Source: Thermodesulfobacteriota bacterium (GTDB lineage: Bacteria > Desulfobacterota_D > UBA1144). Taken from it: a stretch of DNA of 64,000 nt. Below are positions 1 through 64,000 of this stretch, in pieces. The stretch covers positions 23,547 through 87,546 of the forward strand of contig JAURPH010000008.1 in assembly GCA_030835345.1 (NCBI GenBank), read 5' to 3'. The notes under the pieces are model-generated. The model was not told the origin of the DNA. It worked only from the letters and a program-made list of their open reading frames with translations, and ran no database searches. A program made the position numbers and the translations under genes. Position 1 is the stretch's first letter. The number at the start of each line of letters is the position of its first letter.

Positions 1-1309
1 AGAAGCACTTTATCTTTCAACTACTGGAAGACCAGGAACAATTTTAGTTGACATTCCAAAGCAAGTTTTAGATTCTGAAACAAAGTTTACATTCCCCACA
101 ATAAAAAAAGTAAGTGGTTACAAAATTCCTAAAGAAGCAAAATCTGTTGATATTAAAAAAGCAGCGAAATTAATAATGAATTCAAAAAGACCCATAGTTT
201 TTGGTGGCGGTGGGATAATAATATCTGAAGCCACTGAAGCATTAAGAAAATTCGCAAATCGTCTCAAAATCCCTGTTACTTTGACACTAATGGGCCTAGG
301 AGGATACCCTCCTGATGATCCGATGAGGGTAAGTTGGATAGGCATGCACGGTTCTTATTTTGCCAATATGGCCGTTCATAATAGTGACCTTGTAATATCT
401 ATTGGTGCCAGATTTGATGACAGGTCAACTGGAGGGGTTTTTGAAAAATTTGCTCCAAATGCAAAAGTTATTCACATAGATATCGATCCTTCCACCATTA
501 ACAAAAATATCGTTGTTCATTGTCCAATTGTTGGAGATGCAAAGACTGTAATAAATCAAATAAGCAAAGAAATTCCAATGTCATTTAAACCAAATACTGA
601 AGATAGACTAGCCTGGTTTAATCAAATAAAAGATTGGGAAAATGAGAATCCTACTGTAGCAAGGCAAAAAGGAAAAATGATTAAAACCAGTTACGCAATA
701 GATTTAATTTCTAAAATTACTAAGGGTAAAGCTGTAGTTGTTACAGATGTAGGGCAGCATCAAATGTGGGTAGCCCAATATTATCAATTCGCGAATCCAA
801 GGAATCAAATAACTTCAGGTGGTCTTGGGACAATGGGATTTGGTTTCCCTGCGGCAATTGGAGCAAAGCTTGGACGCCCTAATGATACAGTTCTTGCAAT
901 ATGCGGAGATGGAAGTTTCCAGATGAATATGCAAGAATTTAGCACTGCTGTTGAGAATCAATTAGACTTAAAAATCATTTTAATAAATAACGGACACCAT
1001 GGAATGGTTAGGCAGTGGCAAACCTTATTTTTTGATAAAAATTATTCATGTTGCAAGTTTGATTTAAACCCTGACTATGTAAAGATTGCTCAATCATACG
1101 GGGCAAAAGCCTTTAAAATTGATTCACCTAATGATTTGGAAGGATCTTTTAAGGAGGGATTGTCTACTAAAGGGGTAGTATTAATGGAAGTAGTTGTTGA
1201 TCATACTGAGATGGTATACCCTATGTTAACTCCAGGAGGTACCATGGACGATATGTTATTAAGTCCCGATGATCCAATACCTGATGGACCAGTCCCCGAT
1301 ATGTCTTAA
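1..1309 (+). CDS. ilvB: Acetolactate synthase large subunit (5' truncated by window edge)
   Basis: The frame stays open from base 2 (EALYLSTTGRPGTILVDIPKQVLDSETK...), upstream of the tracked ATG at 176. TPP-enzyme motifs present: SGGLGTMGFGFPAAIGAKLG, ICGDGSFQMNMQEFSTA, NNGHHGMVRQWQTLFF. Confidence 0.95.
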   Translation, partial: EALYLSTTGRPGTILVDIPKQVLDSETKFTFPTIKKVSGYKIPKEAKSVDIKKAAKLIMNSKRPIVFGGGGIIISEATEALRKFANRLKIPVTLTLMGLGGYPPDDPMRVSWIGMHGSYFANMAVHNSDLVISIGARFDDRSTGGVFEKFAPNAKVIHIDIDPSTINKNIVVHCPIVGDAKTVINQISKEIPMSFKPNTEDRLAWFNQIKDWENENPTVARQKGKMIKTSYAIDLISKITKGKAVVVTDVGQHQMWVAQYYQFANPRNQITSGGLGTMGFGFPAAIGAKLGRPNDTVLAICGDGSFQMNMQEFSTAVENQLDLKIILINNGHHGMVRQWQTLFFDKNYSCCKFDLNPDYVKIAQSYGAKAFKIDSPNDLEGSFKEGLSTKGVVLMEVVVDHTEMVYPMLTPGGTMDDMLLSPDDPIPDGPVPDMS

Positions 1310-1364
1310 CTTTTTTAAAATTGGGTAAACTTTTGATAGACCAAAAAAAATGAGGTTTTAAAAT

Positions 1365-3476
1365 ATGGAAAAATGTCCCGTGATGCATGGTGCATCTACG
1401 AATAATTCTAGAAGTACAAAAAATAATGATTGGTGGCCAAATCAAATTAATTTGGGGATTTTAAGACAACATACTGATAAATCTTCCCCATTTGATTTAG
1501 ATTTTAATTATGCAGAAGAATTTAACAAACTAGATTATTTTCAATTAAAAAATGACCTTAACAGTTTAATGACAAATAGCCAAGATTGGTGGCCAGCTGA
1601 TTATGGTCACTATGGTCCATTTTTTGTTAGATTAACATGGCATGCTGCTGGAACATATAGAACTGGTGATGGACGTGGCGGAGGGGGTACTGGTGCAATG
1701 AGATTCGCACCCTTAAATAGTTGGCCAGATAATGGCAACTTAGACAAGGCAAGAAGACTCCTTTGGCCAATTAAAGAAAAGTATGGGAACAAAATTTCAT
1801 GGGCAGATCTTTTCATATTGGTTGGAAATGTTGCGATTGAATCTATGGGAGGAAAGACATTTGGTTTTGGCGGTGGCAGGGAAGATATTTGGCACCCAGA
1901 GGAAGACATTTACTGGGGAGCTGAGAAAGAATGGCTGGGTGACAATAGATATGAAGAGTCTAGGCAATCTCTTGAAAATCCTTTAGCTGCAGTTCAAATG
2001 GGATTAATTTATGTAAACCCGGAAGGCCCTAATGGTAATCCTGATCCACTATTAAGTGCTCAAGATATTCGGGAAACTTTTGCTAGAATGGCAATGAACG
2101 ATGAAGAGACTGTAGCTTTAATAGCTGGAGGACATACTTTTGGTAAAGCACATGGTGCAGGTGACTGTTCCTTGGTAGGACCTGAGCCTGAGGGTTCTCC
2201 AATTGAGAGCCAAGGGTTGGGTTGGAAAAGTAGTTTTAAAAGTGGAAAAGGACCTGATTCTATCACTAGTGGCATTGAAGGTCCATGGACAAGTAATCCA
2301 ATTGAATGGGATAATGGATATTTTGAAATGTTGTTAGGGTATGATTGGGAATTATCAAAAAGTCCATCTGGTGCCCATCAATGGAAACCAATTGGTTTAG
2401 AGGAGAAAAATAAAGCAATTGATGTAGATAACAGTGAGAATTTAGTACAACCAATGATGACTACAGCAGATATTGCACTGATTAAAGATCCTTTTTACAA
2501 AGAAATTAGCGAGAACTTTTACAAAAATCCCCAATTGCTTCAAGATTGTTTTGCAAAAGCTTGGTTTAAGCTTCTTCATAGAGATATGGGGCCTAAGCAA
2601 AGATATTTAGGGCCTGAAGTTCCTGATGAAGATCTTATATGGCAAGATCCAATCCCAAAAAATGATTTATCCTTTGATATTTCTCAAGCAAAGGAATTGA
2701 TCAAGAAATCTTCTTTAAGCCCAATTCAGATGATTGAAACTGCATGGGCAAGTGCATCAACATTTAGGTGTACAGATTTAAGGGGGGGAGCTAATGGATC
2801 GAGAATAAGGCTTTCACCACAAAAAGACTGGAAGATTAATAAACCCAAAGAATTAGAAAATATTTTAGAAGTTATAAAATCTATTTCTGAAAAAGTTAGT
2901 GCCAGTGTAGCAGATATTATAATACTTGCAGGTAATGTTGGTATTGAATTAGTATCTCAATCCGAGGTTCCTTTTAAACAAGGTAGAGGCGATGCTCTTG
3001 ATGAAATGACTGACAAAAATTCCTTCGATGTTCTTGAACCCCAAGCTGATGGATTTAGAAATTATTTGGCTAAAAACTTTACTATTTCTCCAGAAGAAAT
3101 GATGTTAGATAAAGCACATATGTTAAAACTAACAGCACCTGAAATGACAGTTTTATTAGCAGGCCTTAGATCAATTGGTTTAAGCTCTGATAAAAGAGGT
3201 TTGTGGACTGAAGGTGGAAAGTTATCTAGCAAATGGTTAAAAATTTTACTAGATACTAATATTGAATGGATTCCAACAGGTTCGAATTCTTTTGATGGAA
3301 AATGCAGAAAGTCAGGGAAAGTATTAAGGACTGCATCAAGATTTGATTTGATTTTTGGTTCTAATTCTGAGCTAAGAGCTATAGCTGAATTCTATGCCCA
3401 AGATGACAACAGTGGAAAATTTGTATGTGATTTTATTTCTGCTTGGAACAAAGTAATGAATTCTGACTTATATTAA
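1365..3476 (+). CDS. katG: Catalase-peroxidase KatG
   Basis: 703 aa; [24 protein letters not shown] and [24 protein letters not shown] motifs, including the Trp, Tyr and Met positions of the KatG adduct; two-domain length. Confidence 0.97.
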
Positions 3477-3502
3477 TCTTCTTAAATATTTCACCGATAT
3501 AG

Positions 3503-3529
3503 ACAATTTATCTCCAGCAGTTAAATTGT
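3503..3529. other. Inverted repeat ACAATTTA-N11-TAAATTGT
   Basis: Perfect 8-bp arms at 3503-3510 and 3522-3529, in the katG/orphan ORF intergenic region immediately before the GTG start. Confidence 0.5.
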
Positions 3530-3533
3530 TTAA

Positions 3534-4331
3534 GTGTCTAAAAAGTCAGCATTAATGGTTTACCAAAATTTAGCCAATATCAAAGAAGATAAAGAATATT
3601 GGGATAAATACATCAAGTTTCATGAATTGTACTGGGACGGTCCTAATGCATCTCAAAATGTATTCTATGGAAATGAGTACGAGGAATACAGAAATTCATT
3701 ATCTAAATATTTAGAAATTGAACCGGATCAAATTAAAGATTGTTTATTTACAAAACATGAAAATGGAGATTATTATTTAACTCCATTAGGTGTTGATTCC
3801 GATAAATATATTATGGAATCTGAAAATTCTATCCCTGCTCAATGGTTTTTAATGTTCGAAAGCAAAGAAAAGAAATTCTTTTATTCGCATGCGGGAGATG
3901 GAGCTATTCAGCCCGATGGAATTTATTATAATACTGACTGTGCCTTATCTAAGAAAAGGTTAAAAAGTGCAAAAGATATTTTGGAAAGCATTTCAAATGA
4001 ATCAATACCGAAAGAGTTTGATATCTTTCATAAAGAATTATTGTTCGGAATATCTGAAATGTATTATTGGATTGAAAAGTTTCCAGATGATAGCATGGTA
4101 GTTTTAAATTATGCAGAGATTAGTAGTGTAATTCATGAATTTACATTAAAAAATGAGAATTCAGTAAGTGATTTGTGGATGATAGTTCAAAATCTTTCTA
4201 AAAAAGATTTTGAAAGTGCTAATTCGAGTTTAAAAATATATAAACAAAAATGGGACGAAATAACTAAAAATTGTTCTAATGTAAAACCAACAGCAGCTCC
4301 CGAAGAATTATCAAATGATACTATGCAATAG
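3534..4331 (+). CDS. Hypothetical protein (GTG start at 3534, or ATG at about 3555)
   Basis: 265-aa open frame filling the katG-rpmH gap, co-directional; no family recognised by eye. Confidence 0.7.
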   Translation: MSKKSALMVYQNLANIKEDKEYWDKYIKFHELYWDGPNASQNVFYGNEYEEYRNSLSKYLEIEPDQIKDCLFTKHENGDYYLTPLGVDSDKYIMESENSIPAQWFLMFESKEKKFFYSHAGDGAIQPDGIYYNTDCALSKKRLKSAKDILESISNESIPKEFDIFHKELLFGISEMYYWIEKFPDDSMVVLNYAEISSVIHEFTLKNENSVSDLWMIVQNLSKKDFESANSSLKIYKQKWDEITKNCSNVKPTAAPEELSNDTMQ

Positions 4332-4372
4332 AATATTGATTTTTTTCCATTTAATGTTAATTTTAAGCTTCT

Positions 4373-4522
4373 ATGAAAAGAACATATCAACCTAGTGAGA
4401 AAAAAAGGGTTAGAACCCATGGATTTAGAACAAGGCTTTCAACGAAGGCTGGTAGGAAAGTTTTAGCTTTAAGAAGATCTAAAGGTAGAGCAAATTTAAC
4501 CGTTTCTCGTCATGTAAAATGA
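4373..4522 (+). CDS. rpmH: 50S ribosomal protein L34
   Basis: Translated by hand: [49 protein letters not shown] (49 aa). Missing from the supplied ORF track; classic L34 sequence, directly upstream of rnpA. Confidence 0.98.
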
Positions 4523-4863
4523 CTTTCACAGAATCTAATAGAATACAAAAACCAAAAATTAATATAAAAAGTAATTTAAAGAGTTCAAAAAGATTAACAT
4601 CTAAGTCTCTTAACTTGTTAGTTAAAAGAAATACTAATTTAAATTCACTCTTAGTAAGTGTTATAATATCAAAGAAAGTAATAAAATCCTCAGTTGTGAG
4701 AAATAAATATAAAAGGCGATTAAAGGAAGTTTTTAGAATTCATTATAGTGATAAATTGATAAATTATGAACTGATTATTATGCCAAAAAGTTCAATTGTT
4801 AAATTTGATTTTTGGAAAATGAAGAAAGAACTTGATTTAGTCTTAAAAAAATTATTTAAATGA
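4519..4863 (+). CDS. rnpA: Ribonuclease P protein component
   Basis: [13 protein letters not shown], a variant of the RNR motif; rpmH-rnpA-yidD-yidC synteny; ATGA overlap with rpmH. Confidence 0.9.
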
Positions 4864-5096
4864 AAAAGTTTTTTGAACTACTTTTGATAATACCTATAAA
4901 AATATATCAAAGGACATTGAGTAAAGTTTTACCTTCTACTTGTAGATTCACTCCGAGTTGTTCAAGTTATGCAATTGAGGCAATAAAAACTCATGGCCCT
5001 ATTAAGGGTTTGTGGCTAGGTATTTTAAGAATTTTAAGATGCAATCCTTTCTTTGAATCAAAAGTTGATAAAGTGCCTAAAGGAGAGAAAATTTGA
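4860..5096 (+). CDS. yidD: Membrane protein insertion efficiency factor YidD
   Basis: 78 aa; CRFTPSCSSYAIEAIKTHGPIKGLWLGILRILRCNPF. Confidence 0.96.
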   Translation: MKKFFELLLIIPIKIYQRTLSKVLPSTCRFTPSCSSYAIEAIKTHGPIKGLWLGILRILRCNPFFESKVDKVPKGEKI

Positions 5097-6688
5097 AATT
5101 AAATTATGTAATTTTTTTACTTGGTTCTTTTTTAATAATTTTTGCAAGTAATTTCTTCATAACTTCAGATGATAAAGAAGTATCAAAAAATATAGATTCC
5201 AAAACTATTTCCTCGCAATTTTCCGAGACTGAGGAGTACACAATATCAGATGAAACAATTTTTTCTGAACCAGCTATGGATAAAAGTAAGATTATCAAAT
5301 TTGCTAATAATAATTTTAATGGTGAGATTTCTTTGTTAGGTGGAAAGCTTGTAAATGTTCAATTAAAGAAATACTTTAAGAACCCTGAATCCGATGAGAA
5401 AGTTCAACTTTTAGATAGGTCAGAATATTTAAGCAAGCTGATTTTAAAAGCGAAAAATGTTGAACTTCCGAATGATTTGTTGTTTGACAATATTTTAATT
5501 AACAATGATAAGGAAGTTTTACTATCTGCTAAGTTTGGAAATTTTGAAATCAGGAGAAGATACTTATTTGATTCTGATAGTTTTTCTATAAATCATCAAG
5601 TTATAGTTATTAACAAGTCAGGTCAAAATTTTATTTTTAGACTTTTTGAGGAATCAAATGGTGAGATTAATGCCGAATCGTATCATAATTTTGATTATCA
5701 GTTTAATGAAGACTTAGAAAAAATAGATTATTTACCTAGTGAGAGCGAAAGAGTAATAGAAGATATTAATTGGTATGGATTTTCAAAAAAATATTTCTTA
5801 GCAGCAAATATATTAGATTATTCAGGTGAAAAAACACTAAAATATCAAAAGAAAACTGCAGGAATTTTAAGAACTGTACTTAGTTATAAAACAATTAATT
5901 TGTTGCCAGGTAACCAATTTACGATGGATTCAAAGATATTTTTAGGTCCTAAAGATGTTAAAATTTTATCCCTATATGGTCCGAATCTTGAGCAAGCACA
6001 TGATTTAGGATGGTTTAAATGGCTGGCTGCTCCTTTAGAGAAAGTTTTAAATCTTTCAAATAAATTTATTAAAAATTATGGAATAGCAATAATTATCATA
6101 ACAATATTAATTAGAGTTTTGTTTTTACCCTTAACAATAAAGAGCATGATGTCCATGAAAAAAATGCAGGCTAAAATGGCTCTAATGAAGCCAAAACTTG
6201 ATGAAATTAAGGAGAAATTTAAAGACGATAAAGCTACACAAAATTCTGAAATCATGAAGCTATACTCTAAAGAAGGCATGAACCCGCTTTCAAGCTTAAG
6301 CGGTTGTCTTCCAATGTTGATTCAGCTTCCGGTTTTTGTGGCACTGTACAATGTACTGCTTTATTCATTAGATTTAAGACACACTAGTTTTTTATGGATT
6401 AATGATTTATCTGCACCTGAGAACTTATTTGATATTGTAGGCATTCCTTTCAGGATATTGCCATTAGTTATGGGGATATCTTGGTTTTTGACGCAGAAAA
6501 TGACTCCTCCTAATCCCGGTCAAGATGAATTTCAGACCAAAATATTTCAGTATATGCCAATTCTGTTTACAGTAATGTTTTGGGGGTTACCTTCAGGGTT
6601 AATCTTATATTGGACAGTTAGTAATATTATTTCAATATTCCAACAATTATATATAAATAATAAATTTAAGAAGATGCAAGGAGCATAA
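5093..6688 (+). CDS. yidC: Membrane protein insertase YidC (TTG start)
   Basis: 531 aa with N-terminal TM, large periplasmic domain and C-terminal 60KD_IMP core (YGIAIIIITILIRVLFLPLTIKSMMSMKKMQ...GLPSGLILYWTVSNIISIFQQ). Confidence 0.96.
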   Translation: MKLNYVIFLLGSFLIIFASNFFITSDDKEVSKNIDSKTISSQFSETEEYTISDETIFSEPAMDKSKIIKFANNNFNGEISLLGGKLVNVQLKKYFKNPESDEKVQLLDRSEYLSKLILKAKNVELPNDLLFDNILINNDKEVLLSAKFGNFEIRRRYLFDSDSFSINHQVIVINKSGQNFIFRLFEESNGEINAESYHNFDYQFNEDLEKIDYLPSESERVIEDINWYGFSKKYFLAANILDYSGEKTLKYQKKTAGILRTVLSYKTINLLPGNQFTMDSKIFLGPKDVKILSLYGPNLEQAHDLGWFKWLAAPLEKVLNLSNKFIKNYGIAIIIITILIRVLFLPLTIKSMMSMKKMQAKMALMKPKLDEIKEKFKDDKATQNSEIMKLYSKEGMNPLSSLSGCLPMLIQLPVFVALYNVLLYSLDLRHTSFLWINDLSAPENLFDIVGIPFRILPLVMGISWFLTQKMTPPNPGQDEFQTKIFQYMPILFTVMFWGLPSGLILYWTVSNIISIFQQLYINNKFKKMQGA

Positions 6689-6690
6689 TT

Positions 6691-7398
6691 ATGTCAATTG
6701 GTAAAGAATTTGAAGGAAAAACAGTTACAGACGCAACAATAGAAGCATGTAAAGAATTAGGTGTAGCAAGAGATGATTTGGAGTTCGAAGTTATCCAGGA
6801 AGAAAAATCTGGAGTGCTTGGGATTGGATCAAGAAATGCCATTATTAAAATTATTAACATTCAAGTAGGTAGCCCTAACCAGGTTAGAACTGATAACCCA
6901 TCTGATTTACAAAAAATTGAAAAAGTAGAATTAGTTGATACTGATGGAAAACAAATTCTAAGTATTTTTGAAAAACTAGTTGATCATTTTGTAGGAGAGG
7001 CTGAAACAAGTGTTGAAATCAACGATAGAAATATTCTCTTAAAGTTGAACAGTGAAGCAGATCTAGGTTTTATGATTGGGAAAAAAGGAGAAATGATTAA
7101 AAATTTGGAATTCCTATTGTCCAGAATATCAAGTAAGCAGAATGGACAAAGTATTTATGTTTCCATAGATATTAATTCGTATAGAGAAAAAAGAATGGAA
7201 AAGCTCCAGGAAAGAGTGAGAACCCTAGTGGAAAAAGTCATCTCAATAAATAGACCTTTAAGTTTAAATCCGATGAATTCCTATGAAAGGCGTATTTGTT
7301 ATTTGATTATAGAAGAAAATGATCAAGTTACTTATAAAACTAAAGAATATGGTAATTTGAAAAAAATAACTATTTTTCCAAAAAAAATTGAAATGTAG
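6691..7398 (+). CDS. jag: Jag/KhpB-type RNA-binding protein (Jag_N, KH, R3H)
   Basis: GVLGIGSRNAIIKI in Jag_N; KH-like GFMIGKKGEMIKNLEFLLSRI; downstream of yidC. Confidence 0.9.
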   Translation: MSIGKEFEGKTVTDATIEACKELGVARDDLEFEVIQEEKSGVLGIGSRNAIIKIINIQVGSPNQVRTDNPSDLQKIEKVELVDTDGKQILSIFEKLVDHFVGEAETSVEINDRNILLKLNSEADLGFMIGKKGEMIKNLEFLLSRISSKQNGQSIYVSIDINSYREKRMEKLQERVRTLVEKVISINRPLSLNPMNSYERRICYLIIEENDQVTYKTKEYGNLKKITIFPKKIEM

Positions 7399-7399
7399 T

Positions 7400-7822
7400 T
7401 TATCTTTTTTTTCTAAAAAAATCCTTTAATATTTTCTTGCAAAAATCTGACTTGAGAGAAATTTGCTCTGGTTTTTTTTTCAGTTTTATTTTTGATGTAT
7501 TTTTAGATCCATAATAAATTTTTTTTATTCTTGCGGCTTTTATTACCTCCATACACATATTGCATGGTTCTATAGTCGTAAATAAAGAGTAATTATCAAG
7601 CCTCCAATCTCCAATTTTTTTTACTGCTTTTTGTATTGCAATAATTTCAGCATGAGCAGTCGGATCCCCAAGCTTTTCAGTCATGTTAAAGGCTTTTGAG
7701 ATTACTTTTTTTGATTTATTACAAACTACAATTGAACCAATAGGAACTTCATTTGCATTTAATGCTTTAATCGACTCTTTAATTGCAATATCAAGAAAAT
7801 TTAATAAATCTTTATCTTTCAA
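7400..7822 (-). CDS. tadA: tRNA-adenosine deaminase TadA
   Basis: 140 aa; HAEI and EPCNMC zinc-deaminase motifs; VPIGSIVV. Confidence 0.88.
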   Translation of the reverse strand: MKDKDLLNFLDIAIKESIKALNANEVPIGSIVVCNKSKKVISKAFNMTEKLGDPTAHAEIIAIQKAVKKIGDWRLDNYSLFTTIEPCNMCMEVIKAARIKKIYYGSKNTSKIKLKKKPEQISLKSDFCKKILKDFFRKKR

Positions 7823-8403
7823 TATTTAGTTTCCAAGATATTTTTAATAAGCTTTTTGCCTTGTTTCGTGAGAATGGATTCAGGATGAAATTGTACTCCT
7901 TCAATGTTTAGTTTTTTATTTAAAATTCCCATGACAATTCCATCTTTAGTTTGTGATGTTATTTCAAAATCTTTTGGTAAAGTTTTTTTGTTAATTATGA
8001 GTGAATGATATCTGGTAGCATCAAAAGGATTAGGTAGACTTTTATATATACCTTTTCCATTATGATAAATTTTTGATGTTTTACCATGCAGTAATTTTTT
8101 TGCTTTTATAATTTCTGAACCAAAAGCATATCCTATTGATTGATGGCCAAGACAGACTCCAAATATTGGAATTTTCCCAGCTAACTTTTTTACTAGATTT
8201 ACTGAAATCCCAGCTTCTTTTGGGGAACAGGGTCCAGGGGATATAAATATGATGTCAGGTTTATATTTCTTTACTTCATTTATGGATATTTCATCATTTC
8301 TAACTACACTTACTTTTGCTCCAAACTCTTCTATATAATGGACCAAGTTATAGGTAAACGAATCATAATTATCAATCATTAATATTTTTTTATTTTTTAC
8401 CAT
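7819..8403 (-). CDS. trpG: Anthranilate / aminodeoxychorismate synthase component II (glutamine amidotransferase)
   Basis: IDNYDSFTYNLVHY, FGVCLGHQSIGYAFG, GVQFHPES; follows trpE with a 14-nt overlap. Confidence 0.92.
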   Translation of the reverse strand: MVKNKKILMIDNYDSFTYNLVHYIEEFGAKVSVVRNDEISINEVKKYKPDIIFISPGPCSPKEAGISVNLVKKLAGKIPIFGVCLGHQSIGYAFGSEIIKAKKLLHGKTSKIYHNGKGIYKSLPNPFDATRYHSLIINKKTLPKDFEITSQTKDGIVMGILNKKLNIEGVQFHPESILTKQGKKLIKNILETKY

Positions 8404-9862
8404 ATGTATCCTTTATAGCCTTGAGCATTGCTCCCGATTTATTTATTGTTTCTTTTAATTCCATTTTGGGCTTGGAATCAGCTACAATTCCTGCACCAGC
8501 CTGAAAGTATAAATCATCCTTATTCATATAGAATGATCTTATTGTTATACTCATATCCATATTTCCTGAAAAGCCTATATAGCCAACGGATCCGCCATAA
8601 GGTCCTCTTCTATTAGGCTCAAGTTCATTTATTATTTGCATTGCTCTTATTTTTGGTGCACCAGATAGTGTTCCGGCTGGAAAACATGCTTTAAACACAT
8701 CAATTGAATTAAACTTGTTATTTAATTTCCCTTTCACATTAGAGACTATATGCATAACATGTGAATATTTTTCAATAGTCATAAAGTCAGTAACTTTTAC
8801 TGTCCCAGTATTACAAACTTTACTAATGTCGTTTCTTGAAAGATCCACGAGCATAATATGTTCAGCTTTTTCCTTAGGGTCAGATAGCAGCTCCAATTCT
8901 AATTTCTTGTCTTCTTTTATATTTTTACCCCTAGGCCTAGTTCCAGCTATTGGCCTGGTTTCTACAATATTATTTTCAACTCTAACTAAAACCTCAGGTG
9001 AAGCACCTATTATATAAGTATCTTTATTTTTAATGAAAAACATGTAGGGTGATGGGTTAAGTTTTCTCAAAGAAAAATACAAATCAATAGGGTTATGTTT
9101 ATATTTTGTTTTCCATCTTTGTGATATTACAGCTTGAATCACATCTCCTTTGAGCACATAATCTTTAATTTTTTTAACATTTTTTTCAAAATCTATAGGT
9201 TTAAAATTCGATTTTATTTTATTCTTATTATTACTAAACTTAGTTAATGTATTGGTATCTGATTCTATATTGAGTTTCTTTTCAATAAGCTCAATCTTTT
9301 TTATTGCTTTTAAATAAAGGTTAGTCAAATCATTTTTTTTGTTTACTTCAACATTTACAACGACCTTTGCACTCTTTTTTAAGTTGTCAAAAATAACTAA
9401 AGAATCAGAAAACATAAAATTACAATCTGGGAAATTGGTGTCATCTTTTGTAAATCTAGGAATTCTTTCTATTTGTGAAATTATTTCATAAGAAAAAAAA
9501 CCAACAAATCCACCATAAAATCTAGGTAATGTTTTTAATTTTACAGGTTTATATTTTTTTATTATTTTCTTTAATTCATCAAATGGACAACCAGTAATTT
9601 GTTTTGATTTATTTGTTCCCGATATTTTAATTTTATTTTTAAATGATGAAAATATATATTTTGGATTAAATCCCATGAAACTATAGCGAGACCATTTTTT
9701 TGGACCTTCATAGCTTTCTAAAAGGTAAATATTTTCTTCGTTCTGTATTTTTTTAAGAAACATAGAGGGATTTTCTACATCAATTTTGATTTTTTTGTAT
9801 ACAGGAATTAAATTTCCTTTGCTTGATAGCCTTTTAAAGTTTTCTAAAGAAGGTAAAATCAT
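8390..9862 (-). CDS. trpE: Anthranilate synthase component I (ORF extends to 9886; internal ATG at 9862 is an alternative start)
   Basis: Chorismate-binding motifs PSPYMFFIKNKDTYIIGASPEVLVRVE, TRPIAGTRPRG, LVDLSRNDI, FPAGTLSGAPKIRAMQII. Confidence 0.93.
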   Translation of the reverse strand: MILPSLENFKRLSSKGNLIPVYKKIKIDVENPSMFLKKIQNEENIYLLESYEGPKKWSRYSFMGFNPKYIFSSFKNKIKISGTNKSKQITGCPFDELKKIIKKYKPVKLKTLPRFYGGFVGFFSYEIISQIERIPRFTKDDTNFPDCNFMFSDSLVIFDNLKKSAKVVVNVEVNKKNDLTNLYLKAIKKIELIEKKLNIESDTNTLTKFSNNKNKIKSNFKPIDFEKNVKKIKDYVLKGDVIQAVISQRWKTKYKHNPIDLYFSLRKLNPSPYMFFIKNKDTYIIGASPEVLVRVENNIVETRPIAGTRPRGKNIKEDKKLELELLSDPKEKAEHIMLVDLSRNDISKVCNTGTVKVTDFMTIEKYSHVMHIVSNVKGKLNNKFNSIDVFKACFPAGTLSGAPKIRAMQIINELEPNRRGPYGGSVGYIGFSGNMDMSITIRSFYMNKDDLYFQAGAGIVADSKPKMELKETINKSGAMLKAIKDTYGKK

Positions 9863-9921
9863 GTAAGTTGAATATATTATTTGCATAAACTTTTGTCAAA
9901 ATTTATTTAATCTTTTCAATT

Positions 9922-11298
9922 ATGAATGAGAAAATTTTTAGAGAATATGATATAAGAGGCATTGCTGAAAATGATTTAAACGACCATTCAGTTATGCAAA
10001 TTTCTTTAGCTTTTGGAACCTTGGCTTTAAGGAAAGATGTAAAAAAAATAGCGATTGGAAGAGATTGTAGGCCTTCATCAACACGCATTTTCGATATATT
10101 TAAAAATGGAATTATATCTTTAGGAATTGATGTTATAGATTTGGGAATTATAACAACACCAATTCTATATTATTCACTATTTAATTTAGATATTGATGGA
10201 GGTGTTATGATAACCGCCAGTCATAACCCCACGGAATATAATGGCTTCAAAGCAGCTATCGGTACTGAGGTTTTATCATCCAGCCAAATCCAAGCATTAA
10301 AAAATATCATATTAGCAAATGATTTTCATCCTAAAGACAAGGATGGCAAATTAACTAAAAATAATATAATTGATAGATACACTGAAGATTTAATAAAGAA
10401 TATTAATATAAGAAAAAACATTAAAGTAGGTGTGGATTGTGCAAATACACCCGTTGGATTGTTTGCAAGAAAAGTTTTTGAATCTGCTGGTTGTGAAACC
10501 TTTCCGCTCTTTGAAAACCCCGATGGTACTTTTCCTAATCATCACCCAGATCCATCAGTAGAAGAGAATTTATCTTCTTTAAAGAATTTAGTTATATCTA
10601 AAAAATTGGATTTAGGAGTTTCTTTTGATGGGGATGCAGACAGAATCGGTATTATTGATGACAAAGGGAATTTGGTTTACTCAGACATTGTTTTAGCAAT
10701 ACTTGCAAAGTCTATTTTACTAGATTTACCTAACTCAAAAATAATTGGAGAAGTTAAATGTTCAAAAGTTTTATTTGATGAAATTAGAAAAAATGGTGGG
10801 ATACCTTTAATGTGGAAGACAGGCCATTCAAACATTAAAAGAAAAATAAAAGAAGAAAAAGCTCCTTTGGCCGGAGAGCTGAGCGGACATATCTTTTTTT
10901 CCGATAAACATTATGGTTATGATGATGCAATTTATGCTGCATTAAGATTTGTAGAAATTTTATCTAATTATGATAATAAATTATCTATTATTTTGCATGA
11001 TATCCCTAAAATGTTCTCAACACCTGAAATTAGGTTGGATTTCCCAGAAGATAGAAAGTTTCAGATTGTTGATGATTTGGCAGATGAACTTAAAAAATTA
11101 AAATCTGAGTACTCTTTAATAAATATTGATGGAATTAGGATTGAAAATTTAAATAGTTGGGGGTTAGTTAGAGCTTCAAATACACAGCCAGCTCTTAGCA
11201 TAAGATTTGAGAGTAATTCAGAAGAATCTTTAGAAAAAATTAAAAATGAAGTTTTAAATTTATTGGAAAAGGTATCAGGTATAAAATGCAAATTTTAG
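9922..11298 (+). CDS. Phosphomannomutase/phosphoglucomutase (alpha-D-phosphohexomutase, AlgC/ManB type)
   Basis: FREYDIRGIA, ITASHNPTEYNGFK, VSFDGDADRIGIID, GELSGHIFF. Confidence 0.93.
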   Translation: MNEKIFREYDIRGIAENDLNDHSVMQISLAFGTLALRKDVKKIAIGRDCRPSSTRIFDIFKNGIISLGIDVIDLGIITTPILYYSLFNLDIDGGVMITASHNPTEYNGFKAAIGTEVLSSSQIQALKNIILANDFHPKDKDGKLTKNNIIDRYTEDLIKNINIRKNIKVGVDCANTPVGLFARKVFESAGCETFPLFENPDGTFPNHHPDPSVEENLSSLKNLVISKKLDLGVSFDGDADRIGIIDDKGNLVYSDIVLAILAKSILLDLPNSKIIGEVKCSKVLFDEIRKNGGIPLMWKTGHSNIKRKIKEEKAPLAGELSGHIFFSDKHYGYDDAIYAALRFVEILSNYDNKLSIILHDIPKMFSTPEIRLDFPEDRKFQIVDDLADELKKLKSEYSLINIDGIRIENLNSWGLVRASNTQPALSIRFESNSEESLEKIKNEVLNLLEKVSGIKCKF

Positions 11299-12278
11299 AT
11301 TGGGAAAACAAAACAGGTGTTCATTGTGGTTCTGTAGCCATACAAAATGTTATAAATTATTATGGTGTTGATTATCCTGAAGAGATGTGTTTTGGCTTAG
11401 GAGCAGGGTTAGGTTTTTTTTATAATAAATTATCTAAATCTTTCCCTTCAGAGGTCATTCATCTTCGTGCTCCAGATATGGAGCCTAATTTTTTCTCCAA
11501 AAATAATAAATATTATAAATGGCTAAACGAGTCATCAGCTAAAGAAGCAGAGAGAAAACTCATACAATGTTTGGATAATTTGCAACCAGTATTTCTCCAA
11601 ACAGATTTGTTTTATTTAAAATATTATAATTCTAAAATACATTTTCCTGGACATGTTGTAGTGTGTGTGGGATACGATGATGTTAAGAAAAATTTTATTT
11701 TATCTGATACTAATTTTAAGGATTTAAAAGAAGTTTCATACAAAGACTTGGATTTATCAAGATCTTCTCAGGCTGAGCCTTATCCTCTGAAATATAATTG
11801 GTTCACTATTGATTCATTTGTTCCTTTTAAAAATATTAATCATTTAATTCAGGAAGCAATAAAATTGAATTCTAAGAATTTCTTAAATGGCCAGAACAGT
11901 TTAAGAGGGACTAGTTCAGTATTTTCAATTTTAGATTGGGTTAAAAATTTAGAAAATTGGAATAGTTTAAAAGATGCATCTAACGCTTATAGATTTGCTT
12001 ACCAAATAATAGCTAGACGAGGATCTAAGGGTGGTGGCTTTAGGTGTATATATTCTGATTTTTTAAAGATTGCAGAGAAGAAGTCTTTTAAAATTAAAAA
12101 TTTGGGCTTGTATAATCTAATGCTTTCTTTAGCGACCGAGTGGGAAATACTAGCTTATCTTTTAAAAGAACTATCTGTGAAGCACGAGTATAAAATTGGG
12201 AAAAAAGTTATTGATTTAGTGCATGATTTATACTCTGAAGAACTTAAATATCACCTTTTGGTTAATGATCAATTGTAA
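11286..12278 (+). CDS. BtrH N-terminal / DUF4872-like protein (butirosin biosynthesis protein H family)
   Basis: N-terminal TGVHCGSVAIQNVINYYG with a Cys typical of the papain-like BtrH_N fold; FGLGAGLGFFY; GHVVVCVGYDDVKKNFILSDTNF; C-terminal helical region. Family recalled by pattern, not searched. Confidence 0.7.
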   Translation: MQILDWENKTGVHCGSVAIQNVINYYGVDYPEEMCFGLGAGLGFFYNKLSKSFPSEVIHLRAPDMEPNFFSKNNKYYKWLNESSAKEAERKLIQCLDNLQPVFLQTDLFYLKYYNSKIHFPGHVVVCVGYDDVKKNFILSDTNFKDLKEVSYKDLDLSRSSQAEPYPLKYNWFTIDSFVPFKNINHLIQEAIKLNSKNFLNGQNSLRGTSSVFSILDWVKNLENWNSLKDASNAYRFAYQIIARRGSKGGGFRCIYSDFLKIAEKKSFKIKNLGLYNLMLSLATEWEILAYLLKELSVKHEYKIGKKVIDLVHDLYSEELKYHLLVNDQL

Positions 12279-12285
12279 ATAGGAT

Positions 12286-12316
12286 AAAAAAAAAGGGGCT
12301 ATATGCCCCTTTTTTA
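12286..12316. terminator. Bidirectional rho-independent terminator between convergent BtrH-like gene and groEL
   Basis: AAAAAAGGGGC-TATAT-GCCCCTTTTTT: perfect stem with flanking A and T tracts. Confidence 0.9.
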
Positions 12317-12334
12317 ATAAAGATTTTTATGATT

Positions 12335-14303
<1,969 letters not shown>

Positions 14304-14349
14304 AAAAACCCTCCAATAATTCCATTTTTATTAAAATTTTAATATTTAG

Positions 14350-14377
14350 AAGATAAACACGATACCTACTTTGTCAA
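14350..14377 (-). promoter_or_regulatory. Putative sigma-70 promoter of groESL (TTGACA-N16-TATCTT)
   Basis: Minus-strand hexamers read upstream of groES; perfect -35. Confidence 0.55.
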
Positions 14378-14403
14378 GAAAATAGTATAAACTAAAGGTT
14401 TAG

Positions 14404-16485
14404 ATGGATAATTCAAACATTTTTACATTAATTTCGAAAGATAAATTGAATAAAAATCAAATAGATGCTATTTCTCATAGTTCTGGGCCAGCATTAGTTT
14501 TAGCAGGAGCAGGATCTGGTAAGACAAGAGTCTTAACTCTAAAGATTACTTCATTAATTAAAGATAAGCTTTGTGGGTCAAATCAAATCCTAGGTCTTAC
14601 ATTTACAAATAAAGCAGCTAACGAAATGAAGGCTAGGATAGAAAGAATTCTAGGTTCAAAATTAGATTTTCCATGGGTTGGAACTTTTCACTCTATTTCA
14701 TATAAAATTCTGCGAATCAACAGTGTGATGTTGGGAAGTACATTTAATAGTAGTTTCTCTATATATGATCCATCAGATCAATTAAAATTATTAAAAAAAA
14801 TTATCAAAGATTTAGGTCTTGATAATAATAAATATGATCCATCAAGAATGAGAGGAAAGATTGACTCCTTAAAAAACACTTATTTGTACGACGAATGGGA
14901 GTTTGAAGATGAAAAAGAACTAGAAATTGCTAAAAAATATCAATCAACCCTTGAACAATCAAATTCGATGGACTTTGGGGATCTTATTTTAAAGTTTTAT
15001 GAATTGATGACAAAAAATGAATCTTTTAAAATAAAAATGCAAAATTTATTTAAATATGTATTTGTTGATGAATATCAAGATACTAATGTAATCCAATTTA
15101 AACTTATCAATCTTTTAGCTAGCCCAGAAAAGAATTTATTTGCTGTTGGTGATGAAGATCAATCCATATATGGATGGCGAGGTGCAAATATAGATAATAT
15201 CTTGAATTTTAAAAAATACTTTCCAGAAACTAAAATATACAAATTAGAGCAAAATTATAGATCTACACCGCAAATTTTAAATGTTTCAAACTCATTGATT
15301 ATGAACAATTCTGAACGATTAGAAAAAAAAATGTGGACAAACAATTTAGCTGGATCAATGGTTGACCTTCAAGAATATCCAGACGATCGTGAAGAGGCTA
15401 GATCGATTGCTCATAAAATTTATATTAATAAAAAAAAATATAAATACAAAGATGTAGCAGTTTTTTATCGAACCAATGCTCAAAGTCGTGTTCTTGAAGA
15501 AGAATTTAGAAAGTTGGGGGTTCAATATAGGATTTTTGGAAGTATAAGTTTTTATGAGAGATCTGAAGTTAAGGATTGCCTTTCTTATTTAAAGTTTATT
15601 TCAAATCCTAATGATGAGATAGCTTTTGATCGAATAATAAATATTCCCTCTAGGGGCATAGGGAAAAAGACATTGGAAAAAATTAAAGCTATTTTCCAAA
15701 ATTCTGAAGAAAATTTTTTACAGACACTGGAGACATGTTTAAATTCTAATTTTTTTACAAAGAAAACATTTGTAAGTATTAGCAAATTAGTTGAAGAGAT
15801 TCGCTCTTTTAAACTAAATCTGGTGACTAATAATTCTATTTCTGAAAGTTTTGAATTGTTTTTGAAAAATATCAGTTACTTCGATTTTTTAAATGATGAA
15901 GATCGTCTTGGTAATGTCTCTGAGCTATTAAATTTTATATCCGAGTATGAACAAGGTATAGATAAACCAGATATAAATGAATTTTTAAATTCAATTATGC
16001 TTTCTTCCTCGATTGATCAAATGAATTCAGATTCATCATATGTAACATTAATGACAGTGCACTTAGCAAAGGGTTTAGAGTTTCCATCAGTCTATGTTGT
16101 AGGTCTGGAGGAAGGACTTTTCCCTCATTCAAGGGCTATGTATTCAGTTGGGGAGCTAGAAGAAGAAAGGAGGCTATGTTATGTTGCAATGACAAGAGCT
16201 ATTGATTATCTCCATTTGTCTTATTGTAGACTAAGAAGACAATTCGGTTCAATAATCTACTCTAATTCCTCGCAATTTTTAGATGAAATTTCTTCATGTG
16301 AGGAAGTTAATATTCTAAAAGATGATCAAAAAGATTTGGATGAATCTAATAGAGTGTTCCATTATAAGTTTGGGCAAGGTTATTTAGTAGATTCTAATGT
16401 TGACGAGTATGATGAAGTTGTCATGGTGGAATTTGATAGTGGATACAGAAAGAAAGTTTTTATTGCCGATCTAGAGGAAGTTTAA
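14404..16485 (+). CDS. pcrA: UvrD/PcrA-family superfamily I DNA helicase
   Basis: AGAGSGKTRVL, VFVDEYQDTN, DEDQSIYGWRGA, MTVHLAKGLEF, YVAMTRA. Confidence 0.93.
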   Translation: MDNSNIFTLISKDKLNKNQIDAISHSSGPALVLAGAGSGKTRVLTLKITSLIKDKLCGSNQILGLTFTNKAANEMKARIERILGSKLDFPWVGTFHSISYKILRINSVMLGSTFNSSFSIYDPSDQLKLLKKIIKDLGLDNNKYDPSRMRGKIDSLKNTYLYDEWEFEDEKELEIAKKYQSTLEQSNSMDFGDLILKFYELMTKNESFKIKMQNLFKYVFVDEYQDTNVIQFKLINLLASPEKNLFAVGDEDQSIYGWRGANIDNILNFKKYFPETKIYKLEQNYRSTPQILNVSNSLIMNNSERLEKKMWTNNLAGSMVDLQEYPDDREEARSIAHKIYINKKKYKYKDVAVFYRTNAQSRVLEEEFRKLGVQYRIFGSISFYERSEVKDCLSYLKFISNPNDEIAFDRIINIPSRGIGKKTLEKIKAIFQNSEENFLQTLETCLNSNFFTKKTFVSISKLVEEIRSFKLNLVTNNSISESFELFLKNISYFDFLNDEDRLGNVSELLNFISEYEQGIDKPDINEFLNSIMLSSSIDQMNSDSSYVTLMTVHLAKGLEFPSVYVVGLEEGLFPHSRAMYSVGELEEERRLCYVAMTRAIDYLHLSYCRLRRQFGSIIYSNSSQFLDEISSCEEVNILKDDQKDLDESNRVFHYKFGQGYLVDSNVDEYDEVVMVEFDSGYRKKVFIADLEEV

Positions 16486-16487
16486 TT

Positions 16488-16817
16488 ATGGCCCAAAAGA
16501 AAAATAGAGATGGGAAAATAATGAGAAAGCATTCTAGGATAAAGCATTTAGATAATTTTTTGAAAAGATATATTGAGCCCTTGGATGATGTTACTTTAAT
16601 CACTCCTGGTGTAATTAAAGTTGGTAAAGGTACTGGAGAGAACTTAAAAATAAGTTGGGGGCGAGAGCTGATTCAAGGTTCCGGGAAGATTGTGGTTGGA
16701 TGTAAGCTTAATGCAACATCTGGAAATTCGAACCAAGAAGTATTTGTCTCAACAAGTAAACCACAAAAAGTAAAGGAACTTCTAATTAGCATTGATCATC
16801 TTAAGAAAAACAATTAA
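16488..16817 (+). CDS. DUF2103-like small protein (predicted metal-binding)
   Basis: 109 aa; KHSRIKHLDNFLKRY...ITPGVIKVGKG...NQEVFVSTSKPQKVKELL resembles DUF2103; tentative. Confidence 0.5.
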   Translation: MAQKKNRDGKIMRKHSRIKHLDNFLKRYIEPLDDVTLITPGVIKVGKGTGENLKISWGRELIQGSGKIVVGCKLNATSGNSNQEVFVSTSKPQKVKELLISIDHLKKNN

Positions 16818-19800
16818 TTCCTTTAATTTCTTTTTTTAATTCGTCACAATTATTTATTTTAAAATCCTCAATTGAGATTTTTGCTTTTAAACCATTGTTT
16901 TTAAAAATTATTTCAATCGTAGATTCACCAGGATATTTTTCAAGGATAGACTTTAATTTAGAGGATTCTTCAATTGTAATATCATTTTTCAAATAAACTC
17001 TTAACGGCAATGATAAATTCTTAATTTCTTTTATTGAATCATTCCCGTTAAAACTATTAACAATTAATTTAAAGCTATCATCATTATTTTCTATAGTACC
17101 AGTTATCAGAAGTGGTGTGCCCAATTTTAATTTTCCCTCATGTTTTTCAATTTCATCATTAAATATTAATCCTTCTATGATTCCTGATGTATCTTCAAAG
17201 TTAACAATTGCATATTTTTTTGCATTCCTTTTGGAACTTTTAATATCTAATGATGTAATAAAAGAAGCAATAGTTACAACCGCTTTGTCTTTTAAGTCTT
17301 TAAGTGTACTAATTTTTTTAAAAGCTAGATTTTCAATTTTGTCTTTGACGGCATCCAAAGGATTGACACTTACTGAATATCCCAGAGTTTCGATTTCATA
17401 TTTACTTAAATCAAAAATTGACCATTCTTTTCTTAAATTAATTTCAGGTATCTGATACATTTCTTCATTGCTAAATAATGTTTCTTGATTATCATTTTGT
17501 TTTTTATTATTTACCCCAACATTTGATTGAAGTACCTCTATATTTTCAAATAGAGTCGCCCTATTAAAGCCAAAAGAATCAAGTGCACCGGACTTAATAA
17601 GACTTTCGAGAGTTTTTTTATTCATTTTCCTTGAGTCCATTAAACCTAAAAACTCAAATATATTATCAAATTTATTTTTTTCTTGTCTTAGCTCTTCTAT
17701 ATTTTTAACAATATTGCTGCCTAAATTTTTAATTCCATTTAACCCAAAACTTATTGAATTCTCAAGAGGTGTAAAACCTGATCCACTATCATTAATATTT
17801 GGAGGTAGTATCTTTATATTCATCTCTTTACATTCTCTTATATCGGATACAATTTTTTCAGAATTATTTATCTCAGTAGTCATGAGTGAAGCCATAAATT
17901 CACATGGGTAATATGCTTTAAGGTAAGCAGTTTGAAATGTTATATAGGCATAGGCTGTACTATGACTTTTGTTAAATGAATATTCCGCAAAATTTTCCAT
18001 AGTATCAAATATTTCTTTAGCTAAATTTTCATTAATTTTATTCGATTCAGCACCTTTCAAAAATTTTTCCTTTTGTGCCAACATTTCAGATGCCTTTTTC
18101 TTACCCATAGCTCTTCTTAGCAAATCAGCATCACCTAAAGTAAAACTTGCAAGAACCGATGCTGTTTTCATTATTTGTTCTTGATATACAAATAATCCAT
18201 GAGTTTCTTTTAAAATATCTTCGAGCTCAGGTGTTGGGTATTTTGTTTTAGTTTTTCCATTTTTTCTTAAAATATATTCATCTACCATTCCGCTATCTAA
18301 TGGTCCAGGTCTGTAAAGTGCAAGGAGTGCTACTATATCATCAAACTTATCTGCTTTTAAATTTTTAAGTACATCTTTCATACCACTAGATTCAATTTGA
18401 AAAATTCCTCTGGTAAGCCCTTTTGCTAGTAAGTTGTAAATTTTAGAATCGTTTAAATCGGCTTTGTTTATTTCTTCATCAATTAGCGGATTTTTAATTC
18501 TAATAAATTCTTTAGCTTTTTTTATAACAGTTAAAGTTTTTAAACCTAAGAAATCAAATTTCACAAAACCCAATTCTTCCACAGCATTCATGTCGTATTG
18601 AGTTACAGTTTCATCTTTTGATCCTCTGTACAGAGGAATCATTTTATCTAGAGGTTCATCCGAAATCACTACTCCTGCCGCATGGGTTGATGAATGTCTT
18701 ACAGAGTTCTCGAGTTTCACACTCAAGTTATAAAGTTCAGTAAATGCTGAGTCTTTCTCAACTAATTCTCTAAATTCTTTTACTTTTTTATAACATTCCT
18801 CAAGACTGTAAACTTTCCCTCTAAAGGATGGAATCATATTTGTTAACTTATTTACATCAGCAAATGTAAAGCCTAATACTCTACCAACATCTTTTACTAC
18901 TGCCTTTGAAGACATGGTTCCAAATGTACCAATTTGGGCGACTTTATCCTTCCCGTATTTTGCTGTGACATATTTGATGACTTCATCGCGGCCTTCACCA
19001 CAAAAGTCAATATCTATATCTGGCATGCTAATTCTTTCAGGATTTAGAAAACGCTCAAAAATTAGTCCATGCTTTATTGGATCCACTTCAGTAATATCTA
19101 GAAGGAATGCTACAAGACTTCCCGCTGCACTTCCTCTTCCTGGACCAACTGGGATTCTATTATCTTTGGCATAATTAATAAAGTCAGAGACAACAAGAAA
19201 ATATCCTTCAAAACCCATCTTTTCAATTATATTGATTTCATGATTAATTCTTTCTTTATATAAAGGCTTATCCTTTTTGCTTATAAAGCCATTGTGAATT
19301 TTTTCCTCTAAAGATTTATCACTGATTTCTCTAATTCCATCATAATTAATATCTTCGTCAATTTTTGGTAGCCTATAATCATCAGTTTCAAATTTAATGT
19401 CACATCTCTCAGCAATTAAGATACTATTGTCGATTGACTCTTCATCTCCATCCAGTGCATCCATCATTTCTTGTTTAGATTTTAAATAGAACTCATTTCC
19501 ATTAAATCTAAATCTTTTTTCTTCTTTTACTAAGGCATTTGTTTGAATGCATAGCAAAGTGTCATGTGAATGAAAATCATTCTTAGTTAAATAATGACAA
19601 TCATTTGTAGCGACAACTTTAATATCTAATTTTTCAGCAATTTCTTTTAAAACTTTATTAACTCTTATCTGTTCTTTAAGACAAGTTCCCTGTATTTCAA
19701 TAAAATATCTATCTCCAAGGACATTCTTAAACTCAGAAGCAACTTTTAATGCCTCATCTTTTTTACCTTTTAATATGTTGTGAGAAACTTCACCATTCAA

Positions 19801-20211
19801 ACACCCACTTAAAACTATCAGGCCATCAGATTTTTCAAAGAGTAATTTTTTATCTATTCTTGGTTTTCTATAAAATCCTTGTAAATGGCCAAAAGATACC
19901 AATGAGCATAGGTTCTCATATCCTTCTAGATTCATTGCTAATACGGTTAAATGATGTGTTTTATTATTCTCGTTTGTTTTATTTGTATGGTCTTTTGCTA
20001 TATATACTTCACACCCAATTATAGGCTTTACATCACTTTCTTTAGCTTTTTTATAAAATTCATATGCACCGAAAAGATTACCGTGATCAGTTAGAGCAAC
20101 TGATGGCATTCCTTGTCTTTTAACTTCTTCAAAAAGTTCATCAAATTTAATTGCTCCATCTAACAATGAAAACTGAGAATGAAGATGTAAATGAGCAAAA
20201 TCGTTTTTCAT
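16801..20211 (-). CDS. dnaE: DNA polymerase III subunit alpha
   Basis: 1136 aa; PHP domain FAHLHLHSQFSLLDGAIK; VGPGRGSAAGSLVAF; MPDIDIDFCGEGRDEVI. Confidence 0.97.
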   Translation of the reverse strand: MKNDFAHLHLHSQFSLLDGAIKFDELFEEVKRQGMPSVALTDHGNLFGAYEFYKKAKESDVKPIIGCEVYIAKDHTNKTNENNKTHHLTVLAMNLEGYENLCSLVSFGHLQGFYRKPRIDKKLLFEKSDGLIVLSGCLNGEVSHNILKGKKDEALKVASEFKNVLGDRYFIEIQGTCLKEQIRVNKVLKEIAEKLDIKVVATNDCHYLTKNDFHSHDTLLCIQTNALVKEEKRFRFNGNEFYLKSKQEMMDALDGDEESIDNSILIAERCDIKFETDDYRLPKIDEDINYDGIREISDKSLEEKIHNGFISKKDKPLYKERINHEINIIEKMGFEGYFLVVSDFINYAKDNRIPVGPGRGSAAGSLVAFLLDITEVDPIKHGLIFERFLNPERISMPDIDIDFCGEGRDEVIKYVTAKYGKDKVAQIGTFGTMSSKAVVKDVGRVLGFTFADVNKLTNMIPSFRGKVYSLEECYKKVKEFRELVEKDSAFTELYNLSVKLENSVRHSSTHAAGVVISDEPLDKMIPLYRGSKDETVTQYDMNAVEELGFVKFDFLGLKTLTVIKKAKEFIRIKNPLIDEEINKADLNDSKIYNLLAKGLTRGIFQIESSGMKDVLKNLKADKFDDIVALLALYRPGPLDSGMVDEYILRKNGKTKTKYPTPELEDILKETHGLFVYQEQIMKTASVLASFTLGDADLLRRAMGKKKASEMLAQKEKFLKGAESNKINENLAKEIFDTMENFAEYSFNKSHSTAYAYITFQTAYLKAYYPCEFMASLMTTEINNSEKIVSDIRECKEMNIKILPPNINDSGSGFTPLENSISFGLNGIKNLGSNIVKNIEELRQEKNKFDNIFEFLGLMDSRKMNKKTLESLIKSGALDSFGFNRATLFENIEVLQSNVGVNNKKQNDNQETLFSNEEMYQIPEINLRKEWSIFDLSKYEIETLGYSVSVNPLDAVKDKIENLAFKKISTLKDLKDKAVVTIASFITSLDIKSSKRNAKKYAIVNFEDTSGIIEGLIFNDEIEKHEGKLKLGTPLLITGTIENNDDSFKLIVNSFNGNDSIKEIKNLSLPLRVYLKNDITIEESSKLKSILEKYPGESTIEIIFKNNGLKAKISIEDFKINNCDELKKEIKGINCFS

Positions 20212-20291
20212 ATAACATTTTAATTATAAATGAATTGCAAATGTTTAACATCTTTATTGATAAATTCCAAAAATAGAGACAGAATATTTTT

Positions 20292-21227
20292 ATGTTTGGG
20301 AAAATTAAAGGTTTTTTTACATCTATAAAAGATAAACTGTCTGATAGTAGTAGCAATATAAAAGAAATTGTTTCTTCAGTTTTAAAACAGTCAGTAAAAA
20401 TCGATGAGAATACAATAGAGCTTATTGAAGAAGCTTTGATAATGTCCGATGTCAGTGTTCAGACAACCCAGATTTTGATAGAGAATATTAAGAAGAGAGT
20501 AAAAAATGAGAAATTTGAGAATGAAGCTACAGAAAATTTTTTTTTAGATTTGATTAGTGATGAGGTTGAGAAAATTTTAAAGAGAGATGATTTAGAGTTA
20601 AATCTAAATCCCCATAGATTATCCGTAATCTTAATTTCAGGTGTTAATGGAAGTGGAAAGACTACAACGGTAGGTAAGTTATCGGGTCTTTTAAGAAAAA
20701 TAAGTGATAAAAGAATCATGTTAGTTGCTGCCGATACGTTTCGAGCAGCTGCAATTGATCAATTGAAAGTCTGGTCTGAAAGGTCTAATGTATCCTTTTT
20801 CTCGAATGATCAAAAAGACCCTGCATCAGTAGTCTATTCTGCTCTTGATGATGCTATAAGACAAAATATTGAAATTTTAATTATTGATACTGCTGGCAGA
20901 TTGGCAAATAATTCTAATTTAATGTCAGAAATTAAAAAAATAGAAGATATAGTAATTAAAAAAACCAATTCATTACCACAGGAAACATTACTAGTGCTGG
21001 ATGGTACATCAGGTCAGAATGCGCTCAGTCAAATAGAAAAATTTAAAGAAGTTATAACATTGACAGGTGTCGTTATTACAAAGCTAGATAGTTCATCTAA
21101 AGCAGGATTTGCTATATCCGCTTCACGCGATTTTGACCTACCAATTAAATTTATAGGAGTTGGTGAGAAGCTTGAGGACCTAGTGCCTTTTGATCCATCA
21201 GAATTTAGTAGGGCATTATTTAAATGA
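20292..21227 (+). CDS. ftsY: Signal recognition particle receptor FtsY
   Basis: 311 aa; SGVNGSGKTTTVGKL, AADTFRAAAIDQL, IIDTAGRL, VITKLDSSSKAGFA. Confidence 0.96.
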   Translation: MFGKIKGFFTSIKDKLSDSSSNIKEIVSSVLKQSVKIDENTIELIEEALIMSDVSVQTTQILIENIKKRVKNEKFENEATENFFLDLISDEVEKILKRDDLELNLNPHRLSVILISGVNGSGKTTTVGKLSGLLRKISDKRIMLVAADTFRAAAIDQLKVWSERSNVSFFSNDQKDPASVVYSALDDAIRQNIEILIIDTAGRLANNSNLMSEIKKIEDIVIKKTNSLPQETLLVLDGTSGQNALSQIEKFKEVITLTGVVITKLDSSSKAGFAISASRDFDLPIKFIGVGEKLEDLVPFDPSEFSRALFK

Positions 21228-22312
21228 AAAATTCTAATATAGTTCAATATATGAGGCAGGCTTTTAACCTTGCAAAAAAGGGTATAAATAAAACAGGACT
21301 AAATCCACTAGTTGGAGCATTGATAGTTAAAAATGGAAAAATAATTGGTGAAGGATTTCACAATAAATTTGGTGGAGATCATGCAGAAATAGTCGCTATA
21401 AAAGATGCAGAGAAGAAAAAATATAATGTTAAAGGCTCATTGTTATTTGTGACACTTGAACCTTGTTGTCATGAAAATAAAAAAACACCGCCTTGTACAG
21501 ATAAGATAATAAATAAAGGTTTTAGGAAAGTTTATTTCGGTTCATATGATCCAAACCCATTAGTAAACAAAAGAGGAATTGAAAAATTAAAGAAGCATGG
21601 AATTAAAGTTGAGATGGTGAATTTGAAAAATTCTTTAACTGAAATAAATAAGGGTTTTGAAACTGTTATTCAACATAAAAGACCAAGAATAACATTAAAG
21701 ATTTGTTCAAGTTTAGATGGAAAAATTTTCTCTCGAATCAAAACATCAAGAGATGTTGGAGATGAAAAACAACAGTTAGATGCTAACAACTTAAGGAAGC
21801 TTCACGATGCAATTTTGATTGGTATTAACACTCTAAGAGAGGATAATCCTTTATTGACATTCAGAGGTAAAGGATCAAAGGATTTCATACAACCAAGACC
21901 TATAATTTTAGACTCTCATTTAAGAAGTCCGATTGATTCAAACATTTTTAAAATTGGTAATAAGCCTATAATTTTTACAGAAAATATAAAGAGTTCTATA
22001 AAAGAAAAAAAATTAAAAAAAATAGGGGCAGAAATTATTCTCTTAAATAGTATTACACCAAAAAAAATTATTAATCATCTTTATAAACTAAAATTACAAA
22101 GAATATTAATTGAGGGTGGAGGAAAAGTGTTTTCAAGCTTTATAGAACAAAATTTGTGGGATGAAATTATTTTTTATTATGTAAAGACTATATATGGTAA
22201 AGAAAGTATTTCGATGACAGATTACTTAGATAAGGTTGTTGATATTAGTTCACAATATAAAAGTGAAGTAAAAAAAATAGGTAATAGTTTTAGGGTTAAA
22301 ATAACTAAATGA
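21224..22312 (+). CDS. ribD: Bifunctional riboflavin biosynthesis deaminase/reductase
   Basis: NPLVGALIVKNGKIIGEGFH, GDHAEI, EPCCHENKKTPPC; C-terminal RibD reductase domain. Confidence 0.95.
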   Translation: MKNSNIVQYMRQAFNLAKKGINKTGLNPLVGALIVKNGKIIGEGFHNKFGGDHAEIVAIKDAEKKKYNVKGSLLFVTLEPCCHENKKTPPCTDKIINKGFRKVYFGSYDPNPLVNKRGIEKLKKHGIKVEMVNLKNSLTEINKGFETVIQHKRPRITLKICSSLDGKIFSRIKTSRDVGDEKQQLDANNLRKLHDAILIGINTLREDNPLLTFRGKGSKDFIQPRPIILDSHLRSPIDSNIFKIGNKPIIFTENIKSSIKEKKLKKIGAEIILLNSITPKKIINHLYKLKLQRILIEGGGKVFSSFIEQNLWDEIIFYYVKTIYGKESISMTDYLDKVVDISSQYKSEVKKIGNSFRVKITK

Positions 22313-22953
22313 GAGTAGGGGTTTTTGGTGGAACTTTTAATCCAATACATTTGGGGCATGTAAATTTAATCAATACTTCAACCAAATTATTTGGTTTAGA
22401 CAAAGTCATTGTTTTACCTAATTTAAATCCATACTACAAAGAAAATTCTGTTAAAAATTTTGAACATGTTAAAAACATGATAAACATGTCACTCAATTTG
22501 GATTGTGATTTTGAAATATCTGATCTAGAAAAAGATTCTAAGAAAAAACATTATTCTTACAATAGCCTAAAAGAAATCATTTCTTTAAATGGTAAATATA
22601 AATACTATTTCTTTCTTGGTTCGGATACATCTTTAAATTTCAAGGAATGGTATAAATATTCAGATTTATTAGATTTAGTAAATGTTGTGTTTGTTTCTAG
22701 ACCAAAATTTAAATTTTCGTCAGATTTTATTGATGATAAAATTTATTCAAGAAAACTTAATTATAGAGGAATGTTGGTCTATTATAATCATTTGACAAAA
22801 ATGAAAATTATTAAGCTTTCACTTAAGAAAGAAATAGATGTTTCATCTAAAGAATTAAGATTAATGTTAAAGTCTTTTGATGAAAATAAAGTTAAGCAAT
22901 TTGTTAACAATGAAGTTTATGATTATATTATGAAAAATAAGTTGTATTTTTAA
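22309..22953 (+). CDS. nadD: Nicotinate-nucleotide adenylyltransferase
   Basis: MRVGVFGGTFNPIHLGHV; SSKELR. Confidence 0.92.
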   Translation: MRVGVFGGTFNPIHLGHVNLINTSTKLFGLDKVIVLPNLNPYYKENSVKNFEHVKNMINMSLNLDCDFEISDLEKDSKKKHYSYNSLKEIISLNGKYKYYFFLGSDTSLNFKEWYKYSDLLDLVNVVFVSRPKFKFSSDFIDDKIYSRKLNYRGMLVYYNHLTKMKIIKLSLKKEIDVSSKELRLMLKSFDENKVKQFVNNEVYDYIMKNKLYF

Positions 22954-23288
22954 TGAATGATTTATCAAAAATTTTAAATAAAATAATTGAAGAGCTTGAT
23001 TCAAAGAAGGCAATAAGCCCCGTTGTTTTAAATACCCAAGGTGTCTCTTCATTCTCCGACTACTTTATAGTGGCTTCTATGGATTCAGAAAGAGGAGTAA
23101 AAGCACTTTCAGAGCATATTAATGTACTATTAAAAAAAGAATTAAAAATAAATACAAAGACTGATGGACTCTCTTCTCCGAGTTGGGTTATCATAGACAC
23201 TGGAGATATAATGATACATCTCTTCCACAAAGATGCCCGTGAATATTACCAATTGGAATCTTTATGGAATAATGCCGAAAAAAAATAA
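22953..23288 (+). CDS. rsfS: Ribosomal silencing factor RsfS
   Basis: SDYFIVASMDSERGVKAL, WVIIDTGDIMIHLFHKDAREYYQLESLW. Confidence 0.95.
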   Translation: MNDLSKILNKIIEELDSKKAISPVVLNTQGVSSFSDYFIVASMDSERGVKALSEHINVLLKKELKINTKTDGLSSPSWVIIDTGDIMIHLFHKDAREYYQLESLWNNAEKK

Positions 23289-24494
23289 TTATTTTTTAGG
23301 TTTTCTTAAAAATGCTGGTATTTCAAAATGTTCATCATCACCTAGGGGGTGGAGTTCATCAATCTCTGAATTGCCATTACCTTCACCATTTTGATCACTA
23401 GCTTCTAAGTTCTCAATCGATTCATTTAAATCAAAACTTTCTTGATTTGGATCTTCTTCAATTATAGGATTTTCAGCAGAAGCTTCAGTCCTCATAGGGG
23501 AATCACCATCTATACCAGTTGCTATTACAGTAATTCTTACTTTATCACTTAAAGATTCATCTAATACTAAGCCAAATATCAACTCAACACTTCTACTTGC
23601 TTTTGATTTAATATGATTACAAGCTTCATTTAATTCATCAATTGTAAAATTACTTGATGCTGTAACATTAATTAATATTCCTGTAGCACCATCAATGGAA
23701 ATATCTTCAAGTAGTGGGCTTGTTATGGCGTTTTCAGCAGCTTCAACTGCTCTAGATGTTCCTTCTCCTTCACCTGTACCCATGAGAGCTTTGCCACCGC
23801 TTTCTCTCATTATTTTTTTAACATCAGCAAAATCTACATTAATAAATCCTGATCCTACAATAATATCTGCTATTCCTCTGACTGCTTTTGTAAGCACTCC
23901 ATCAGCAGCTCTAAAAGAATCTACAATTCCTGTTATTTGTTGAACATCTTTAAGTCTGTCATTTGGTATAACTATAATGGAATCAACTTCCTCTGTTAAC
24001 TCTTGAATACCTTTATCAGCCTGTGAAATTCTTTTATTTGCTTCAAACTCAAATGGTTTAGTAACAATCGCAATAGTTAAGGCCCCAGCATTTTTTGCTA
24101 GCTTTGCTACTACAGGAGATGCTCCTGTGCCAGTTCCACCACCCATACCAGCAGTTATAAAAACCATGTCAGAACCTTGAAGAGCTTCAGTAATATCATT
24201 TTGATCAGCTTTTGCACATTCGTTTCCAAGGCTTGGATCTCCTCCTACACCTAAACCTTTTGCAATATTTTTTCCTATTTGAATAACTCTTTTAGCTTTT
24301 GACTTCTGAAGATCTTGAAAATCTGAATTAACTGCTATAAATTCTACACCTGTAATATTTTCTGATATCATTGAATTGATTGCATTTCCTCCAGCACCAC
24401 CTACTCCAACTACCTTAATTTTTGCACCAAGGCTTTCAAAAAGGTTGTCTGTTTGGGATCCTGAGATTTCACCTGAAAATTCGAATGTAGGCAT
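23289..24494 (-). CDS. ftsZ: Cell division protein FtsZ
   Basis: [25 protein letters not shown]-terminal peptide EIPAFLRK. Confidence 0.99.
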
Positions 24495-24540
24495 AAAATA
24501 CTCCTTAATGTCTATATGTAGTATTAATTTTGGTATAAAA

Positions 24541-24556
24541 ATACTATATTTAGTAT
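24541..24556. repeat. Small palindrome ATACTA-TATT-TAGTAT in ftsZ 5' region
   Basis: Perfect 6-bp arms in the ftsA-ftsZ gap. Confidence 0.4.
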
Positions 24557-24596
24557 AATTATATCTTAGTAATAATGAAAATAATAGTCTATTAAA

Positions 24597-25841
24597 CTAA
24601 AAAAGATCAGAAAACCATGTTTTCATTGTGTTGAAGACCCTTTTAAAGACTTGGGCCTCACGAATACGAATTTTTTGATTTTTCGATGCCACCGCATTTT
24701 TTGAACCCCATACTAAAAGTCCAACACCTGTGGCACATTCTGGCTTAGCGACAAGCTCTTCTAATCCTGATATTTGGTTTGGAACACCCAACCTTACAGG
24801 CATGTTTAATATCTTTTGTGCTAAATAGTCTGCACCTTTGATAGCCATAGAGCCCCCAGTAATAACACAACCAGCCGGAAGCATGTCATAATATCCGGAT
24901 CTCATCATTTCTCTTCTTGCCATTGTAAAAATTTCTTCAAGTCTCGGTTCTATTATGTTTGCTAATTCATTTTTTGTTATCTTTTTCCTTCCTGCACCAG
25001 CAATTTTATCAATTTTAATCTCTTCATCTTGATCAACCAAATCGGCAGAAGCTATCCCATATCTTTCTTTGATTTCTTTAGCGACTTGCTTTGAAGCACC
25101 TAATCCAAAAGAAATATCATTATCAAGAAAATCGCCACCTATTGTTATGTTGCTTGTATATTTAATGGAGCCATCACAAAAAACAGCAATATCAGTTGTA
25201 CCTCCGCCGCAATCAAGCAAAACAACACCTACATCTCTTTCGTCAGGAGTTAATACTGCTTCGCTGGATGCAACTTGCTCTAGAACTAATGACCCAACAT
25301 CAACACCAGAGTTATGAACACATTTAACCAAATTTTTAGCTTGAGTTACTTGAGCTGTTACCATATGGATTTTCGCTTCTAATTTAACACCATATAGCCC
25401 AACAGGATCCTTGATTTTTCTTTCTCCATCTACAATAAATTCTTGAGGCATGACATGAATGACTTCTCTATCCGCAGGTTGAGCTCCGGCTGTAGCTGAT
25501 TCAATAACTCTATCTAAATCTCTTTTCGTAACTTCACGGTTTCTTAAAGTTATCATTCCATGTCCATTCAGACTTCGAATATGACCCCCAGCTATTCCAA
25601 CAATTACACTTGTAATTTCGGTTCCAGCCATTTTTTCCGCATCTTCTATAGCTTGTCTAATTGACTGAACAGTACTATCAATGTTAAGAACTATTCCTCT
25701 TTGTAAACCTTTGGAAGGATGACTGCTGACACCTATGATTTCAACATCACCAGATCCTCTAACTTCAGCAACTAAACATAGAATTTTAGTTGTTCCAATA
25801 TCTAAACCTACTATTACTTCACTTTGTGCCATTTTAGCCAT
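24597..25841 (-). CDS. ftsA: Cell division protein FtsA
   Basis: VGLDIGTTKILCLVAE, LLDCGGGTTDIAVF, VITGGSMAIKG. Confidence 0.97.
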   Translation of the reverse strand: MAKMAQSEVIVGLDIGTTKILCLVAEVRGSGDVEIIGVSSHPSKGLQRGIVLNIDSTVQSIRQAIEDAEKMAGTEITSVIVGIAGGHIRSLNGHGMITLRNREVTKRDLDRVIESATAGAQPADREVIHVMPQEFIVDGERKIKDPVGLYGVKLEAKIHMVTAQVTQAKNLVKCVHNSGVDVGSLVLEQVASSEAVLTPDERDVGVVLLDCGGGTTDIAVFCDGSIKYTSNITIGGDFLDNDISFGLGASKQVAKEIKERYGIASADLVDQDEEIKIDKIAGAGRKKITKNELANIIEPRLEEIFTMARREMMRSGYYDMLPAGCVITGGSMAIKGADYLAQKILNMPVRLGVPNQISGLEELVAKPECATGVGLLVWGSKNAVASKNQKIRIREAQVFKRVFNTMKTWFSDLF

Positions 25842-25848
25842 TATAATC

Positions 25849-26520
25849 CTAAAGAGTATAATTTACAATACCTTTACTTTTTTCTCTTAAATCTACTAAT
25901 CTAGGTATTCTATTTACTTTTAGACTATCATTAAAAATAATTATTAATTGTTTCAGTTTTACATCAAAATCCTGCATTCCTAAAAGAATAATTTGATTGT
26001 TCGTTGTATATATTTGTGCTCCAATAATTTTATCAATTATAATTTCTGAAATTTCGAAATAGATATTTAAATCTTCTTCAGCGATTTTGTTAAGCAGATT
26101 AGTTGCAATGGTAATATCTTCATCATTTTCCGCTACTAAAAAAGGTAAATTTGGAAAATTTGCAAGATCAGAAAAATAAAAAAAATCTCCATCACTGTCG
26201 ATTAAACCCTTTGTATTTGAATTATTTATTTTGAATATAAAATTTCTTTCAATTATTTGAATTTCAATCTCACTATATGAAAGTAATGATAATTCAATAT
26301 TTTTAATCATTATATTTTCTTTTAATTTTTTTTTAAAAGAATTTTTATTATAAAAAAATACGAAATTGTTTAATAACTCTGATGTTTGGATTATTTCATC
26401 TTCTGCTATGTTTTTATTACCAACTATTTTTATTTTTTTTACTATAGAAAATAAGGGATTAAATATTGTCCAACAAATAATAATTAAAGTCATTAATAAT
26501 AGAGGTAATTTATTTTTCAT
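25849..26520 (-). CDS. ftsQ: Cell division protein FtsQ
   Basis: Single N-terminal TM, POTRA-like domain, position between murB and ftsA. Confidence 0.85.
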   Translation of the reverse strand: MKNKLPLLLMTLIIICWTIFNPLFSIVKKIKIVGNKNIAEDEIIQTSELLNNFVFFYNKNSFKKKLKENIMIKNIELSLLSYSEIEIQIIERNFIFKINNSNTKGLIDSDGDFFYFSDLANFPNLPFLVAENDEDITIATNLLNKIAEEDLNIYFEISEIIIDKIIGAQIYTTNNQIILLGMQDFDVKLKQLIIIFNDSLKVNRIPRLVDLREKSKGIVNYTL

Positions 26521-27382
26521 TTACAATCTTTACTTCATTTAATAGGTTAATCCCTTTTTTTTGGAGCACTTCCTTTCTTATTTTTTCTATTAGAAGAAAT
26601 ATTTCATCAGGATTAGCATTGCCCTTATTTACTATGTAATTAGCATGTAATCTTGATACTTCAGCATCACCCTCTGATAAACCTTTTAATCCTAAATCTT
26701 CGATTATTTGTCCAGCAAATTTTGGAAGAGGGTTTCTAAATACACTTCCTGCACTAGGTAATTTTACTGGTTGTGTCTTATTCCTATGTTTTAAATATGA
26801 ATTTATATTTTCTTTAGCTTTCACAACATCACCTTTTATAAGTTTAAACTTTGCACTTGTGATAACTTGGCTAGGCTTTATCGAGCTTTTTCTGTATTCA
26901 AATTTAATCTCTTCCTTAGTCAATTCGACTTCTTTATCTTTATCTATGAGAGATACTGAAATTAGATTATCTGAGATTGTTCCTCCATTAGCTCCTGCAT
27001 TTGTTATTAATGCTCCACCTATTGTTCCAGGAATACCAGTTGAAAATTCAAATCCAACAAGTCCATTGTTTAAGCATTTGCTCATAACTAAGCTAAGGGA
27101 TGCTCCGCATTCTACCTTTAATATTTCATTTTCAAAAATAATTGATTTCATTTTCTTTGTACTTATAACAATTGTATCTTTTAAGCTTATAAATAATGTG
27201 TTGGAGCCATTCCCTACTATATATTTTTTACTTTTTAGGCTTAACAGTGTTTTTAATTCATTAGTATTTTTGGGATAAAATATATATGAAACATTACAAC
27301 CTGATCTCCATGTACAATAATCCGACAAGTTTACATTTTTATAATATTCAATTTTTAAAGATTCAAAATCATTCTTATCCAT
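26510..27382 (-). CDS. murB: UDP-N-acetylenolpyruvoylglucosamine reductase
   Basis: GNGSNTLF, STGIPGTIGGALITNAGANGG, PSAGSVFRNP. Confidence 0.96.
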   Translation of the reverse strand: MDKNDFESLKIEYYKNVNLSDYCTWRSGCNVSYIFYPKNTNELKTLLSLKSKKYIVGNGSNTLFISLKDTIVISTKKMKSIIFENEILKVECGASLSLVMSKCLNNGLVGFEFSTGIPGTIGGALITNAGANGGTISDNLISVSLIDKDKEVELTKEEIKFEYRKSSIKPSQVITSAKFKLIKGDVVKAKENINSYLKHRNKTQPVKLPSAGSVFRNPLPKFAGQIIEDLGLKGLSEGDAEVSRLHANYIVNKGNANPDEIFLLIEKIRKEVLQKKGINLLNEVKIVNEK

Positions 27383-28748
27383 TTTTAATTGTCTTAATCA
27401 ATTTCGTTCCGACTTTCCTTATATCGCCAGCACCCATTGTAATAATCCTTATATGAGAATTATTTTTAAATATTTCCTTTTTTAATTTCACTACAATTTT
27501 ATCATAATCATTAATATAATAAGCTTTACATGATTTGTTTATCTTTCTTAATTCATAGACGAAGTCTTTAGAGGTGAACTTTTGTTTTTTTTCAAAAGCT
27601 GAATAAATATCACTCACAATAACTTCTTTCCACAAAGATATTTCATTTAAAAAATCTTTGTAATGTTTTTTTAATCGAGTGAATCTATGAGGTTGAAAAA
27701 CAAGAATAGTTCTCGTCTCTGTATCATCCTTAATAAATTTTCTTACTTCTTTTATTGCATTATGATGATGGGCATAATCGTCAATAATTGTTATATTTTT
27801 TCTATTATATATCTTTTCAAATCTTCTACTAGGTTGATCAAGTTTTTGACTTATTTTTTTTATTTTTTCACTGGAGATTCCCATTTCAATTGCTGTAATA
27901 ATAGATCCAACAACATTGTAACAATTATAGTGACTAATTTTTTGAAACTTAAATGTACCAATAATATTCTTTTTCTTATATAAGATGATTTCAGTCCTTT
28001 TTTGGCTGTTTTTGATTTCGAAATAAAATTCAGCATTTTTCTCAATATTGCTAAACCTGATAATTTTTTTATTTGTATTTTTGACAATAATATTTTTAAT
28101 ATTTGGGCAATCATTATTTACAATTACTTTATTGGTAGTTTTTTTTATAAAATTTTCAAATGCAAGATAAAGGTTCTTTTTTGTTTTATAAAAGTCCATA
28201 TGGTCAAAATCAATATTTGTTATGATTGAATACATCGAGTTTAAAAAATTAAAACTATTATCACTTTCATCAGCCTCAATCACATTTAGGTTGCTTCGAT
28301 TATAAATAAAGTTAGTTTTGTATTTAGTATTTATAGCTCCTAGGAAAACAGAAGGTTTTTTACCACAATTTAATAATATTTGAGCCAAATAATTAGTGGT
28401 TGTACTTTTTCCATGGGTTCCAGTTATGCATACATTATTATCCTTACGTGTAAATTCACCCAAAGCTCGTCCTCTTGTAATACACTTGATTCCTCTTTTT
28501 TTTGCTTCGACTAACTCCGGATTATTATTTTTAATTGCAGAGGTATAAATTATGAGATCTTGATTTGTAATATTTTCAGCTGATTGGTTTTCATAAATTT
28601 TTATCCCTGTTTTTTTCAATTTTGTTGTTATTTCATTGCCACTTAAATCAGACCCCGTGACAGTATAATTTTTATGTAAAAATTCGGCCAAAGAACTCAT
28701 TCCTATCCCAGCAATTCCTATAAAATGAATCTTATTATTTTTGTTCAT
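27375..28748 (-). CDS. murC: UDP-N-acetylmuramate-L-alanine ligase
   Basis: HFIGIAGIGMSSLAEFL, ITGTHGKSTTTNYLAQIL, DDYAHHHNAIKEV. Confidence 0.97.
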   Translation of the reverse strand: MNKNNKIHFIGIAGIGMSSLAEFLHKNYTVTGSDLSGNEITTKLKKTGIKIYENQSAENITNQDLIIYTSAIKNNNPELVEAKKRGIKCITRGRALGEFTRKDNNVCITGTHGKSTTTNYLAQILLNCGKKPSVFLGAINTKYKTNFIYNRSNLNVIEADESDNSFNFLNSMYSIITNIDFDHMDFYKTKKNLYLAFENFIKKTTNKVIVNNDCPNIKNIIVKNTNKKIIRFSNIEKNAEFYFEIKNSQKRTEIILYKKKNIIGTFKFQKISHYNCYNVVGSIITAIEMGISSEKIKKISQKLDQPSRRFEKIYNRKNITIIDDYAHHHNAIKEVRKFIKDDTETRTILVFQPHRFTRLKKHYKDFLNEISLWKEVIVSDIYSAFEKKQKFTSKDFVYELRKINKSCKAYYINDYDKIVVKLKKEIFKNNSHIRIITMGAGDIRKVGTKLIKTIKNG

Positions 28749-29835
28749 CCCTGAGTATTTCCTTGACTATATTTTCCGCAGAATAGTTATTTCCTTCGTT
28801 TCTTTTTCTGTTCAAAATTTTTGTTGCTTCAACCTTATTCCATAATAAATTCAAGATTTTATTAGTAAGAATTAAGGTTTGATCATCTTCTTGCCATATC
28901 TCTGCTAAACCATTTTCATACATTTCTATAGCATTTTCATATTGATGGTTATTTGTTGAATTTTTTATTGGGACTACAATGTTTACAAGATCAAAGTTTT
29001 TAGTTTCAGATAGTGTTGATGCACCAGCTCTTGAAATGAGCAATTTTGTTCTAGAATAGTAATCGCTAATCTCATTTATAAAAATTTCAACTGAATATTT
29101 TAAGAAATCAAATTTTGATTCGTACTTGGATGCTATTTCTTTTATTTTTTGGAAATCTTTAATACCTGTTTGATGAATTAATGTGAACTCATTTATCCCT
29201 TGTCTAGTTATCTGATTTAATAAATTTTCAAGTTGAGCAAGGAATTTTGTATTCAATGTCTCAGAGCCTTGGCTGCCTCCAATAATAAGTATATCGATAT
29301 CTTTTTTTGCTTCCCCTTTTTTTTCGACTTGCCTGATAGGGTACCCCAAATTGAAACATTTGGATTTATTGAAATGATTTAATGATGATTCAAAGTTAAT
29401 AAATATTTTATTTGAAAGCTTTGATATTATTTTGTTCGAAAGGCCCGGAATAGAATTTCCTTCAATTGTATAAATTTTTTTATTTAAAATGAAACTTGAA
29501 ATTCCAACTGGGAGCCAAACAAACCCACCTGATCCAATAACAGCCTCTGGTTTAAATTTTATTAATATTAAAAGTGTTTTAATTATGCAAATGAATAAAG
29601 ACAAAAATGATTTAACTTTTTTTAATATACTTTTCCCAACAAATCCATAAATATTTATTCCACTAATCTCATAATTGAAATTTAGTTTGGGCAGCATTTT
29701 ATTGGATTTTAATGTGTTAATAAATAAAATTTCTGAATCAGGCAAACTTTGTTTTATTGCATCTGCAATGGCTATTCCTGGAAATATATGTCCACCTGTT
29801 GCACCAAGACATATCACAAATTTTCTTTTGTTCAT
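28735..29835 (-). CDS. murG: UDP-GlcNAc:lipid I GlcNAc transferase
   Basis: GATGGHIFPGIAIADAI, IGGSQGSETLN, LISRAGASTLSE. Confidence 0.96.
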   Translation of the reverse strand: MNKRKFVICLGATGGHIFPGIAIADAIKQSLPDSEILFINTLKSNKMLPKLNFNYEISGINIYGFVGKSILKKVKSFLSLFICIIKTLLILIKFKPEAVIGSGGFVWLPVGISSFILNKKIYTIEGNSIPGLSNKIISKLSNKIFINFESSLNHFNKSKCFNLGYPIRQVEKKGEAKKDIDILIIGGSQGSETLNTKFLAQLENLLNQITRQGINEFTLIHQTGIKDFQKIKEIASKYESKFDFLKYSVEIFINEISDYYSRTKLLISRAGASTLSETKNFDLVNIVVPIKNSTNNHQYENAIEMYENGLAEIWQEDDQTLILTNKILNLLWNKVEATKILNRKRNEGNNYSAENIVKEILRDEQK

Positions 29836-30938
29836 TTTTTCCTCATGTCTAGGGCTAGAATAATTCCAAGAGAAAACAATGTAAATACTAAAGAGCTACC
29901 TCCATAGCTTACAAGTGGAAGAGGTACCCCCTTTGTAGGAATAAGGCCTATTGTTACAGATATGTTAATTATAACCTGCATGAGAGTTATTAATAATATT
30001 CCGGACATCAAATATCTACAGAAAACATCTTTTGCTCTAAGAATCATTTTATAAATAGAGAAGAATAAAGAGAAAAAAAGAATCAATGTTAATATGCAAC
30101 CTAAAAAGCCTAATTCTTCAGCAATAATAGAGAAAATAAAATCATTGTGATTTTGTGGAAGAAAAAATAACTTTTGTGAACTATTTCCTAGGCCTACTCC
30201 AAAAAATTTACCTTTGGCAAAAGATACATATGATTGAATTATTTGGTAACCTGCACCATGAGGATCTTCATAAGGATTAAGAAAAGTTAATAGTCTTTTC
30301 ATTCGATATGGTGCAGCGAGGATAAGGGCACCAAAGGCCAGACATAATAAAATGAAAGAAAATATGAGATGTTTTATCCTTGCCCCAGCAATGATTATCA
30401 TTAAAAAAATAGTAGATAGTAGTAAAACTGTGTTTCCAAAATCTGGTTGTGATAGGAGAACAATTACATAAGGTAGAGTCAATGTGAAAGGGGATATTAT
30501 TCCTATTTTGAATGTATTTATTTTATTTAATTTCACCATCAAGTGTTTAGCAATAAAAATTAACAATAAATATTTTGAAATTTCTATTGGTTGTAAGGAT
30601 ATCCCCGCAACTTGTATCCATCTAGATGCTCCACCAGCAGTTTTAGATAAAATCGGAATCAAGGTAAGAGCTAATAAAAGAAAACCAAGGAAGTAAAAAA
30701 ATTTGTATTTTTTTTCAAGATATTCAGTTTTGAGCTTACTTGAAATCCAAAAAAGAACTAAACCAAAAGCAAGATAAAAAGTTTGTTTCTTAAGAAAGAA
30801 ATAAGGGTCTGCATGATTTTCCATTGCTTGAACTGAGCTAGAGCTGAAAACCATTACTAACCCAAATATTGATAATACCAAAGTAGATAAAGTAAATAGC
30901 GTTCTAGGGTTAACATTATTTAAAAAATTTATTAACAT
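29832..30938 (-). CDS. ftsW: Lipid II polymerase FtsW (SEDS)
   Basis: Multi-TM; QPDFGNTVLL, NHNDFIFSIIAEELGFLG, PTKGVPLPLVSYGGSSL. Confidence 0.97.
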   Translation of the reverse strand: MLINFLNNVNPRTLFTLSTLVLSIFGLVMVFSSSSVQAMENHADPYFFLKKQTFYLAFGLVLFWISSKLKTEYLEKKYKFFYFLGFLLLALTLIPILSKTAGGASRWIQVAGISLQPIEISKYLLLIFIAKHLMVKLNKINTFKIGIISPFTLTLPYVIVLLSQPDFGNTVLLLSTIFLMIIIAGARIKHLIFSFILLCLAFGALILAAPYRMKRLLTFLNPYEDPHGAGYQIIQSYVSFAKGKFFGVGLGNSSQKLFFLPQNHNDFIFSIIAEELGFLGCILTLILFFSLFFSIYKMILRAKDVFCRYLMSGILLITLMQVIINISVTIGLIPTKGVPLPLVSYGGSSLVFTLFSLGIILALDMRKK

Positions 30939-32151
30939 ATTGATTAAATTTTTCTCCTCTTTCTATGTATGAAGTGTATGTGTCAAAGCTAGAACTGCCT
31001 GGACTGAAAACTATAGTATCAGTTTTTTTTACAATTTTTTTAAGTTGAATGATTGTGTCTTCCATATCTTTGCAAATTATACAATTTTTTGATGAAAAGA
31101 ATTGTGCTAATAGAAACTTGTTTTCCCCAAATAAAAAAACTTTCCTAACTTTTTTTGCTAATATCTTTTTCACAGTTGTATAATCAAGATTTTTATCTTT
31201 ACCCCCCATCAATAGATAGATCTTTGAATTAAAAGATTCTATGGCATTTATAGTGGCATCAGGTGATGTAGACTTTGAATCATTAAATATTTTTGGTTTA
31301 CCAAGTATTTTCTCAAGTCTAAAGCTGGGTGGTTGAAATTGGTAAATTTTCTCTAGAATGTTTTTGTCAAGATTAACAAAAATATTGGCTATTTCTAAAG
31401 CAAATAATAGATTTTCAATATTATGGCTCCCTACTATTTTTAAATTCTTAATTAAAATTTTTAATCCATGTACCTCTATATAGTTTTTTTTTCTTGGTAT
31501 TCTTAAAAATATTTTTCTAGGAATGGTTTTTAAACTATTTAGTTCAATGTTTTTTTTTAAAATTAAGAAATCATTCTTTTTCTGATTTTTAAATATATTA
31601 AATTTTGATTCATAGTATTCATTTAAATCCTTATGGTGATCAAGATGATTAGGAGATAGGTTGGTTATTACAGATACCCTTGGTGAGAATTCTTTGTCCA
31701 TGAATTGTAGTTGAAAACTACTACATTCTAAAAGAAAAATATCATAATTTTCTTGCATTAATATTCCTTTAATAAAAGGTGTCCCAATGTTGCCACCAAT
31801 AAATACTTTTAGCCCATAATTTTTTAAAATTTCATAAGTTAACAATGTAGTAGTGGTCTTTCCATTAGTACCAGTAATTGCAATAATTGGTTTTTTTGTA
31901 AATTTTGCAGCAAATTCTATTTCACTTATTACTTTTATTTTTTTCTTGAGAGCAATTTGAATATTTAAATTAGTTTTTTTTATTCCCGGGCTTAAAACAA
32001 CAGTTGATATATCTTTTAAGATTTTTTTAAAATCTATTTCCCTTTTCGTGTCGTCATATAATTCGTATGGTATTTTTTTGTGGCTACAAAAATTCTTCAC
32101 TGCTTTACCAGTGACACCCATTCCATAAATTAAAATCTTTTCTTTAATCAT
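30916..32151 (-). CDS. murD: UDP-MurNAc-L-Ala:D-Glu ligase (ORF extends to 32208; likely start 32151)
   Basis: IAITGTNGKTTTTLLTYEIL; NLSPNHLDHHKDLNEY; FNDSKSTSPDAT. The start at 32151 gives a 1-nt overlap with the mraY stop. Confidence 0.95.
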   Translation of the reverse strand: MIKEKILIYGMGVTGKAVKNFCSHKKIPYELYDDTKREIDFKKILKDISTVVLSPGIKKTNLNIQIALKKKIKVISEIEFAAKFTKKPIIAITGTNGKTTTTLLTYEILKNYGLKVFIGGNIGTPFIKGILMQENYDIFLLECSSFQLQFMDKEFSPRVSVITNLSPNHLDHHKDLNEYYESKFNIFKNQKKNDFLILKKNIELNSLKTIPRKIFLRIPRKKNYIEVHGLKILIKNLKIVGSHNIENLLFALEIANIFVNLDKNILEKIYQFQPPSFRLEKILGKPKIFNDSKSTSPDATINAIESFNSKIYLLMGGKDKNLDYTTVKKILAKKVRKVFLFGENKFLLAQFFSSKNCIICKDMEDTIIQLKKIVKKTDTIVFSPGSSSFDTYTSYIERGEKFNQYVNKFFK

Positions 32152-33245
32152 TATCTTATTTTTAATGTTGCTATTGCTATTAATGAGAAAATTATTCCTA
32201 TAATCCAAAATCTAATAACTATTTTTGACTCTTTAATCCCTAATTTTTCAAAATGGTGATGTATTGGCGCAATTAAAAATATTCTTCTGTTAAACATTCT
32301 AAATGAAAAGATTTGAATAATTACTGATATTGCTTCTATTACAAAGACTCCACCTATTATAAGTAATAGAAATTCTTGTTTAATCAAGATAGCTACTAAT
32401 CCCAAGGTTGCACCCATTGGTATCGAGCCGGTATCTCCCATAAAGATTTGAGCTGGATTTGAGTTATACCAGAGAAAGCCTAGAAGACTTCCTATGAGTG
32501 CTGCAATGAAAACAACTATCTCTCCGACATTAGAAATAAATGGCAGATATAAATAAGATGAATAAACACTGTTTCCAGCAATATATGTAAATATTGTAAT
32601 AGAAGAAAAGGATATTATTAGGCTTCCTGTAGCCAATCCATCAAGTCCATCAGTGAAATTTACAGAATTAGATGATCCTAATATTATGAATATCATTAGA
32701 ACAAAATATATAGAGCCAAGATTGAATATGTTTTTTGTAAATGGAAGGATTATGTTATTAATATTTTTGGTTTCTTTCTGATAAATAAAGGAATCAGATT
32801 GCTCAATTATTAGCCAACTAATTAGAATTGTTACTAATATTTGAATTAAAAATTTTAATTGTATTTTTAAACCAGTTCCTTTTCTTAGCTTTATAAAGTC
32901 ATCAATAAATCCGGTTATGGCAAATAATGTATATGTGCAAATTAGGATTTGAATCTTTGAATTAGATAAATCACTGAATAGTAAAGTTGAAATTAAAATT
33001 GAAACCCCAATTAACAAGCCACCCATATTGGGAGTTCCTGTCTTTTTTTTATGGTTTTCGTCTAAGTATTTATTTATGGTTTCACCTGAATTTTTATTTA
33101 TTAGGAAGTTTATGAATTTCTTCCCAAGTAAAACAACAAATAAAAAGCTTATAATTCCAGCTAAAATTGATCTAAAAGTTATATATTGAAAGAGATTTAA
33201 TAAGGGAATTGAATCTATAAAATTTAAATATAAATAGTGAAACAT
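32151..33245 (-). CDS. mraY: Phospho-MurNAc-pentapeptide transferase
   Basis: HKKKTGTPNMGGLLI, NSVNFTDGLDGLATG, PIHHHFEKLGIKESKIVIRFW. Confidence 0.98.
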   Translation of the reverse strand: MFHYLYLNFIDSIPLLNLFQYITFRSILAGIISFLFVVLLGKKFINFLINKNSGETINKYLDENHKKKTGTPNMGGLLIGVSILISTLLFSDLSNSKIQILICTYTLFAITGFIDDFIKLRKGTGLKIQLKFLIQILVTILISWLIIEQSDSFIYQKETKNINNIILPFTKNIFNLGSIYFVLMIFIILGSSNSVNFTDGLDGLATGSLIISFSSITIFTYIAGNSVYSSYLYLPFISNVGEIVVFIAALIGSLLGFLWYNSNPAQIFMGDTGSIPMGATLGLVAILIKQEFLLLIIGGVFVIEAISVIIQIFSFRMFNRRIFLIAPIHHHFEKLGIKESKIVIRFWIIGIIFSLIAIATLKIR

Positions 33246-34597
33246 TAAATTTCTAAAAACTCCAAAATTTTCTCCATTTTTGATCCACGAGAACCTTTGA
33301 TAAGAATAACAGTATTATCAATTTTCTTTAAATCCAAAAAATTTGATATATCACTATGGTTTGCAAGTATAGTTGCAGGGATTTTTTGATTAATGCCCCT
33401 TAAGTAACTATTACAATTTGTACCATAAATATATGCTTGATTGAATTTTTCAGAACAAAGTAGTTCTCCAATTTTTTGATGTTCATTTTTTTCAATATCA
33501 CCTAGTTCAAGCATGTCTCCCAGAATTGCAATTTTATTAAGTTTGGGAAAAATTGCATTTGTCATCTCGATAGCAGTCTTCATTGAATTAGGATTTGCAT
33601 TATATGAATCATTGATAATAAAATTGCTACCAGTTTGTTTAATATTGAAACGATTAGAGATTCCATTATATTCTTCTAGCCCTTTCTTTATAAGCTCTGG
33701 TTTAATATTTAATGTTTTTGCAGATGCTATTACTGCTAATGAATTATAAATATTATTAATACCAGGTGCTTTTATTTTTATCTTGATTTTTTCTTTATTT
33801 ATCGTGATTGAGAATTCATTATAAGAGTCTGATATTTCTTCACCTTTGGTATCAGAATCTGTGATAATAGAGAATGACATTTTTTTAAATTTTAAATTAT
33901 TACATTTTTCTGCTAATAATTTATTATCAGCATTAAATATAAGAAAATTCTGAGGACCAAAAAATTTTGTTATATTAAATTTTTCTTTAAGAATTTCACT
34001 TTCATTTTTTAAATATAAGGTGTGCCCTTTTCCAATGTTTGTAATGACTGATAGGTTAGGTCTTGCTATATTTGATAAAGCTTCAATTTCTCCGGGACTA
34101 TTTGTACCCATTTCTAATATTAATACCTCAACACTTTCATTTAAATCCAATATGGTCAGAGGTAAGCCAATATTATTATTATTATTTCCTTGAGTTTTAT
34201 GAACAATGAATTTTTGCCCAAGAACACTTGCCATAATTTCCTTCGTTGATGTTTTACCATTTGTTCCTGTTATTCCTATTTTAAATATTCTGTCTTCTTG
34301 TTGGAGGATAAATGCAGAAAATTTTTGAATGAAATCCAATGTTGATTTTACATGGATTGAGTTTGGGTTGATTTCCTCTGATATACAAAAAGCGGCCCCT
34401 TCTTGAAATGCTTTTTGAACAAAGGTGTTTCCATTAAAGTTTTCCCCACTTAAGGCTATGAATATATCGTTTTTTTTTAATTTTCTAGTATCAGTACATA
34501 TTTCTCCAAGTTTTTCATAGTTTATATTTATTTTATTAGACAATATTCCATTATATTGATTTAAGAATTTGGATAAATATTTCTTATAAAGCTTCAT
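33245..34597 (-). CDS. murF: UDP-MurNAc-tripeptide-D-Ala-D-Ala ligase
   Basis: GITGTNGKTSTKEIMASVL, NDSYNANPNSMKTAIE. Confidence 0.97.
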   Translation of the reverse strand: MKLYKKYLSKFLNQYNGILSNKININYEKLGEICTDTRKLKKNDIFIALSGENFNGNTFVQKAFQEGAAFCISEEINPNSIHVKSTLDFIQKFSAFILQQEDRIFKIGITGTNGKTSTKEIMASVLGQKFIVHKTQGNNNNNIGLPLTILDLNESVEVLILEMGTNSPGEIEALSNIARPNLSVITNIGKGHTLYLKNESEILKEKFNITKFFGPQNFLIFNADNKLLAEKCNNLKFKKMSFSIITDSDTKGEEISDSYNEFSITINKEKIKIKIKAPGINNIYNSLAVIASAKTLNIKPELIKKGLEEYNGISNRFNIKQTGSNFIINDSYNANPNSMKTAIEMTNAIFPKLNKIAILGDMLELGDIEKNEHQKIGELLCSEKFNQAYIYGTNCNSYLRGINQKIPATILANHSDISNFLDLKKIDNTVILIKGSRGSKMEKILEFLEI

Positions 34598-36041
34598 CTC
34601 TCAAAATTTGTGAAACAACTTTATGGTCTGAATATGCTTCTCTTACTCCATTGATCTCTTGATAATCTTCATGACCTTTACCAGCAATTAATACTATATC
34701 TTCTTTATTAGATGCGATAATAGCTCTATTTATTGCCTCTTTTCTATTTAAAATAATCTTTATTTTATTGGAATTTTGAATCCCTTCTATTATATCATTA
34801 ATAATCTTTTTGGGATTTTCTGTTCTAGGATTGTCATTGGTTAAATATATTTTATCCGAATATTTGACAGCAATTCGTCCCATTTTAGCCCTTTTTTTGA
34901 TATCCCTGTCACCTCCACAGCCAAAAATCGTGATAATTTTATTGTTAGGATATTCTATTTTTATTGATTTCAATGTTTTATTCAATGCATCGTGTGTATG
35001 AGCATAATCGATAAAAATAATTCTTTCTTTCTTCCCCACAGGTTCCAGTCTTCCTTTTGCACCTTTAAAAGAGGCAATTTTATTTATTATTAATTTAAGG
35101 GGCTTTTTCTTTACAATAGAAAATGCGAATGCTGCAAGTATATTCTCAAAATTAAAGTTCCCAAACATAGGCGTAGAAATTGTACAACTTTTTTTATTAA
35201 ATATGATTTTTAATTCATATTTTTTTTTAACTTTATTAATTTTTTGGATATAAAAATCTGCTGATGAGTTTTTAATCGAATATGTGTAATATTTTATTGA
35301 TTTTTTTCTTTCTTCAAGGATTTTTAATCCATATTTATCATCAATATTGATTATTGCAAATTTATTTTTTTTTCTACTTTTATTTAAATATTGTGAAAAT
35401 AATTTATTTTTAGCCTTAAAATAATTAGTCATATTTTTATGAAAATCGAAATGATCTTGTGTCAAATTGGTAAAAATTGCTGATTCAAATTCAATTCCAT
35501 GCACTCTCTCTTGGTCTAGGGCATGTGAAGAAGTTTCCATAAATAAGTTTTCAATTTTTTTTTCTTTCATTTTTTTTAATATTTTATTTATTTCGTAACA
35601 ATCAGGAGTCGTTAATTTAGCCTTTTCTTTTTGCTTTCCATATTGAATGTTAATTGTTCCAATAACTCCAGACTTTTCTAGGCCCCAAATATGAGAAAGC
35701 AATGCAGCAATAGAGCTTTTACCATTAGTTCCGGTAATTCCACAGATACTAATTTTTTTTGATGGGTGTCCGAATATTCTTGAGCATTCTTCTGAGTAGA
35801 AACTTCTAACATTGTTTGAATAAATTTTAATTATTTTATCGTTTCCAATTTTTTTTAATGAGCCTTTCTTGCCACTTATTATTATTTTTGCCCCTTTTTT
35901 GATAGCTTCAGGTATATAGTCATTTCCATCTACATTACTTCCAGATATTGCAAAAAAAGCACCTCCATCTTGGATTTTTCTTGTTGAATTTGAAATTTGA
36001 GATATAGAATTATTTTTTAGAAATTTTGGATTTTTATACAT
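34584..36041 (-). CDS. murE: UDP-MurNAc-tripeptide synthetase (ORF extends to 36077; likely start 36041)
   Basis: GITGTNGKSSIAALLSHI, TSSHALDQERVHGIEF, DYAHTHDAL, DNPRTENP. Confidence 0.97.
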   Translation of the reverse strand: MYKNPKFLKNNSISQISNSTRKIQDGGAFFAISGSNVDGNDYIPEAIKKGAKIIISGKKGSLKKIGNDKIIKIYSNNVRSFYSEECSRIFGHPSKKISICGITGTNGKSSIAALLSHIWGLEKSGVIGTINIQYGKQKEKAKLTTPDCYEINKILKKMKEKKIENLFMETSSHALDQERVHGIEFESAIFTNLTQDHFDFHKNMTNYFKAKNKLFSQYLNKSRKKNKFAIINIDDKYGLKILEERKKSIKYYTYSIKNSSADFYIQKINKVKKKYELKIIFNKKSCTISTPMFGNFNFENILAAFAFSIVKKKPLKLIINKIASFKGAKGRLEPVGKKERIIFIDYAHTHDALNKTLKSIKIEYPNNKIITIFGCGGDRDIKKRAKMGRIAVKYSDKIYLTNDNPRTENPKKIINDIIEGIQNSNKIKIILNRKEAINRAIIASNKEDIVLIAGKGHEDYQEINGVREAYSDHKVVSQILRDEAL

Positions 36042-36042
36042 A

Positions 36043-37938
36043 TTAAATTCCAGGTTCAAGAAATACTTCAACTTCATCTAGGTGAGATATCTCTTCACCA
36101 GGCTCAGGAATTTGTCTTTTTACATAACCATTACCTTTTAAATTAATTTTAATTTTATTTTTCTTTGCAATGTTTATAACCTCTTTTTTACCTTTACCTA
36201 AAAAAGATGGAACATTTTTTTGAGAAGCTATTTCATTAAACCCATCCTCATCAACTAATATTTTTTCCATTGTCCTTTTGAAGGTTGGAGCAGCCCATCT
36301 TCCTCCGTATGCGTTTGGACCTTTAGGATAATCTATTGTTATTACTGAAACTAATTGTGGATTTTCTGTTGGTGCAAATCCAATAAACGAAACAATAAAC
36401 CTTTTTTTATGATATTTCCCGTTTTCAGCAAATTGTGCTGTTCCAGTTTTTCCAGATACATCAATTCCTTTAACCTCGGCTCGATATGCTGATCCTGTTT
36501 CAACAACTTCCTTGAGCATTTTTCTAATCTTTTTTGTTGTTTGATATTTTAAAACCCTTGTATCTTTTGCCAACTTATGATCATAAACAATCTTCCCATT
36601 TCTTTTTTCTATTCTTTTAATTATATATGGCTCAACAAATGTTCCACCATTTGCTATTATTGATAATGCTTGTGCTAATTGAATTGCAGATACAGACATC
36701 CCTTGTCCAAAACTTATATTCGCTAGTTTAATTCTGCTCCAATTATTTGGATCAGAAAGCAAACCATTTCCTTCTCCAGGCAAGCCAATATTTGTTCTCT
36801 TTCCAAAGCCAAATAACTTAAGATACTCATAATATTTTTCACCTGTTAATTTTTCAATAATTTTAGAAGCACCAATATTACTTGAATAACGAAGTATGTC
36901 TTCAGGATTTAGCTTCCCTTTTGGATTAACATCCTTTATTGTATGCCCTCCGATTTTTCTTTTCCCATTTTCACAATCAATTATAGTTTCTTCATTAATT
37001 ACCCCTTCATTTAATGCTGAAGCCACTAAAAAACTTTTCATAATCGATCCAGGCTCGAACATATTCCATATAGGTAAGTTTTTCTTCTCAATGCTTGAGT
37101 ATTCAGAGTATTTATTAGGATTAAAAAATGGATAAGATGCCATAGCATATATTTCCCCGGTGTTTGGGTTCATTAATATTCCATAACCTCTTAAAGAACC
37201 AGACTCCTTAACAGTTTTTTCAATTTCTTCCTCTAATACGAATTGGTATTTACTATTTATTGTAAGAGTAATATCAGAACCAGAACTAATTGAACTTGTT
37301 GAAGTGCTACCAGCAATAATTTTACCCATCCCATCTTTATAAACTTTTATCGTTTTCTTTGCCCCTAAAAGATGCTCATCGTACTTATATTCTATTCCTT
37401 CCATTCCAACCTGATCTATATTCGTATGCCCTAATATTTGACCAGCTAAGTGGTTAGATGGATATATTCTTTTGGGCTCCATTTGAATTCCAACATGTTT
37501 GAGATTCAGATTCTTTATTTTTTCTCCCTCTTCAGGGCTCGCCAATCTCTTTACCCATACAAAATATTTTTTAGAATCTAGTTTCTTTTCAACTTGTTCT
37601 TTTGGAATCTTTAAAATTTTAGATAGTTGTTTTGTATATAGCTTTTTATTTTTTATAGCCCTTGGATTTAAATAAATTGATGGATATTCAACACTTGTGG
37701 CAAGTATTTCTCCATTTGTATCTTTTATCGTTCCCCTGTCGCCGGTTAGTGTGAAAGGATTGCTAATAGCAGCAGAAAACTTTAATGGCTTTTCATTATC
37801 TATTATTTGTAAGAAGAATATTTTACTAACTATTAATAAGCTTACTATTAAAAAAATAAATCTTATTATCTTCACCCTTTTTATAAAACTATTTTCTTCT
37901 TTTTTGAGAGCAGCAATAATTTTACTCATATTTAACAC
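36043..37938 (-). CDS. ftsI: Penicillin-binding protein FtsI/PBP3 with C-terminal PASTA-like domain
   Basis: FEPGSIMKSF (SxxK), YSSNIGASKI (SxN), VSGKTGTAQ (KTG); C-terminal NVPSFLGKGKKEVINIAKKNKIKI...PEPGEEI resembles PASTA. Confidence 0.95.
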   Translation of the reverse strand: MLNMSKIIAALKKEENSFIKRVKIIRFIFLIVSLLIVSKIFFLQIIDNEKPLKFSAAISNPFTLTGDRGTIKDTNGEILATSVEYPSIYLNPRAIKNKKLYTKQLSKILKIPKEQVEKKLDSKKYFVWVKRLASPEEGEKIKNLNLKHVGIQMEPKRIYPSNHLAGQILGHTNIDQVGMEGIEYKYDEHLLGAKKTIKVYKDGMGKIIAGSTSTSSISSGSDITLTINSKYQFVLEEEIEKTVKESGSLRGYGILMNPNTGEIYAMASYPFFNPNKYSEYSSIEKKNLPIWNMFEPGSIMKSFLVASALNEGVINEETIIDCENGKRKIGGHTIKDVNPKGKLNPEDILRYSSNIGASKIIEKLTGEKYYEYLKLFGFGKRTNIGLPGEGNGLLSDPNNWSRIKLANISFGQGMSVSAIQLAQALSIIANGGTFVEPYIIKRIEKRNGKIVYDHKLAKDTRVLKYQTTKKIRKMLKEVVETGSAYRAEVKGIDVSGKTGTAQFAENGKYHKKRFIVSFIGFAPTENPQLVSVITIDYPKGPNAYGGRWAAPTFKRTMEKILVDEDGFNEIASQKNVPSFLGKGKKEVINIAKKNKIKINLKGNGYVKRQIPEPGEEISHLDEVEVFLEPGI

Positions 37939-38245
37939 TCTTTATATCTTTCTTCTTAGGAAATATCATTCCATTAGATACAGCAATTTTTTTTATTCTA
38001 TAATTAGATTTTAAAGCTGATATCTTGGTTCTTAAAAGTTTATTCTCCAACTTGGTTTTTTTAAGAATTTTACTGTTTTCTGCTAATGAATAACCCAATT
38101 TTGTTATATTAGCTTTTATTGAAATTATTGATAACAACAGTATTACTATTAAGAATAGGAGGTAAGATTTTTTAAATAAATCTTTAGCGGCTTTAATCAC
38201 TCTAGATTTTTCTCTGATTAAGCCAATTAATCCCGAATTAATCAT
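37922..38245 (-). CDS. ftsL: FtsL-like cell division protein
   Basis: 107 aa with one TM followed by a coiled-coil stretch; syntenic between rsmH and ftsI. Confidence 0.7.
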   Translation of the reverse strand: MINSGLIGLIREKSRVIKAAKDLFKKSYLLFLIVILLLSIISIKANITKLGYSLAENSKILKKTKLENKLLRTKISALKSNYRIKKIAVSNGMIFPKKKDIKSVKYE

Positions 38246-39156
38246 ATTGCTTCCCCAACTCTTAATTTTGCACTTCTTGAACTTGGGTTTTGATTTATTT
38301 CAGATTCAGATGGAAGAATAGGTTTTTTTGTAATAATCTTCAATTCTGATTTTTTATTACAATCACAAAGCATTTGTGTTGATGGACAAATACAATCTTT
38401 TTCTGAAAGTTTCATGAAATTTTTAACAATTCGGTCTTCTAAAGAGTGAAACGAGATAACCATTAGCCTACCTTTAGGCTTTAACAGACTTAATGAGGTT
38501 TTAAGAAATTCTTTTAACGATTCTAGCTCATTATTGACTTCAATTCTCAAGGCCATAAATGTTTTTGTTGATGAGTTTATTTTCGATTTTTTCGATGAGC
38601 ATCTGTCAATAAGATCAGAGAGCTCTTTACAAGTATTTATCTTTTTTTTAGTTCTTTCTTTGCATATATAGCTTGCAATTTTGTAATGATTTCTTTCTTC
38701 ACCAAAGTCTTTCAACATAGTAGATAGATTGTTCAAATTATAGTTATTAATTATATAATGAGCATCTAAAATTTGATTTTTATCCATTCTCATATCTAGT
38801 CTTTCATCACTTGTGAAGCTAAAGCCTCTTTTTTTGTTTAATAATTGATAAGTTGATATTCCAAGATCTGCTAGTATGTAATCAACTTTATCATCAATAT
38901 AATTTTTTAGGTTTTTAAAATTGGTATGAAAATATTTTATATTTTTTCTAAATGAGGACAGTCTTTCCTTTGCAATTTCAATTGATTCCTTATCTTGATC
39001 AAAACATAAAAAATTAAATTTCCCTGAACTTGCTTCAGATATTGAAAAGGTATGTCCACCCATACCTAAAGTTGCATCTACAAATGTTTTGTTTTCTTCC
39101 GTATTTATAAAAGATATTATTTCATTTTTCATCACTGAATAATGACTATATTCCAT
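38242..39156 (-). CDS. rsmH: 16S rRNA (cytosine1402-N4)-methyltransferase
   Basis: HYSVMKNEIISFI, DATLGMGGHTFSI, DLGISTYQL, RGFSFTSDERLDMRMD. Confidence 0.97.
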   Translation of the reverse strand: MEYSHYSVMKNEIISFINTEENKTFVDATLGMGGHTFSISEASSGKFNFLCFDQDKESIEIAKERLSSFRKNIKYFHTNFKNLKNYIDDKVDYILADLGISTYQLLNKKRGFSFTSDERLDMRMDKNQILDAHYIINNYNLNNLSTMLKDFGEERNHYKIASYICKERTKKKINTCKELSDLIDRCSSKKSKINSSTKTFMALRIEVNNELESLKEFLKTSLSLLKPKGRLMVISFHSLEDRIVKNFMKLSEKDCICPSTQMLCDCNKKSELKIITKKPILPSESEINQNPSSRSAKLRVGEAI

Positions 39157-39583
39157 CTAAAACATCCCTGCTTCTTTGAAAGTTTTTAAAACTATTCTTT
39201 GAATTTACATTCCATGATTTTTCCGACCAAATTTCAAATCGAGTTAAAAGACCAACAAATATTAAATTTTTATTTAATCCAAGATCTTTTCTAAGAATTT
39301 GAGGAATGTTAATTCTACCCTCTGTGTCAATTTCACATTCATTTGCATTACCAATTAAATGTCTTTCGAAATCAACTGTGTTTTTTTTAAACCTTGGAAG
39401 TTTTAAAATCCTCTTCTCTAATTTTTCCCATTCTGGTAAGGGATAGCATGATAAACAGTTTTCAAAGAGAGTAATTATGACTTTTGATGTCTTGTATGCT
39501 CTTTTAAGGTTTTCTCTAAATTTTGAAGGAATACTAACCCTTCCAGTTTTAGATATGAGATGTACAAATTGTCCTCTGAACAA
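39146..39583 (-). CDS. mraZ: Transcriptional regulator MraZ (TTG start)
   Basis: MFRGQF...SKTGRVSIPSKFR...CEIDTEGRINIPQILRKDLGL: two SpoVT/AbrB-like repeats. N-terminal MFRG supports the TTG start. Confidence 0.93.
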   Translation of the reverse strand: MFRGQFVHLISKTGRVSIPSKFRENLKRAYKTSKVIITLFENCLSCYPLPEWEKLEKRILKLPRFKKNTVDFERHLIGNANECEIDTEGRINIPQILRKDLGLNKNLIFVGLLTRFEIWSEKSWNVNSKNSFKNFQRSRDVLDGI

Positions 39584-39631
39584 AATAAAACTCCATTTAT
39601 GCCAAAATATGACAAAACCTGCCTTATATAG

Positions 39632-39660
39632 ATTCTAAGAAAATTATTTAATAAAGTCAA
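39632..39660 (-). promoter_or_regulatory. Putative sigma-70 promoter for the dcw operon (TTGACT-N17-TAGAAT)
   Basis: Hexamers with exact 17-bp spacer upstream of mraZ on the minus strand. Confidence 0.65.
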
Positions 39661-39681
39661 TAAGATAAGATATTATTTTGT

Positions 39682-39924
39682 ATGCCAAACATCAAAATTA
39701 AATTAAAAGAAATATCTGATATCGTAAATTTTCAGTTTTATTATTCCCAATATCAACATATTGGCTGGCCAAGGTCTTCGAGAAAGGTCTCGACCATTAT
39801 TACAATTTATACAACTAGTGACTTGATTGAAAAAAATTTAGGAATCTTAATGTTAATAAAAAAGTATTTAAATTTTGAGATTATGAGTACTACATTAAAA
39901 TCTGTGAGTTCTATTCCTGATTAA
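39682..39924 (+). CDS. Small hypothetical ORF (80 aa)
   Basis: Only open frame filling the mraZ/MBL gap; no RBS; TATTAT 5 nt upstream of ATG. Low certainty. Confidence 0.4.
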   Translation: MPNIKIKLKEISDIVNFQFYYSQYQHIGWPRSSRKVSTIITIYTTSDLIEKNLGILMLIKKYLNFEIMSTTLKSVSSIPD

Positions 39925-40843
39925 TTAAATGAATAAATCCTGTAATACTTCCAACTAAAGCTTTTCTTAATCCACCAAAATCTTCTGGTGCAGTAAAAAG
40001 TCTGCCTGATTCTTGGTCAACTCCAGATATTTCTTTCGCAATAGCTTCTTCTTCGCTAATTCCTCTTTTTAAACAATCTGCAACACAGAGTTTCCATGAT
40101 TCAAGTTGGTCAATGTGTTTTTTTAAGAGTAGATCTGCATTTGGCCTAATTGCATGGTGAGCGTATGCAATTTTTTCAGGCTTATATTCAATCATCGCAT
40201 TTAATGATTCAACTCCTGAGCTCATCCTGTATGGATGAGGTGTAGTAGGAACAAGAGCATCGTTTAGTCCAGGTATAAACATTCCAGCAGAATCTCCTGA
40301 AAACATTATTTTTTTATCCATCATCATGAAACTAAAATGATGACTTGCATGGCCAGGAGTTTCTATCCATTGGAATTCTACACCCTCAACATTTATCTCA
40401 AAAGTTTTATCTTGAATTGCTATGAGGCAATCCTCATTAACGGGATCGGGTTTTTGATACATTTCTGCAACCCATCCTAATGTATCAAGTGATGATTGCC
40501 AGAGAACTTTATATGGATCAATTAAGTGTGGAACACCCCTCCTATGGACAATTACTTCAGTGTCTGGGAAGTTTTTTAAAAGAGTTCCTAATCCCCCTGA
40601 ATGATCTAAATGAATATGTGTAAGAAATACGAATTTAAGATTTTTCTTGTTTACTCCCATAATTTTCAACTGTCTTTCTAGTTCTGGGATGCCAACTTTT
40701 GGTCCTACATCTACTAATATAAAAGAGTTTTCAGCTTTTATTAGGTAAGGGGCTATGAATTCGGTTTCATTATCCACCTTAAGATCTAATTGCCAAATAT
40801 TTTCTTCCAAATGTCTTATGTTTTCCATTGAAAAAGCCTCCAA
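39911..40843 (-). CDS. Metallo-beta-lactamase-fold hydrolase
   Basis: THIHLDHSGG (HxHxDH), TPGHASHHFSFMM, FSGDSAG. Confidence 0.92.
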   Translation of the reverse strand: MEAFSMENIRHLEENIWQLDLKVDNETEFIAPYLIKAENSFILVDVGPKVGIPELERQLKIMGVNKKNLKFVFLTHIHLDHSGGLGTLLKNFPDTEVIVHRRGVPHLIDPYKVLWQSSLDTLGWVAEMYQKPDPVNEDCLIAIQDKTFEINVEGVEFQWIETPGHASHHFSFMMMDKKIMFSGDSAGMFIPGLNDALVPTTPHPYRMSSGVESLNAMIEYKPEKIAYAHHAIRPNADLLLKKHIDQLESWKLCVADCLKRGISEEEAIAKEISGVDQESGRLFTAPEDFGGLRKALVGSITGFIHLINQE

Positions 40844-40937
40844 GTATTTTCTACATTGTTAGATACTATAAATATCATAGCAAATATATAAAAAATTCTT
40901 TTAATTTAATATCAGTTTATAGTTTAATTATAACAAT

Positions 40938-42467
40938 ATGATGGGTAAAGATAAAAAGAAAAAATTTTCACCATCTGTTAATGTAGCAGTTTTAACTTTT
41001 TTAAGTAGAGTTTTTGGTTATCTAAGAGACTTAATAATAACTTTTTTCTTTGGTGCCAATACATTTACAGATTCATTTTATGTCGCTTTTAGGATACCTA
41101 ATTTATTTAGGAGATTACTTGCAGAGGGTACATTAAGTTCTACATTAGTTCCCTTTTTTACTAAATATATTAATAATAAAGATGAAAATAGTTTTGCAAA
41201 ATTTCGTTCAGAAATTTTCTCAATCCTTATTCTGGTTCTTATTTTTTTTACATTATTATTCTTTTTTTTCTCAAAAGAAATAGTATCGCTTTTTGCATTT
41301 GGATTTTCTGAAAATCAATTAGAATTGAGTTCACAATTGTTAAAGAGAATGTCACCTTTTCTATTTTTTATATCGCTATCAGCATTAAATATGGGGCTTT
41401 TAAATTCTAAAGGAAAATTTTTTGCACCTGCATTCTCACCCGTAATGTTTAATTTAGCAATAATTATAGTCTTATTTATCTGTTATTTCTTTTTAGAACT
41501 AACGATATATTCATTATCTTATGCTGTATTAATAGGTGCTATGGCTCAGTTCTTGATTCAGCTGCCGTTTATTTCACAAAACTATTTAACCTACAAATTT
41601 AGCCTCGAAAATTTCCTAAGCGAAGAAACAAAAACGGTAATCAAAATTTTAATACCTCAGGTAGTTGGGCTAGGTGTATATAATTTAAATATTTTAATCA
41701 ATACACAATTTGCATCATTTATGGCAGATGGATCAGTGACATATTTATATTTAGCAGAAAGATTATTAGAGTTTCCATTAGGAATTTTTGCAGTTTCTAT
41801 TGCAACTATTTCACTGACTCAACTTTCAGAATTTTCAAATAATAAGAATTTAGTAAAAATGTCTAAATATTTAAATGATAAAATGGCTTTTTTATATTTC
41901 CTATTATCTCCATGTTGCATAATTTTTATATTTTGGGGGGATAGTATTTGCGATTTACTTTATGTTAGAGGAGAGTTTACAATTAGTGACTCTTTATTCA
42001 CATACAAAGCTTTGATAGCTTATTCGATTGGATTGATATTTGTTGGCGGGGTGAGACTTTTAACTCAAGCTTTTTTCGCCATTAAAGATACAGCTACTCC
42101 AGTTAAGCTTGCAATGATTAATTTAATCTTGAATGCGGTTCTTTGCTATTTCTTCTCAATAGTTATAAATTTTGGTTTTGTTGGATTGGCCTTGTCATCA
42201 TCAATATCATCTATTGTTTTATTTTTCTGTCTTATATATTCTTTGAGAAAAAATAAAATAAATTTAAAACTGAATTTATTCTTTAAATGTTTAGTTTTTA
42301 TATTTTTCTCGTATGTTGCATTGTTTCTTTCAAATTATATTATCGAAATTTTGATTTTAAAAAGTTCAACTTTAATTCTATTTTTAAAATTATTATGTTT
42401 TGCTTCATTTTATTTTTTATTTTCATATTTTGCGAACATAAACGAGCTTAGGCTTATCAAAGAATAA
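40938..42467 (+). CDS. murJ: Lipid II flippase MurJ (MviN)
   Basis: 509 aa, multi-TM; SRVFGYLRDLIITFFFGAN, FRIPNLFRRLLAEGTLSSTLVPFFTKY. Confidence 0.96.
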   Translation: MMGKDKKKKFSPSVNVAVLTFLSRVFGYLRDLIITFFFGANTFTDSFYVAFRIPNLFRRLLAEGTLSSTLVPFFTKYINNKDENSFAKFRSEIFSILILVLIFFTLLFFFFSKEIVSLFAFGFSENQLELSSQLLKRMSPFLFFISLSALNMGLLNSKGKFFAPAFSPVMFNLAIIIVLFICYFFLELTIYSLSYAVLIGAMAQFLIQLPFISQNYLTYKFSLENFLSEETKTVIKILIPQVVGLGVYNLNILINTQFASFMADGSVTYLYLAERLLEFPLGIFAVSIATISLTQLSEFSNNKNLVKMSKYLNDKMAFLYFLLSPCCIIFIFWGDSICDLLYVRGEFTISDSLFTYKALIAYSIGLIFVGGVRLLTQAFFAIKDTATPVKLAMINLILNAVLCYFFSIVINFGFVGLALSSSISSIVLFFCLIYSLRKNKINLKLNLFFKCLVFIFFSYVALFLSNYIIEILILKSSTLILFLKLLCFASFYFLFSYFANINELRLIKE

Positions 42468-42504
42468 TGTTTTACATATTTAATATTTGTTTTAATCTAG
42501 AAAG

Positions 42505-42933
42505 ATGAAAGTTTTATTTGTTAATGGGCCAAATTTAAATATGCTAGGAACTCGAGAAGAAGATGTATATGGGTCTCTGACTTTAGATCAAATTAACAAA
42601 AAAATTACATCCAAGGCAAATGAGTTAAAAATTAATACAGATTTTTTCCAATCAAATGTTGAAGGTAATTTAGTATCTAAAATTCAAGAATCATCTGATT
42701 TTGATTATATCGTTATAAATCCTGCAGCATTCACTCACACTAGTATTGCCATTAGAGATGCACTTTTATCCATAAAAGCTAAGTTTATAGAAGTACATCT
42801 TTCCAATATCTATAGTAGAGAAGATTTTAGACACAATTCTTATGTTTCATCAATTGCTATTGGAGTGATTTCAGGATTTGGGTTTCATGGATATTTAATG
42901 GCACTTGATTATATTTCAAGTCTTAAGGACTAA
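42505..42933 (+). CDS. aroQ: 3-dehydroquinate dehydratase type II
   Basis: VNGPNLNMLGTREEDVYGSLTLDQIN, INPAAFTHTSIAIRDAL, EVHLSNIYSREDFRHNSYVS. Confidence 0.97.
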   Translation: MKVLFVNGPNLNMLGTREEDVYGSLTLDQINKKITSKANELKINTDFFQSNVEGNLVSKIQESSDFDYIVINPAAFTHTSIAIRDALLSIKAKFIEVHLSNIYSREDFRHNSYVSSIAIGVISGFGFHGYLMALDYISSLKD

Positions 42934-42945
42934 CCATTAAAAAAA

Positions 42946-44640
42946 ATGAGAAAAATTTGGAGAAAACAAACTGTAAATAGTGAAATCGTTTCACAGCTAG
43001 CAAATGAAATAAAGAGCACTGAAATAATAGCAACTCTTCTGGTAAACAGGAATCTCGTAAATAAAGAACAAGTAGAGAATTTCTTTGTACCTACTTTAGA
43101 TAAATTACCTAATCCAATGTTGTTGTCTGGTATTGAATCTAGCATTAGTAGAATAATTGAGGCAATTCTTAAAAAAGAAAAAATTGCAGTATATGGAGAT
43201 TTTGACTGTGATGGGATTACATCAACATCTATACTGTATGGATTTCTCAAATCAATGGAAGCAAATGTAATATTTTATAATCCACATCGAATAGAAGAAG
43301 GGTACGGAATCAATTTTAAATCAATCGAAAAACTTGTAAATGATGGTGTTAGCTTAATTATATCTACAGATTGTGGGATTTCGGAGAATGAAGTAATTTT
43401 AAAATCAAAAGAACTTCCTGTTGATTTTATAATTACCGACCACCATACAGTTCCTGATGTATTACCGGAAGCATTTTCAATCATAAATCCTAAAATTAAG
43501 GAATGTAAATATCCATTTAAGGAAATTTGTGCAGCAGGAGTGGTCTTCAATTTAATTGTTGCACTAAGAACAAAATTAAGAGCGATTAGTTTTTTCAATG
43601 ATAGACCCGAGCCAAATTTAAGCAAATATTTAGATCTCGTTTCTATAGGTACTGTCGCTGATAGTATGCCAATCTTAGGAGTAAACAGAATTTTTGTTTA
43701 TAACGGTTTGAAGCAGATTGCAGCAACTGAAAGAAAAGGTTTAAAGTCTTTAATTGGAAAGCAGAAAGATAAATATTCAGTAAGAGATATCTCTTTTGGG
43801 ATTGCTCCTAAAATTAATGCTGCTGGAAGGGTAGGAAGTGCAACAGATGCAGTCAAGCTTTTAACATCTAACGATGAAGAAGTAGTTGGAAAATTAATAT
43901 CTATTATTGAAAAAAACAATTTAAAAAGACAAGAAATTCAAGAACAGGTTCTAAAAGAGGCTGAAAATATTGCCAAAGCTGAATTTATTAAAAATCCAAA
44001 AAGAAGTTCATTAGTCTTGTATTCTGATGGATGGCACCCTGGGGTAATTGGGATTATAGCTTCTAGAATTGTTAAACAATTTGGGGTTCCATGTGCTGTC
44101 TTGTCCTTAAATGATTCAATTGCCAAAGGTAGTCTGAGGACAGCAAACAATATAAATTTGTATACTATTTTGGAGAAATGCTCAGATTATTTAATTCAGT
44201 TTGGAGGTCACAGTGGAGCAGCGGGTGTTACAATTAATGAAGATTTAATTGAGGATTTTAAAAATAAATTTGAAACTTTGGTTGCTGAATATGATTTTGA
44301 TTCTGGTGAATTGATAGAATTAGAATCTGAAATCAATTTTGATAATATTAGAATCCAGCTAGTTAGAGAGATTGAGAAAATGGAACCATTTGGAAATGGA
44401 AACCCATATCCTATATTTTCTTCAAATAATGTAGTTATAAAGAATAAAAAAATAATTAAAGAAAAACACTTAGAGCTATTCCTGGAAAAGGATTTTATAC
44501 AACATAGAGCAATTTGGTTCAATTTTAGAAAACCATTACCAACAAGTAACAATGTAAATATTGCTTTTTCAATTCAAAAAGATTCTTATAGAGGCGGAGA
44601 CAGTATTGTTTTAAATATTGTAGATATTCAAGAGCCTTGA
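42946..44640 (+). CDS. recJ: Single-stranded-DNA exonuclease RecJ
   Basis: YGDFDCDGITSTSILYGFL, ITDHHTVPDVLPEA, IAPKINAAGRVGSATDAVKLL, FGGHSGAAG. Confidence 0.95.
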   Translation: MRKIWRKQTVNSEIVSQLANEIKSTEIIATLLVNRNLVNKEQVENFFVPTLDKLPNPMLLSGIESSISRIIEAILKKEKIAVYGDFDCDGITSTSILYGFLKSMEANVIFYNPHRIEEGYGINFKSIEKLVNDGVSLIISTDCGISENEVILKSKELPVDFIITDHHTVPDVLPEAFSIINPKIKECKYPFKEICAAGVVFNLIVALRTKLRAISFFNDRPEPNLSKYLDLVSIGTVADSMPILGVNRIFVYNGLKQIAATERKGLKSLIGKQKDKYSVRDISFGIAPKINAAGRVGSATDAVKLLTSNDEEVVGKLISIIEKNNLKRQEIQEQVLKEAENIAKAEFIKNPKRSSLVLYSDGWHPGVIGIIASRIVKQFGVPCAVLSLNDSIAKGSLRTANNINLYTILEKCSDYLIQFGGHSGAAGVTINEDLIEDFKNKFETLVAEYDFDSGELIELESEINFDNIRIQLVREIEKMEPFGNGNPYPIFSSNNVVIKNKKIIKEKHLELFLEKDFIQHRAIWFNFRKPLPTSNNVNIAFSIQKDSYRGGDSIVLNIVDIQEP

Positions 44641-44688
44641 CATTAAAAGCTATAGGGTACATAATCTCAAGAAATAGAGGTGTATTAA

Positions 44689-45282
44689 ATGAAATTTTAT
44701 AATTTTTTTATTATTTTATTGGCAGTGATTTTTATATCAACAATTGGAATTACTAAAGATACTGAGAATTTGGAGACTGATGAATATTCTTCAGTTGCAA
44801 AAGATGTTGATGATTCAAAAGAAGAGTCAAAGAAGTTTAATTATAATGAAACCTATGGTCCCGCACCTCTTTTTAGTATAGGTGGTGGTTTTGCTATAGC
44901 TCCTGGAGGATATAATTTAGATACAAAACTTGATATACCTTACAGAGATGATTTATATATTGGACCCCATGTGTATTATTCAAATAGTAGTGATGAGACC
45001 AATTTTGGTATAACAGGTAATGTGAAAAAAATTCTTGAGTCTGAAGATCCTAAATTTATTCCATCAATCGAAGCAGGTGTTGGGATTTTAGTTAGGGATG
45101 AGGACAATAATAATGATGACAATAGTTCCTACTTTTTGTTTCAAATTGGAGCAGGTGTTGATAGAGTTATTTCTGACAATTTAAGTGTTGGAATTCATCT
45201 TTATAATAACTATGCAACAGATTTTGATAATTCTACTCATCATTTAGCACTAGTTGCGGGATTGCAAATTCGTCTTTACTAG
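44689..45282 (+). CDS. Small outer-membrane beta-barrel-like protein
   Basis: 197 aa; N-terminal signal-like hydrophobic stretch; alternating aromatic/polar strands and terminal aromatic residue (...AGLQIRLY). Confidence 0.6.
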   Translation: MKFYNFFIILLAVIFISTIGITKDTENLETDEYSSVAKDVDDSKEESKKFNYNETYGPAPLFSIGGGFAIAPGGYNLDTKLDIPYRDDLYIGPHVYYSNSSDETNFGITGNVKKILESEDPKFIPSIEAGVGILVRDEDNNNDDNSSYFLFQIGAGVDRVISDNLSVGIHLYNNYATDFDNSTHHLALVAGLQIRLY

Positions 45283-45306
45283 TTTTAGCCCATAGGGGCA
45301 TCGACA

Positions 45307-46671
45307 ATGTCTTCTTCAAAGCCAAATAATATAATTGTTTTAGGATCGGGTGCCACTGGGGGGTACTTAGCTCAAGAATTATCGATAGAGAATAATGTCA
45401 TTTTAATTGATAAAGATATAACTAAAATCAATCAAATAAAAAACAGAGGCAATGTCGACATAATGGCAATAAATGGAGATGCTGCTGATTTAAATACATT
45501 TAATGATTTAGACTTAAATTCCATAAACTTTTTTATTGCTTGTACAAATGATGATCAACTTAATTTATTGACTGCTATGTATTTTGAAAGGATTCCTGGA
45601 ATCCAGACTTTAATAGTTCTAAAAGATAGTAAATATAAAGATTACCCTGGAAGATTAGGTTTTCCGGAAATTAAAACATTTTATCCAGGAGATATTGTTT
45701 CCGAAAAGATTGTTAACTTGTTTGAAACACCATATGCATGGGAAAACGACAAGATAGCAGATAAGAAGATTTTATTACTTAAAATAAAAATTGAAGAGTC
45801 AAGTTCATTGCTAGGCAAATCCATTTATTCACTTAATAAAACTGGAAAAAACAAATGGAAGTTTATAGCAGTAACTGAAGATGCACAATCCGAAAAACTT
45901 AATTATATTCAAGTTGATAATCCTTCCGTAAGACTTAAAAAGGACGATGTTGCACTTGTAGCAATTGTTGAAGAATATGAATCAGAATTTGAAAAAGAAT
46001 TTTTTGATGTTGATGATGCTGAACTAAAGAATATTTTTATTGTTGGTGAATCTTATATTTCTACTAATGTTGCTAAAAGACTATTAAAGAGAAATTGTAA
46101 TGTAAAAATTTTAGTCTCAGATAAAGCTAGAGCAAGAGAAATGTCAGAGTCTTTAAGTGGTGCTGAAATTATTTTTGGTGAGCCAACAAATAAAGATTTG
46201 TATACAGAACATGGTGTTGATGGTGGATGTGATTATTTTCTAGCATTAACAGAAAATGATGAAACAAATGTTTTGAGCGCATTGCTATCTAACAAGTTAA
46301 AGGCCAAGAATTCTTTAGTTGTTTATTCGAAATCCGAATATCAAAATATTATAAATAGTATAGGTGCCGAGAGAGAAGTTAATATTAAATATTCAGTAGC
46401 AGGTGAAATCAATTCTTATGTTATAAGAAAGAAATTTTCCCATGAAACTATCATTGATGAAAATACAAAAGTATTTGAATTTAAAGCAAAAAGGGATTTG
46501 GACTTTAATGGCTCTTCCTCAACCATTATTGCACTAGTTATGAGGGGAGCTAAGGAAGTAAGAATCATTACTGAGTTAGATGATAAAAAAATACTCAAAG
46601 ATGATTATGCAATTGTAGTCACATTAGATCAAGAAGCAGAGAAGAGTTTAGAGACTGTGATTTTAGAATGA
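45307..46671 (+). CDS. trkA: Trk potassium uptake regulatory protein TrkA
   Basis: Two RCK/TrkA_N-like halves (IIVLGSGATGGYLAQEL; IFIVGESYISTNVAKRL). Confidence 0.92.
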   Translation: MSSSKPNNIIVLGSGATGGYLAQELSIENNVILIDKDITKINQIKNRGNVDIMAINGDAADLNTFNDLDLNSINFFIACTNDDQLNLLTAMYFERIPGIQTLIVLKDSKYKDYPGRLGFPEIKTFYPGDIVSEKIVNLFETPYAWENDKIADKKILLLKIKIEESSSLLGKSIYSLNKTGKNKWKFIAVTEDAQSEKLNYIQVDNPSVRLKKDDVALVAIVEEYESEFEKEFFDVDDAELKNIFIVGESYISTNVAKRLLKRNCNVKILVSDKARAREMSESLSGAEIIFGEPTNKDLYTEHGVDGGCDYFLALTENDETNVLSALLSNKLKAKNSLVVYSKSEYQNIINSIGAEREVNIKYSVAGEINSYVIRKKFSHETIIDENTKVFEFKAKRDLDFNGSSSTIIALVMRGAKEVRIITELDDKKILKDDYAIVVTLDQEAEKSLETVILE

Positions 46672-48224
46672 ATATAGCAAAATCTTTTTATCTAACAAGT
46701 ATCTTTATAAGATATTATTCATATTTTTTATTGGTACCAATATTATCCATCCTTTTTACAGATTCAAATTTTGGAAGTATGAATCAGTCTAAGAATTTAA
46801 TACAGGCATACCCTTTCATGCTTTCCTCACTATTAACTTTTTTTTCTAGTGTAATTGTAAAAAAATTTTCTTATAGTGAGTCAATTCAGAATGATGAGTT
46901 GGGAAGAAAAGATGGTTTTTTAATAGCCTCGATAGTATGGATATTTGCAGGAATCTTTGGAGCGCTACCATATATTTTTTCATCTCTTTTATTACCATTT
47001 CAGGATACAATCAACTTAGTTCCAATTTTTGAAAATAATATAATTATTAATTCTTTCTTTGAGTCCGTATCAGGAATCACAACAACCGGTGCATCAGTAT
47101 TTACCAATTTTCCCTCTCTTGAGCACCATTCTATGCTTATATTTTGGCGATCTTTAACACAGTGGTTGGGTGGTATAGGGATAATTTTATTAGTTCTAAT
47201 AATTTTTCCAAGGATTTCTGTTGGCATAATGCAGATTGCATCCGATCAAGAGGGAACAGGCCCTCAAAAAGAAAGGATAACCCCAAGATTGTACCAAACA
47301 GGAATAACTTTGTTGGTTATATATGCAGTTATAACATTAATCTTATTCTTTTTACTATTTTTTATTGGCAACCTGAATTCTTTTGATTCAATTGTCCATT
47401 CTTTTAGTACAGTATCATCAGGCGGTTTTTCCAGTTACCCATTAAGCATAGAGACTTTAAACAATTTTTCTGTTGAAATGATAATTTTATGCTTTATGTT
47501 TTTGTCTGGAATTAGCTTTGCTATTTTTTATTTTGTTATAACGGGAAATTTACAGAAAATTTGGGAGAATTCAGAATTTAAAACTTTTGTCTTATTTAAT
47601 ATACTTCTTGTTTTTTCTTTAGTAGTAATTTTACAAAACCAATATAATTTTGAAACTATTATAGATTCTTTTAGATATGGATCGTTCCAGGCCTTGTCAA
47701 TTTCAACTGGTACAGGCTTTACTACATATAACTTTGATCAATGGCCAAGCCATGCAAAAATTTTATTATTAATTTTTTTAGTGATTGGGGGCTCTTCAGG
47801 TTCTACTACAGGAGGGATTAAAATTGTTAGAGTTTTAATCGTAGTTAAAAGAGTTTATCAAGAGATTAGATGTAGGATTAGTCCTAATGTTGTCTATACA
47901 GTTAAAATTAATAATAAATCTTTAGATGATGAGGTGGTAACTGGGGTTTTATCTTTTCTTTTTTTATTCATCTTTATTTGTGCTATCTCAATATTATTAA
48001 TTATCATTTTAGAGCCTAATATCACATCCTTATCAGCTGCATCAGCAGTGTTATCTTCAATTGCCAATGTCGGACCAGGGTTCGAACAAGTTAATGCACA
48101 TTCAAATTATTCAATTTTTTCTACTCCAACAAAAATTTTACTTTCTTTTTTGATGATGCTGGGAAGGCTTGAAATATTTACAATGATTGCATTATTTTTA
48201 CCTTCTTTTTGGAAGAAATATTAA
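46668..48224 (+). CDS. trkH: Trk potassium uptake protein TrkH
   Basis: 518 aa multi-TM; SVSGITTTGASVF, SISTGTGFTTYNF, GGSSGSTTGGIKIVR. Confidence 0.94.
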   Translation: MNIAKSFYLTSIFIRYYSYFLLVPILSILFTDSNFGSMNQSKNLIQAYPFMLSSLLTFFSSVIVKKFSYSESIQNDELGRKDGFLIASIVWIFAGIFGALPYIFSSLLLPFQDTINLVPIFENNIIINSFFESVSGITTTGASVFTNFPSLEHHSMLIFWRSLTQWLGGIGIILLVLIIFPRISVGIMQIASDQEGTGPQKERITPRLYQTGITLLVIYAVITLILFFLLFFIGNLNSFDSIVHSFSTVSSGGFSSYPLSIETLNNFSVEMIILCFMFLSGISFAIFYFVITGNLQKIWENSEFKTFVLFNILLVFSLVVILQNQYNFETIIDSFRYGSFQALSISTGTGFTTYNFDQWPSHAKILLLIFLVIGGSSGSTTGGIKIVRVLIVVKRVYQEIRCRISPNVVYTVKINNKSLDDEVVTGVLSFLFLFIFICAISILLIIILEPNITSLSAASAVLSSIANVGPGFEQVNAHSNYSIFSTPTKILLSFLMMLGRLEIFTMIALFLPSFWKKY

Positions 48225-48251
48225 TTTTTTTTGTGTTAAAATTCTATACCT

Positions 48252-49142
48252 ATGAGTGAAAACAATATTGTCTTAATTGGAAATTTTGATGGAGTTCATA
48301 TTGGGCATCAATCTTTGATTAATTTGGCACAAAAACTTTTAAAAAGTGAAGGCGGCAATATAGTTGTTATCACTTTTAAACCTCACCCTAGAGAAGTAAT
48401 TCTTGGGAAAAAAATTGATTTAATAATTCCATATGCTGAAAAAAGAAGGTTATTAAATTTGTATGGAGTAGATATTATTGATGAAATTGAATTCAACGAT
48501 TCAATGTTAAAAATGCCATCATTACAATTTGCAAATGATTTTATTATTAATAAATATGAACCATCTCACATAATTATAGGAGAAAATTTCAGATTTGGTC
48601 ATGAGGCCGCAGGAAATAGTAAGTTTTTAGAGGAAATCTCAAACAACAGGTATAAAGTTCATTCTTTAAATATTCAAAAAGTTGGCTCTTCACCAGTAAG
48701 TTCAACTTATATAAAACAGCTTTTGATTCAAGGTGATGTTAATAAAGTTAAAGATTTCTTAGGAAGAAACTATTCCATGAATGGTATTGTAGTTAAAGGT
48801 GAGCAGCGAGGAAGAGAAATTGGTTTTCCAACTACAAATTTAGAAACGGATTGGCAATTTTTTCCCAAGCCCGGTGTATATGCATCATATGTCGAAATTG
48901 ATAACAAAAAGCATGAAAGTATTACAAATATTGGCTTTAGGCCAACATTTGGAAATTTTAATTTACAGATTGAATCACATATATTTAATTTTAATCAACA
49001 AGTTTATGGTAAAAGTATAACAATTGAATTTTTGACCAGAATAAGAGACGAGAAAAAGTTTGAAACCGTCGAGAAACTTATAGAGAATATAAAGATGGAT
49101 GTAATTTTTGCAAAAAATTATTTTAAGGATTTGAATATATGA
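48252..49142 (+). CDS. ribF: Bifunctional riboflavin kinase/FAD synthetase
   Basis: IGNFDGVHIGHQSLI, GENFRFGHEAAGN, GREIGFPTTNLE. Confidence 0.95.
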   Translation: MSENNIVLIGNFDGVHIGHQSLINLAQKLLKSEGGNIVVITFKPHPREVILGKKIDLIIPYAEKRRLLNLYGVDIIDEIEFNDSMLKMPSLQFANDFIINKYEPSHIIIGENFRFGHEAAGNSKFLEEISNNRYKVHSLNIQKVGSSPVSSTYIKQLLIQGDVNKVKDFLGRNYSMNGIVVKGEQRGREIGFPTTNLETDWQFFPKPGVYASYVEIDNKKHESITNIGFRPTFGNFNLQIESHIFNFNQQVYGKSITIEFLTRIRDEKKFETVEKLIENIKMDVIFAKNYFKDLNI

Positions 49143-49981
49143 TATCAGGAAGCACAAAAGTATATACAGTAATTGGAAATCCAATAACACATAGCAAGTC
49201 GCCAAATATGCATAATGCTGCCTTTCAAAAACTAAAGATCAATGCATGTTATGTTCCTTTGGCACCGAATGTAAGCGAGGTTAAAAACATATGTGACTTA
49301 ATTAGAACCGGAGTCATATCAGGTTCTAATGTAACTATTCCATACAAAGAAGAAGTCATGAAATATGTAGATATCCTTTCTGAAGAGGCGAAGTTAATCG
49401 GTTCTGTAAATACACTTTATTCAAAAGATGGAAAGCTAATGGGTCATAACACTGATGGATTAGGATTTAGTAAATCATTATTTGAGGATAATGGTTTTAA
49501 TCCTAATGGTACAACAGCACTAATTTTGGGAGCTGGCGGAGCATCAAAGGCGATATGTTCTAAATTATGTTCTAATGGTGTTAAGGAGATATTCATTTTT
49601 GATATATTTAAAGATAAAGCAAATGAATTAAAAACACATTTAGATGGTTTTAATTTTACTTCTAAGGTTCAAATTATCGAGAATGATAATGTAGATGATA
49701 GATGTAAAGATTCAAACCTTATTGTGAATTGCACTCCAATTGGAATGAAAGACTCTGATCCTGAATTAATTAATTCAAACAGCATATCAAGTGATCAATG
49801 TGTTTATGATTTGATTTACTCACCACCATTAACAAAATTATTGTATACCGCGAAAAATAAAGGAGCTAAATATGTCAATGGTATGAACATGCTTGCATAT
49901 CAGGGTGCTGAAAGTTTCTCAATATGGGAAAATGTTAATCCACCTTATGAAATAATGTCAAAGGAGTTGTCGGGTGGATAA
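49139..49981 (+). CDS. aroE: Shikimate dehydrogenase
   Basis: VIGNPITHSKSPNMHNAAF, SNVTIPYKEEVM, LGAGGASKAIC. Confidence 0.96.
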   Translation: MISGSTKVYTVIGNPITHSKSPNMHNAAFQKLKINACYVPLAPNVSEVKNICDLIRTGVISGSNVTIPYKEEVMKYVDILSEEAKLIGSVNTLYSKDGKLMGHNTDGLGFSKSLFEDNGFNPNGTTALILGAGGASKAICSKLCSNGVKEIFIFDIFKDKANELKTHLDGFNFTSKVQIIENDNVDDRCKDSNLIVNCTPIGMKDSDPELINSNSISSDQCVYDLIYSPPLTKLLYTAKNKGAKYVNGMNMLAYQGAESFSIWENVNPPYEIMSKELSGG

Positions 49982-51299
49982 TTTTAATTGTTGGTATCAA
50001 AGTATTGAAAATTCAAACAATAAATATCCAATTGAAGAAATTCTTTATAGATGTCCTGAAACAAACAGCCTTCTAGAAGTTACACATGACTTAGAAGCTT
50101 TATCTAAATATGATTCAACATATTGGAAAGATCTTTTTGATTCAAGATATAGAAAACAAAATTGGCCTTATGGAAGTGGTGTTTGGGGAAAGAAAGAATG
50201 GGTCGTACCTTTTATAAAAGATGAAAACATTGTATCGATGTATGAAGGCGGAACTAATCTTTTTTGGGCAGAGAGATATGGGGCTCAAGTTGGTGTTCAA
50301 GATTTATGGATAAAAATGTGCGGAAATAGCCATACAGGTTCTTTTAAAGATTTAGGAATGACAGTCTTAGTTTCTGCTGTAAAACAATTAATTTCTAATG
50401 GGAAAGATATAAGTGCTGTTGCATGTGCCTCAACTGGAGATACATCAGCAGCCTTAAGTGCATATTGTGCTGCTGCAGGAATAAAATCGATAGTTTTTTT
50501 ACCCAGAAATAAAGTGTCTATAGCTCAGCTTGTTCAACCTCTTGCAAATGGTGCAACAGTTCTTTCAATAGATTCGGATTTTGATGGATGCATGAAAATT
50601 GTGCAAAAAGTTTGCGAAGAAAAAAATATTTATCTTGCAAATTCAATTAATTCTTTAAGAATTGAAGGTCAAAAAACCATAAGCATAGAATTGTGCCAAC
50701 AGTTTAATTGGGAAATTCCGGATTGGGTTATTATTCCAGGTGGGAATTTAGGGAATATATCCGCATTGGGTAAGGGTTTTTTAATGCTGAGAGATTTAGG
50801 TCTTATTAAAAAGTTGCCAAGACTTGTTTGCGCTCAAGCTGAAAATGCAAATCCTTTATATCTTAGTTATTTGAAGAATTTTGAAAATTTTGAATCAGTT
50901 AAAGCAAAAACTACTTTAGCTAATGCAATCCAAATAGGTGATCCAGTTAGTGTGAACAAAGCAATTAAAATACTTAAAGAATTTGATGGTATTGTTGAGC
51001 AAGCTTCAGAAGAGGAACTTGCTTCATCTACGGCTAAAGTAGATTTGACTGGCACATTTAATTGCCCGCATACTGGAGTCGCAATAACTGCATTTGAGAA
51101 GCTCGTGAAAAAAAATATCATAAAAAAGAATGATAAAGTTGTAATTATATCAACAGCACATGGACTTAAATTTGTAGATTCAAAGATCGATTATCATCTT
51201 GGTAATTTATCAGAGATTTCTTCAACCTTTTCTAATTTGCCGATTGATGTTGATAATTCAATCGATAAAGTTTTAAGTGTCTTGGACAAAAAATTATAA
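49974..51299 (+). CDS. thrC: Threonine synthase
   Basis: PLP lysine motif NSHTGSFKDLGMTV, ACASTGDTSAALSAYCAAAG, PGGNLGNISALGKG. Confidence 0.93.
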   Translation: MDNFNCWYQSIENSNNKYPIEEILYRCPETNSLLEVTHDLEALSKYDSTYWKDLFDSRYRKQNWPYGSGVWGKKEWVVPFIKDENIVSMYEGGTNLFWAERYGAQVGVQDLWIKMCGNSHTGSFKDLGMTVLVSAVKQLISNGKDISAVACASTGDTSAALSAYCAAAGIKSIVFLPRNKVSIAQLVQPLANGATVLSIDSDFDGCMKIVQKVCEEKNIYLANSINSLRIEGQKTISIELCQQFNWEIPDWVIIPGGNLGNISALGKGFLMLRDLGLIKKLPRLVCAQAENANPLYLSYLKNFENFESVKAKTTLANAIQIGDPVSVNKAIKILKEFDGIVEQASEEELASSTAKVDLTGTFNCPHTGVAITAFEKLVKKNIIKKNDKVVIISTAHGLKFVDSKIDYHLGNLSEISSTFSNLPIDVDNSIDKVLSVLDKKL

Positions 51300-51300
51300 A

Positions 51301-51936
51301 ATGAAAGATTTATTAAAAGGGCTTTACTTGATTACTGATGAGTCTTTAATTGATCAAAGTAGTTATTTTAGTTTAATAGAGACTCTTTTAGCTAACCATG
51401 TAGATATACTGCAATTAAGAATTAAAGATACTCCTGAAGATGAAGTGCTTTATAAGGCAAAAGAGCTAAGAAAGATTACTTCAAAATATAAAACATTATT
51501 TATAATTAATGACAATCTTAACATTGCATTAGAATCAGAAGCAGATGGTTTGCATATTGGGAAAACTGATCAAAGTTTCAATGATTGCCGTAGAGCTTTA
51601 GGAAAAGAAAAAGTTATAGGTGTATCATGCTATGGAGATTCAGATAGAGTAAAAAAATTTAAAGATTTAGGTGCAGACTATGTTGCGATTGGTACGCCAT
51701 ATTTCACTAAAACAAAGCCTGACAGGGAACCAACACCCTTTTCGTTGATGAAATCTATTATTAACCAACACCCCGATTATCCAATATTTGCTATTGGTGG
51801 TATTGAGGTAGCTAATGCTAGAGAAGTATTAGCAACTGGAGTAACTGGTATAGCAGTTATAAATGGAATCTTATCTTACGAGGACTCATCAGACAAAGTT
51901 AATCAATTTAATGAAATTTTAGAAAATTTTAGTTAG
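51301..51936 (+). CDS. thiE: Thiamine-phosphate synthase-like protein (ORF extends to 51277)
   Basis: GLYLITDESL, LQLRIKDT, LFIINDNLNIALESEADGLHIGKTDQ, FAIGGI. Confidence 0.9.
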   Translation: MKDLLKGLYLITDESLIDQSSYFSLIETLLANHVDILQLRIKDTPEDEVLYKAKELRKITSKYKTLFIINDNLNIALESEADGLHIGKTDQSFNDCRRALGKEKVIGVSCYGDSDRVKKFKDLGADYVAIGTPYFTKTKPDREPTPFSLMKSIINQHPDYPIFAIGGIEVANAREVLATGVTGIAVINGILSYEDSSDKVNQFNEILENFS

Positions 51937-52980
51937 TTCCTTACTAATTCTTTTTGTTCCATTTAACCTTTCGGATAAGCCATGACTTAGTATGGGTAAA
52001 GCAATTGTTGCATCACAATAACATTGAACAAGATCCCCTTGTGGATCTTCTTTCCCCCATGAAACTGCCTCTTCAAAAGTACAGCCAGAGAGACTACCCC
52101 ATTGCGGTGAATCGGTAGTTATTTGGATTGCATATTTATGGGGATAATAAGTCTCTGTCTCATCCATATCTTTCCTCAGTCTTCCATCATTTCTATTAGG
52201 GATTTTTCTGTCTTTATATAACAAGTCAGCAGTTACTGAAAATAATTGAATCCAATCTTTGGGGACCCCCCCGCCAATGTAGACAACCCCAGTTTCTTTA
52301 GAATGCTCAGCTAATGACATATATTCAGTATAATCCTTTATTGCATCGATTTTTAATTTAAAGTTTTTTGAATTTGCTATTAATGCAGCATCACCATATG
52401 GGCTATCAGCAAAAGCAGGACAAAAAATAGGCACATTATTTTTTGCAGCTATGGTAACAATAGACTCTATTCCTTTTGCTCCAAGCCAATCACCAAATAA
52501 TTTTAAGAATTCTCTAGATGAATAATTATAATTTTCATCTAAAGTCAAAATGAATTCAGCTATTAGCTCGGTCATATCAAGATATTCAGACTCATCTCCA
52601 AGAATGTCATAATATCTGTTATAACCCATCTCAAAAAGTTTAGGATCATTAGAGTTATGTGTGTGTTGTATATATGCCCCGCCCATTGCTTCAACTATAT
52701 CTTCTGATATATTTGCACCGGTTGGAATTAAGATATCAATATAATTATTTTCTAATAACCAGTTAATAATTTTCCATTGACCAGTAGTTGATAAAGAGGC
52801 TGCATATCCAAAAAGAATGGTAACATCTGGGTTTTTTATCATTTTTTCATAAACTGACACTGATTTTGCAAGATTTTTACCCTGAAATCCAGTATTTTCC
52901 ATTAATTCCAATAATTCTGAGATTTTTCTATCAGGTTTCACCTCAATAGCGGATACTTTTTTATTTTTATCAATTTTCAA
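51919..52980 (-). CDS. Deoxyhypusine synthase-like protein
   Basis: FCPAFADSPYGDAA, VVYIGGGVPKDW, FEEAVSWGKEDPQGDLVQCYCDATIALPIL: DHS-fold motifs including the conserved SWGK lysine. Confidence 0.85.
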   Translation of the reverse strand: MKIDKNKKVSAIEVKPDRKISELLELMENTGFQGKNLAKSVSVYEKMIKNPDVTILFGYAASLSTTGQWKIINWLLENNYIDILIPTGANISEDIVEAMGGAYIQHTHNSNDPKLFEMGYNRYYDILGDESEYLDMTELIAEFILTLDENYNYSSREFLKLFGDWLGAKGIESIVTIAAKNNVPIFCPAFADSPYGDAALIANSKNFKLKIDAIKDYTEYMSLAEHSKETGVVYIGGGVPKDWIQLFSVTADLLYKDRKIPNRNDGRLRKDMDETETYYPHKYAIQITTDSPQWGSLSGCTFEEAVSWGKEDPQGDLVQCYCDATIALPILSHGLSERLNGTKRISKELTKIF

Positions 52981-53037
52981 ATTTCATCCCTCAACTTCTT
53001 CGCTTTTAATTTGATATTAGTTTTTCATTAAACCAAT

Positions 53038-53065
53038 TTGACAAAAAGATTATATATCTCATAAT
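53038..53065 (+). promoter_or_regulatory. Putative sigma-70 promoter (TTGACA-N16-CATAAT)
   Basis: Hexamers upstream of the aminotransferase gene. Confidence 0.5.
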
Positions 53066-53119
53066 TTTTATTTCAATCAGTAATAATTGTTAATATTGAG
53101 AGGGCCCGGAGGTTTTATT

Positions 53120-54295
53120 ATGGGATACAATTTTAGTAAAAGAACTGACCATTTCACACTGCCAAAACAGTGGGCAAGCATGCGTGTAGCAAAGAAGCTT
53201 GAGAAAGAAACTGGTAAAAAAATTATTCATTTAGAGAAAGGGGATTATCAAGGTTCAGATTTTGAAACTCCTGAACATATTTTGAAAGCAACTGTTGATG
53301 CATTGAATGCAGGTTATGTTAGATATGATCCAGGACCAGGACTACCTGAGTTGAGAGAGCACATTGCTCATGAAGTTATGAAAGAAAGAAGACCTGGAAC
53401 AAAACCTGAAGAGGTTATTATTTGTGCTGGTGCAAAGAATGCGCTAACTATGACCCTATTAACATTACTAGAAGATGGGGATCATGTGATTTTCCCAAAC
53501 CCTGGCTATCCACCTGATGAAGTTTGGGCTAAATATGTCAATGCTAAAATTGACCACACTCCACTCAATACAGATGATTGGCAGTATGACCTAGAAAAGC
53601 TTGATGCAATGATTACTGATAAGACAAAATTATTAATTATTAATACACCTCAAAGACCTAATGGTCAGATTGTTGAAAACCCTGAAGAGATTGCAAAGAT
53701 TGTTCTTAAACATCCTAATTTACTTGTCATTACTGATGAAATATTTAGTCAGGTTATATATGATGGTGGTAAGCATAAAACCATATCATCTATTCCTGAG
53801 ATGAAAGATAGATGTATCGTTATTGATACTTGGTCTAAAACTTATGCAATGACTGGATGGAGAATTGGTTTTGCTGTAGCAAATGAAGAGATTATCACTA
53901 AGCTATCTATTTTCCTTCAGGATTCTATAACAAATGTTGCAGCCTTTATTCAAAGAGCAGCTTATGAAGCGGTAACTGGACCACAAGATTGGACTTATGA
54001 AAAACGTGAATTACTTCAACATAAAAGAAATCTCATGGTTAAAGGTTTAAATGAAGTTCCTGGTATAAAATGTATAACTCCTCCAGGATCTTTTTATTGT
54101 TTCCCTGATATAACAGGTACAGGTTTAAGCTCACAAGAATTTACTGATAGATTAGTTGAAGAGGCAGGTGTAGCTGTAGTTGCTGGAACTGCTTTTGGTA
54201 CCCAAGGAGAAGGTTTCGTTCGAATAACATATGCTGTTCATGATGATGATATTCATGAAGGTATAGAAAGAATGAAAAAATTCTTTTCAAAATAA
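53120..54295 (+). CDS. Class I/II PLP-dependent aminotransferase (ORF extends to TTG 53087; ATG at 53120 preceded by GGAGG)
   Basis: PNPGYPPDEV, ITDEIFSQVIYDG, DTWSKTYAMTGWRIGF (PLP Lys). Confidence 0.93.
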   Translation: MGYNFSKRTDHFTLPKQWASMRVAKKLEKETGKKIIHLEKGDYQGSDFETPEHILKATVDALNAGYVRYDPGPGLPELREHIAHEVMKERRPGTKPEEVIICAGAKNALTMTLLTLLEDGDHVIFPNPGYPPDEVWAKYVNAKIDHTPLNTDDWQYDLEKLDAMITDKTKLLIINTPQRPNGQIVENPEEIAKIVLKHPNLLVITDEIFSQVIYDGGKHKTISSIPEMKDRCIVIDTWSKTYAMTGWRIGFAVANEEIITKLSIFLQDSITNVAAFIQRAAYEAVTGPQDWTYEKRELLQHKRNLMVKGLNEVPGIKCITPPGSFYCFPDITGTGLSSQEFTDRLVEEAGVAVVAGTAFGTQGEGFVRITYAVHDDDIHEGIERMKKFFSK

Positions 54296-54299
54296 CTAG

Positions 54300-55124
54300 A
54301 TGATAAGCTTTTTAAAAGGTAAGAGACTATTTAAAGAATTTGTAATAGCTCTTACCTTTTTATCTTTATTTGTAATATCTTGCAGTACAGTCCCAATTAC
54401 AGGTAGAAGTCAATTAATTTTAATTTCCGAGTTCCAAGAACTCCAGCTAGGTTTACAAGCTTACAATCAAGTCCTTGAAAAAGAAGAGCCTTCAAAAAAT
54501 AAAAGATATGTTGAATATGTTAATGATGTAGGAAATAGAATTGCTCTTCAGACCGAGAAAAATTATCAGTGGGAATTCAATGTCTTTCAAGGTGACGTAA
54601 TAAATGCTTGGTGCTTACCCGGCGGTAAAATAGCCTTTTATGATGGAATCTTAAATATCATGGATAATGAAGCTCAAGTAGCCACTGTTATGGCTCATGA
54701 AATTGCACATGCAACTGCTCGTCATGGTGGCGAAAGAGTTAGCATAGGAATCCTAGCTCAAGTTGGCGCAGTTGCAGTCCAAATTGCAATGAGAGATAAA
54801 GATCCAGCAATACAATATGCAGTTTTTCAAGCATATTTACCTACAGTTTTGGTTGGAGTAATTTTGCCTTTTAGTAGGAAGCATGAAAATGAAGCAGATA
54901 GAATGGGACTTACATACATGGCAAGAGCGGGGTATAACCCTGAAGAAGCATTGATATTTTGGGAAGCAATGTATGAAGCAACTAAAAGCAAAAAGCGACC
55001 ACCTGTTTGGTTAAGCACTCATCCTACAACTTTACAGAGAATTGAAAATATAAAAGCTTTATTGCCAGAGGCATTAGAAATTTATAATGATTCAGATAAA
55101 GCACCAAATAGAAAAATTAGATAA
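54300..55124 (+). CDS. M48-family metallopeptidase lipoprotein
   Basis: Lipobox-like VISCS; AHEIAHATARHGGER (HExxH); NEADRMGLTYMARAGYNP. Confidence 0.93.
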   Translation: MISFLKGKRLFKEFVIALTFLSLFVISCSTVPITGRSQLILISEFQELQLGLQAYNQVLEKEEPSKNKRYVEYVNDVGNRIALQTEKNYQWEFNVFQGDVINAWCLPGGKIAFYDGILNIMDNEAQVATVMAHEIAHATARHGGERVSIGILAQVGAVAVQIAMRDKDPAIQYAVFQAYLPTVLVGVILPFSRKHENEADRMGLTYMARAGYNPEEALIFWEAMYEATKSKKRPPVWLSTHPTTLQRIENIKALLPEALEIYNDSDKAPNRKIR

Positions 55125-55773
55125 GGTTTCCATGTCTAATTATTGTACCAGTTTGAATATAATAACTATCTTCGGCAATGTTGGTTGCTAAATCCCCAAT
55201 TCTCTCTATATCTTTTAATATTAATAAAAGAAATTTAGCTCCGTCAATGATAGATGAATCATTTTTCATTAAAGAGATTATTTCTTCAGATATTTTGATA
55301 TATGATTTATCAATTTCCCTGTCTCTTTCACAAACATCTATTGCCAATTGTTTATTTCCAGAGATAAATGATTTGATAGAGTCGCTAACCATTTTAGAGG
55401 CAGAGAAAGCCATTTTTGGAAGTTCCACATATTCTATAACTGTAGGGAATTCTAAAAGTTCAACAGCTTTTCTTGTTATACCAACTGCATGATCACCTAT
55501 TCTTTCTAAATCCTTATTAATTTTCATTGCCATAACAACATATCTTAAGTCCTCAGATACAGGTTGAAATAATGCCAAAGTTTCAATTCCTTGAGTATCA
55601 ATTTCATTATCCAATTTATTTACTTCTAATTCTTGAGTAAATATTTCATCTGATAATGACTTATTCCTTTCAGTAAGACATTTTAGAGAATTATTAATAT
55701 TGGTTTCAACCATTGAAGCCATGTTAACTAAAGCATGTCTAATATTATCAATTCTTTCTTCAAGTTCCGTCAT
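55117..55773 (-). CDS. phoU: Phosphate-specific transport regulatory protein PhoU
   Basis: 218 aa; two PhoU repeats (KDLERIGDHAVGITRKAVEL; KDIERIGDLATNIAEDSYYIQTG). Confidence 0.96.
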   Translation of the reverse strand: MTELEERIDNIRHALVNMASMVETNINNSLKCLTERNKSLSDEIFTQELEVNKLDNEIDTQGIETLALFQPVSEDLRYVVMAMKINKDLERIGDHAVGITRKAVELLEFPTVIEYVELPKMAFSASKMVSDSIKSFISGNKQLAIDVCERDREIDKSYIKISEEIISLMKNDSSIIDGAKFLLLILKDIERIGDLATNIAEDSYYIQTGTIIRHGNLI

Positions 55774-55819
55774 TTAAAAAACTCCTTTTTTAAGTTAGTA
55801 AAATTTTAAAAAAACATTA

Positions 55820-56575
55820 TTAACCAAACCTTCCACTAATATAGTCATTGGTTTGTTGAATACTTGGATTCATAAATATTGTTTTTGTTTCATCAAATTC
55901 AATTAATTCTCCTAAAAACATAAAGGCTGTATAGTCAGATACTCTAGATGCTTGTTGCATATTATGAGTAACAATTACAATTGTATAATCTTTTTTTAAC
56001 TCTTTAATTAGTTCCTCAACTTTTGCAGTGGCTATTGGATCTAATGCTGAACATGGTTCATCCATTAATAAAATCGTTGGCTCAACAGCAATAGCCCTTG
56101 CGATACACAATCTTTGTTGTTGACCTCCAGATAATCCATATGCTGATTCATTCAGTCTATCTTTAACCTCATCCCACAATGCAGCACCTTTTAAACTTTT
56201 CTCTACTACATGGTCTAGCTTACTCTTATCTTTAATACCTGCAATTTTTAACCCATAAGCAATGTTCTCATATATTGATAGAGGGAAAGGATTAGATTTT
56301 TGAAATACCATCCCAACATTCCTTCTTAAATTAGTTAGGTCAATAGATGGGTCATATATATTGGTTCCCGAAATTGTAATTTCTCCTTCAATTTTAACGC
56401 CTTCAATTAAATCATTTAGTCTATTAAGACATCTTAATAATGTAGATTTCCCACAACCTGATGGACCAATGAAGGCTGTAGATTTATTAGCTTCTATATC
56501 TAGAGTAACTTCCTTCAAAGCTTTAGCTTTTCCATAATAAAGAGATAAGTTTCTTATATTTATTGCTTTACTCAT
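55820..56575 (-). CDS. pstB: Phosphate ABC transporter ATP-binding protein PstB
   Basis: [49 protein letters not shown]. Confidence 0.98.
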
Positions 56576-56576
56576 T

Positions 56577-58157
56577 TTATATCATTCCCTTATATTTTTT
56601 CTTTAATCTATTTCTTAATAATATAGCAGTTAAATTTAATGTAATAACTATAAGAATTAATAATAAAGTTGTTGAAAATACCATTGGAAGCGCCGCTTCT
56701 GAGTTAGGGGATTGAAATCCAACATCATATATATGGAAACCAAGGTGCATAAATTTTCTTTCAAAATGTAAATATGGAAAGAAGCTGTCAATTGGCATTG
56801 ATGGTGCTAATTTAACAACACCTGTAATCATCAAAGGCGCAACTTCCCCGGTTGCCCTTGCTATTGCGAGTATTAAACCGGTAAGAATCCCAGGCATTGC
56901 ACTTGGAATAATGATATTTTTGAGAGTTTCCCACTTTGTGGAACCTAATGCAAGAGATCCATCTCTTATACCTTTGGGGACCGCATTTAAGCCTTCTTCA
57001 GTGGAAACAATTACAACTGGAACAGTTAATAGTGCTAATGTTAAAGAGGCCCATAATATTCCCCCCGTACCAAAAGTTGGTGATGGTAAAGCATCTGAGA
57101 AAAATAATTGGTCTAATGTTCCCCCAATTCCATAAATAAAAAATCCAAGTCCAAATACACCAAATACAATTGATGGGACACCTGCTAAATTATTCACACA
57201 TATTCTAACAAGATTAAGAAATTTTCCGGGTTTTGCATATTCATTTAAATAAACAGCTGCTATAACACCTAAAGGCAATACTACAATGCTCATTATTAAT
57301 ACCATTAGTACAGTCCCAAATATTGCAGGAAAAACACCGCCTTCAGTGTTTGATTCTCTTGGTTCATCGCTAACAAATTCCCATATTTTACTAAAATATA
57401 GACCAATTTTGCCCAAAATAGATAATGAATTTGGCTTTAAGTATCTCTCAATATTTTCTAATGTTAAAGTTTTTTCTAGGCCATCTGATGTATAGAGTCT
57501 TAATTTTATATTTTTCAACTTATCGGCTTGTTCAAAAAGCCTTTTTTCTAAAACTTGATATTTTTCTTCTATAAGCAAAACTTCATTTTCAATTTCTTCT
57601 TTTCTTTCCAAAGTAGATGATTTTCTTTCTAGATCTAAATTTTTTAAATTATAATTTATTTTACTTATTTTATGTTCCAAGTCTTCGATTTTCATAACAA
57701 CTGTTTTTTTGAATTTTAATTTTTGTTCAAGTATTTGATAAAACCTATCTTTATCTCTTTCATAAATGATTGATTCGTTTCCTATTTGTAGTTCCTTCGG
57801 AAAACCATAGAAAACTCCCCATTCGTTTCTTTCAACTAAGAGCAATTCTTTGTCATAACTAACACTGTCTATATTTTTTTTAGTAAACCACCTGAAATCT
57901 AATCCGTATAAATCTCTATTACCTATTTTTAATTGAATAGTATCTTCATCATTATAATTCTTCCCTTCCTTTTTGAATTCACCTGAAATATATGAGCCAT
58001 CTTTTAATTTTACTGTAGCTACATTACTTTGCCAGAAAGTGCTGAAGCCATAATAAAAAATTAGCAAAAATAATCCAGCCACTAAAAGCATACTTAAAGA
58101 TGCCATTGCACCTGTTAACCACACATAAGTAGAACCATCTTTGAAATATTTCTTCAT
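56577..58157 (-). CDS. pstA: Phosphate ABC transporter permease PstA (large form with N-terminal extension, DUF3333-like)
   Basis: 526 aa; C-terminal permease core ([58 protein letters not shown]) preceded by an extra domain of about 250 aa. Confidence 0.94.
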
Positions 58158-58164
58158 TTGCCTT

Positions 58165-60384
58165 TTACAATTCCTTATATTTTTTTCTTAACTTAATTCT
58201 TACTGTTTCAGCAATAGAGTTGATAATAAATGTAAACATAAATAATATAATTGAAGATAAAAATAACATTCTGTATAGACTTCCACCAACGGGTGCTTCA
58301 GGGATTTCAACTGCTATATTCGCTGCCAAAGTTCTAAATCCATTAAATATATCCCAATCCATTATTGCAGTATTTCCAGTAGCCATCAATACAATCATTG
58401 TTTCCCCAATCGCTCTTCCGATTCCAATCATTACACCACTAAATATTCCTGGACTTGCACTAGGCAAAACAACTTTTAATGCTGTTTGCCATTTAGATGC
58501 TCCAAGAGCTAAAGATCCAGAAACAAGATGTTGGGGAACATTAGATAATGCATCTTCAGAAATTGTAAAAATTATAGGTATAACCGCAAATCCCATTGCA
58601 ATACCTATAACTAAAGCATTTCGTTGGTCATAGTTAACACCGGCTGATTGATAAAGCCAGTCAGTGAAGCTTCCAAAAAAGATAGTATTTTCTATGAATT
58701 CCCCAAGCACTAATCCTAGGTAAAAAATTATAATTATGATTGGAATTGAGATCACAAAAAACTGAATTCCTTCTGTTTTAATAATTGTCTTTTCTTTAAT
58801 TTTTTCCCATATTGGTGGTAAGGCTAAAGATGAAAGTATTAATAAAATGGGAAAAATAATAACCCCAACGAGAACAGAATCTAGCCTTGGTGCAAGCCAT
58901 AAACCAGCAAGGAAACCTAGTACTACACTAGGCAGGGCAGCCATAATCTCAATTACAGGTTTAATAATATTTTTAAGTCTTGGAGCCATAAATTGTGATA
59001 CACAAATTGCAGCTAATATTGCAATTGGAAGCGCAAAAATAACAGCATAGAATGTTCCTTTTAAAGTTCCAAAAATAAGGGGTATTAAGCTTAATTTTGG
59101 CTCAAAATCATCTGTACCACCTGCTGATTGCCAAACATATTCGGGTTGTTGAAAACCTTCATACCAAACTTTAGTAAAAGTGCTTTTTAAACTAGTTTCA
59201 GGATGTTCAATATCAAATTCATTTATTTCTATATTGTTATTTTGAAAACTTAATAATCCAATGTCCTTAAAAGCGAAATTGATTAAGTCATAGTCTTTTA
59301 TTTTAAAATTAAGTAGTTCTTTCCCTGAGGTAGTAGAACTAATCTTCACATTTCCTTTTGTATCCACAGAAGTAAATATTTTTTTTAAATTTCCCCTAAA
59401 TGCATTCTTGATAGGATGCTCATGTTTTGGAAGCTCTCTAATTTTTAATAAATTATTATTAATTAGAAAAAAAACAAAGTTTGAACCATTTTGATCAGAA
59501 ATCACCATAGAGTTTCTACCACTCAACATCGTAATTTTATTAATTTGATTTTCTGATAGTTTGAATTGCTGAAGCAAAACAACTTGATTGTTTTCTATAC
59601 TCCATAGAAATATTTCCCCTCCTTCACTTGCCGCTACTACTTTATTTTTATGAAAATACAAACCTATATCAGTTGGTGGATTTCTTAAATTAGTTGTTAA
59701 GTTGTAAACTTTATTCACTGAAGATGTTTCTAATGATTCCGATAGTATTTCTTCATTGTTTTCTTCTGAATGAAAGAATTTTATTTCTTTATTTGAATCC
59801 AACACTACGGCAGTAACTGACTCTTCATTTTCAATAAGATCGAATTTAATTATAGCATTTTCACTTAATGTTATAGATGTGCTAGGAATTATCATTAAGT
59901 CTACAATTCTGTCTAAATTGCTTGTATATTTTAATTTAAATTTCAATTTGAATGATAAAATTCTTCCACTACTTGTACCTAGAGCTAAGATTCTATCTAA
60001 ATCCCCAGCAAAGCTGTTTGACGAAACAATGGTTTCATTTTCTAAAAGGACAGGTGAATATGTGTATTTAATTTTTCCAGTATTTAAATTATAAAAATTT
60101 AATTGGCCATCTTTGTTCACAAATAGCAGATTTTCATTATATTCATCTGGATAAAAATCAATAATATTTTCAGAAATTTCTTTGTCTGTTAAAAAATTTT
60201 TATTTGAATCTACTTGGTAACTTTTAAATAAAGGAACAGCCTCTTTTCCTATAAAGAAAATTATCAAAAAAATTGAAAGAATTATAAAAAAACCGCCAAA
60301 AGCAAAAATACTCTTAGCGGCATTATCTTTGAATTTTCTAAAAGGCTCAATTTTTTTTCTTATATTATTTTTAAACTGAGCCAT
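58165..60384 (-). CDS. pstC: Phosphate ABC transporter permease PstC (large form with N-terminal periplasmic extension)
   Basis: 739 aa; C-terminal ALPSVVLGFLAGLWLAPRL, ALGASKWQTALKVVLPSASPGIFSGVMIGIGRAIGETMIVLMATGN; N-terminal region of about 400 aa with repeat-like beta segments. Confidence 0.94.
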   Translation of the reverse strand: MAQFKNNIRKKIEPFRKFKDNAAKSIFAFGGFFIILSIFLIIFFIGKEAVPLFKSYQVDSNKNFLTDKEISENIIDFYPDEYNENLLFVNKDGQLNFYNLNTGKIKYTYSPVLLENETIVSSNSFAGDLDRILALGTSSGRILSFKLKFKLKYTSNLDRIVDLMIIPSTSITLSENAIIKFDLIENEESVTAVVLDSNKEIKFFHSEENNEEILSESLETSSVNKVYNLTTNLRNPPTDIGLYFHKNKVVAASEGGEIFLWSIENNQVVLLQQFKLSENQINKITMLSGRNSMVISDQNGSNFVFFLINNNLLKIRELPKHEHPIKNAFRGNLKKIFTSVDTKGNVKISSTTSGKELLNFKIKDYDLINFAFKDIGLLSFQNNNIEINEFDIEHPETSLKSTFTKVWYEGFQQPEYVWQSAGGTDDFEPKLSLIPLIFGTLKGTFYAVIFALPIAILAAICVSQFMAPRLKNIIKPVIEIMAALPSVVLGFLAGLWLAPRLDSVLVGVIIFPILLILSSLALPPIWEKIKEKTIIKTEGIQFFVISIPIIIIIFYLGLVLGEFIENTIFFGSFTDWLYQSAGVNYDQRNALVIGIAMGFAVIPIIFTISEDALSNVPQHLVSGSLALGASKWQTALKVVLPSASPGIFSGVMIGIGRAIGETMIVLMATGNTAIMDWDIFNGFRTLAANIAVEIPEAPVGGSLYRMLFLSSIILFMFTFIINSIAETVRIKLRKKYKEL

Positions 60385-60399
60385 AAATTTTTTACCTTG

Positions 60400-61356
60400 T
60401 TAGTTTAATTGTTTTAACACATCATCAACTTGTTTTTTATTTAGTGGAATATATCCATCTTTTATTACTACTTCTTGACCCTCTTTACTTAATGCAAATT
60501 GAATAAATTCATAAACCAATGGTTCTAATTTTTCCCCAGGCTTTTGATTCACATAGAATTGTAAAAATCTAGCTAATGGATAAGTCCCTTTTTCTATTGA
60601 TTCAACAGTTGGGTCAGCACATGGTTTCCCTTTTTTACTTAATGCTATTGCTTTAACACCCGAAGTCTTATAGCCAATACCGCTGTAACCAATTGCATAA
60701 AGATCATTTGTTATTCCCTGAACAACAGCTGATGACCCTGGTTGTTCTTTAACAGAGTCTTTATAATCTCCCTTACATGTTGCTTTTTTCTTAAAATAAC
60801 CATATGTGCCAGAAGCTGAATTACGGCCATAAATACTAATAGGTTTATATCTCAATTTTCCTTTAAGGCCAAGTTGTCCCCATACAACAATATCTTCATT
60901 GCCACCACATTTTCTGGTTTTTGAGAATACTGCATCTACCTGCTTGATACTCATACATTCAACGGGATTATCTTTATGAAGAAAAACTGCAAGGGCATCC
61001 ATAGCAGTTCTTATTCTAATTGGCTTATATCCAAAAGCAGACTCAAACTTCTTAACTTCTTTCCCTTTCATTTTTCTAGACATTGGTCCTATATTACTGG
61101 TACCAGCAATTAGTGCAGGTGGGGCAGTACTAGATCCTTTACCTTCAATTTGACACTTAACATTTGGGTAAACTTTTGTGAAGCCCTCACACCATAGTGC
61201 CATCATATTATTCATAGTGTCTGATCCAACACTAGAAATTGTTCCACTGACACCACTAACTTTTTTGTATGCTGGGATTGCTGGATCAACTTCTAAAGCA
61301 AAACCCGGTGATACCATAAGAACAAAAAGTGTAAAACTTAATAAGAATTTTTTCAT
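60400..61356 (-). CDS. pstS: Phosphate-binding protein PstS
   Basis: Signal peptide; SSVGSDTMNNMMALWCEGF, EGKGSSTAPPALIAGTSNIGPMSR, GRNSASGTYGYFKK. Confidence 0.96.
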   Translation of the reverse strand: MKKFLLSFTLFVLMVSPGFALEVDPAIPAYKKVSGVSGTISSVGSDTMNNMMALWCEGFTKVYPNVKCQIEGKGSSTAPPALIAGTSNIGPMSRKMKGKEVKKFESAFGYKPIRIRTAMDALAVFLHKDNPVECMSIKQVDAVFSKTRKCGGNEDIVVWGQLGLKGKLRYKPISIYGRNSASGTYGYFKKKATCKGDYKDSVKEQPGSSAVVQGITNDLYAIGYSGIGYKTSGVKAIALSKKGKPCADPTVESIEKGTYPLARFLQFYVNQKPGEKLEPLVYEFIQFALSKEGQEVVIKDGYIPLNKKQVDDVLKQLN

Positions 61357-61397
61357 AAATTCCTCCTTAATATTTTTACATAATTAAAAAGGCTAAT

Positions 61398-61436
61398 TGT
61401 TAAGATTGTGTTAAGAAATTGTAAACATCTAGTTAA
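61398..61436 (-). promoter_or_regulatory. Putative Pho-box array: four 11-bp-phased repeats (TTAACT-TTTACA-TTAACA-TTAACA) upstream of pstS
   Basis: Minus strand TTAACTagatgTTTACAatttcTTAACAcaatcTTAACA; plus-strand starts 61431, 61420, 61409, 61398, exact 11-nt period. Outermost repeat overlaps the phoR stop codon. Confidence 0.75.
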
Positions 61437-62793
61437 CAATAGGCAGTGTAATTTTAAAAAAAGCACCATCGTTGAATGGGAGAGCTTCAATCTTGCCTTC
61501 ATGAAGATTTACAGCATGTTTTACTATACTCAACCCAAGGCCAGTGCCAGTTAAATCTTTAGACCTGCTTGAGTCTATTGTATAAAATCTTTCAAAAATT
61601 TTTTCTAAATTTGCAGGGTTTATTCCCGGGCCATTATCTTTTATTTCAATGATAATTTTATCTAAATTTTGAATAATATTAATTTCAATCTTTCCATTAT
61701 TAGGAACAAATTTTAATGAATTTTGTAATAAATTAGTGAATATTTTTTCTAGCTCACTTGAATAACCATTAAATGGAATGGATGCATTTTGATAATTTTT
61801 TATTATTTTAATTTTCTTATCATTTTGTGAAGAAAAAATTATCTCCTCTACATTATCAATAAGTCCTTTTAGGTCAACAATATGTCTTTCAACATCCTTA
61901 CTCTTTTCTTTGTTTTCAATTTCTGAAAGGACAAGAAGATCTTGAGTGATCTCATTTAATCTACTTGAGTTCCTTTCAATGATATCTATCATTTTATTAG
62001 TTGTTTCATTTTCTTTTCCTATATTTGCATTAAGGAGTTCAATGGCACCAATGATTCCACTCAAGGGTGTTCTCAACTCATGAGACACATTTAAAACCAA
62101 CTCTTCTTTAATTTTATTTATTTGTCTAGTTTCGGTGACATCACTTAATGTTATTAGCATTTTGTTTTTATTGTCATCTATATATCCAATCCTAACTACC
62201 AAAATTTTATCCAAAGTAGTTCCTAGTGATATTTCACTCTTTATATAAGATTTCTTTTTTTTTGCTATATCAACTACATCACTAAATGAACTATTAAAAA
62301 ATATTTCCCAATATTTTTTATTAATACAAGATTCTGTACTTGGAATACCTATGATTTTTTTTAGTTCATTATTGATATAAATAATCCTATCTTCTTTGTT
62401 TTCAATTACCATTAAGCCAAACTTTATATTCGCAAGAATATTTTCTAGTTCATTTACTGAATTTTTTTCTTTTGATAATTCTTTTGAGAACGAGTCTATA
62501 ATTTCATATGTTGCTTTATCATAAGAGTCTTTTGCTTTTACTAGATTTATATCACTAGTAAATTTTCCACTTATTATTTCATTAGATAATCTTTTAATTT
62601 TCCTTGCTGAGGATATTAACCTAATTACAAAAATTACAGAAAATATATATATAATTGTTGATAATTGAAAAAAAATGTTCGATAAGAAATCTAGAAAATT
62701 TTCACTATTAAGAATTTGTTCTAAAATTCCGAAGAAATAAAGTATTGTTATGAGAATTATTAAATACCTTCTTCGCTCAAAAATATTAATCAT
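61429..62793 (-). CDS. phoR: PhoR-like sensor histidine kinase
   Basis: Two N-terminal TMs, PAS-like region, NVSHELRTPLSGIIGAIELL (H-box), DNGPGINPANLEKIFERFYTIDSSRSKDLTGTGLGLSIVKH. Confidence 0.92.
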   Translation of the reverse strand: MINIFERRRYLIILITILYFFGILEQILNSENFLDFLSNIFFQLSTIIYIFSVIFVIRLISSARKIKRLSNEIISGKFTSDINLVKAKDSYDKATYEIIDSFSKELSKEKNSVNELENILANIKFGLMVIENKEDRIIYINNELKKIIGIPSTESCINKKYWEIFFNSSFSDVVDIAKKKKSYIKSEISLGTTLDKILVVRIGYIDDNKNKMLITLSDVTETRQINKIKEELVLNVSHELRTPLSGIIGAIELLNANIGKENETTNKMIDIIERNSSRLNEITQDLLVLSEIENKEKSKDVERHIVDLKGLIDNVEEIIFSSQNDKKIKIIKNYQNASIPFNGYSSELEKIFTNLLQNSLKFVPNNGKIEINIIQNLDKIIIEIKDNGPGINPANLEKIFERFYTIDSSRSKDLTGTGLGLSIVKHAVNLHEGKIEALPFNDGAFFKITLPIVN

Positions 62794-63475
62794 TTGTATC
62801 TATTATATATCCTATTCCTCTTACGGTCTTAATAATCTTTCCACTACTGGCCAGTTTTTCTCTTAAATTTTTAACATGCACATCAATTGTTCTATCATAT
62901 ATTATTTTATCATCTCCCCAAATTCTTTTCCTTTTGACAAGCTGATCTCTGGATAAGACTCTTCCTTGGTTTTTGATTAGTGCTTCAAGTAATAGAAACT
63001 CAGTTCTTGTTAAGTCGATCTTTTTATCATTTATGAATGTAGAATAAGAATCCATATCTAATCTTATTTCATTTAATATTAAAAAATTTGCTCCAGAAAT
63101 ATTTTTTGTTTTATTTAAAAGTCTTTTAATTTTTGCTACTAGAACCTTAGAGCTTATTGGTTTTATTAGATAATCATTCCCACCAACTTCATGACCAACT
63201 ACAATATCAGATTCAGCTGATTTTGCCGTTATAAAAATAATGGGAATATCTTGGAGTTTAGATTCTTTTCTAATTAATTTACAAGTTTCGATTCCATCTA
63301 GCTTCGGCATCATAATGTCCAAGAGAATTAAGTCTGGGATTACGGATTTACAAAAATTTAAAAGCTCAATTCCGTTTGCAAAGATTTTGGTTTTATAGCC
63401 CTCTTGATTTAAGTTTATAGACAGTATTTCAGAAAGATCTTTTTCGTCCTCAGCTATAGCAATTAATTTGTCCAC
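62786..63475 (-). CDS. phoB: PhoB-like response regulator
   Basis: Receiver PDLILLDIMMPKLDGIETC, winged-helix RDQLVKRKRIWGDDKIIYDRTIDVHVKNLREKL; adjacent to phoR and pst. Confidence 0.93.
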   Translation of the reverse strand: MDKLIAIAEDEKDLSEILSINLNQEGYKTKIFANGIELLNFCKSVIPDLILLDIMMPKLDGIETCKLIRKESKLQDIPIIFITAKSAESDIVVGHEVGGNDYLIKPISSKVLVAKIKRLLNKTKNISGANFLILNEIRLDMDSYSTFINDKKIDLTRTEFLLLEALIKNQGRVLSRDQLVKRKRIWGDDKIIYDRTIDVHVKNLREKLASSGKIIKTVRGIGYIIDTND

Positions 63476-63524
63476 ATATAAAGTATTGAATAATTTTCAA
63501 AAAAAAAAATAAATTTTTTAGAAA

Positions 63525-63552
63525 TTAACATATTTTTAACAAAATATTTACA
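63525..63552 (+). promoter_or_regulatory. Putative Pho-box array (distal): TTAACA-N5-TTAACA-N5-TTTACA
   Basis: Hexamers at 63525, 63536, 63547 with exact 11-nt period in the phoB/porin divergent intergenic region; candidate -10 TATTAT at 63565. Confidence 0.75.
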
Positions 63553-63604
63553 AATATAATTATTTATTATAGACTTCATGGGTAGATAATAGCGATAATA
63601 TATT

Positions 63605-63654
63605 TTAATCTTTTATTAATCAATTCTTAATAGAAAATTAACAATTAGTAAATA
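63605..63654 (+). promoter_or_regulatory. Putative degenerate Pho-box array (proximal): TTAATC-TTAATC-TTAATA-TTAACA-TAAATA at 11-bp period
   Basis: Hexamers at 63605, 63616, 63627, 63638, 63649; weaker matches than the other arrays. Confidence 0.5.
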
Positions 63655-63695
63655 TATTCTTTAGTAATAATTAATTTATTCTCAAGGAGGTTTAC

Positions 63696-64000
63696 ATGAG
63701 AAATTTTGTAATTATTTATTTATTAGTTGCATCTATCTTTATTGGACCCGCTGCATTTTCTAAGGAAGTTGCGACGGCTAATATGGATGGTGATTCTGCT
63801 GCTGATAAATTTGCTACTACTTTTGGTAGTGATTTAGATACTGAAGCAAAAGATTTTAAAGTAAGCTGGAAAGCTGGTAAAGGATTAACTTTTAAATCTG
63901 GTGATGCTTTTAAACTTTCTCTTGGTGCTAGAATTCAAGCACGAATGGATAGTTGGGAAAAAAGTGATGACACACAAGATGGTAGAGGTTATGAGTTTGG
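63696..64000 (+). CDS. Phosphate-selective porin O/P-like outer membrane protein (3' truncated by window edge)
   Basis: AAGGAGG at 63684-63690, ATG at 63696, signal peptide MRNFVIIYLLVASIFIGPAAFS, then WKAGKGLTFKSGDAFKLSLGARIQARMDSWEKSDD. Absent from ORF track because it runs off the window. Confidence 0.82.
   Translation, partial: MRNFVIIYLLVASIFIGPAAFSKEVATANMDGDSAADKFATTFGSDLDTEAKDFKVSWKAGKGLTFKSGDAFKLSLGARIQARMDSWEKSDDTQDGRGYEF

Follow-up and report, generated by a model that had tools for sequence, protein, structure and literature searches.

Tandem TTAACA-type repeats as probable PhoB operators at a phosphate-control locus of a Thermodesulfobacteriota bacterium

The tandem TTAACA-type repeat upstream of phoB at positions 63525–63552 of the window (the whole 64,000-nucleotide stretch analyzed here) is, very probably, bound by the bacterium's phosphate-starvation regulator and represents a kind of site known in other bacteria. 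We regard it with good confidence as one element of a three-array phosphate-control locus, comprising an array in front of pstS, a porin array at 63605–63643 and the phoB-proximal array itself as an extra, lineage-specific PhoB operator. Pho boxes, TTAAC-type ones included, are already known; what is new is a member with a defined class-wide arrangement. This arrangement, four TTNAYW units with an 11-bp period followed after 9 nt by a −10 hexamer, provides a testable phosphate-control code for an uncultured lineage with a 1-Mb genome and for its class.

Results

The genes of the locus are arranged in the order porin (+), phoB (−), phoR (−), pstS (−) and pstC (−), followed by the remainder of the phosphate transport operon (Table 1). 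A PhoB-family regulator and a sensor kinase are thus both encoded, the best NCBIfam model for the former being TIGR02154, which it matches at 198.9 bits, below the equivalog cut-off of 296.2. PhoB is the only Trans_reg_C (PhoB/OmpR-type DNA-binding) protein detected in the genome (assembly 94% complete), so that no second regulator of that family is at hand to read the repeats. PhoX and PhoD phosphatases were searched for in this genome and none was detected. The full-length porin orthologue from the same genus matches PF07396 above cut-off. PstC is unusually long at 739 aa, its N-terminal half giving weak WD40/beta-propeller matches.

Table 1. Features of the phosphate locus, in window coordinates
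Feature	Position	Strand	Remarks
pstC, permease, long N-terminal extension	58165..60384	−	TIGR02138 above cut-off
pstS, phosphate-binding protein	60400..61356	−	TIGR02136 above cut-off
TTTAAT, candidate pstS −10	61383..61388	−	9 nt past last unit
pstS four-unit array	61398..61436	−	TTAACT.AGATG.TTTACA.ATTTC.TTAACA.CAATC.TTAACA; E 1.5e-12, but a training sequence of the model
phoR, sensor kinase	61429..62793	−	expected domains
phoB, response regulator	62786..63475	−	Response_reg and Trans_reg_C domains
TTTTTT, perhaps a fourth, degenerate unit of the phoB-proximal array	63514..63519	+	upstream, in register, 2 mismatches (4-unit scan); weak
phoB-proximal array	63525..63552	+	TTAACA.TATTT.TTAACA.AAATA.TTTACA; putative PhoB operator
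TATTAT, −10 candidate of the original prediction	63565..63570	+	spacing to array not conserved
Porin-proximal four-unit array	63605..63643	+	TTAATC.TTTTA.TTAATC.AATTC.TTAATA.GAAAA.TTAACA; putative core PhoB operator of the porin
TATATT, candidate porin −10	63653..63658	+	9 nt past last unit
Porin gene, 5' end (Porin_O_P)	63696..63998	+	cut by contig end

Re-reading of the letters places the units of the phoB-proximal array at 63525–63530 (TTAACA), 63536–63541 (TTAACA) and 63547–63552 (TTTACA), and the sequence, coordinates and 11-nt period given in the original prediction proved exact throughout. With up to 2 mismatches allowed, the window contains 6 matches to the pattern against a shuffle mean of 0.37, with 0 of 100 shuffles reaching 6. 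Across the 967,636-base assembly, TTWACA(N5TTWACA)2 occurs free of mismatches at 2 sites, the phoB-proximal and the pstS array, both beside phoBR, and the reversed control pattern gives 0 matches in the whole genome. With 1 mismatch, the three-unit pattern is matched only by the pstS array again, its register shifted; one further exact two-unit match lies within a long open frame on contig C12. The earlier assertions that pstS carries an array with the same half-sites and period, and that chance is thereby rendered less likely, are thus borne out, the strict pattern being present at no third site in the genome. Comparison with G001, a genome of the same genus, reveals 18 of 18 unit bases identical amid divergent spacers, which argues for selection on the phoB-proximal array. 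It is very improbable that this array is a low-complexity coincidence or a run of −35-like hexamers: the region is indeed very AT-rich, TTAACA is one base off the sigma-70 −35 hexamer TTGACA, and degenerate matches are common, many matches to the sequence model described below falling near E 0.1–1, but this would account neither for two exact sites that both adjoin phoBR with an empty control, nor for units conserved between diverging spacers, nor for arrays that closely track PhoB and pstS in the class.

Two elements had been overlooked in the original prediction, the fourth unit of the pstS array and the entire porin-proximal array. At 61429–61436 the phoR stop codon and the first pstS-array unit overlap, and bases there serve operator and coding sequence alike, a layout also seen in relatives. 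The porin-proximal array is located between the phoB-proximal array and the porin, about 50 bases past the former and 52 nt from the porin ATG, and its score is reached by 0 of 500 shuffles. Its units are degenerate in this genome (TTAATC, TTAATC, TTAATA and TTAACA); in alignment the array is perfect or nearly so, with register kept, in G001, G002, G004 and G009, and it is conserved at every porin promoter compared. Array register, TATATT and the 52-nt distance are exactly those of G001, and −10 hexamers at equal spacing read TATATT in G001 and G009, TATGGT in G004 and CATAAT in G002. The fixed spacing from box to −10 is found at the pstS array and at 63605–63643 but not at the phoB-proximal array, which has ATTTAT at +10 to +15; this weakens the case for the latter as a promoter element, not that for PhoB binding.

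The original prediction took the phoB-proximal array for a Pho box directed at the porin with TATTAT as its −10. The type of element, matched at pstS, holds, and TATTAT indeed starts 12 nt after the last unit; the promoter assignment is not supported, as this spacing is unconserved, the porin ATG is 143 nt away (the phoB start codon about 50 nt), and the conserved geometry is realized at 63605–63643. A perfect TATAAT also occurs at 63555–63560 in the same AT-rich stretch, so −10 matches here carry little weight. That the phoB-proximal array would be the principal porin Pho promoter, firing from TATTAT at 63565 with the downstream array a decayed relic, we consider unlikely. Its three perfect units next to the degenerate porin-proximal ones, together with the TATTAT downstream, speak for this idea, but porin promoters in the family place the −10 at 9 nt and the start codon 38–52 nt from the array (roughly 40–50 nt across the class), where the phoB-proximal array offers ATTTAT and 143 nt; moreover, in G001 this array likewise lacks a −10 at the conserved distance, and the supposed relic has kept register, hexamer and distance. 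The porin's own switch is probably the second, weaker-looking array at 63605–63643.

Fourteen genomes of the family were compared, with porin matches in 14 of 14, phoB in 6 and pstS in 4. Arrays are present in 6 of 6 PhoB-bearing and 0 of 8 PhoB-less genomes, a split that amounts to fewer than 14 independent observations as the genomes are related, and in which array absence from the PhoB-less G003 and G006 rests on genome-wide scans. Because the porin is universal, and arrays are tied to PhoB with only fragments left in the phoBR-less G011, the operators follow the regulator and not the porin. In G004 and G007 an array precedes a PiT-like transporter (PHO4 match below cut-off) instead of pstS, and in G009 the array adjoining phoB leads to pstS, not to the porin. 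G011, which has lost phoBR, retains between its PiT and porin genes only remnants of their arrays, which face each other. The phoB-proximal array is intact in G001 only, decayed in G009 and absent from G002, G004 and G007, and the three relatives without it have a perfect porin-proximal array. PhoB of G009, which belongs to genus g4, is 83% identical to that of the window, and PhoB of the same-genus G001 only 76%; these identities suggest that the phosphate cassette may have moved horizontally inside the family.

Sixteen arrays, drawn from the family and three other families of the class and each with pstS, a Porin_O_P-type porin or a PiT-like transporter as the downstream gene, align gap-free as four TTNAYW units with an 11-bp period, 9 nt and a −10-like hexamer, which reads TA...T in all seven class relatives of the alignment. 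The 64 half-sites fit TTNAYW with few exceptions and do not conform to CTGTCA. The 11-nt direct repeat that defines a Pho box is present in the phoB-proximal, pstS and porin-proximal arrays and in those of relatives, and the arrays are located at phosphate-acquisition genes rather than at random in the genome itself, the family and the class. A sequence-only model was built from 13 arrays, leaving aside the two that lie on the porin side in this genome. In the window, pstS (a training sequence) ranks first, followed by the porin-proximal array at E 0.0057 and then the phoB-proximal array at E 0.053; genome-wide the latter two score E 0.145 and 0.97, and they are therefore credible through position and conservation, not through score alone. 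All other model matches in this genome have E >= 0.05 and were not accepted as further regulon members. The scan that had been proposed for the three-unit motif returns only the phoBR flanks in its own genome, and in family and class arrays of this type are located mostly at Pho genes.

Outside the family, model matches at E <= 0.01 occur in 40 of 44 class genomes, as compared to 0 of the 8 PhoB-less family genomes. Among the 41 non-family genomes of the class that carry PhoB, a set that supplied five training arrays of the model, 33 have an array 59–144 nt upstream of phoB that points away from it and, where checked, adjoins a Porin_O_P gene. Among 30 other class arrays, 28 have an assignable downstream gene: pstS in 20 (most by sequence similarity on inspection, two by Pfam), a porin in 1, a protein of ~196 aa in 5 and a calcineurin-like phosphoesterase in 2. 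In five f4 relatives (L211, L206, L221, L222 and L225) the conserved ~196-aa protein is encoded behind a Pho array; one copy was searched against Pfam with no match, and the protein is a candidate new Pho-regulon member. In L208 and L218, from two f4 relatives, the gene immediately downstream of a Pho-type array is that of the phosphoesterase.

Discussion

From the anatomy of the arrays, their conservation and their co-occurrence with PhoB, we infer a scheme of PhoB phosphorylation, binding and induction. Under phosphate starvation, PhoB would be phosphorylated by PhoR; PhoB~P would then occupy the direct repeats as dimers in head-to-tail orientation and bring RNA polymerase to the pstS and porin promoters. 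Transcription of pstS would be driven by its four-unit array and that of the porin by the array at 63605–63643, from the −10 at 63653. The phoB-proximal array would most likely assist the weak porin array by raising PhoB occupancy, influence the phoB promoter at a distance of about 50 nt, or do both. An auxiliary porin site and/or a site for phoB autoregulation is the more likely reading, over a separate porin promoter, the role being less certain than the nature of the element. In such a scheme, a detectable Pho regulon can shrink to two promoters beside the regulator, with neither PhoX nor PhoD detected.

Should the array serve phoB in the first place, PhoB bound some 50 nt ahead of the phoB start codon would autoregulate phoBR from an operator that is reversed relative to the gene. 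Pho regulators are often autoregulated, this is the array nearest to phoB, and a conserved AAATTATTNAATA block just before the phoB start in relatives resembles a −10 region. Still, Pho boxes of the canonical kind have a direction, which in this array leads away from phoB, and G002, G004 and G007 keep phoB without it; we therefore hold this exclusive role to be possible but not the favored one. In a search for an array directed at phoB, the best score on that strand came only from overlap with the TTAA-rich porin array, read as its reverse complement, and this candidate was discarded.

The arrays differ from the E. coli Pho box in their half-site (TTNAYW versus CTGTCA), in having four units as a rule, and in the spacing of the −10 from the last 6-mer (9 nt versus about 10–11). 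The recognition helix reads RTIDVHVKNLR here versus RTVDVHIRRLR in E. coli. The idea that Asn in place of Arg (E. coli position 201) would pair with A in place of G in the half-site was dropped, as Asn occurs in all relatives matched and hence offers no contrast. The PhoP box of Bacillus subtilis, as described by Hulett's group, reportedly consists of TTAACA-like repeats with a period of about 11 bp and a four-unit core; half-site and core would thus be nearly identical to those found here, but B. subtilis is Gram-positive, without an outer-membrane porin. PHO boxes in general are 11-nt direct repeats with a half-site that differs between taxa (PMC4415409), and with the E. coli box (CTGTCAT) the present arrays share such repeats in place of a −35, the position upstream of pstS and other phosphate genes and a PhoB-family reader (PMC4415409; PMC3333781). 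The cyanobacterial SphR box, composed of at least three tandem CTTAACCT units with an 11-bp period (8 + 3), is alike in its TTAAC core, period, unit number (at least three) and occurrence at pst promoters; it belongs to another phylum and has CCT after CTTAA in its consensus, and the portion of the source concerned with the box describes no divergent phoB–porin operator (PMC1906773). For PhoB of Desulfovibrio vulgaris (DVU1083), an experimentally verified short direct repeat precedes pstS-C-A (PMC3333781); instead of TTNAYW its consensus reads (c/t)GT(n)AC, and the spacer measures 4 bp.

The phoBR cassette itself is rearranged in two relatives. At 7856–12502 of L071 (G009:C18:48000-63283) phoBR has the opposite orientation to that in the window, with phoB divergent from pstS and phoR toward the porin. 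The arrays on either side have TTAACTAGAAGTTTACT in common, as if inverted arrays had recombined and thereby flipped the cassette, an assembly error being possible. At about 5160–5300 of L073 (G011:C1:112000-122000) phoBR is missing, with the junction within two arrays and the PiT-like transporter and porin directly divergent. Inverted Pho arrays around phoBR might double as recombination sites, as in the G009 flip and the G011 deletion, and so help the cassette to move, flip or vanish across the family, a notion we put forward as rather doubtful. G001 carries two near-identical phoBR-pst-porin loci, L069 and L074, on contigs C21 and C23, which perhaps represent strain variants within the MAG.
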